Translations under genes and position numbers: made by a program
Notes under the pieces: model-generated
Database searches by the model: none
Told to the model about the DNA's origin: nothing
Seen by the model: the letters and a program-made list of their open reading frames with translations, nothing else
Source of the DNA: Moorena sp. SS36440bin_2
Lineage (GTDB): Bacteria > Cyanobacteriota > Cyanobacteriia > Cyanobacteriales > Coleofasciculaceae
Assembly: GCA_011524395.1 (NCBI GenBank)
Contig: WTKN01000264.1
Span: 1 to 32,518 of the forward strand
Length of the DNA stretch: 32,518 nt
Direction of reading: 5' to 3'
Shown here: one piece after another, positions 1 through 32,518 of the stretch
Layout of the letters: every line of letters starts with the position of its first letter
How positions within the stretch are numbered: the stretch's first letter is position 1

Positions 1-198
1 GTCATACCCTACTCTATTATGAGTAGCTCCTACTCGGAACAAGCCGCACTCCAAGCATCACAATGGTTTGCTCTCCTATCAAGGATGGGCTTTCACCTTC
101 GCTTCTATGTCACAATGTATCATAGGTAAATTAATAAATATAGCGATAGGGTTTTACTTCCCATAAGCCCATAGCCTAACGCTGACTTGTAGAGAACC
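1..198. other. Intergenic leader upstream of alaS
   Basis: No ORF with a recognisable product is visible here. The text from about 20 to 115 does not match any repeat elsewhere in the window. It could be the end of an upstream gene or a mobile-element edge lying mostly outside the window. No clear sigma-70 promoter or Shine-Dalgarno sequence could be fixed ahead of the alaS ATG. Confidence 0.4.
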
Positions 199-2829
199 AT
201 GCCCGATATCCCTAATTATTTGCGCGGTAACGAAATTCGGCAAACTTTCCTCGATTTCTACTCCCAACGGCAACACAATGTATTGCCAAGTGCTTCGTTA
301 GTACCGGAAGACCCGACGGTGTTGCTGACAATTGCAGGAATGTTGCCGTTTAAACCGATTTTTCTAGGACAACGTCAGTCGGAATTCCCTCGCGCCACCA
401 CATCCCAAAAATGTATCCGCAACAATGATATAGAGAATGTGGGACGCACGGCACGGCATCATACTTTTTTTGAGATGCTGGGGAATTTTAGTTTTGGGGA
501 TTATTTTAAGGAACAAGCGATCGCATGGGCATGGGAACTCTCTACAGAGGTATTCGGTTTGCCACCAGAACGCTTAGTAGTGAGTGTGTTTCGGGATGAT
601 GACGAAGCGTTTGCTATCTGGCGGGATAAAATTGGCATCCCAGCCTATCGCATCCAGCGCTTGGGTGAGGAGGATAATTATTGGAAATCGGGTCCAACCG
701 GTCCGTGTGGTCCGTGTTCGGAAATTTACTACGATTTTCACCCAGAACTGGGAGACGAGAGCATTGACTTGGAAGATGATACTAGGTTTATTGAGTTCTA
801 TAACCTGGTATTCATGGAATACAACCAGGATGCAGAGGGGAATCGCACCCCGTTAGAGAAACAAAATATTGATACGGGGATGGGGCTGGAGAGGATGGCG
901 CAAATCCTCCAGCAAGTACCGAATAATTATGAAACTGATTTAATTTTCCCGATTGTAAAAACGGCAGCGGAAATTGCTGGGGTTAACTATAGCAAGAGTG
1001 ATGAGAAGACGAAGGTTTCTCTGAAGGTTATTGGTGACCATATCCGGGCAATTGTTCATATGATTGCCGATGGGATTACCGCTTCTAATACCGGACGGGG
1101 TTATGTGTTGCGCCGTTTGCTGCGTCGAGTGGTGCGTCATGGCCGTTTGATTGGGATTAATGGGGAATTTACCTGGGAAGTAGCTCAAACAGCGATCGCA
1201 TTATCTGAATCCGCTTATCCTAATGTGCGGGAACGGGAAAAGACTATCCAAGCGGAAATGCAGCGGGAAGAGTCTCAATTCCTGAAAACCCTGGAACGGG
1301 GTGAGAAGCTGCTGGCTGAGATTTTGGCCAAGAAGCCTAAGCAGATTTCTGGCACGGATGCGTTTACCCTCTATGATACCTATGGTTTCCCAGTGGAATT
1401 AACTGAGGAAATTGCTGAAGAACAGGGCTTAACCGTAGACCTCGATGGCTTCGAGGTGGAAATGGAACGCCAGCGGGAACGGGCTAGAGTTGCCCATGAA
1501 ACGATTGACTTAACGGTACAGGGTAGCTTAGATCAGCTAGGGGAACAGATCGATAGCACCGCATTCCTGGGTTACACTGAACCCCAGTCCATGGCTAAAG
1601 TAGAGGCTTTGCTAGTTGATGGGAATTCGGTGGAATCGGCAGGGGCTGGCAGTAAGGTCCAGGTGATTTTGGATCAGACCCCATTCTATGCGGAATCTGG
1701 GGGACAAATAGGCGATCGCGGTTATCTGTCTGGGGATTCGCTATTGGTTCGCATCGAAGATGTTCAGAAGGAATCGGATTTCTTTGTTCATGTCGGTACT
1801 GTCGAACGGGGAAATTTAGCGGTAGGCACAACAGTAACGGCTCAAATTGACCGGGCTTGTCGCCGTCGAGTTCAAGCTAACCATAGTGCGACCCATTTAC
1901 TGCAAGCGGCTCTGAAAAAAATTGTTGACCCAAGCATCTCTCAGGCAGGCTCTTTGGTGGCTTTTGACCGCTTGCGCTTTGACTTCAATTGCCCTCGCGC
2001 TCTGACATCGGAAGAGTTAGAGCAAATTGAGGCACAAATTAATACTTGGATTAGTGAAGCCCATACCGCTGATGTAGAGGTGATGCCTTTGACAAAAGCT
2101 AAGGCTAAGGGCGCAACCGCTATGTTTGGGGAAAAGTATGGCTCGGAAGTCAGGGTGATTGATTTCCCTGGTGTCTCGATGGAATTGTGTGGTGGTACCC
2201 ATGTCAACAATACTGCTGAGATTGGCGTGTTTAAGATTATCTCTTCCGCAGGGGTCGCGTCTGGGATTAGGCGGATAGAAGCAGTGGCTGGACCGGCGGT
2301 GCTGGATTATCTGAATGTGCGGGATAAGGTGGTTAAGGATTTATGCGATCGCTTTAAGGCACAACCGGAAGAGTTACCTGAACGGATTAGTAATTTACAA
2401 CAGGAACTCAAGGCTACTAATAAACAGTTAGATGCCCTGAAGCAACAACTGGCTTTGGCAAAATCTGACCAGTTGTTAGCTGAAGCTAAGTCAGTCGGTG
2501 AGTTCAAGGTTCTGGTTGCCAAGATGGAGGGAGTAGAACCAGAAGGCTTAAAGAGTGTTGCTCAACAGCTACAGCAGAAGCTGGGAGAAAGTGCGGTAGT
2601 GTTGGGTTCAGTGCCTAGCCCCGACAAGGTGAGTTTAGTGGCAGCGTTTAGTAAGGGTGTTAATCAGAAAGGCTTGCAGGCTGGGAAGTTTATTGGTGCG
2701 ATCGCTAAAATTTGCGGTGGTGGTGGCGGTGGACGACCTAACTTGGCCCAAGCTGGTGGAAAAGATGGCAGTAAGTTAGGGGAAGCTCTCGATAGCGCCT
2801 TGGAACAGTTGTTGGAAGGGTTGCAGTAG
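199..2829 (+). CDS. alaS: Alanyl-tRNA synthetase
   Basis: Class II aminoacyl-tRNA synthetase that charges tRNA-Ala in the cytoplasm and clears Ser/Gly mischarges. The 876-residue length is normal for the bacterial family. The N-terminal catalytic core begins with [16 protein letters not shown] and contains the motif-2 region near LPFKPIFLG. The editing domain shows the zinc-type HxxxH in NHSATHLLQ (about residue 565) and the CGGTH motif (about residue 663). A coiled linker (about residues 710-760) leads to the C-Ala domain with the glycine run [15 protein letters not shown] near residue 838. The ATG at 199 begins the conserved start of the family. It stands alone: repeats follow immediately and no co-directional gene is near. 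Identification is secure. Confidence 0.98.
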
Positions 2830-2838
2830 TTTTTAACT

Positions 2839-3190
2839 GGGGGATCCCCCCTAACCCCCCTTAACAAGGCAGGGCTGTTTCATTCTCGCCAAAAATAGAT
2901 GGGGAGATGGGGAGATGGGGAGATGGGGAGATGGGGAGAATTTTGGACGAATAGTCGGAATTTTGGCCAAATTTATCTAACACTCATAGAAGGCCGAATC
3001 ACGAATTGTTAGTCATTGGAGTTGCTTCCTCCCAACTAATTTGTCAGATTTTAATGACTAAATTGGCGGATTTTTCGGTAAATTTTAGTTGATTTCCCTA
3101 TCCCCCTATCCCCCTATCCCCCTATCTCCAATAATCGTTAACTTATTAAAGTTTGAAACAGCCCTGCCCTTAACAAGGGGGGGATTTGAG
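2839..3190. mobile_element. Element of about 350 bp with terminal inverted repeats (MITE-like)
   Basis: Positions 2855-2881 and 3155-3183 are inverted copies of a sequence reading gaaacagccctgcc followed by a TTAAxAAGGGGGG-like stretch. The related motif recurs alone at 31590-31636. Inside lie two mutually inverted 8-bp tandem arrays: gatgggga units at 2898-2939 and ccctatcc units at 3096-3129. No transposase is encoded. The structure suggests a non-autonomous element or a pair of dispersed palindromic repeats. A target-site duplication could not be defined. Confidence 0.55.
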
Positions 3191-3346
3191 GAAATAGTTG
3201 TATTTGTGCGATCGCGTAGCGGCTCTGTAAGAGCATCGCTCTTTTATGTGCTCGTGAAGATTTTAGTGCGTCAGTGCAATAGTTTTTTTGAGCCAATGAC
3301 CGACTCATCGTAATTGGTAAGTTAGTGAAATAGTTTTTTTTAGCCC

Positions 3347-3375
3347 TTGCATGTTAATCCAATTTCGGTTATAAT
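3347..3375 (+). promoter_or_regulatory. Sigma-70-type promoter ahead of the small HTH remnant
   Basis: TTGCAT (3347-3352) and a perfect TATAAT (3370-3375) are separated by 17 bp. The predicted transcript would start near 3382, about 25 nt before the ATG at 3408. This is the cleanest consensus promoter noticed in the window. Confidence 0.6.
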
Positions 3376-3407
3376 ACTCTCACCGCTGACGCAATGGTTT
3401 TCCAGCC

Positions 3408-3572
3408 ATGATAATTTCCACCGCACAAGCGGCTGATTTAGTAGGTGTTTCTGCCACTCGCCTCCGTTTCCTTATGAACAAGAGCAGAGTTACAGGTAGG
3501 CTTGGCACTACACTCGAAACGATTCTTCAAGAGAAGATATCGAGTGTAATTTATTGTTGTAGATTTTTATAA
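3408..3572 (+). pseudogene. Truncated helix-turn-helix (excisionase/MerR-like) gene
   Basis: A 54-codon ORF begins MIISTAQAADLVGVSATRLR and continues FLMNKSRVTG. This resembles the N-terminal winged-helix or HTH segment of small DNA-binding proteins such as excisionases and MerR-like regulators. After RVTG the sequence loses family character (RLGTTLETILQEKISS...) and stops. The change coincides with an inverted repeat (TACACTCGA at 3509-3517, TCGAGTGTA at 3540-3548), so the 3' part seems to have been replaced. A consensus promoter sits just upstream. It could still make a short peptide, but a broken gene is the likelier reading. Confidence 0.5.
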
Positions 3573-3880
3573 AAATTGCATTTTTACCCTACAAGCTTTG
3601 CTTAGCAAAAATTGTAGCAATAACCCTATAATAGTTTATCATAGCTATACTCTAAATAGCCTAAATTTTGAGATTTTCAACAGTATCTTGCTTGAGGTAA
3701 TGCTGAGGCTAACCTTAATCTTTACAATTCACTAGATTCATGGAGTAATACCGAGAAAATTGAATAATCTGACTAGGTTTACATCGATTAATGCTGTAGA
3801 TTTACATCATAATATCTGTAAGTAGGATTGTCTAAATTCGGCACTAAATTAAACGCTTATTGTTTATTGATAATTATCTA
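3573..3880. other. AT-rich intergenic region before the receptor gene
   Basis: No ORF with recognisable content is seen. The region is AT-rich and lacks the tandem repeats typical of other gaps here. It probably holds the promoter of the receptor-GTPase unit, but no convincing -35/-10 pair or ribosome binding site was assigned. Confidence 0.4.
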
Positions 3881-6280
3881 ATGCCTGAACAATATATATC
3901 ACATAGCTATCGTATTCTTCAAGAATATAAAACTTCAATCTACTGTAGAACCTATCAGGTAAATGATGATAGTGCAGCTGCCCAACCTTGTTACTATATA
4001 GCCAAAGAATATAAGCCTCTTTCTGAAGAACCAGAGGTAATGGAAGAAGCTCAAAAGCTTTTCAGACAACGTGTCCAAGAGATAAGGGCTTTAAAAATTA
4101 ACGGTATAGCAAATATTAAGTATCAGTTTCGCCAAGGCAATAGTTTTTATATACTTCGAGATTATATAGAAGAGAATACTATTGAGGCAGAGATTAAAAA
4201 TGGAAAGTTATTCAATGAGGAAACAGTTAAGATAATTCTAAGAAAATCTCTAGAGATTTTAGTTCAATTACATGAGCAAAAAATAGCTCAGGGTAATATT
4301 AGGGCTTCTAACATAATATATTCAGGAGACGATCAACTAACTCTTCTTGATATTGGAGATTTAAACGAAATCGGTGGGCTACAGATAGTTTCGGGTAAGG
4401 TGTCTATTGCTCTAGACAAATATAATGATCGTTACAAAGCACCCAAAGGGAATAAAGAGAGGTATCGAGACGATCTATATGCTTTGGGAGTTGTTTGTAT
4501 TGAGATGATCAGATCTCAGATTAATCCTCAGCTTATTAGTCACCAATCTACTAAAGAAACTATATGGCGTTATCACGTTCCTGGGAAACGCCCTTTACAG
4601 ATTAGCGATGCATTTGCAAAGATCATAGACAAAATGATTCTTTATGAACCCCAAGCTCGCTATCAGTCAGCTAAAGAGATATTGAATGACTTAGACCAAC
4701 TCCTTGATTCTAAGTCTAAAATCCCTGCATATGACAAGACTCAGCTTAAGATAAGTATTCTTAGATTTAGGAAAAAACTATTTTCAAATCCAGTATATGC
4801 TCTATTGATTATAGTTTCTTTAATTGGTTTTGCTTATCTATCAATAGGAGTAATTCAAACTGTTATAAGTTTTGTTAATCCTAAAACTTGTCCACTTAAG
4901 ATTGGCGATAATATAAGTTGTGGTGAAGAGAGTCTTTTTTCGGGTGATCAACCAACCAATAAAAATGATGGCCTTAAAGCATATTATGAGCAAGAGTACC
5001 AAAAAGCTTCAGAGTTTTTTAAAGTTTCCTGGGCAAAAGAAGATAGAGATCCAGAAACATTAATTTACTGGAATAATGCTAAACTTAATACAAATATCAA
5101 TATAAAGCCCTATACTATTGCGGTTGGAATTCCTATCAGAGTAGACGAAGATACAGCCAAAGAGTTACTTCGAGGAATTGCTCAAGCTCAAGACGAGATC
5201 AATAACTCCGAAGTTAAGATCAATGGTAGACCGCTGAAAATCTTAATTGCCGATGATCATGATGATGTCGCTCACGCTAAGCGTCGGGCAAATCAAATAG
5301 CTTCTCAAAGTGAGGTTATAGCTGTAGTTGGTCATTATGCTAGTGGAATTACTCTTAAAACCTTGGAAGTTTATCAAAAACATAAAATAGTTATAGTTGC
5401 TCCAATCAGTAGCTCAGAGTCTTTGACAGATTTCTGTATTAAGCAGAAACAGTGCTTCTTTTTTAGAATTGTTGCTAATCATAATCATGCAGCAACATAC
5501 TTGGCTGATTTATTACTTGATGACTTAGAAAAAAAAGGTCTTGAAAAAACAGCTGGGGTTGTTTATAGCCACCCCGATGATTATAGTAAGTCGTTTAAAT
5601 CCGTTATTGAAAAACGTGTTCGAGAAAAAGGTAATTTTATTAATTTAGAACCTAACGATCTCTCAATCCGAGCGTTTGATGCTGGACAAATTATTGATCA
5701 CGCTCAGCAAAATCAAGTAAATGCAATTTTTGTAGTTCCTGAAGGGAGAAATACAAATTATGCAATTCCTAACGCAGTAAATTTGATTAAACTTAATCAG
5801 GGTCGGCTATTGCTTGGAGGAGCGCCATCATTATACCATCCTCAGACCTTAAAAGACCTATCCAACGAGAGTAAAAGTGTACTATCAAAGTTTATAGCTT
5901 ATTCTGATTGGCACCGCTTGAAAGGGTGCGTAGATACTGCTGAGGGAAAAGCCTTTTGCCAGCAAGCTTCCAAACTATGGAAAACAACTCAGCTAAGTTT
6001 GAGAACAGCCACTGGATACGATGCCATCATGACCATCGCTAAGGCTCTAGAGACTTTACCAAACTCCGATCGAGTCAAGTTACAAGAAGCCTTAAGTAAT
6101 AATAATTTTAGTTACTCAGGTGTAACTGGGACAGTCAAATTCAAACCAGATGGTAACCGCACAGAGCCACCAGGAGCAGCAGTTAAAGTTATACGATCAA
6201 CATGTGATTCAGCTTACCAGGGATTAGAATTTGTTCCCATTGAGTATGTGAGTGAAAGACCATGTCAGTTGATTGAATAG
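3881..6280 (+). CDS. Transmembrane receptor: pseudokinase domain plus periplasmic LivJ-type binding domain
   Basis: Predicted 799-residue membrane protein. Residues 1-275 resemble a bacterial Ser/Thr kinase fold: AKEY with K42 could be the VAIK lysine and DIGD (157-160) sits at the DFG position. However, the HRDxKPxN loop reads QGNIRASN (137-144), so the catalytic Asp is Asn and the Lys is Arg. No glycine-rich loop is visible. One membrane helix spans about 305-331. A short TPR-like stretch follows (GLKAYYEQEYQKASEFF), then a periplasmic-binding domain of the branched-chain amino-acid type to the C-terminus (IAVGIPIRVDEDTAKELLRG, VIAVVGHYASG). ATG 3881 is preferred over the in-frame TTG at 3860 because the fold begins just after it. 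The GTPase gene follows after 9 bp. The ligand and output are unknown. Confidence 0.8.
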   Translation: MPEQYISHSYRILQEYKTSIYCRTYQVNDDSAAAQPCYYIAKEYKPLSEEPEVMEEAQKLFRQRVQEIRALKINGIANIKYQFRQGNSFYILRDYIEENTIEAEIKNGKLFNEETVKIILRKSLEILVQLHEQKIAQGNIRASNIIYSGDDQLTLLDIGDLNEIGGLQIVSGKVSIALDKYNDRYKAPKGNKERYRDDLYALGVVCIEMIRSQINPQLISHQSTKETIWRYHVPGKRPLQISDAFAKIIDKMILYEPQARYQSAKEILNDLDQLLDSKSKIPAYDKTQLKISILRFRKKLFSNPVYALLIIVSLIGFAYLSIGVIQTVISFVNPKTCPLKIGDNISCGEESLFSGDQPTNKNDGLKAYYEQEYQKASEFFKVSWAKEDRDPETLIYWNNAKLNTNINIKPYTIAVGIPIRVDEDTAKELLRGIAQAQDEINNSEVKINGRPLKILIADDHDDVAHAKRRANQIASQSEVIAVVGHYASGITLKTLEVYQKHKIVIVAPISSSESLTDFCIKQKQCFFFRIVANHNHAATYLADLLLDDLEKKGLEKTAGVVYSHPDDYSKSFKSVIEKRVREKGNFINLEPNDLSIRAFDAGQIIDHAQQNQVNAIFVVPEGRNTNYAIPNAVNLIKLNQGRLLLGGAPSLYHPQTLKDLSNESKSVLSKFIAYSDWHRLKGCVDTAEGKAFCQQASKLWKTTQLSLRTATGYDAIMTIAKALETLPNSDRVKLQEALSNNNFSYSGVTGTVKFKPDGNRTEPPGAAVKVIRSTCDSAYQGLEFVPIEYVSERPCQLIE

Positions 6281-6289
6281 GAAAACCTG

Positions 6290-7663
6290 ATGAATAATAC
6301 AGAAAAAACTGTTATTGCAGTAACTGGTCATACCAATTCCGGTAAAACAACTTTGATCAGAACGTTAACCAAGAGCAATGTCGGTCTAGTTGCTGACCAA
6401 GCACACGCAACAAAAAAGACTGAAACGATTCGCTATGATACTATGCAAGCCTGGTTCGTTGATTGTCCAGGTTTTGAAGTTGCATATTCTTGTTTACTCT
6501 ATATGAGAGCTAAAAAACAAGAGATTTCTCCAGAGAAATTAGCCAACATATTTCCTGTAGATACGATGAAATATGACCTAAGAGCAATAGAAGCAGTAGA
6601 GCAAGCAGATGTGGTCATATACGTTGTCGATACTTTAAATGATGTGCCGGAAACAGGACATGATCAAGAAATTGAACTTTTAAAGGAATTAAATAAGCCG
6701 ATTATTGGGATTGGTAATAAAAGCCGAACAAGAAATGATCAGCATGTCAAACGAATAACTAAGTGGGAATATTTTTTTAAACGAAACCATATAAATCATT
6801 ACATTATGTTTGATGGTTGGTGGGATGAACCATCCAAAGTTACTCGGATTTATAGCTATGTAGAAAATTTATTGTCTGGTCACAAGAAAGAAAGATATCG
6901 CATAGATCTTGAAAATTTCAGAAATAGACAACTTGAAATTTTAAGGGAAGCTTCAAATTTTATGTATGACTGTATCCAAGGATGCAGCAAAGTCAAAAGA
7001 CAAAAGGGTATTGATAATTCTTTACCAGAAGATGTTCTGATTAAGCAAATACTTCTTGAAGTTAAACAGTTGTTAGAGGAATTTAATGAAAAAGTGTCAA
7101 GGCTTTATACATTAGCAGCGGACAATCCACTCCAAGGAGTTAATGACCTTAAATTTTATACAAACAACTTTACAAAGCCTAGAGATGTATTTGATGGTGC
7201 CGCTGCTGGTATAGGCATTGGGACTGGAGTCGGTGCTGTTATAGGTGGGATAATCGGTTTTCTGATTGGATTGCCTGTTGGTGCTGCTGGTGCTGGACCA
7301 GCAGCACTACTTGGTTCAACACTAGTTACTTCAGCACTAGCTGCTTCACAGATAGGGGGTACTGCTGTTGGTTTCTTGGGAGGAAGTCTTGGTGCTGTAG
7401 TCTCTTTAAATAACAATATACTGATTGCTCTCAACTCAAATGATAAACAATCTATAGCTACTACTTGCCTAGCCATTATATGGGGAGTGTCTTACCACGG
7501 TTATGGAAACAGCCCAAGAATAGGAGAGGAAAAAATTGTTGGGCTTTTAGAAACAATTAAAAATTTCCAAGACAACAGATATATTGTTTGGGATAAACTA
7601 AGTCAAAAACAGGTGTTTGAAGAATGTAAACAGTTTTTTGATAAAATAGAAGGTAGGCTGTGA
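6290..7663 (+). CDS. Era/DUF3482-like GTPase with glycine-rich membrane segment
   Basis: The 457-residue protein starts with a P-loop, GHTNSGKTT (residues 13-21). DCPG at 58-61 is the G3 motif, and VVIYVVDTLNDVPETGHDQE follows. The G4 position reads GNKSR (142-146), so the guanine-specifying Asp of NKxD is absent. Residues about 301-373 are a long Gly/Ala-rich hydrophobic stretch (GIGIGTGVGAVIGGIIGF...), a glycine-zipper-like membrane segment as in DUF3482-type GTPases. A charged region of about 60 residues (ILREASNFMYDCIQGCSKVK) lies between. It is the second gene of a tight unit with the receptor (9-bp gap), so it may transduce the receptor's signal; this link is inferred from position only. 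Confidence 0.75.
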   Translation: MNNTEKTVIAVTGHTNSGKTTLIRTLTKSNVGLVADQAHATKKTETIRYDTMQAWFVDCPGFEVAYSCLLYMRAKKQEISPEKLANIFPVDTMKYDLRAIEAVEQADVVIYVVDTLNDVPETGHDQEIELLKELNKPIIGIGNKSRTRNDQHVKRITKWEYFFKRNHINHYIMFDGWWDEPSKVTRIYSYVENLLSGHKKERYRIDLENFRNRQLEILREASNFMYDCIQGCSKVKRQKGIDNSLPEDVLIKQILLEVKQLLEEFNEKVSRLYTLAADNPLQGVNDLKFYTNNFTKPRDVFDGAAAGIGIGTGVGAVIGGIIGFLIGLPVGAAGAGPAALLGSTLVTSALAASQIGGTAVGFLGGSLGAVVSLNNNILIALNSNDKQSIATTCLAIIWGVSYHGYGNSPRIGEEKIVGLLETIKNFQDNRYIVWDKLSQKQVFEECKQFFDKIEGRL

Positions 7664-7705
7664 GGTGGAATTTGTAACAAAGCTAACGGGTTGCTTGTCG
7701 TCCCG

Positions 7706-7900
7706 TCAGGAGGCATAGAGAAGTGCTGCCTGCAAATCATTTGCCTCTAAATCAGGCATTTCTTCTAAGATTTGCTCAGCAGTAAGTCCAGCCGCAAATA
7801 AATCGAGTATATCCGATACTCTAATTCTCATACCTCGAATGCAAGGGCGACCACCGCACTGTCTTGGATTAATCGTAATTCTTTTAAGCAAATCTGACAT
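7706..7900 (-). CDS. DUF433 family protein (orphan antitoxin-like)
   Basis: A 64-residue protein, MSDLLKRITINPRQCGGRPC then IRGMRIRVSDILDLFAAGLT. It matches the DUF433 pattern (NPxxxxGxPxIxGTRI, DIL, G.s.eeIle..P.L...dl.AAL.Y). These small HTH proteins are commonly the antitoxin half of a pair whose toxin (PIN-like DUF5615) overlaps the 3' end. No such partner is visible in 7664-7705 or nearby. ATG 7900 is chosen; the longer TTG start would add only three residues. Family confident, role inferred. Confidence 0.8.
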   Translation of the reverse strand: MSDLLKRITINPRQCGGRPCIRGMRIRVSDILDLFAAGLTAEQILEEMPDLEANDLQAALLYAS

Positions 7901-7943
7901 ATATAGCAATTCTTAGAGTCATGAGGACAAAGCTTATCCCTTT

Positions 7944-8132
7944 AAGGCAAAAGGCAAAAGGCAAAAGGCAATAGTTAAGAGGGTTTGAACCGATGCAGCG
8001 CCTTCACGCGGGGGTTCCCCCCATGAGCGACTGCATCAAGAAAGGGAATCGGTGTAAAATAATACTGTACCTCATAACTGCGATAAACGCTATAGCTTTA
8101 CTCCAGAGTGATAACTGCGATAAAAGCGATCG
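7944..8132. repeat. Tandem aaggcaa array and divergent copy of the palindromic agcgatgcag element
   Basis: 7944-7972 is a 7-bp tandem array (aaggcaa). 7991-8040 reads cgatgcagcgcc...gactgcatcaag and is a divergent copy of the palindromic element found inside genes elsewhere in the window. 8078-8131 has two copies of aactgcgataaa next to a HIP1 site. Confidence 0.65.
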
Positions 8133-9035
8133 CTAAACAAAATCCTCAATCACTGCTGTTACCGCTTCATAATACTCTTCAGAAATACCTAAGGTTCCAG
8201 CCAATCGAACGGTTTGCACCTGTTCTAACTCCGCCATCGCTATCATTTCCGCTTTTGATTTAGGTGGTGCATTTTCTGCTAATATCATTAATACCGGCAT
8301 GGGCACAGAATCTAAAAGCTGCAAAAATTCCTGCCGATTAACTACAGGATCGATTGCGCCAGTAACAAAGGCAGCCGGGGCATATCTCCCGCCATCTTTG
8401 GAAGTTATTTTGTGTTTTTGGGCAATAAATTCGGGAGTTAGTTTGCTTTGATCCACATAGACGTGGCGTTTATACATCAAGCGCAGAAACGAAGGGGTAG
8501 TGTTGAGATAGTATAGACTCTGACCTAACCAAGGCGATCGCACTAGGTTTTTTACTCCGTTTCTCACTCCATCGGGTAAACCCATTACTCTTAAAGGTCC
8601 TTTCCAAGTGGGGGCAACTAAAATTAGTTTAGAAATACTATCTGGATTATCTTGGGAAAATTTTAAAGCGTATCCCGAAGCATGACCGGCAGCAATTAGG
8701 ATAATTGAGCTATTATTAAAAACAGAGTTAACAAAATCTGCTAATAACTGCTGAAATAATACGGGATTGTAATCCACAGGAGGGCATTGAGACTCGCCAA
8801 ATCCCAACCAATCTAGAACGGTAACGTGATAGTTAGTAGCGAGTAGATTGGCAATACCTTTCATTTCTGTGCGACTAGAAACGGTACTAAAAGCAGGCAG
8901 TAATAGTACAGGGTTTCCTGCACCGATAGTTTCGTAGACTACTTGATAGTGTTTGTCTTGCCAATTCCAGTTGTAGAAATTTTTGGTACCGCCAATACCA
9001 GAGTTAATTTGAGTCGGATTAGTTGTTGTAGTCAT
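8133..9035 (-). CDS. Alpha/beta-hydrolase fold protein, catalytic residues apparently lost
   Basis: A 300-residue alpha/beta-hydrolase fold protein. Strand and oxyanion region PVLLLPAFSTVSSRTEM (42-58) is followed by VTVLDWLGFGESQCPP (71-86). The nucleophile elbow reads AAGHASG, so the GxSxG serine position is Ala119. At the C-terminus the usual G-H-x-P-H-E segment reads LAGTLGISEEYYEAV, so the catalytic His is missing too. It resembles chloroplast/cyanobacterial members annotated as alpha/beta fold hydrolases. It may be a binding or scaffold protein, or use other residues. No operon partner is evident. Fold confident; enzymatic activity doubtful. Confidence 0.85.
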   Translation of the reverse strand: MTTTTNPTQINSGIGGTKNFYNWNWQDKHYQVVYETIGAGNPVLLLPAFSTVSSRTEMKGIANLLATNYHVTVLDWLGFGESQCPPVDYNPVLFQQLLADFVNSVFNNSSIILIAAGHASGYALKFSQDNPDSISKLILVAPTWKGPLRVMGLPDGVRNGVKNLVRSPWLGQSLYYLNTTPSFLRLMYKRHVYVDQSKLTPEFIAQKHKITSKDGGRYAPAAFVTGAIDPVVNRQEFLQLLDSVPMPVLMILAENAPPKSKAEMIAMAELEQVQTVRLAGTLGISEEYYEAVTAVIEDFV

Positions 9036-9137
9036 AGTGATAGGGGTGCATCTGATATTTGTAAATTTATAACTAAAAGAAGTGTGGGTAGATAGGGATA
9101 TAGGGAGATGGGGAGATGGTTAAGGGAAAAAGTCAAC

Positions 9138-9560
9138 TTAGTAATTCCCTAAGTAGTCAATGAATGGTAAATTCCCACTAACTGCATTATACAAGCGCAG
9201 ATCTGCCGTGATGAACTTAGCTGCCATTGCCTCTGCTAAGGCCAGATAGAGGGCATCATAAACAGTCCGATCAAAAGCTGCTCCCAAACTATAGGCTCTC
9301 GGTAAAATAGTTTCTGTCTCTACTGTTGGCAGAGAGAGTGCTAGTAGGCGGGCAATGAGACTATTTCCCTCTGGCTCAGTAATCAAACCCACTCTTTGTC
9401 TTTTCCAGATGATATTTCCGACTTCTGCTAGCATCAGTTTTGGCGCAATCAAATCTACTCTGGATAACTCCCAATCGTTACGGACAGCCAGAGCCTGCTT
9501 GGTTAATGGCTCCACAAAAAACCACTTAGCAACAACGCTACTATCAATCACCAATAGCAT
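9138..9560 (-). CDS. vapC: PIN-domain ribonuclease toxin (VapC family)
   Basis: A 140-residue PIN-domain protein. The four acidic metal-binding positions expected of the family are present: D6 (VIDSSVVAKW), E46 (MLAEVGN), D102 (VYDALYLALAE) and D120 (TADLRL). VapC toxins cleave specific RNAs, often initiator tRNA or rRNA, and are held inactive by the partner antitoxin. Its ATG (9558-9560) overlaps the TAA of the upstream antitoxin gene as TAATG, which indicates translational coupling. The gene looks intact. Confidence 0.92.
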   Translation of the reverse strand: MLLVIDSSVVAKWFFVEPLTKQALAVRNDWELSRVDLIAPKLMLAEVGNIIWKRQRVGLITEPEGNSLIARLLALSLPTVETETILPRAYSLGAAFDRTVYDALYLALAEAMAAKFITADLRLYNAVSGNLPFIDYLGNY

Positions 9561-9805
9561 TAACGGCTCCGGTCTTGATTAATTTGGTCCACTGAATCAG
9601 GCATGATACCAACTCGGGCAAAGATTGTTTCTCTAGTGCGATCAATTCCTTCGAGAAGCTCTGCTGACGGTCGCTGGGAGAGTCCCACAGACCGCTCCAA
9701 TAACACCAAAATCTGTTGATTGACAGAACGGCGTTCTCGGGCAGCCATTGCTTTGATCTGTTGGTAAAGCTCCTCAGGAATATCTCGTAGACTTAAATTG
9801 GCCAT
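9560..9805 (-). CDS. vapB: Ribbon-helix-helix antitoxin (FitA/VapB-like)
   Basis: An 81-residue protein, MANLSLRDIPEELYQQIKAM, then AARERRSVNQQILVLLERSV. This is an Arc/FitA-type ribbon-helix-helix DNA-binding domain followed by a toxin-binding tail. It precedes vapC with a TAATG overlap. The in-frame GTG at 9814 would add MKT; the ATG at 9805 fits the family start better. An imperfect palindrome around 9826-9848 (ctattatgatagcatagtgata) could be its autoregulatory operator. That operator assignment is inferred. Confidence 0.88.
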   Translation of the reverse strand: MANLSLRDIPEELYQQIKAMAARERRSVNQQILVLLERSVGLSQRPSAELLEGIDRTRETIFARVGIMPDSVDQINQDRSR

Positions 9806-9916
9806 GGTTTTCACTAATGTTTACACTATTATGATAGCATAGTGATATCAAACTAAACCATTCGATTGGGATGCCCTTTTAGTATATTATTGGTATAATA
9901 CTTATACCAATATGAT

Positions 9917-10186
9917 GTGGAATTTGAATTTGACGACTCTAAAAGCCAATCTAACTTAGCAAAGCACGGAATCAACTTCAAAGAGGCACAACAGATATGG
10001 GACGATTCTAATCGAGTGGAAATCCCTGCTCGAACAGAGGACGAAGCGAGATTTCTTGTCATCGGTAAAATCGCTCAAAAATGCTGGTCAGCCATCATTA
10101 CCTATCGACAAAACAGAGTACGGATTATCTCAGTCCGGCGATCTCGAAAAGAAGAGGTAGCTATTTATGAAAGCAACAGAATTTGA
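9917..10186 (+). CDS. brnT: BrnT-family ribonuclease toxin
   Basis: An 89-residue protein, MEFEFDDSKSQSNLAKHGIN then FKEAQQIWDD. It shows the BrnT hallmarks: W/F-D-xxKxxxNxxKHGIxFxEA near the N-terminus, and RIISVRRSRKEEVAIYES at the end. BrnT is a RelE-like ribonuclease toxin. The start is GTG at 9917; the ATGs at 9912 and 9915 are in another frame. The gene overlaps brnA by 20 bp. Divergent from vapBC with about 110 bp between, so the two TA modules share one intergenic region. Confidence 0.9.
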   Translation: MEFEFDDSKSQSNLAKHGINFKEAQQIWDDSNRVEIPARTEDEARFLVIGKIAQKCWSAIITYRQNRVRIISVRRSRKEEVAIYESNRI

Positions 10187-10394
10187 TGCCAAATTCGATC
10201 AGGGGGAAGACATTACTGAATTCTTAGACCTTTCCCATGCTAAACGTCCTGGATATGAGCAGAAACGAGTTAATGTTGATTTCCCAACTTGGATGATTGA
10301 AGCATTGGATCGGGAAGCAAAAAGATTGGGGGTAACCCGTCAGTCAATTATTAAAGTATGGCTTGCTGAACGACTTGAACAGCTATCGTCTTAA
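10167..10394 (+). CDS. brnA: BrnA-family antitoxin
   Basis: A 75-residue protein ending VNVDFPTWMIEALDREAKRL then GVTRQSIIKVWLAERLEQ. The C-terminal half is the ribbon-helix-helix DNA-binding domain of BrnA/CopG antitoxins. The N-terminal part (DITEFLDLSHAKRPG) is the toxin-contacting region. BrnA neutralises BrnT and represses the operon. It starts inside the end of brnT (20-bp overlap). Both genes appear intact. Confidence 0.9.
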   Translation: MKATEFDAKFDQGEDITEFLDLSHAKRPGYEQKRVNVDFPTWMIEALDREAKRLGVTRQSIIKVWLAERLEQLSS

Positions 10395-10588
10395 AAACCT
10401 TTATATACAAGAATGCGATGCTCTTAAGGCCTACGGCCACCCTAAGCAAATAGAGCCGCTAAGCGAACGCATCCGGACTGCTAAAATCACTAATTGTGTA
10501 TCACTACCAAATTCAGAAACGTGAGTCTAGCTGACTTCTGTCTTCTGACTTCTGACTTCTGACTTCTGACGCTAAGCGTAGCGCTATA
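10395..10588. repeat. Repeat-rich spacer with cttctga tandem array
   Basis: 10532-10570 is a heptanucleotide array (cttctga) with about five units. 10425-10480 and 10570-10600 hold short GC-rich palindromic motifs (gccgctaagcgaacgc, gctaagcgtagcgc). The ORF at 10589-10705 begins right beside it on the minus strand. No other gene is seen. Confidence 0.6.
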
Positions 10589-10705
10589 TCACTTCGGCTT
10601 TGTGAGCATCACACGCCAAAAAACAAAAGCAATTAAGGATGCATAACCTAATACTGTTAGCCACTCCTCCAAAGTGCCCATACCCAAGAAAACTGTGTTA
10701 TCCAT
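10589..10705 (-). CDS. Small single-pass membrane protein, 38 residues
   Basis: An ATG at 10705 opens a 38-codon frame: MDNTVFLGMGTLEEWLTVLG, then YASLIAFVFWRVMLTKPK. A short polar N-terminus leads into one hydrophobic helix (about residues 13-33) ending in a basic tail, the layout of small photosynthetic or NDH-1 subunits. It is not recognised as any of the known small subunits (PetN, PsbX, PsaM, NdhP types compared from memory). No Shine-Dalgarno sequence is apparent and the next 5' gene is far. The composition is non-repetitive between two repeats, which argues it is real. Function unknown. Confidence 0.45.
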   Translation of the reverse strand: MDNTVFLGMGTLEEWLTVLGYASLIAFVFWRVMLTKPK

Positions 10706-10782
10706 AAATACAAAATAAATATATAGTAATTATTATACTCATATTGAATGGTCTAATCCTGAAACATCAGAGTAACTATTGA

Positions 10783-11640
10783 TTACTCAAGCTTAGATGG
10801 CTTTTGCTGTTGCTCTTCCAAAAACAGCTCTACAGCCCGATTAAACTCTTCCGGTTCTACTAAAAAAGCCCAATGATTGCCAGGAACTTGACGAATAGTT
10901 AAATTTTTTAAATAAGTTTTATAGGGTTTTAGTTGCCCATCGGCACGATTAAGACCTTTTTCTGGTACTATCAATACTGTAGGAATTTCAATAATTTCCG
11001 TTAGTCCTGCTACGCGCATCACGTCTTCAAAAATCTCATTTCTGGCCTGAACCACAAATTTACTGCCCCAACTGCCATCAGGTTTAGGTTCAATGCTCGC
11101 TTGAAAGACTTGTTGCTGAAAAGGACTCCAACCTCGGTATTGTTTTAATTGTTTAGCTTGTGCTTCCGCTTGCTCATAACTGACAAAAGGTCCCATAGCT
11201 TTTACAAAAGGCAAGACCCGGAAGAGTAGGGGAAACATAACCTTAAACCACATCGGAATTTTACCGATGAAAAAGGGATCCACCAAAATTAGGCTGCGCA
11301 ATCGGGATGGATTTTGCTTAGCCCAAATCGGAACTAATTTACCAGCCCAGGAGTGACCGAGAATATGAGCACTAGACCATCCTAGGTGATCCATTAACGC
11401 TTCTAAATCGGCAATGTGATCATCAAAGGTATAGCCTTGATCCGGCTTGCTACTGTCCCCATGACCGCGCAGATCTGGAGCAACAATATGATAGTTTGAA
11501 CCAAGGTAATCCCCGAGACTAGACCACACTAGACCATGGTCTGCTAAGCCATGTAAGAGTAACAAGGGAGTTTGGCCTTGGTTCCATTCTAGGTAAGACA
11601 GTTGGATATCTGGTAACTCTAAGGTTTGACGTATGGGCAT
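10783..11640 (-). CDS. Alpha/beta-hydrolase
   Basis: A 285-residue alpha/beta-hydrolase with intact features. The oxyanion motif is LLLLHGLADHG (27-37), VAPDLRGHGDSS follows, the nucleophile elbow GHSWAG carries Ser97, and QVPGNHWAFLVEP near the C-terminus carries the catalytic His. The middle (about residues 120-165) is a lid region (FFIGKIPMWFKVMFPLLFRV). The substrate cannot be deduced. ATG 11640 is preferred to the upstream TTG (11664), because the fold starts at MPIRQTLELPDI. It lies downstream of the broken DUF433 gene on the same strand, 17 bp away, and may be cotranscribed with it. Confidence 0.9.
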   Translation of the reverse strand: MPIRQTLELPDIQLSYLEWNQGQTPLLLLHGLADHGLVWSSLGDYLGSNYHIVAPDLRGHGDSSKPDQGYTFDDHIADLEALMDHLGWSSAHILGHSWAGKLVPIWAKQNPSRLRSLILVDPFFIGKIPMWFKVMFPLLFRVLPFVKAMGPFVSYEQAEAQAKQLKQYRGWSPFQQQVFQASIEPKPDGSWGSKFVVQARNEIFEDVMRVAGLTEIIEIPTVLIVPEKGLNRADGQLKPYKTYLKNLTIRQVPGNHWAFLVEPEEFNRAVELFLEEQQQKPSKLE

Positions 11641-11866
11641 GATGGGATGATTGCGCTTAAGCAATGGTACACGCTTTCTTATTCGCTTCTTGTTCCGCTT
11701 TTAATTTCCGTAATCGAACTATACCGGGAGGAGGGTTTAGTTCTTGAGCTTTTTGTTGCTGATGACTCCATTCCAGCCAGTCAGAAATATATTGGCTGAC
11801 AACTTCTTTGTTGTTTAAGTAGTATATAATTGTAGCATAAACTTGTTCTAAGGTAATGGTATAAAA

Positions 11867-12064
11867 AGCGATGCAGCGCGGTCTTGGGGAGGCAGCGCCG
11901 CCAAAGGGGGTCTCCCCCCGGAGACGAAACCTTAGATAGTGGAGCCTTTATAGTTAGCAGGTTATGCAGAAAAGGGTTAAATCTTTTTTAATAAGGCTCC
12001 ACTATCTTACGGTAACTTCTAACCATGAGCGACTGCCGTGGTTTCCCCCATGAGCGACTGCATG
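11867..12064. repeat. Compound palindromic element inside the DUF433 gene
   Basis: The left part (11867-11930) begins agcgatgcagcgcggtcttg and contains a second hairpin (gggggtctccccc). The right part (12024-12064) contains ccatgagcgactgc twice. The middle is occupied by a MITE with its own inverted repeats. The block resembles the 52-53-bp element seen at 19107, 29898 and 12264, enlarged by internal duplication and insertion. Confidence 0.7.
11935..12006. mobile_element. 72-bp MITE with 14-bp perfect terminal inverted repeats
   Basis: GATAGTGGAGCCTT (11935-11948) is the exact inverse of AAGGCTCCACTATC (11993-12006). Both sides are flanked by TTA (11932-11934 and 12007-12009), a likely 3-bp target-site duplication. 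No coding capacity. It is nested in the palindromic element that itself splits the DUF433 gene. Confidence 0.75.
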
Positions 12065-12263
12065 GCTGACACAGTTAAGAATTTCTTCTGGAGTGCGATT
12101 CCGATAAATGTACTCATACAGCACATTCTCAATGCCCACTCGCGTTCCTTTGATCCGAATATCATCAGGAGCAATAAAATCAAAATAGTCTTCTATTTTC
12201 ATCAGAACAAGATTGATAATTGGTAATTTTAAAAGCACTGTTTAACCAGATTACCCTCAAAGT

Positions 12264-12315
12264 AGCGATGCAGCGCGGTCTTGGTGGTTTCCGACCTGAG
12301 CGACTGCATCAAGAC
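12264..12315. repeat. Palindromic agcgatgcag element at the 3' end of the ABC-class ATPase gene
   Basis: The 52 bp begin agcgatgcagcgcggtcttg and end gactgcatcaagac. The element supplies the stop codon of the adjoining minus-strand ATPase gene, which now ends SVS*. Without it that gene would end SVL* two codons past Ser. Confidence 0.75.
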
Positions 12316-14012
12316 ACTGATAGAGTCCGCAATCGATTGAGCGCTGCTGCTAATTCTAAGCGGCGGAATTGGACTAAATCCCCTTCAGGAAAGAACGTTA
12401 GTACATCGAATCCTTCTTCTTCAATATCTTTCATCACCAGATCTAAAATTTCCGATAGGGTCAACCGTTCATCGATATACTTTTCTTTAGCATAAACAAG
12501 AGCTTTGGAAATTGCTCTTAACTGACCTACTTCTACAATCTGCTCAACAGCAGATAAATCAATATTTTCTGCACCAAATCCTACTTCATCTACATCTCGG
12601 ACTTTTAATTTTACGGCTTTGCGTCCACGACTGGGGTCAATCCCATGGGCTAATGGTACTCGTGGGGTAATAGTTCCAAAGTTTTTCCCACCTTCAGCGG
12701 TGCGTTCGGTAAAGTATTTTTCGGCAATTAACTGAGCCTTTTCGGTGACATCCTGGGGTTGGAAGTTGTCCATGGCAATGACGGTATCGGCTACATCAAA
12801 GTAATCTCCACTGCCTCCCATGACTAATATAGTAGAGACACCATACTCGCTATAGAGCTGTTTGATTTTATCAATAAATGGTGTAATGGGTTCTTTATCT
12901 TTAGCAATCAGCTCCTGCATACGGCGATCGCGAATCATAAAGTTAGTTGCTGCTGTGTCTTCGTCTACCAACAGTAACTTGGTACCGGCCTCCAGTGCTT
13001 CCATAATATTTGCGGCCTGGGAGGTGCTACCACTGGCATTAGTGGTGGAAAATTTTTCAGTAGAGCGACCGTGAGGTAATTGATTAATAAATGGTGAAAT
13101 ATCTACACCAGAAATCCCCCGACCATCTTCAGCCCGAATCTTGACGGCGGTGGGATTGGTGACTACTAATTCCCGTCCATCTCCAGGAATATGATTGTAA
13201 ACGCCTAATTCAATGGCTTTGAGCATTGTGGATTTGCCGTGATAGCCACCTCCTACAATCAAGGTGATCCCTTCTGGGATTCCCATACCGGTAATTAATC
13301 CTCGATTGGGACAAGTGAATGCTACTTCAAGTGTCTTCGGAGATTGAAATGCGATCGCATCCTCTTGTAATGGTTTGTCATCCACCCCACTGGAGCGTGG
13401 CAAAATGGCACCGTTAGGAATAAAGGCAACTAATTCACGGCTTGCCAGCTGTTGACGCAACCAATCGGCATCTTCCACGGTTTCTACATGATGCTTAATG
13501 GCAGCGGGATCGAGGACTTCATACTTGATGGATTGCTCTATAATATCAGGGATATCTTGGCATAGCATTTCTGCGGCCTGACGCCCAGAAATCCTCCGAC
13601 CACGAGCTGGTAATCCTACCACAAACCGGATTTCTAGCCCTTCATCACTCACCAAAGCGGAGGTGCGCTCCAGCACGGATTGTCCGACACGGTTAATAGC
13701 AATCAAGCCACTATTTCCGGTACCCCGCCGACAGCTCATTTCCCCAGCTACCCAATCAAAGGAGCGAGTTAGATAATCCTCTAGGGCGATGGCTCGGCTG
13801 TCAGTGCGATACAGCTCACTGGGGAAACCAGCCACTGACTGTGGTAAGTACACCCGCACTTGGCTAGGAGAGGCAAAGGGGTCTCCCTGAACCCTGTCAA
13901 TGACTAGAGTGAAATCTGGAAACTGATAGCTGCCCTTGATATCTCGGTAGGATTTGTAGCTGCGGTCATCGAGTTGTAGGAGTAACGACTCCAATTGATT
14001 GCTAGTGGCCAT
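12309..14012 (-). CDS. Predicted ABC-class ATPase (ABC_ATPase, PF09818 type)
   Basis: A 567-residue soluble protein. The N-terminal domain (about 1-230) carries DFTLVIDRVQGDPFASPSQV and LPARGRRISGR, both typical of the ABC_ATPase family. The P-loop is GGGYHGKST (about residue 253), preceded by GMGIPEGITLIVGG. The Walker B region is KLLLVDEDTAATNFMIRD, and the SGSTSQAANIMEAL segment resembles the ABC signature. The C-terminal part is acidic (DLVMKDIEEEGFDVLTFF). The cellular role is unknown; RNA repair or RNA-binding links exist for some relatives. The last codons and stop come from the palindromic element at 12264-12315, a tolerated change. ATG 14012 begins the conserved N-terminus. Confidence 0.9.
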   Translation of the reverse strand: MATSNQLESLLLQLDDRSYKSYRDIKGSYQFPDFTLVIDRVQGDPFASPSQVRVYLPQSVAGFPSELYRTDSRAIALEDYLTRSFDWVAGEMSCRRGTGNSGLIAINRVGQSVLERTSALVSDEGLEIRFVVGLPARGRRISGRQAAEMLCQDIPDIIEQSIKYEVLDPAAIKHHVETVEDADWLRQQLASRELVAFIPNGAILPRSSGVDDKPLQEDAIAFQSPKTLEVAFTCPNRGLITGMGIPEGITLIVGGGYHGKSTMLKAIELGVYNHIPGDGRELVVTNPTAVKIRAEDGRGISGVDISPFINQLPHGRSTEKFSTTNASGSTSQAANIMEALEAGTKLLLVDEDTAATNFMIRDRRMQELIAKDKEPITPFIDKIKQLYSEYGVSTILVMGGSGDYFDVADTVIAMDNFQPQDVTEKAQLIAEKYFTERTAEGGKNFGTITPRVPLAHGIDPSRGRKAVKLKVRDVDEVGFGAENIDLSAVEQIVEVGQLRAISKALVYAKEKYIDERLTLSEILDLVMKDIEEEGFDVLTFFPEGDLVQFRRLELAAALNRLRTLSVS

Positions 14013-14334
14013 AATTGCAAGCAGAAAATTGCTTGTTAATTGTCAATGGTTACTATACCAAAGGGAACAGGGAACAGGGAACAGGTAACAGGGAACAGCG
14101 CTGCATCAAGACAGGTATTCATGACTTTTGAGTGTTGACTACCCTGATGACTATTGAGTGATGACTATTGAGTAATAACTTAAGCTATCAGCTATTAGCT
14201 TTTAAAGAAAACAAGTAACCATTTGTTTAATGTGAGTGAAGTCACAGGCTGGAAGCCTGTGCCACTAAGCTGAACGCGCACGCGTGGCCATTCGCGTAGC
14301 GTCGCCAACGGCCAAGGCCTTCCGCTTACGTTTA
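14013..14334. repeat. Repeat-rich spacer: gggaaca array, CACAGGCT palindrome, GC-rich repeat
   Basis: 14063-14098 is a gggaaca heptanucleotide array. 14098-14115 is a fragment of the palindromic element (cgctgcatcaagac). 14130-14180 has several copies of tgactattgagt. 14243-14261 is a perfect palindrome, CACAGGCT-GGA-AGCCTGTG. 14271-14289 (tgaacgcgcacgcgtggcc) recurs exactly at 18353-18371. No gene is seen. Confidence 0.7.
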
Positions 14335-15552
14335 CTAACTTGACTGCTCTGATAGATTAACTAGACTTAATTCTTGCAGGGATTTTTCCAGAGCAGCGGT
14401 TTCCCAATAGAGTTTTATTGCTCCATGAAAGCTGGGATTTACTGTAATATCATCTATAGTATATACGTTTACAAAACCGAATTGAATTGCTTTTATAACA
14501 GCACTTCTGGGAATCAATTCAACATATTTTTTCAAGTAACCAGCACTTATATTCAGCGATACATCAATGCGATGATAATTACCCACATTCACAAACCCAA
14601 ACATCTTAATATCAATTTCAGATTGTTCATGAAAAACGGCTTGTTGTAGGGTTAAAGCACCAGCTTCAATCAGTTCTTCCATTTGACCGGCGTCTGCCAA
14701 GTTTTGCCTAAATAATCCCAGCAGCTTCCCTAATGTAGCCTCATCTTGATCCTTGAGTACTACTTCTAAGTCTATTCCCAGCTTGTCTTCATTCACAGAG
14801 TTTTTGATCAATGCGATCGCACCTTCTCTGAACCCCTGATCTTGTGTTGGCGGATTCTGTCTGACCCCCTGATCTTGTGGTGGCGGATTCTGGTTGAACA
14901 GTAAGCTAGGTTGAGCACTGCCTTGCTCACTTCTATCATATCTATCAATTAAGCCAAACTTAAGTAATAGTTTGTCAATACCTAAAATTTGCTTTTGGGC
15001 AGCTTGCCATAGCACTGTTCTAAGGTTAGTCCGAAATTCTCCGATTGGATTTAATAACCACCAAGCTTTACGAGACAGAGACTTTTTGGAGAGATGATTC
15101 CCCTTATTCCATTGATTTTTCAGCTCCTGATCGCTAAGGTAACGGGACTGAAAAGGTAAGGACGAGTCGGGAATAGAGATTAGTAGTTTTCCGCCCTCAT
15201 AGGTTAAGCCAGGGGTAAAAATTTTATCTATTTTAATTTCAATCTCATGGAGTTGGAATATACTGGTTGGTTGACCGAGGATGCTGATTTGAAAATATTG
15301 GAGAAATTCCCCTACTGCCTCCATTTGTTGTAAGGCCAACTTTTTTACTGACTTAAAGGGAATATTTTTACCGATTTTTACAGATATATTGTAAACCTGA
15401 TCCAATGGGATAATGTTGCTAATCGAAATTTTACGACGTTGCAAGCAGTCTATTACTTCCCGGTCATGGTGTTTAAAAATATTGGCAGCATTCTCCTGAA
15501 AAAAAAATCGATACTCTTCGTTGTTTGCTGTTGTAGTGCGGTTAGGAGTCAT
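14335..15552 (-). CDS. Hypothetical protein with an internal QNPPxQDQG duplication
   Basis: A 405-residue protein, not recognised. The N-terminal part (1-215) is basic and lacks a signal peptide or membrane helix (FFFQENAANIFKHHDREVID...). A low-complexity linker around residues 220-245 carries two tandem copies of an 11-residue unit (QNPPxQDQGxR), encoded by a 33-bp tandem repeat at about 14829-14893. The C-terminal part contains EDKLGIDLEVVLKDQDEATL and two related stretches, MFGFVNVGNY and QFGFVNVYTI, suggesting a duplicated beta-rich module. GC and codon use look like the host. ATG 15552. It is followed by a repeat-rich spacer; no operon partner. Confidence 0.8.
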   Translation of the reverse strand: MTPNRTTTANNEEYRFFFQENAANIFKHHDREVIDCLQRRKISISNIIPLDQVYNISVKIGKNIPFKSVKKLALQQMEAVGEFLQYFQISILGQPTSIFQLHEIEIKIDKIFTPGLTYEGGKLLISIPDSSLPFQSRYLSDQELKNQWNKGNHLSKKSLSRKAWWLLNPIGEFRTNLRTVLWQAAQKQILGIDKLLLKFGLIDRYDRSEQGSAQPSLLFNQNPPPQDQGVRQNPPTQDQGFREGAIALIKNSVNEDKLGIDLEVVLKDQDEATLGKLLGLFRQNLADAGQMEELIEAGALTLQQAVFHEQSEIDIKMFGFVNVGNYHRIDVSLNISAGYLKKYVELIPRSAVIKAIQFGFVNVYTIDDITVNPSFHGAIKLYWETAALEKSLQELSLVNLSEQSS

Positions 15553-15811
15553 ATCAAACCCTGGTGCCTTAAGGACTTGTTAGTTAAAAATTTACGATTG
15601 AGACTGGTGACTTGAGACTGGTTAATTTAAATTTGACCAACACCGAAGACTAATACGTATTACACCCGACAATATCTTACCTATTACAAATGATATTATA
15701 GTTGATAATTTCATAATTGATAATTTTTGGTTAACGGTTGACAGTTGACGGTACTATAGACTCAACTGTCAACAAAAAAAGAGTTACTTCAAGGGTGATG
15801 GTTAAATCGGT

Positions 15812-16288
15812 ATGGGCTTAAGACTGGACAGTGAGCATCAACTGGCAATTCAAAACCACGCAGAGAACACCTATCCTGAAGAGTGCTGCGGTTTACTATT
15901 GGGCCAGCACCAGGGTGAGGTGAAAACGCTGGTTGAAGTATTACCCACACCGAACAACTGGGATGGTGAAGCAGCTGATGCCTATCCTAAGGTTGAGGGG
16001 AAAAATCAGGGAGACTATACCAGAGAGCGCCGATTCAGCATTGCTCCTGAGGTGCTAATGCGGGCACAAAAAGACGCACGCGATCGCAATCTCGATATAA
16101 TCGGGATCTATCATTCTCATCCGGATCACCCAGCGGTACCTTCAGAATTTGATCGTGCGATCGCTTGGCAGCAATACTCGTATATTATTGTTGCCGTTGA
16201 GGAAGGTAAAGCGTGTGACTTCAGAAGTTGGAGCCTGGATGAACACCACCAGTTCCAGCCAGAAGAAACTATCATGATCAAAGGTTAA
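15812..16288 (+). CDS. M67 (JAMM/Mov34-type) zinc metallopeptidase
   Basis: A 158-residue JAB1/MPN-type peptidase. The JAMM signature is complete: E24 in YPEECCGLLLG, then HSHPDHPAVPSEFD with H101, H103, S111 and D114. In the Mycobacterium cysteine pathway the equivalent protein (Mec) releases cysteine from the sulfur-carrier CysO. The same logic fits here, because the next gene 34 bp downstream is a MoeZ-like activating enzyme. No signal peptide. ATG 15812. Family certain; the substrate is inferred from the neighbour. Confidence 0.93.
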   Translation: MGLRLDSEHQLAIQNHAENTYPEECCGLLLGQHQGEVKTLVEVLPTPNNWDGEAADAYPKVEGKNQGDYTRERRFSIAPEVLMRAQKDARDRNLDIIGIYHSHPDHPAVPSEFDRAIAWQQYSYIIVAVEEGKACDFRSWSLDEHHQFQPEETIMIKG

Positions 16289-16322
16289 GTCCTGAGTCTT
16301 ACCGCTTCAAACCCAACATGCC

Positions 16323-17495
16323 ATGTTAAATCCCAATCTAGATGAAATCCAATTAAGTAAAGACGAATACGAACGTTACTCCCGACACCTGATTTTGCCC
16401 GAAGTTGGGTTAGATGGACAAAAACGCCTCAAAGCTGCCAGTGTCCTATGTATAGGTAGTGGTGGATTAGGTTCACCCCTATTGCTCTATCTTGCTGCTG
16501 CTGGAATTGGAAACCTAGGTCTAGTCGATTTCGATGTTGTAGATAGTTCTAATCTCCAGCGTCAGGTAATTCACGGGACGTCGTGGGTAGGTAAACCAAA
16601 AATTCAGTCAGCCAAAGAGCGGATTCTAGAAATCAACCCTCACTGTCAGGTAGACCTCTACGAAACCCTGCTGAATTCCGAGAATGCCTTGGAAATCATG
16701 GCACCCTATGACATTATCGTCGATGGTACCGATAACTTTCCCACCCGTTACCTAGTCAATGATGCCTGTGTACTTCTTAATAAGCCAAACGTCTATGGCT
16801 CTATTTTCCGGTTTGAGGGACAGGCGACAGTGTTTAATTATGAAGGTGGTCCCAACTACCGCGACTTGTTCCCTGAGCCCCCACCACCAGGAATGGTACC
16901 TTCCTGTGCCGAAGGAGGGGTTTTGGGCATTCTGCCAGGAATTATTGGCGTGATCCAAGCAACGGAAACGGTCAAAATTATTTTAGGCAAGGGCGATACC
17001 CTCAGTGGACGTTTGTTGCTGTACAACTCTTTAAATATGACCTTCCGGGAATTGAAACTGGGACTCAATCCAGAACGACCGGTGATTGAGAAGTTGATTG
17101 ACTATCAACAATTCTGTGGCATTCCCCAAGCTAAAGAAGAGGAAGCCAAACGCCAGATGGATATCAAAGAGATGAATGTCCAGGAGCTCAAGGAACTCAT
17201 GGATAGTGGTGCGGATGATTTTGTTTTGATTGATGTCCGCAATCCCCATGAGTATGATATTGCTAAGATTTCTGGCTCAGTGCTAGTGCCATTACCGGAT
17301 ATTGAACAAGGTTCTGGTGTAGAAAAAGTCAAGGAACTAGTTAATGGTCATCGCTTGATTGCCCATTGTAAGATGGGAGGTCGCTCAGCTAAAGCATTGG
17401 GAATTTTGAAAGAGGCTGGTATTGAAGGGATTAATGTTAAAGGAGGTATTACCGCCTGGAGTCAGGAAATTGATTCATCAGTACCGCAATACTAA
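16323..17495 (+). CDS. moeZ: MoeZ/MoeB-like sulfur-carrier adenylyltransferase with C-terminal rhodanese
   Basis: A 390-residue two-domain enzyme. Residues 1-270 are a ThiF/MoeB E1-like domain: nucleotide loop IGSGGLGSPLLLYLAAAGIG, LVDFDVVDSSNLQRQ, DGTDNFPTRYLVND, and VPSCAEGGVLG with Cys195. The CxxC zinc pairs of E. coli MoeB are absent, as in mycobacterial MoeZ. Residues about 285-390 are a rhodanese domain (VLIDVRNPHEYDIAKISGSV) with active-site Cys349 in HCKMGGRS. It would adenylate and then sulfurate the C-terminal Gly-Gly of small sulfur carriers for cysteine, thiamin or molybdopterin synthesis. It follows the M67 peptidase gene by 34 bp; both probably form one operon. Confidence 0.95.
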   Translation: MLNPNLDEIQLSKDEYERYSRHLILPEVGLDGQKRLKAASVLCIGSGGLGSPLLLYLAAAGIGNLGLVDFDVVDSSNLQRQVIHGTSWVGKPKIQSAKERILEINPHCQVDLYETLLNSENALEIMAPYDIIVDGTDNFPTRYLVNDACVLLNKPNVYGSIFRFEGQATVFNYEGGPNYRDLFPEPPPPGMVPSCAEGGVLGILPGIIGVIQATETVKIILGKGDTLSGRLLLYNSLNMTFRELKLGLNPERPVIEKLIDYQQFCGIPQAKEEEAKRQMDIKEMNVQELKELMDSGADDFVLIDVRNPHEYDIAKISGSVLVPLPDIEQGSGVEKVKELVNGHRLIAHCKMGGRSAKALGILKEAGIEGINVKGGITAWSQEIDSSVPQY

Positions 17496-17703
17496 CAACA
17501 GAAGTATAGTTTAGGACATAGTTTTTGGTTTCAAGGGAACAGGGAACAGGAAACAGGGAACAGGGAACAAAAATATGTCTTAACCTTTACAAAGTATAGT
17601 TCAGCACTGATCTCAAAGTTGCTTCCTGCTCCCTACTCCCTGCTCCCTGCTCCCTGCTCCCTAAAACCCAGGAATTTATACCTTACCCCATTGAAAAGTG
17701 CTA
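17496..17703. repeat. Two heptanucleotide arrays (gggaaca and ctccctg)
   Basis: 17535-17569 is a gggaaca array and 17622-17662 a ctccctg array. They lie between convergent genes and no terminator stands out apart from them. Confidence 0.7.
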
Positions 17704-18285
17704 TCAATGCTCGATGCGAGTACCTAAAACCTTGAGGAATTCTGCTAGCCACTGGGGATGAGCAGGCCAAGCGGGAGCTGTTACTAAATTACCGTCTACT
17801 ATTGCTTGATCTACTGGGATGTCAGCATAGCTTCCACCAGCACGGGTAACATCGGGACCACAGGCTGGATAAGCGGAACATTTTTTACCTTGGATTACAT
17901 CTGCTGCTGCCAACAATTGAGCACCATGACAAATTGCTGCGATTGGTTTGTTTGCTTGGGCAAAGTGCTGCACCATTTTGATCACATCTTGATTGAGGCG
18001 GATGTATTCTGGTGCTCGCCCCCCTGGAATCACTAGGGCGTCATAATCTTCAGGATTGATGGCATCAAAGGTGGCATTGAGGGTGAAGTTGTGACCAGGC
18101 TTCTCAGTGTAAGTCTGGTCTCCTTCAAAGTCATGAACCGCTGTGCGAACAATGTCCCCAGCTTTTTTGTCAGGACAGACAGCATCAACGGTATGTCCTA
18201 CCATCTGCAACCCTTGGAAGGGAACCATCACTTCGTAGTCTTCTACAAAGTCACCTACGAGCATTAAGATTTGCTTTCCTGCCAT
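17704..18285 (-). CDS. DJ-1/PfpI family protein
   Basis: A 193-residue protein of the DJ-1/PfpI superfamily (class I glutamine amidotransferase-like). It shows [17 protein letters not shown] at the N-terminus, [15 protein letters not shown] (82-96) and the nucleophile elbow [10 protein letters not shown] with Cys119. Relatives act as deglycase, chaperone or peptidase-like stress proteins. ATG 18285 is chosen because AGGAG lies 8-9 bases upstream (cacaggagtgataac-ATG) and matches the family start. The longer frame to 18381 would run through a genomic repeat (18353-18371). Monocistronic. Confidence 0.92.
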
Positions 18286-18352
18286 GTTATCACTCCTGTG
18301 GTTTGAATCGGAATAGCTCTTGAGCAATCCTAATGTATCAAGGTTCTGAGGT

Positions 18353-18476
18353 TGAACGCGCACGCGTGGCCTTTTGGCCAAAATTGTCTGTCAGAATGAA
18401 GAATGAAGAATGCAGAATGTAGAAGATCGCACCCGGATCTTGTTTATGGAGTCAAGCTATGATAAAGCCCTTGATT
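18353..18476. repeat. GC-rich repeat and gaatgaa array upstream of the PfpI gene
   Basis: 18353-18371 repeats exactly the 19 bp at 14271-14289 and is followed by the palindrome ggccttttggcc. 18393-18424 is a short gaatgaa/gaatgca array. Confidence 0.6.
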
Positions 18477-19515
18477 TTAGTTAAAGTTCTGTTGGAGCCA
18501 GTTGAGTAAGTCTTCACTGGTCTGAAAATCCCAGATGGCTTCTGAGAAACGCTCTAGCTCTTGATTCGTCAAAGCTTCGATTAATGCCATGATATTACTG
18601 GTTAGTTTGCCAAAACGGCGCTCAAGCTGTCGCAATATTACCCTTTTTTCCCCTTGTACTCGTCCCTGCATTATTCCCTGTTCTATTCCCTGTATTATTC
18701 CCTGTTCTATTCCCTGTATTATTCCCTGTTCTATTCCTTCCCGTTGAGCTAGACTCAATGCACCTCGCGTGTCTTCTAACACCATCTCCTGCTTGCGGAG
18801 TTTTTCCAATTCTGACACACTCAACCCCGCTTGATTGGCTATAGTTAAGGCTTTTTCTAGCTGTGGGATTTCCCTGAGATTATCAGGAATAATTTCTAAG
18901 CTGGGTGCTTCTTTGATAAAATATATCCACTTATCTATCACACTTTCTAACTCTTCCAGCTGTTTATTAAATTTGGGAAGTTCCACAAACACCATCGCTA
19001 ATTCATTTTCCTGATAAGCAAAGCGCTCTTCTTTTTCTTGAAAGTAAAAACAGCTAATTACTTTCTGTGTTGATGGGAACAGTTTAAAATCGGTGATGGT
19101 TAACGCAGCGATGCAGCGCGGTCTTGGGGGTTTCCCCCACTCGCTATTGCATCAAGACAATGACTGGATTTAGATCGAAATATCCCTGTCCCGACTTTAG
19201 TTGATTACCATAGGTTTTGCACAAGTTATAGACCACTCGCTTCTCGAAAGCCTCTACATTCCAGATTTGCATTTCAATCAGCACAGTTGTTCGATCCTCT
19301 AATACTGCCTTAACATCCAGATAAACATCCACATAAGTCTCTTCTAACTCCACTACATTCCCGGCACTATAGGGATCAATAATTTCTAAATCCTGGATGA
19401 CCGAATCGCCGGAGTAGATCATGGCATTGAGGAAAGAAATCAGAATATCCTTACTTTCATCTGAGCCAAAGATTTTCTTGAATGCAAAGTCAGTTTTGGG
19501 ACTAATGAATCTCAT
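18477..19515 (-). pseudogene. Rpn-family nuclease/transposase gene split by the palindromic element
   Basis: The 5' part (19515 down to 19159) reads MRFISPKTDFAFKKIFGSDE then SKDILISFLNAM, and later VYLDVKAVLEDRTTVLIEMQ; this is the PD-(D/E)XK core of Rpn recombination-promoting nucleases (acidic D then ExQ). It stops just after NPVIVLMQ, inside the inserted element. The 3' part resumes ALTITDFKLFPSTQKVISCF and continues through VFVELPKFNKQLEELESVID to 18477. That tail has three GIEQGI(I/M)QG repeats. Deleting 19107-19158 joins PVI to ALTITDF exactly in frame. The halves together would give about 329 residues, a normal Rpn length. Confidence 0.88.
19107..19158. repeat. Palindromic agcgatgcag element inside the Rpn gene
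   Basis: The 52-bp element begins agcgatgcagcgcggtcttg, has a gggggtttccccc hairpin core and ends attgcatcaagac. It lies in antisense orientation relative to the element's copy in xisH with respect to transcription. No target-site duplication is visible. Confidence 0.85.
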
Positions 19516-19677
19516 GGTTTTCGCAGTTTACGAGGTAGAGTGGTTAAACAATGTCTTTCCTAGGGAATATCACGGACATCCTTTCATTCATCATCTTAGC
19601 AAAATCCGTTGATATTCTAGTGTATAACTGTTCAGCATTTCTCTAAGCTAAAAATAAGTCAACGGTAGTGAAGCAGG

Positions 19678-21177
19678 ATGATTGTTAAAAATACTAGTAA
19701 TAATAGTAGCAATAATAAGACTAATCAAGCCAGTAATCATCAATGGGATGATGTTCGTGCAGCCTTGAAACGATTCTGGGGCTACGAGGATTTTAGACCT
19801 CCCCAAGATAAAATTATTCGGATGATTTTAGATAAACGGGATGCTTTAATTGTTTTGCCTACTGGTGGTGGTAAGTCGATTTGTTTTCAACTACCAGCGT
19901 TACTACAAACTGGATTAACATTAGTGATTTCTCCACTAGTAGCATTGATGGAAAATCAAGTACAGGAATTGCGCGACCGCAAATTACCTGCTGCTTTGTT
20001 ACATAGTGAATTACCTCGCTACCAACGGCAACAAACCCTTAAAGCAATCGAAAAGCAACAACTGCGATTGCTCTACTTATCCCCAGAAACCCTACTCAGT
20101 GAACCAGTGTGGAAACGGTTGTGTCAGCCACAGCTTCAGATTAATGGATTGATTTTAGATGAAGCCCATTGTTTGGTTCAATGGGGTGATACCTTTAGAC
20201 CCGCTTATCGCCGTTTGGGTGCAGTAAGACCAGCACTGCTCAAGTGTAAGCCCAAGGGAACAAAAATTGCGATCGCATCCTTTACTGCTACCGCTGACCC
20301 CAAGGCTCAACAAACCATCCGCAAAGTCTTGCAACTGCAACAACCCCAAACATTTTTAATTAGCCCCTATCGAGACAATCTTAACCTCCAGGTGCAAACC
20401 GTCTGGACTCCCAAAGGACGCGAAACACGAGTATTGAACTATATTAAAGCCAGACCTAAACAAGCTGGTTTAGTCTATGTCCGTTCCCGAAAAGATAGTG
20501 AAGTGTTAGCGCAATGGTTTACTTCCTTGGGGTATTCCACCGCAGCTTACCACGCTGGCTTGGGTGCTCAGGAGCGTCGGAAAATTGAAGCCAGTTGGAT
20601 TAGTGGTCAGACCCAATTTGTCGTGTGTACCTGTGCCTTTGGCATGGGGATTAATAAGCCAGATGTACGCTGGGTGGTGCATTTCCAAGCACCTTTACTC
20701 TTATCGGAATATATTCAGGAAGTAGGTCGTGGGGGCAGGGATGGTAAACCAGCAGATGCTTTGACCTTAGTCAGTGAACCAACGGGATGGTTTAATCCAG
20801 AGGATAAGCAACGACAAGAGTTTTTTGCCCATCAAATGCGATCGCAATACCGACAAGCTCAACAGTTAGCAAAGCAATTACCAGCCCAGGGAGAAGTAGC
20901 CAAAGTAGCGAAAGAGTTTCCCAATGGTGCCATAGCCTTAGCACTCCTCGACAGTGCTGGTCAACTAGAATGGATTGATCCATTCCATTACCGGCAACAC
21001 CGGTCTCAAAAATCTTCCTCCCTACCACAGGTTAGTACTATCCAACAGCAAGCCCAGTCTCAGATGAATCAATACCTGAAAACTCGCCAGTGTCGTTGGC
21101 AATTTTTACTAAAGGCATTTGGTTTTACTCAAGAAGCCGTTGGCTTTAAATGCGATCGCTGTGATAATTGTTTATAG
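19678..21177 (+). CDS. recQ: RecQ-family ATP-dependent DNA helicase
   Basis: A 499-residue superfamily 2 helicase that unwinds DNA 3'-5' in recombination and repair. Motifs seen: motif 0 FRPPQDKIIRMIL, Walker A LPTGGGKSICFQLP (about residue 60), Walker B DEAHC (about 162), motif III SFTATADPKA, and motif VI QEVGRGGRDGKP (about residue 350). A zinc-binding domain ends the protein, CRWQFLL...FKCDRCDNCL. No HRDC domain is present, so it is a short RecQ. The N-terminus is Asn-rich (NTSNNSSNNKTNQASNHQ) and probably unstructured. ATG 19678. It may be monocistronic; the Rpn remnant is divergent upstream. Confidence 0.95.
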   Translation: MIVKNTSNNSSNNKTNQASNHQWDDVRAALKRFWGYEDFRPPQDKIIRMILDKRDALIVLPTGGGKSICFQLPALLQTGLTLVISPLVALMENQVQELRDRKLPAALLHSELPRYQRQQTLKAIEKQQLRLLYLSPETLLSEPVWKRLCQPQLQINGLILDEAHCLVQWGDTFRPAYRRLGAVRPALLKCKPKGTKIAIASFTATADPKAQQTIRKVLQLQQPQTFLISPYRDNLNLQVQTVWTPKGRETRVLNYIKARPKQAGLVYVRSRKDSEVLAQWFTSLGYSTAAYHAGLGAQERRKIEASWISGQTQFVVCTCAFGMGINKPDVRWVVHFQAPLLLSEYIQEVGRGGRDGKPADALTLVSEPTGWFNPEDKQRQEFFAHQMRSQYRQAQQLAKQLPAQGEVAKVAKEFPNGAIALALLDSAGQLEWIDPFHYRQHRSQKSSSLPQVSTIQQQAQSQMNQYLKTRQCRWQFLLKAFGFTQEAVGFKCDRCDNCL

Positions 21178-21322
21178 CATTTATCAAAGGGAGTAGGGAG
21201 TAGGGAGCAGGGAGCGGTGCGACCGGTGGAATAGGCATCTTGCCTGTTCGATATCTCTTGGGGCGGGCAGGATGCCCACTCTACTCCTATTCATTCAAAG
21301 ACTGACACAGCTTATTCAATTG
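21178..21322. repeat. gggagta array and GGCATCTTGCC-type palindromic repeat
   Basis: 21190-21216 is a gggagta/gggagca tandem array. 21222-21290 pairs aggcatcttgcct with gggcaggatgccca, a common dispersed repeat style in such genomes. Confidence 0.55.
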
Positions 21323-21712
21323 TTAGTTTTCAGATTCCTGTAATTCCTTTAAATAATTATTGAGTTTCAACAGACTATATAGTCCTAATGCTGTACCAAT
21401 TGGTAAACTCAACAGATTCACACATGCCGCAATCCAGTTAGCAGTATTTGGCTTGGCTCGCTGATAGAAGAATCCTGCCATTATATTAACAATTCCAAAC
21501 CCAAGTAGAAATATATGCATGGCGATAGTGAAGACAATTATCCAACTATCACATGCATCTCCTCGAAAAGGTTCATTCATACATAATGAAGGACGCATCT
21601 GGATGATATATCTCGAAAAATCGAAATAAATACGAAATGGCAACAACCCAAAGAAGAAATAAATGCCGCCCCAACAATAGTGAAAGATACTGAGCCACTT
21701 GAAACGTTTCAT
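21323..21712 (-). CDS. Small multi-pass membrane protein
   Basis: A 129-residue protein with about three hydrophobic helices: residues 5-27 (WLSIFHYCWGGIYFFFGLLP), about 55-82 (SWIIVFTIAMHIFLLGFGIV), and about 92-115 (ANWIAACVNLLSLPIGTALG). The pattern of HY.wGG..f at the start and SLPIGTALGLYSLLKL near the end resembles an uncharacterised bacterial family of small inner-membrane proteins. Function unknown. ATG 21712; purine-rich gagagaact precedes it. Isolated between repeat regions. Confidence 0.8.
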   Translation of the reverse strand: MKRFKWLSIFHYCWGGIYFFFGLLPFRIYFDFSRYIIQMRPSLCMNEPFRGDACDSWIIVFTIAMHIFLLGFGIVNIMAGFFYQRAKPNTANWIAACVNLLSLPIGTALGLYSLLKLNNYLKELQESEN

Positions 21713-22088
21713 AGAGTTCTCTCCATTATCTTGTAATCATTCAGCTGATGGGATACGCCCACGCTGTCTTCATGCAGTTCCTCCCCACTCGCGCTTGGGA
21801 TCAAGACAACAGGTAAGCATTCATTTAATCTGAGTTACCTCCCAGCGTGACGCTGTTAGCTAAAAGCTCAGGGCTGATGGCTGAATGCTTACTATATATT
21901 GACTACTGCTCGGAAGTTACCAATTCCCGATTCTAAATTCGCGCATTCTACTTGGTGGTGCGTTACGCCGCGGGCTATCCTAATACTGGCTACGAAGTGG
22001 AAAATGAGGGCAAGCCCGCCCCTAACACACCCTACATTCTGCTGCTATAATTCTTAATTCTTAATTCTTAATTCTCAATTCTTAATTC
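21713..22088. repeat. Repeat-filled spacer with degenerate palindromic element and aattctt array
   Basis: 21770-21810 is a degenerate copy of the palindromic element (catgcagttcctccccactcgcgc...atcaagac). 21955-22035 has GC-rich repeat text (gcgttacgccgcgggc, gggcaagcccgcccctaacac). 22047-22108 is an aattctt/aattctc heptanucleotide array that runs into the 3' end of miaA and encodes its last residues. No gene is seen. Confidence 0.65.
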
Positions 22089-23093
22089 TCAATTATTAAT
22101 TCTTAATTCCTCTAAAAAACCTTCTATCCGCTCCCAAACCTTCTCCAACAAATCAGGAGAATCAGCATCAAACCATTCAATCTCAGGATAAGCCTTAAAC
22201 CAAGTGCGTTGACGTTTCGCAAATTGGCGAGTGTGGACAACAGTTAACTCTCTAGCCTGATCAAGGGATAAGTTACCAGCAAGATAATCTTTAAATTCCC
22301 GATATCCCAAGGTATCCAGTAACGGTAAATTCCAACCATACTTCTGAACAATCGTTTCTACCTCAGCCACAAATCCTGCTGCTAACATTTGGTCAGTACG
22401 CTGAGCAATCCGCTGGGTAATAGTTTCAGAATCCCGACATTCCAAGCCAATCTGGAGAATTGGATAATTAGGAGGATTCTCTCCCTGCTGCTGTGATATC
22501 GGAATTCCAGTTACATAAAATACTTCCAATGCCCGCAATGTCCGCACTTGGTCATTGGGATGAATCTTTTGAGCAGCAACAGGGTCAATCTGTTGGAGGA
22601 AGTTATACAGCTGATCTTGACCAAGAGCAGTTAGTTGCGATCGCAAATCTTCCTGAGGCGCAACCCGAGGAATTTTTAACCCCCGCACTACGGATTTGAT
22701 ATATAAACCAGTACCCCCAACTAGGAAAAGAGGGTTATTGTTTAAATCTGCTTGATCTTCCCGGTCTTCCCTGTGTTCGCTAGCTATGATTGCTTGAGCT
22801 TGCTGTTGATAATCAGCTACAGTTAAGGTTTCGGTTGGGTCACAGATATCGATTAGATAATGGGGTACCTGCTGTTGTTGAGCCAGTGTCGGCTTAGCTG
22901 TTCCAATATCAAATTCTCGGTAAACCTGACGAGAATCAGCATTAAGAATTATCGAACAAACTCGCTGTGCTAATGCTATTCCTAGACTTGATTTACCTGT
23001 GGCTGTAGCACCGCAAATTACTATTACTGCTGAGTGCTCAGTGTTGAGTTTTGAGTTTTGAGCGGAGGGCTGTTTCATCTTCGATTGTGGCAT
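22089..23093 (-). CDS. miaA: tRNA dimethylallyltransferase
   Basis: A 334-residue enzyme that attaches a dimethylallyl group to N6 of A37 in tRNAs reading UNN codons. The P-loop is ICGATATGKSSLG (27-39), followed by the DSRQVYREFDIGTAKP motif, PHYLIDICDPTETLTVADYQ and LVGGTGLYIKSVVRGL. The tail has LDTLGYREFKDYLAG and TRQFAKRQRTWFK. The start at 23093 gives a 24-residue polar extension before the core; a later Met (23078) is possible. The last few residues (EELRINN) come from the aattctt repeat array. It is divergent from gyrB with 187 bp between. Confidence 0.96.
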   Translation of the reverse strand: MPQSKMKQPSAQNSKLNTEHSAVIVICGATATGKSSLGIALAQRVCSIILNADSRQVYREFDIGTAKPTLAQQQQVPHYLIDICDPTETLTVADYQQQAQAIIASEHREDREDQADLNNNPLFLVGGTGLYIKSVVRGLKIPRVAPQEDLRSQLTALGQDQLYNFLQQIDPVAAQKIHPNDQVRTLRALEVFYVTGIPISQQQGENPPNYPILQIGLECRDSETITQRIAQRTDQMLAAGFVAEVETIVQKYGWNLPLLDTLGYREFKDYLAGNLSLDQARELTVVHTRQFAKRQRTWFKAYPEIEWFDADSPDLLEKVWERIEGFLEELRINN

Positions 23094-23280
23094 TCGGGAC
23101 TAACTCGACCATTGACCCACTGACACCATCATACCCTATATAGTTAATCCCCTATAGAAATAACCTATGAAAATGGGCTGTGGTCGCCTATAAGGCTTTT
23201 GTGTTACAATCTTTGGGTGTTTTATCATTTTTGATAAATCATAGCCTTTCAAAGCTTTTAACGGAAAACCCCGAAAGATT
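23094..23280 (+). promoter_or_regulatory. Divergent miaA-gyrB intergenic region with a perfect hairpin palindrome
   Basis: TTTATCA-TTTT-TGATAAA (23221-23238) is a perfect 7-bp inverted repeat about 43 bp before the gyrB ATG. A possible -10 (TTACAAT, 23203-23209) lies just upstream, which would place the palindrome near the transcript start. It could be an operator or 5' UTR hairpin. No Shine-Dalgarno is obvious before gyrB. Confidence 0.4.
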
Positions 23281-25728
23281 ATGACGAGTAGTTACAGTGC
23301 CGATCAGATTCAAGTTCTAGAAGGTCTCGAACCGGTGCGGAAACGCCCAGGGATGTACATCGGGACAACTGGACCTAGGGGTCTCCATCATCTAGTCTAC
23401 GAAGTTGTAGACAATTCCATCGATGAAGCGCTGGCTGGGTATTGTACTCACATCGAAGTTGATATCAATAGCAATGGTTCCGTAACCGTTACCGATGACG
23501 GACGAGGAGTTCCTACGGACACCCACCCTACCACGGGTAAATCCGCACTGGAAACCGTAATGACCGTACTTCATGCCGGTGGTAAATTTGGTGGTGGCGG
23601 CTATAAAGTCTCTGGAGGATTGCACGGTGTTGGTGTTTCCGTAGTCAATGCTCTGTCTGAGTGGGTAGATGTAACGGTGTGGCGGGAGAAAAAAGAACAT
23701 ACCCAGCGCTATGAGCGGGGTGTGCCCATGACTGAACTACTCGTCAAGCCCTATAAAAAGGCCCACACTGGTACCTCAGTAAACTTCAAGCCAGATACCG
23801 AAATCTTTACTGGCGGTATTGAGTTTGATTACACTACCTTATCCGGACGTCTGCGGGAACTGGCTTACCTGAATGCTGGTGTTAAAATTACCTTCTCAGA
23901 CCATCGCCTGGAAGAACCCAGAGTAGAAGCCTATCACTACGAGGGAGGTATCCAGGAATATGTCGCTTACATGAACCGGGAAAAGCACCCCCTACACGAG
24001 GAGATTATATATATACAAGGGGAACGCAAAAGTATCCAAGTGGAAGTGGCACTACAATGGTGCATTGATGCCTATAGTGATAATTTGCTGGGTTTTGCTA
24101 ACAATATTCGCACCATTGATGGTGGTACCCACTTGGAGGGGCTCAAGACAGTCTTGACCCGAACCATGAATGCGATCGCACGCAAGCGCAATAAAATCAA
24201 AGAAAGTGAGTCTAACCTAGGTGGTGAGAATATCCGAGAAGGATTAACTGGGGTGATTTCTGTCAAAGTCCCAGAGCCAGAATTTGAAGGTCAAACCAAA
24301 ACTAAACTGGGAAATACAGAAGTAAGGGGCATTGTAGATTCCCTAGTTGGGGAAGTCTTGACTGAATACCTGGATTTTCGTCCCCAAGTAGTTGATACTA
24401 TTTTAGAAAAAGCGATTCAGGCCTATAAAGCCGCAGAAGCTGCTCGTCGTGCTCGTGAATTAGTGCGGCGCAAGTCAGTACTAGAGTCTTCTCCCTTACC
24501 CGGTAAGTTAGCCGATTGTAGTTCTCGGGACCCAGGGGAATCAGAGATATTCATCGTTGAGGGAGATAGTGCAGGGGGATGTTTTTCTGGAGAGACACAG
24601 GTTGCCCTGGCTGATGGACGGTCTTTGAGCTTCAAAGAACTTGTAGCTGAACAAGCTATGGGTAAAGAGCATTGTTGCTACACCATTACCAATAACGGCA
24701 GCATCGGAATAGAACGAATTATCAATCCCAGAATGACCAAAGCCAATGCTGAAGTCATCAAACTTACCTTAGATAACTCAGAAACCATTATTTGCACTCC
24801 CGATCACCGCTTCATGTTGCAAGATGGTAGTTATAAGCCAGCAGTATCTCTGACCCCTGATGATTTGCTAATGCCTCTGTATCGCCCACTGGCAGAAATC
24901 AGGAAACAGGCACAAGTCAAAACCGAAAAGAAAGAAGCCTATTCCGCTGTTGCTGGTAATCAGACACAGGTTTGTGACGCTGTTGCTAACTATAACTACC
25001 AAGTTGTTTCCATTGAATCCCTAGAACAATTGGTAGATGTCTATGATATCGAAGTGCCTCATACCCATAATTTCGCTTTAGAGAGTGGGGTGTTTGTTCA
25101 CAACAGTGCTAAACAAGGACGCGATCGCCAATTTCAAGCCATTCTCCCCCTGCGTGGTAAAATCCTCAACATTGAGAAAACTGATGATGCCAAAATTTAC
25201 AAGAACACAGAAATCCAATCCCTAATTACAGCCCTAGGGCTAGGGATTAAAGGAGAAGAATTCGACCCGTCCAATTTACGCTACCACCGCATTGTAATAA
25301 TGACTGATGCTGATGTGGATGGCGCTCACATCCGTACTTTATTACTAACCTTCTTCTACCGCTATCAACGAGCCCTTGTGGACCAAGGGTACATCTACAT
25401 TGCTTGTCCTCCCTTATATAAACTAGAACGAGGTCGCAACCATAACTATTGTTATAGCGATCGCGAACTACAACAGCGAATTAGCCAATTTCCTGAAAAC
25501 GCTAACTATAACATCCAACGATTCAAAGGATTAGGTGAAATGATGCCACAGCAGTTGTGGGACACCACCATGAATCCAGAAACTCGCACCATGAAGCAAA
25601 TCGAAATAGAAGATGCTGCTGAAGCAGACAGAATCTTTACTGTACTCATGGGAGACCGCGTTGCTCCTCGCCGCCAATTCATTGAAACCTATGGCGCTCG
25701 ACTCAATCTAAACGATTTAGATATTTAG
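23281..25728 (+). CDS. gyrB: DNA gyrase subunit B with an embedded mini-intein
   Basis: An 815-residue precursor; removing the 175-residue intein leaves a 640-residue GyrB of normal length. GyrB supplies the ATPase and TOPRIM parts of gyrase, which negatively supercoils DNA. The GHKL ATPase motifs are present: [21 protein letters not shown] and [15 protein letters not shown]. The TOPRIM motif EGDSAGG is split from [11 protein letters not shown] by the intein and regained on splicing; [19 protein letters not shown] follows. The C-terminal GyrA-contact tail has [15 protein letters not shown]. Start ATG 23281. Splicing is required for an active enzyme. Confidence 0.98.
24580..25104 (+). other. 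GyrB mini-intein (no homing endonuclease)
   Basis: 175 residues between EGDSAGG and SAKQGRDR, the same site as the Synechocystis GyrB intein. Cys1 opens block A ([18 protein letters not shown]). Block B carries TPDH (73-76). Block F is [14 protein letters not shown], block G is SGVFVHN with His174-Asn175, and the +1 extein residue is Ser. All residues for self-splicing are present. No LAGLIDADG or HNH endonuclease domain fits in the short linker (about residues 105-138), so it is a natural mini-intein that cannot home by itself. Confidence 0.96.
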
Positions 25729-26140
25729 TGGCGTAGTGGACTGGCACAGCTAAAATAGTGCAATAGCTTTTTCCGCTAAACCCTTGTTAAAAGTAGATTC
25801 TGGTATTTTTCTAAAGCAACATTTTAGCTGTGCCACGCCAGTAGGGTGCGTGATAAGACGGGCGAGCCCTTATTTCCTCGGTAGCAAATGTTAAGAAAAT
25901 CCGTCCCGTAACGCACCACCCAAACCGCAAACATGAGATGCACCCATTATGTTTACCTCATAGCTATGAAAAAACCTATACAAAAGTTTTGGTATCATTA
26001 TTATTAATAGGTATAGAAGATTAGTCTAGCGGTTTTTAGTATAATCAGGTACACAGGCTTTTTTCCCTATTGCCTATTGCCTATTGCCTCTTTTTTGCTC
26101 CCTGCTCCCTGCTCCCTACTCCCTTATAGTAAATCAAGCC
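25729..26140. repeat. Spacer with a 15-bp inverted repeat element, GTGCGT palindrome and tandem arrays
   Basis: TGGCACAGCTAAAAT (25742-25756) is exactly inverted at 25821-25835, bounding a 94-bp MITE-like unit just after gyrB. 25846-25922 is a copy of the gggtgcgtgataagacgggc...gtcccgtaacgcaccacc palindromic repeat. 26069-26090 (ttgccta) and 26093-26125 (gctccct) are heptanucleotide arrays that abut the next gene. No gene is seen. Confidence 0.7.
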
Positions 26141-26764
26141 ATGGTTACCGCAATTCCAGCTAACCAGATTACCCTCTACGATTTAAGAGTAAAGTTTGGC
26201 TTAGAGCGCACCGATGATGAGCAATTCTTTCAGGAGTGGCAAGATGAGTTACCAGAACTAACAGAATTAGAAAAAAAAGAGCTAAACGAAATAAAGAAAG
26301 ACTATCTCCACTTATCAGAGCGTCCAATGGTGGAAACCATCGTCAAAATGGTAGTACTTTCCCCATTATTGAAACTAGCTGGTTTTTATCGTCATCCCTT
26401 TTATATTACTGCTGAAAAAGTCGTAGAAATTACTTCCGAAGATCAAGAAACAATTATTACCGGAAGACTTGACTTACTCATCTATACTCCTGAATTTTGG
26501 GTATTAGTCATCGAAGCCAAACGAGCCGATTACTCCCTGGAAGTTGGCATCCCCCAAGCACTAAGTTATATGCTAGGAAATATTGAATCAGAAAGACCTG
26601 CTTTTGGATTTATCACCAATGGGCCAGATTTTATTTTCCTAAAACTGAGCAAAGACAATACACCAAAGTATGGTGAGTCAGATTCATTTTCCTTTCGGAA
26701 TAAGACAGGCTTGGAGCAGGTTCTCAAAATCCTAAAGCGATTTAATCAATTAGTGAAGCAATAA
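26141..26764 (+). CDS. Stand-alone type I restriction HsdR_N-like nuclease domain protein
   Basis: A 207-residue protein. The central part, ITGRLDLLIYTPEFWVLVIE then AKRADYSLEVGIPQALSYML, has the PD-(D/E)XK arrangement (Asp in RLDLLI, Glu-x-Lys in VIEAKRA) of the HsdR N-terminal nuclease domain. No helicase motor and no hsdM/hsdS are nearby, so it is a solitary domain of the kind common in cyanobacteria. Its substrate is unknown. ATG 26141 is chosen because the frame upstream consists of tandem repeats. Its 3' end and downstream repeat are duplicated at 27874-27981. Confidence 0.85.
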   Translation: MVTAIPANQITLYDLRVKFGLERTDDEQFFQEWQDELPELTELEKKELNEIKKDYLHLSERPMVETIVKMVVLSPLLKLAGFYRHPFYITAEKVVEITSEDQETIITGRLDLLIYTPEFWVLVIEAKRADYSLEVGIPQALSYMLGNIESERPAFGFITNGPDFIFLKLSKDNTPKYGESDSFSFRNKTGLEQVLKILKRFNQLVKQ

Positions 26765-27002
26765 TCAAGTCCAGTAGGGTGTGTTAGGGACGGGCTCGCA
26801 CTAATTTTCAGCCTGGTAGTGTTGGGACAGTCCGTCCCGTAACGCACCACCAGTAGTAGGGTGGGCAAATAATCAATGTAATACCATTTTTACATCAATC
26901 ATGTCCATTTGCCCACCAAACCTGAGTGTACTTCATTAGGGTGGTACTATAATCAAAGTAATACCATTTGATCACCAATCATCGACCTTTGCCCACCCTA
27001 AT
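26765..27002. repeat. Palindromic repeats: GTGTGTTAGGGACGGGC and GGGTGGGCAAAT families
   Basis: 26774-26850 is a copy of the gtccagtagggtg...gtcccgtaacgcaccacc repeat. 26857-26920 and 26938-27000 are two palindromic units whose ends read gggtgggcaaat and tttgcccaccct, with taatcaatgtaataccatt inside. A third such unit lies at 27803-27868. Confidence 0.75.
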
Positions 27003-27470
27003 TTATATAACTAATTGTCGCTTCATAACTTGGGCGACTTGACCGTATTTGTCTCCAGTTAACCCTTCTAATGTATCATGTTCAATATCCTCATCCTGTC
27101 CTAATTTACTCGTCCATTTTCCGTTTAATAGTTGTCTAGCAACATGAGTGGGTTTACCATTTAAAATGTAAATGGCTATTTTTTGATAATTTTCTTCTAA
27201 ATCAGGGGTTTCACAGATTACATAACCAAGAGTTTCAAAAGCTTTAATAAAAGCCAAAAGTGTCTCAACTCTTTGAACATCAACTGGCCAATAACTCTCT
27301 TTCATTGGATCTGGCCACCACCATCTTTGAGTATCTTCAGCCGCCCAAGCCACACAATTATAATCAATTGTATCAGCACTGGTTATGTGATAATTTGTAG
27401 AGACTAAATTAGGATAATCCCTTTCAATCCATTGTCTGACTTGCGATAACCACGCCTCATTGCCTACCAT
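27003..27470 (-). CDS. DUF7689 family protein (papain/NlpC-like pattern)
   Basis: A 155-residue protein with TIDYNCVAWAAEDTQRWWWP (49-68), KPTHVARQLLNGKWTSKLGQ and EDIEHDTLEGLTGDKYGQVA. The conserved Cys of YNCVAWA and His of THVARQL match the pattern of DUF7689, which looks like a small papain/NlpC-like fold. Peptidase or transferase activity is therefore possible but not shown. The ATG lies 7 bp inside the end of the upstream 102-residue gene, so the two are translationally coupled. Such pairs with a small alpha-helical partner recur in cyanobacteria. Confidence 0.8.
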   Translation of the reverse strand: MVGNEAWLSQVRQWIERDYPNLVSTNYHITSADTIDYNCVAWAAEDTQRWWWPDPMKESYWPVDVQRVETLLAFIKAFETLGYVICETPDLEENYQKIAIYILNGKPTHVARQLLNGKWTSKLGQDEDIEHDTLEGLTGDKYGQVAQVMKRQLVI

Positions 27471-27772
27471 TTATAACCGTTACGGAGTCCCCAATTTAGC
27501 CATGCTTTGATCATTTCTTGAGTATTCCCCTGATGTTCTTCTTGAACAGGATCTTCTCTAGTAATGGATTTTAAAGCCCAAAACCACCGTCCAGATTTTT
27601 GTTCAAGTTCCCTTAATAATAATGGAATTGCTTCTTTTCCCATGCCAATAATTTGTTGATAAGCAGGATGCATAGCTGCTTGAGTGGTTGATGAAATTCC
27701 TCTGGTTTCTTCCCGCCACTGGTGAACGAGTTGCCTAAACGTTTGTTCAAGATCTTCTTGAATTAGGGACAT
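27464..27772 (-). CDS. Small helical protein paired with the DUF7689 gene
   Basis: A 102-residue protein beginning MSLIQEDLEQTFRQLVHQWR. The middle reads MHPAYQQIIGMGKEAIPLLL then RELEQKSGRWFWALKSITRE, a HEAT-like pair of helices. ATG 27772 is preceded by GGAGAG at a good distance; a longer frame exists but runs into the palindromic repeat. It overlaps the next gene by 7 bp (ATGGTAG). The tight coupling suggests the two proteins act together. The function is not known. Confidence 0.75.
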   Translation of the reverse strand: MSLIQEDLEQTFRQLVHQWREETRGISSTTQAAMHPAYQQIIGMGKEAIPLLLRELEQKSGRWFWALKSITREDPVQEEHQGNTQEMIKAWLNWGLRNGYKW

Positions 27773-27873
27773 TTTCTCTCCATTTTGTGGTTGTAAGTAG
27801 GGGTAGGGTGGGCAAATCATCAACCATTAACCAATTGATCATCAATCATGTCTATTTGCCCATCCTACTTTAT

Positions 27874-27981
27874 CTAAAGCGCTTTAATCAATTAGTGAGG
27901 CAATAACCAAGTCCAGTAGGGTGCGTGATAAGACGGGCTCGCACTGATTTTCCCCCTGGTAGTGTTGGGACAGCCCGTCCC
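27874..27981 (+). pseudogene. Duplicated 3' end of the HsdR_N-like gene plus repeat
   Basis: 27874-27905 reads as the last codons LKRFNQLVRQ* and matches the end of the gene at 26732-26764 (LKRFNQLVKQ*). The following repeat (gtccagtagggtg... to gtccc) also matches 26768-26835. No upstream part of the gene is present. The copy is then interrupted at 27981 by the insertion sequence and continues at 29766. Confidence 0.75.
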
Positions 27982-29760
27982 GGATGCTGGTGGCGAAATA
28001 TTGTGTAACATTAGCCTGGGAAAGTATTTAGAGCTGCAAAGCTAGAAATGCGAGTACCAGCGAGAGGAATCCCTTGAACCCAAGCAAACAGACGCTTGAG
28101 ATTGATAGCCGTTGCAGTCATGACATGTTGCAAATGGGTTTTGGCCAGTCCTCGATAGCGGCTGTGTCGAATACCAAAGCCAGTAACAGCTTGAGAAATC
28201 GTTCCTTCAATGCCTGCCCGGAGGCCGTAGTATTTCCACCATTGTGGTGAGGCTTGCTGCTCACGGGCTTGTAGTAAAGCTTGTTGCTGAGCTTGGGGTT
28301 GTAAGGTCAAAGTCCGGGGAGCCTTGGGGGAGCTAGTACACAACTCTCGTACGGGACAATCTCGACAAATGGATTTAGCAAACTCGATGGTAATAATGGG
28401 CGTATCTCGACGATGATCAAGACGTTCTCGCCAAGTGCGGCTTTGATGTCCCTCAGGACAAGTGACCTGGTGATTCTGCCAGTCAATCACAAAACGAGAA
28501 AAATCATAGGCATCTTCACGAGTCGCTTGCCAACTGGTGTCTGGCCTAACAGGTCCAATTAGCTCAATGCCATAATCGTTTTGGCTGGTGACGAGCAGCT
28601 GCGCATCTACATAGCCTGCATCCACAAAATGTTGGCTCGGTAACAAAGATTTTTGTGCTAAAGCCTGATGAATAATAGCAGTTTGTTCTACATCTTGGAC
28701 TTGAGCTGGAGTGGTTTCGACATGAGTAATCAAGTGAACTTGATCCGTTTCACAGGTTTCACTGACATGTACCTTATATCCAGTCCAAGACTTTGAGCGC
28801 TTCGTCCCAACCCGAGCATCACTTTCATAGGGGGAACTCAAACGCTCTCCGGGGGATGGCATGTCTTTGAGTGGGCGGAGTTTGATATGTCCGTGGGTCT
28901 TCATAATACTGATAGACCCAATATTGACGCAGTTGTTCAACCTTGGGTAAACGGCGTAGGTGCTTTGGGGTTCCCTCAAGCCACAGACACAAAGCGCAAT
29001 TTCATCCCGTCACGGCCAATTTGCTCCCCTAAGGCAGTGCGCTCTGACTGCTTTTTGGGGAGACGATAATCGTCTATGACTTTACCATAACGCTCAAACC
29101 ACTCAGGGTCTACCCAACGCAAGCAACCAGTCTGGTTTGGTCAGGGCAATTTCATTGAGTGTCGCTCTGAGCATTTCCCCGACCGCTTCAAGACGGTTCA
29201 ATTCTCGCAGGGTTGCGAGCACTTGGGTTGAGTCACTGCGTTGTTTAACTCTATCCTTAATCCATCCCCCTGCTTTGAGTTGGCTGAGTAACTGATTTAA
29301 TAGTCTGTCTCCTGCTCCTCCGTCTACCAAACGATTGCGAAATTCACGCTTGCCTGTATGGTCAAAGCCACTATCTTCGTTCCTCCAAACCCAAGGCATA
29401 TTTCCAGTCAATCCGACCTCTGACTGCATCTGCCGCCTGACGGTCTGGTAAGTTTTCCAGAAATTGCATCACGCTGACCAGGGCTAATTGTCCTGCACTA
29501 ATCCCTGGCTGTCCCTGGCTGCTATACAAGTCCGCAAAGTATTGATCGTGATAAATCTCTCCGAGTTCATCCCTGAGCCAGATATAGAGGTTCCCTTTCG
29601 GAAATGCTCCTAGGGCTACCCGACGAGTTTGCTCTGGAACACTGGCACCGATGGGCTTGACATCAAGCATTGCTCTTTCTCCTCTTAGTTCCCAACTCTA
29701 ACCATATCGTCAATGCTTTTACTCATTTTTTTGTTAAGCAATATTTCGCCACCAGCATCC
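27982..29760 (-). mobile_element. Insertion sequence, IS1182-like, 1779 bp, with GTCCC target duplication
   Basis: The ends are GGATGCTGGTGGCGAAATAT at 27982 and its inverse ending at 29760; identity holds for 22 bp, and for 26 of 28 overall. GTCCC flanks both sides (27977-27981 and 29761-29765), a 5-bp target-site duplication. The insertion split a dispersed palindromic repeat whose intact copy is at 26774-26850, so the empty-site sequence is known from within the window. The transposase is decayed. Confidence 0.9.
28011..29670 (-). pseudogene. Degenerate IS1182-like transposase
   Basis: ATG 29670 opens MLDVKPIGASVPEQTRRVAL and ISAGQLALVSVMQFLENLPD then RQAADAVRGRIDWKYALGL, an N-terminal DUF772-type domain. 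The frame shifts near 29385 into DSGFDHTGKREFRNRLVDGG, then again near 29115 (VDPEWFERYGKVIDDYRLPK) and again near 28960. The C-terminal part (28950-28011) has SDARVGTKRSKSWTGYKVHV, DAGYVDAQLLV, a CRDCPVRELC zinc-like motif and GLRAGIEGTISQAV, the DDE-type catalytic domain. At least three frame disruptions mean no active enzyme is made, though the ends are well preserved. Confidence 0.85.
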
Positions 29761-29809
29761 GTCCCGTAACGCACCGCCAGTGTTGGTAATTTTATTATAA
29801 TAATCAAAT

Positions 29810-30279
29810 ATGGCCAAAGATATTTTCCACAATAAAGTTAAAATAGCTCTACAAAAAGATGGTTGGCTGATTACTCACGATCCCTATCAACTACGCTAGC
29901 GATGCAGCGCGGTCTTGGGGGTTTCCCCCACTCGCGCTTTGCATCAAGACACGGCATGGCTGATATCTATATCGATATGGCTGCGGAAGAAGCAATCGCT
30001 GCTGAGAAAGAAGGTTCTAAAATAGCAGTGGAGGTTAAAAGCTTTGCCGGTGGCTCAACTATCTCTCAATTTCACACTGCTCTTGGTCAGTTTATTAACT
30101 ATCGGATTGCCTTAGAAATCTCTGATGAGCCAGAACGCATTTTGTATCTGGCGATTCCCAAAGATACCTACCAAATGTTCATCAGATTTGAACCTGCCAA
30201 AACTGTGATTGAACGATATGAAGTCCGGTTAATTGTTTACGATCCGAATCATGAGGTTATTAACCAATGGATAAATTAG
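29810..30279 (+). pseudogene. xisH: xisH gene interrupted by the palindromic element
   Basis: ATG 29810 opens MAKDIFHNKVKIALQKDGWL ITHDPYQLR, then a TAG at the start of the element ends the frame. After the element the gene resumes GMADIYIDMAAEEAIAAEKE and runs to VINQWIN* at 30279, including IAVEVKSF, the ExK half of a PD-(D/E)XK-like site. Deleting 29898-29950 (53 bp) joins QLR-Y-GMADIYID in frame. XisH is a factor named from fdxN-element excision in Anabaena and is usually paired with XisI. The 13-bp overlap with xisI at its 3' end is kept. Confidence 0.9.
29898..29950. repeat. Palindromic agcgatgcag element inside xisH
   Basis: The 53-bp element begins agcgatgcagcgcggtcttg, has the gggggtttccccc core and ends ctttgcatcaagac. 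It is nearly identical to the copy in the Rpn gene (19107-19158), a sign of recent spread. Confidence 0.88.
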
Positions 30280-30593
30280 ATCAATATCGCCAAATTACCT
30301 GCGAATTTTTAGAAAGCTTTGCCAGTTATGATATCAATGCTCAACTTATCTTTGATAGAGAACGGGATTGTTATTTGGTTTTCCACAACGAATGGCGTAA
30401 TGAGTACCGGATCTATGGTTGTGCCATGCATCTTGAACTGATTGAAGGTCAAATCTGGATACAGCACAATAGTACTGAGATTTATATTGATCGTGAATTA
30501 ATTGAGCGGGGTGTTTCTCCCAAAGATATTATACTAGGATTTCGCTCTCCCAGCGTCCGCAAACTTATTGCTGCTGCGATGGAAGACAAGTAA
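30267..30593 (+). CDS. xisI: XisI-like protein
   Basis: A 108-residue protein, MDKLDQYRQITCEFLESFAS through FDRERDCYLVFHNEWRNEYR and GVSPKDIILGFRSPSVRKLI. This is the XisI family (fdxN element excision controlling factor). Its ATG lies 13 bp inside the end of xisH, so it depended on xisH translation. As xisH is interrupted by the element, xisI expression is probably reduced unless it has another start signal. The gene itself is intact. Confidence 0.93.
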   Translation: MDKLDQYRQITCEFLESFASYDINAQLIFDRERDCYLVFHNEWRNEYRIYGCAMHLELIEGQIWIQHNSTEIYIDRELIERGVSPKDIILGFRSPSVRKLIAAAMEDK

Positions 30594-30715
30594 ATGGGCA
30601 ACCTAACATAATTTTAACGTAAGTATTCAGCTATCAGCTATCAGCTATCAGCTATCAGCGTTCAGTAATCAGTAATCAGCGATCAGCTGACGGCTGACGG
30701 CTTCATGCTTACATT
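30594..30715. repeat. gctatca tandem array between the convergent xisHI pairs
   Basis: About 30628-30700 is a run of agctatc units turning into agtaatc and agctgac units, between the 3' ends of two convergent genes. Confidence 0.65.
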
Positions 30716-31051
30716 TTAACTAACAGCAAACTCAGTAAATTTGCGAACATCTGGAGGATGAAAAGCTAAAACAATATCAGTTTTTGGAATACCTGCTGCC
30801 ACTAAATCATTAGCAATGCCGTCTTCAGTATTGTCACATTTAATCCAGATTTTAGAATTAATAATTCCGACATGAATCAAACAACTATGAAGATGTTCTT
30901 GGTTATTCCATCCTTCCGAAACAATTAAATATTGGTCTGTTTCTCGGTCAAATGCTGCATGGTTACGGATGTTTACATTAGCGTAAAAAATGTTAATATA
31001 AGGGGTTAAGGTTTGACGAATAATTTGGCGATATTTTTCTAATTTATCCAT
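30716..31051 (-). CDS. xisI: XisI-like protein (second copy)
   Basis: A 111-residue protein, MDKLEKYRQIIRQTLTPYIN through FDRETDQYLIVSEGWNNQEH and GIPKTDIVLAFHPPDVRKF. It is the same family as the copy at 30267 but clearly divergent (about half identical), so the two pairs are not a recent duplication. It overlaps the upstream xisH by 13 bp (ATGGATAAATTAG), exactly the same junction as in the other pair. Confidence 0.92.
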   Translation of the reverse strand: MDKLEKYRQIIRQTLTPYINIFYANVNIRNHAAFDRETDQYLIVSEGWNNQEHLHSCLIHVGIINSKIWIKCDNTEDGIANDLVAAGIPKTDIVLAFHPPDVRKFTEFAVS

Positions 31052-31455
31052 TTTATAATCACCTCATCTTCCGGGTCAAAAACAATAATTTTAAGCGTGT
31101 TATCTTCTAATAACATCTGTCCGACTTCTTCGGTAAATAAGCGGTTAAATATTACTTCTCTAATAGCTAAATAAAGAAGACGTTCTGAAAGTTGACGTTT
31201 AAGAACTTTATCGTATAATATATATTGCCCTAAGGCGTTTTTTAGATCTTCTATTTCTGATGAACTAACAAAACTTTTAACTTCTACAGCAATTTTTTGT
31301 CCTTGTTTTTCAGCTACTAATAATTTTTCAGCCGCTAGGTCAATATAGATATCTTTTTTACCTATTTTAAGGCTTAAAGGGTCATTGGTAATTGTCCATC
31401 CATCTTTTATTAGTGCATTTTTTACTGTATCATGATAAATATCTTTGGCTGGCAT
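31039..31455 (-). CDS. xisH: XisH-like protein (intact copy)
   Basis: A 138-residue protein, MPAKDIYHDTVKNALIKDGW through KKDIYIDLAAEKLLVAEKQG and QKIAVEVKSFVSSSEIEDLK. It matches a PD-(D/E)XK-like nuclease fold (Asp in IYIDL, Glu-x-Lys in VEVKS). ATG 31455 is chosen over the TTG at 31461. It shows what the interrupted copy at 29810 would look like: the element there lies between the segments corresponding to DPLSLK and GKKDIYID. It forms an overlapping pair with xisI. Confidence 0.93.
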   Translation of the reverse strand: MPAKDIYHDTVKNALIKDGWTITNDPLSLKIGKKDIYIDLAAEKLLVAEKQGQKIAVEVKSFVSSSEIEDLKNALGQYILYDKVLKRQLSERLLYLAIREVIFNRLFTEEVGQMLLEDNTLKIIVFDPEDEVIIKWIN

Positions 31456-31461
31456 TTTCAA

Positions 31462-31657
31462 AATTATTAAGTGTGGGTGCCAAAATAAAAGCCTATCTTA
31501 ATTATAGCCTATGCTTTTGTAGCCTGCCCTAGGCTGGGTTTCATGCTTTAACAAGGATTTAGCTCAGCCAGTCCTAACAGAGTAAGACAAAAATGAAACA
31601 GCCCTGCCTTGCTAAGGGCGGTTAGGGGGGATCTCCAGGAATTGAACTTTCTTAACC
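31462..31657. repeat. Spacer with solo copy of the gaaacagccctgcc repeat
   Basis: 31590-31636 is an inverted copy of the terminal repeat seen at 2841-2886 (gaaacagccctgccttgctaag...ggggggatctcc). Nothing else is recognised; no gene is seen. Confidence 0.6.
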
Positions 31658-31967
31658 GAACCTCTGAACCTCGACCGTGAGTATTTGAATACCGTGATTG
31701 AGCCTCAGAGCCTCAACGTCGAGTATTTGAATATAAACGGTGAGTATTTGAAGATAAACGTTGAGTATTTGAATACCAACGTTGAACCTCTGAACCTCAA
31801 CCTTGAGTATTTGAATACCAACGTTGAACCTCTGAACCTCAACGGTGAGCCTCTGAACCTCAACCTTGAGTATTTGAATACCAACGTTGAACCTCTGAAC
31901 CTCAACCTTGAACCTCTGAACCTCAACCTTGAACCTCTTGCCTCTTGCCTCTTGCCTCTTGCCTATT
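31658..31967. repeat. 21-bp minisatellite followed by a cttgcct array
   Basis: Thirteen 21-bp units run from 31658 to 31930, of two alternating kinds: gagtatttgaataccaacgtt and gaacctctgaacctcaacctt with variants. A partial unit then passes into a 7-bp cttgcct array (31938-31967). Because 21 is a multiple of 3, the array is open in several frames on both strands. No start signal or known domain supports a protein. Confidence 0.85.
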
Positions 31968-32518
31968 CCCGGCATACCCTTAACTTCTCCTTAGCTCCAG
32001 GATTCCTAACAAAGTAATCTTCCAGCAATTCACAGCCCCGACGCAGCAGCTCACCTAAACTTTCAACCTTCCAAATTCTGGCAGTGCCGTCCCATGAAGC
32101 CGTGGCCAGCTTCTGTCCATCCGGGCTGAAGGCTACACTATTTACCGAGGATTGATGCCCGGTAAGCACGGCTAATGGATTGCCCTGTAAGTCCCAAATT
32201 CTGGCAGTGCCGTCTGCTGAAGCAGTGACCAGCCTCTGTCCAGAAGGGCTGAAGGCTACACTTGATAACCATTCCTGATGCCCGGTGAGTACGGCTAATG
32301 GATTGCCCTGTAAGTCCCAAATTATGGCGGTGTTGTCGAATGAACCAGTGGCCAGCGTCTTTCCATCCGGGCTGAAGGCTACACTTGATACCCTGTTCTG
32401 ATGCCCGGTGAGCAAAGTTAATTCATGTCCCTGGTTGTCCCAAATTCTGGCGGTGTTGTCATCTGAAGCCGTGGCCAGCTTCTGTCCATCCGGGCTGAAG
32501 GCTACACTATTTACCGAG
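31963..32518 (-). CDS. WD40-repeat protein, 3' part (5' end outside the window)
   Basis: The frame stays open to the window edge and ends at 31963. Four WD40 blades are visible, each like SVAFSPDGQKLATAS...TARIWDLQGNPLAVLTGHQ. They form part of a beta-propeller used for protein-protein contacts. A short C-terminal tail, SLGELLRRGCELLEDYFVRN, resembles the end of cyanobacterial WD40 proteins that carry NACHT, TIR or kinase domains at the N-terminus. Which of these applies cannot be seen. The blades are very similar at DNA level, indicating recent internal duplication. The Met at 32415 is inside the repeats and is not the true start. Confidence 0.92.
   Translation of the reverse strand, partial: SVNSVAFSPDGQKLATASDDNTARIWDNQGHELTLLTGHQNRVSSVAFSPDGKTLATGSFDNTAIIWDLQGNPLAVLTGHQEWLSSVAFSPSGQRLVTASADGTARIWDLQGNPLAVLTGHQSSVNSVAFSPDGQKLATASWDGTARIWKVESLGELLRRGCELLEDYFVRNPGAKEKLRVCRE

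What the first reader, a model, noticed from the sequence alone, without database searches (positions are those of the whole stretch)
29898..29950. Palindromic element of 52-53 bp sits inside genes and its exact removal restores each reading frame
Copies at 29898-29950 (xisH), 19107-19158 (Rpn gene) and 12264-12315 (ABC-class ATPase end) share agcgatgcagcgcggtcttg and end gcatcaagac. A compound derivative is at 11867-12064 (DUF433 gene). In xisH, the Rpn gene and the DUF433 gene, deleting exactly the element rejoins conserved family sequence in frame, with no target-site duplication. Such a small, scarless, gene-invading hairpin is unusual. It is probably mobilised in trans by an unknown enzyme. 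A less likely idea is that the element is removed or skipped (DNA excision, RNA excision or translational bypass), since both strands of the palindrome look alike.
Basis: partly seen in the sequence, partly recalled or inferred. Interest (0 to 1): 0.82.

Follow-up and report, generated by a model that had tools for sequence, protein, structure and literature searches.

The report
Tiny scarless mobile hairpins in cyanobacteria
A DNA hairpin only 51-53 letters long has spread through the genomes of the cyanobacterium Moorena, slipping in between two neighbouring letters without leaving a scar and sometimes breaking genes; it resembles very small mobile repeats described from other cyanobacteria, whose means of movement is, as far as I know, still unknown.

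Summary
The element is a dispersed hairpin family in the window's genus, Moorena: 241 matches to its 17-nt core (at most 1 mismatch, nested inner units included) in the host genome and 415, 333 and 130 in three sister species, none for the reversed control; 167 for the longer 19-nt left end in the host. At 20 occupied sites with an empty homologue, removing the element gives the empty site exactly at 16 and to within one A at 4; no duplication longer than 1 nt was seen. The Rpn, DUF433 and ABC-ATPase sites are empty in all three sisters; xisH is occupied in one sister, at the same base pair, by another arm variant, and no empty orthologue was found. The target is ^ANNG (95 of 118; chance 0.22). 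Few copies lie in ORFs (23 of 91, against 66% of random positions), 20 of these 23 shift the frame, and orientation is mixed, 13 to 10. This fits a non-autonomous hairpin element mobilised in trans, of the cyanobacterial 'small dispersed repeat' kind, not something skipped or removed. RAYT-like genes carry other repeats; the enzyme is unknown. A new variant of a known kind.

The parts
29898..29950 (+). 53-nt element inside xisH (CATCAAGAC end, ACTCGCGCTT right arm); a stop codon lies at its left junction
   Evidence: G001 carries a 52-nt variant with the ATGAGCGAC arm at the same base pair
29810..30279 (+). xisH gene (fdxN element excision controlling factor family) interrupted by the element
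   Evidence: joined protein matches PF08814 at 180.8 bits
19107..19158 (+). 52-nt element inside the PD-(D/E)XK transposase (Rpn-like) gene
   Evidence: exact empty sites in G001, G002, G003
18477..19515 (-). PDDEXK_2 family gene interrupted by the element
   Evidence: joined protein (first 243 aa given) matches PF12784 at 158.6 bits; ORFs on either side open
12264..12315 (+). 52-nt element at the stop codon of an ABC-class ATPase gene; only the last residue differs
   Evidence: empty sites in three species, with one base substituted beside the junction; joined translation
11867..12070 (+). 204-nt compound element in a DUF433 gene: the terminal hairpin module with a nested inner unit and a ~110-nt structured cargo
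   Evidence: exact empty sites in G001, G002, G003; a paralogue in G003 has a different 53-nt variant at the same base pair
11657..12238 (-). DUF433 gene interrupted by the compound element
   Evidence: joined protein matches PF04255 at 30.9 bits
7989..8041 (+). divergent copy (interior CGCCTTCACGC), ending CATCAAGA before A
   Evidence: no empty homologue found
14098..14112 (+). 15-nt remnant (GCG + CTGCATCAAGAC) at the edge of a heptamer array
21766..21807 (+). derivative with right-type ends on both sides (GTCTTCATGCAG ... GGGATCAAGAC)

Best explanation
This is a non-autonomous mobile hairpin, 51-53 nt in its simplest form. Its ends are AGCGATGCA...TGCATCAAGA(C), with a variable hairpin interior. 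It inserts next to a target beginning ANNG (the base before is mostly A or T), with no duplication beyond one A, and it nests in its own kind, in other palindromic repeats and in heptamer arrays. It belongs to the kind of very small mobile repeats ('small dispersed repeats') described from cyanobacteria, amplified to hundreds of copies in Moorena. An enzyme acting in trans on the folded single strand (ssDNA, or an RNA copy) most likely joins the ends to the target. On the bottom strand the layout is CNNT^GTCTTGATGCA-hairpin-TGCATCGCT^, i.e. insertion 3' of a tetranucleotide, with the element itself ending in a CNNT (CGCT), which looks like IS200/IS605-type chemistry. Copies inside genes are recent disruptions, not introns. 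Shown: dispersal, exact empty sites, target motif, scarcity in genes, nesting. Inferred: the folded strand as substrate, trans mobilisation, the chemistry.
For: Core matches with zero reversed-pattern control. Empty sites: 16 of 20 exact, 4 of 20 one A off (window sites). Target ANNG at 73 of 86, 17 of 23, 5 of 6 and 0 of 3 sites in four end classes, 95 of 118 in all, against 0.216 for G at that offset from a random A. Left base A at 117 of 118. 23 of 91 in ORFs versus 1210 of 1820 random positions. Longer forms of 62-297 nt, mostly nested or with cargo. Hairpin more stable than shuffles, z -1.9 to -3.9 in six folds of three copies. The pair just outside the conserved core is kept in 24 of 31 distinct contexts by three Watson-Crick types plus one wobble, shuffled maximum 21. 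The core occurs in other Cyanobacteriales. The host genes show purifying selection over the divergence of the sister species (pN/pS 0.10-0.26), which fits insertions young relative to that divergence.
Against: No enzyme was identified. 3 of 30 fetched Y1-transposase loci contain an end motif within about 1.5 kb; 3 of 11 RAYT-like loci contain one anywhere in the 6-8 kb fetched, all more than 2 kb from the gene; reverse-transcriptase loci: 4 of 30. The one-nucleotide play at the 3' junction (GAC|A, GA|A, GAC without A) is not what I recall of IS200/IS605 enzymes. Covariation beyond the first outer pair does not exceed the shuffles; pair 6 only equals their maximum. The scarcity in ORFs could partly reflect target preference. 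Re-use of one base pair in xisH by two variants is not explained.
Confidence: 0.74

Rival explanations
1. REPIN/RAYT-type element: a REP-like palindrome moved by a RAYT (REP-associated Y1 transposase).
For: Palindromic, dispersed, sometimes clustered, no target duplication; RAYT-like genes (label mine, from recalled motifs) exist in Moorena.
Against: None of the 11 RAYT-like loci has the element beside the gene; 8 of the 9 shown have, by eye, other palindromes or repeats on the flanks, such as GTAGGGTGGGC...GCCCACCCTAC. No GTAG foot. Some copies lie in genes.
Confidence: 0.1
2. Retro-type spread through an RNA copy of the hairpin, reverse-transcribed by a host or group II intron RT, as I recall was proposed for the Nostoc repeats.
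For: Structured element; 3'-end play of one base; RTs are common, and in the three sister species RT matches rank like core matches (22, 42, 49 against 130, 333, 415).
Against: The host breaks that ranking: 8 RT matches with 241 core matches. No link of RT genes to element ends (4 of 30 loci).
Confidence: 0.22
3. Programmed removal or bypass: the element is excised from DNA or RNA, or skipped by ribosomes, so the genes stay functional.
For: Exact frame restoration. xisH is occupied in two species at the same base pair yet shows 4 nonsynonymous to 7 synonymous differences (pN/pS 0.15).
Against: Copies are scarce in ORFs and lie in both orientations. The interrupted genes that I could recognise are transposase-like, antitoxin-like or multi-copy. 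G001 xisH has a second, 47-nt insert. The two species carry elements of different length (53 and 52).
Confidence: 0.03
4. Ordinary MITE of an existing insertion sequence, with terminal inverted repeats cut by a DDE transposase.
For: Imperfect terminal repeat GATGCA/TGCATC; conserved ends with variable interiors.
Against: No duplication longer than one base at 20 of 20 sites. No believable long copy up to 6 kb in the loci held; the whole genomes were not searched for one.
Confidence: 0.06

Closest known systems
Small dispersed repeats (SDR) of Nostoc/Anabaena (Elhai et al. 2008, Genome Res 18:1484; paper not held, content recalled; citing passages seen in PMC4390886, PMC3116915, PMC2884548)
   Same: Very small dispersed mobile repeats in cyanobacteria with precise insertion (the SDR5-in-HIP1 statement was seen in PMC4390886). 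Recalled: nesting within themselves, location in heptamer arrays, compensatory changes.
   Different: Here 51-53 nt and up to ~300 nt when nested, against a recalled 21-27 nt; in Moorena, with an ANNG target. Whether any Elhai family equals the shared core could not be checked.
REPINs / REP with RAYT
   Same: Palindromic, non-autonomous, many copies
   Different: No GTAG foot; RAYT-like genes in Moorena carry other repeats beside them; inserts singly and sometimes in genes
Rickettsia palindromic elements (passages seen in PMC10969869)
   Same: Palindromic elements found inside coding genes
   Different: RPEs are ~150 bp and lie in frame; 20 of 23 ORF-interrupting copies here have lengths not divisible by three
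IS200/IS605 derived palindromic elements (recalled)
   Same: No target duplication, insertion next to a short tetranucleotide, hairpin ends
   Different: No IS copy with these ends found among the loci examined; junction varies by one base

Membership tests
Cyanobacterial SDR | Size 21-27 nt (recalled) | tested here: not met
   Simple forms are 51-53 nt
Cyanobacterial SDR | Precise insertion with empty homologous sites | tested here: met
   16 of 20 exact, 4 of 20 one A off
Cyanobacterial SDR | Nested copies and location in heptamer arrays (recalled) | tested here: met
Cyanobacterial SDR | Compensatory changes in the stem (recalled) | tested here: inconclusive
   Outer pair 1 kept in 24 of 31 contexts, shuffled maximum 21; pairs 2-5 within the shuffles, pair 6 equal to their maximum of 19
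Cyanobacterial SDR | Sequence identity with a named SDR family | not testable with these tools
   Paper not held; four literal sequence strings in no held paper
REPIN/RAYT | RAYT gene flanked by the same repeat | tested here: not met
   11 RAYT-like loci: 3 contain an end motif, all more than 2 kb from the gene; 8 of 9 flanks shown carry other repeats, by eye
REPIN/RAYT | GTAG (or CGTC) tag at the foot of the palindrome | tested here: not met
   Foot is AGCGATGCA / TGCATCAAGAC
IS200/IS605 derivative | Shares ends with a Y1-transposase IS copy | tested here: not met
   3 of 30 fetched Y1 loci contain an end motif within about 1.5 kb, not on both sides of the gene; together with the 11 loci, 41 loci of the matches were examined, not all
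IS200/IS605 derivative | Fixed short target on one side, no duplication | tested here: met
   ANNG at 95 of 118; no duplication beyond one A at 20 of 20 sites
MITE (DDE transposase) | Target-site duplication of 2 bp or more | tested here: not met
   0 of 20 sites
Rickettsia palindromic element | In-frame insertion in coding genes | tested here: not met
   20 of 23 lengths not divisible by three

The most novel reading that the evidence does not exclude
A 51-53-nt folded single strand is itself the complete mobile unit, joined by an as yet unknown trans-acting enzyme to ^ANNG sites. Its interior can be swapped as long as the terminal AGCGATGCA/TGCATCAAGA module is kept, and the same base pair can be re-used by different variants in different species.
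Probability: 0.4. Interest if true: 0.65.

Novelty: new variant of a known kind. Interest (0 to 1): 0.5.

Why it matters
How such very small repeats move is, to my knowledge, an open question since 2008. Moorena gives a clean test system: hundreds of near-identical copies, exact empty sites across sister species, a defined target and defined ends. It narrows the enzyme to one that tolerates variable interiors and leaves no duplication, and it makes the RAYT-like enzymes seen here unlikely. It is also a warning for annotation: short scarless inserts split otherwise healthy genes.

Tried and rejected
Rfam: no match at the gathering threshold in the window. Autonomous long copy: the only candidate over 310 nt was a chance pairing of ends in the window (4604 to 8042), rejected. 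Y1 transposase, RAYT-like and RT association: negative in the loci examined. Plasmids: three records with partial matches to the core, none covering 80%; phages: none. The core in two viral contigs lacks the hairpin right half, so a chance match. In one search I dropped one spurious pattern hit (window 13805-14112) and the rows where only occupied homologues were found; among the 20 sites counted, two lie at the same place of a cargo repeat and two at the same place of DUF433 paralogues. The 66% control uses random positions in the same loci, and its ORFs are mechanical, so some of the 23 may not be genes. Replication-strand bias was only eyeballed, because the listing is capped; no claim is made. 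Structure prediction was not used: there is no protein to fold. On rechecking I found that RT numbers track core numbers in three of the four genomes, and raised the RNA rival from 0.20 to 0.22.

Full report
What is there. The window is contig C421 of a 7.75-Mb genome. Its sister genome G002 has a contig of 8,262,658 bases, the length of the Moorena bouillonii PNG record NZ_MKZS01000001.1, so the genus is Moorena; the host itself is not named. The finding's three short copies are real, and the compound copy ends at 12070, not 12064. A 17-nt core with at most one mismatch matches 241 times in the host and 415, 333 and 130 times in G001, G002 and G003, with no match to the reversed pattern. One mismatch lets nested inner units in, so this counts units, not insertions; the 19-nt left end gives 167 in the host. 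Of 37 genomes searched, the four Moorena hold full copies, two others of the family only a 30-nt piece, and 31 nothing.

Anatomy. The simplest form is A|GCGATGCAGCGCGGTCTTGGGGGTTTCCCCC(ATGAGCGAC or ACTCGCGCTT or ACTCGCTAT)TGCATCAAGAC|A. Among the simple forms tallied there are 34 distinct sequences in 115 copies, one of them 46 times identical. Single-strand folds of three window copies on both strands beat shuffles by z -1.9 to -3.9. Of 155 copies of up to 310 nt bounded by both ends, 133 have the usual interior and 22 one of 14 others, so the ends are conserved and the interior is exchangeable; the sampling, mostly by the core, favours the usual interior. Longer forms of 62-297 nt are mostly nested: a second hairpin with GAGGCAG...CTGCCGT ends inside the loop, or a ~110-nt cargo with its own paired stem. 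At homologous sites the arms can differ (below), and the central TTT can read AAA, as if palindromic segments invert.

Empty sites. At the window's Rpn, DUF433 and ABC-ATPase sites all three sister species are empty at the predicted junction, at the last with one base substituted beside it. Over all loci held, 20 occupied sites had an empty homologue (orthologue, paralogue or repeat copy): 16 differ by exactly AGCG...GAC, and at 4 the empty site has one A more than that removal leaves. One repeat family with the CATCAAGAA end and one site with a neighbouring 12-base indel are among the 4. Two of the 20 lie at the same place of a cargo repeat and two at the same place of DUF433 paralogues. No site shows a duplication longer than one base. 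Exact removal with A on both sides can also be read as a one-base duplication of A.

Target. In 118 non-redundant insertions the base before GCGATG is A in 117. The ends fall into classes: CATCAAGAC (or GGCTGAC) followed by A (86), CATCAAGA followed by A (23), GAC without the A (6, all in heptamer arrays by eye), and GAG (3). With the A taken as the first target base, ANNG is met in 73, 17, 5 and 0 of these, 95 of 118 in all; G three bases after a random A in the same loci is 370 of 1715, 0.216. Placing the second and third class this way is my reading.

Genes. Of 91 non-redundant elements with at least 300 bp on both sides, 23 interrupt an ORF of 80 aa or more after removal (10 of them 150 aa or more), against 1210 of 1820 random positions in the same loci. 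Of these 23, 20 have lengths not divisible by three; 13 lie on the gene's strand, 10 against it. From reading the translations (labels mine, except the window's, which are Pfam) they include TnpB/IscB-like, PD-(D/E)XK transposase, DUF433, XisH and Uma2-like genes and transposase fragments, and some with no recognisable family. I recognised no essential gene. This is what selection against insertion in needed genes leaves, helped perhaps by target preference, and not what an efficiently removed element would show. In the window, XisH, PDDEXK_2 and DUF433 are matched along their families when the element is left out; the ABC-ATPase only has its last residue exchanged.

A result against the simple story. 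xisH is occupied at the same base pair in the host (53 nt) and in G001 (52 nt, other arm), and G001 has a second, 47-nt palindromic insert further on. Outside the inserts the two genes differ by 7 synonymous and 4 nonsynonymous changes, pN/pS 0.15. If the insertion were older than the split, the gene would have had to stay useful in spite of it. If it happened twice, it hit one of 57 ANNG positions in a 417-nt gene twice. A DUF433 site (host and a G003 paralogue, different interiors, the other G003 copy empty) and a PDDEXK_2-like site (G002 and G001, different arms) behave alike, so I favour re-use of preferred sites or replacement of one copy by another, but this is open.

Distribution. The exact 18-nt core was found in 22 of 386 genomes sampled from the phylum, all 22 in the host's order, with 136 matches in the host and at most 17 in any other (G001-G003 were not in that sample). 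By eye most of these continue into the same right half, which the pattern did not demand; three matches in other phyla (L082, L090, L099) do not and look like chance. Outside the core the ends differ by lineage: GATGCAG/CTGCATC in Moorena, Okeania, Xenococcus and one Crocosphaera; GAGGCAG/CTGCC or GAAGCAG/CTGCTG in Nostoc. The first outer pair is kept in 24 of 31 distinct contexts (23 Watson-Crick of three types, one wobble) against a shuffled mean of 13.7 and maximum of 21 in 500; pairs 2 to 5 lie within the shuffles and pair 6 equals their maximum, 19.

Enzyme. Y1 transposase: 70 matches in the four genomes. Of the 30 loci fetched, 3 hold an end motif within about 1.5 kb, which by my estimate is the background density. 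Eleven further RAYT-like loci (label mine): 3 hold an end motif anywhere in the 6-8 kb fetched, all more than 2 kb from the gene, while 8 of the 9 shown have other palindromes or repeats on their flanks by eye, e.g. GTAGGGTGGGC...GCCCACCCTAC. Reverse transcriptases: 4 of 30 loci; RT matches are 8, 49, 42 and 22 in G000-G003, so in three genomes they rank like the core matches and in the host they do not. So the element is not the REP of these RAYT-like genes, and no partner is known.

Mechanism. I hold most likely that a trans-acting enzyme works on the folded strand. Read on the bottom strand, the site is CNNT^ and the element itself ends in CGCT, the arrangement of elements inserted 3' of a tetranucleotide without duplication (IS200/IS605, recalled). 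The one-base play at one end speaks for something less exact. RNA-mediated spread, which I recall was proposed for the Nostoc repeats, remains possible.

Known or new. The kind is known from Elhai et al. 2008; I could not read it and describe it from recall. Passages citing it say that SDR5 inserts precisely in HIP1 (PMC4390886), name SDRs beside ERIC and NEMIS (PMC3116915), and describe them as some 20 bp long and possibly mobile (PMC2884548). Passages on Rickettsia palindromic elements were seen in PMC10969869. Searches of the held papers: small dispersed repeats (3 listed), Elhai's title (5 listed), Moorea with palindromic repeats (7 listed, none about this by title), SDR with heptameric repeats (none), four literal stretches of this element (none). 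So I found no description of this family in print, within those searches.

Noticed in passing
L040 (G001:C2:956001-970800), inside xisH: A second palindromic insert of 47 nt (AGGTGCGACCC...GCGCACCTA) breaks xisH in G001; a related palindrome surrounds or lies inside the finding's element elsewhere (L031, L033).
   Followed up: partly
L196, L198, L201, L204 and window 26856-26915, 27803-27862: RAYT-like genes in Moorena are flanked by GTAGGGTGGGC...GCCCACCCTAC palindromes; the window carries copies of that repeat. Other RAYT-like genes have different flanking repeats.
   Followed up: partly
window 23281-25728: The gyrB ORF (815 aa) contains an intein-like insertion (recognised by eye, not tested).
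   Followed up: no
L011, L020, L022, L026, L036, L037, L057, L123: Elements inside heptamer arrays lack the extra A and keep the heptamer phase.
   Followed up: partly
window 28011-29670: Transposase-like ORFs in three overlapping or broken frames just upstream of xisH (by eye).
   Followed up: no
L009, L043, L140 and window 11906-12030: The ~110-nt cargo repeat has a stem that changes on both sides between copies (GACAGTTGAGCC/GGCTCAACTGTC versus GATAGTGGAGCC/GGCTCCACTATC) and is itself a target of the element.
   Followed up: partly
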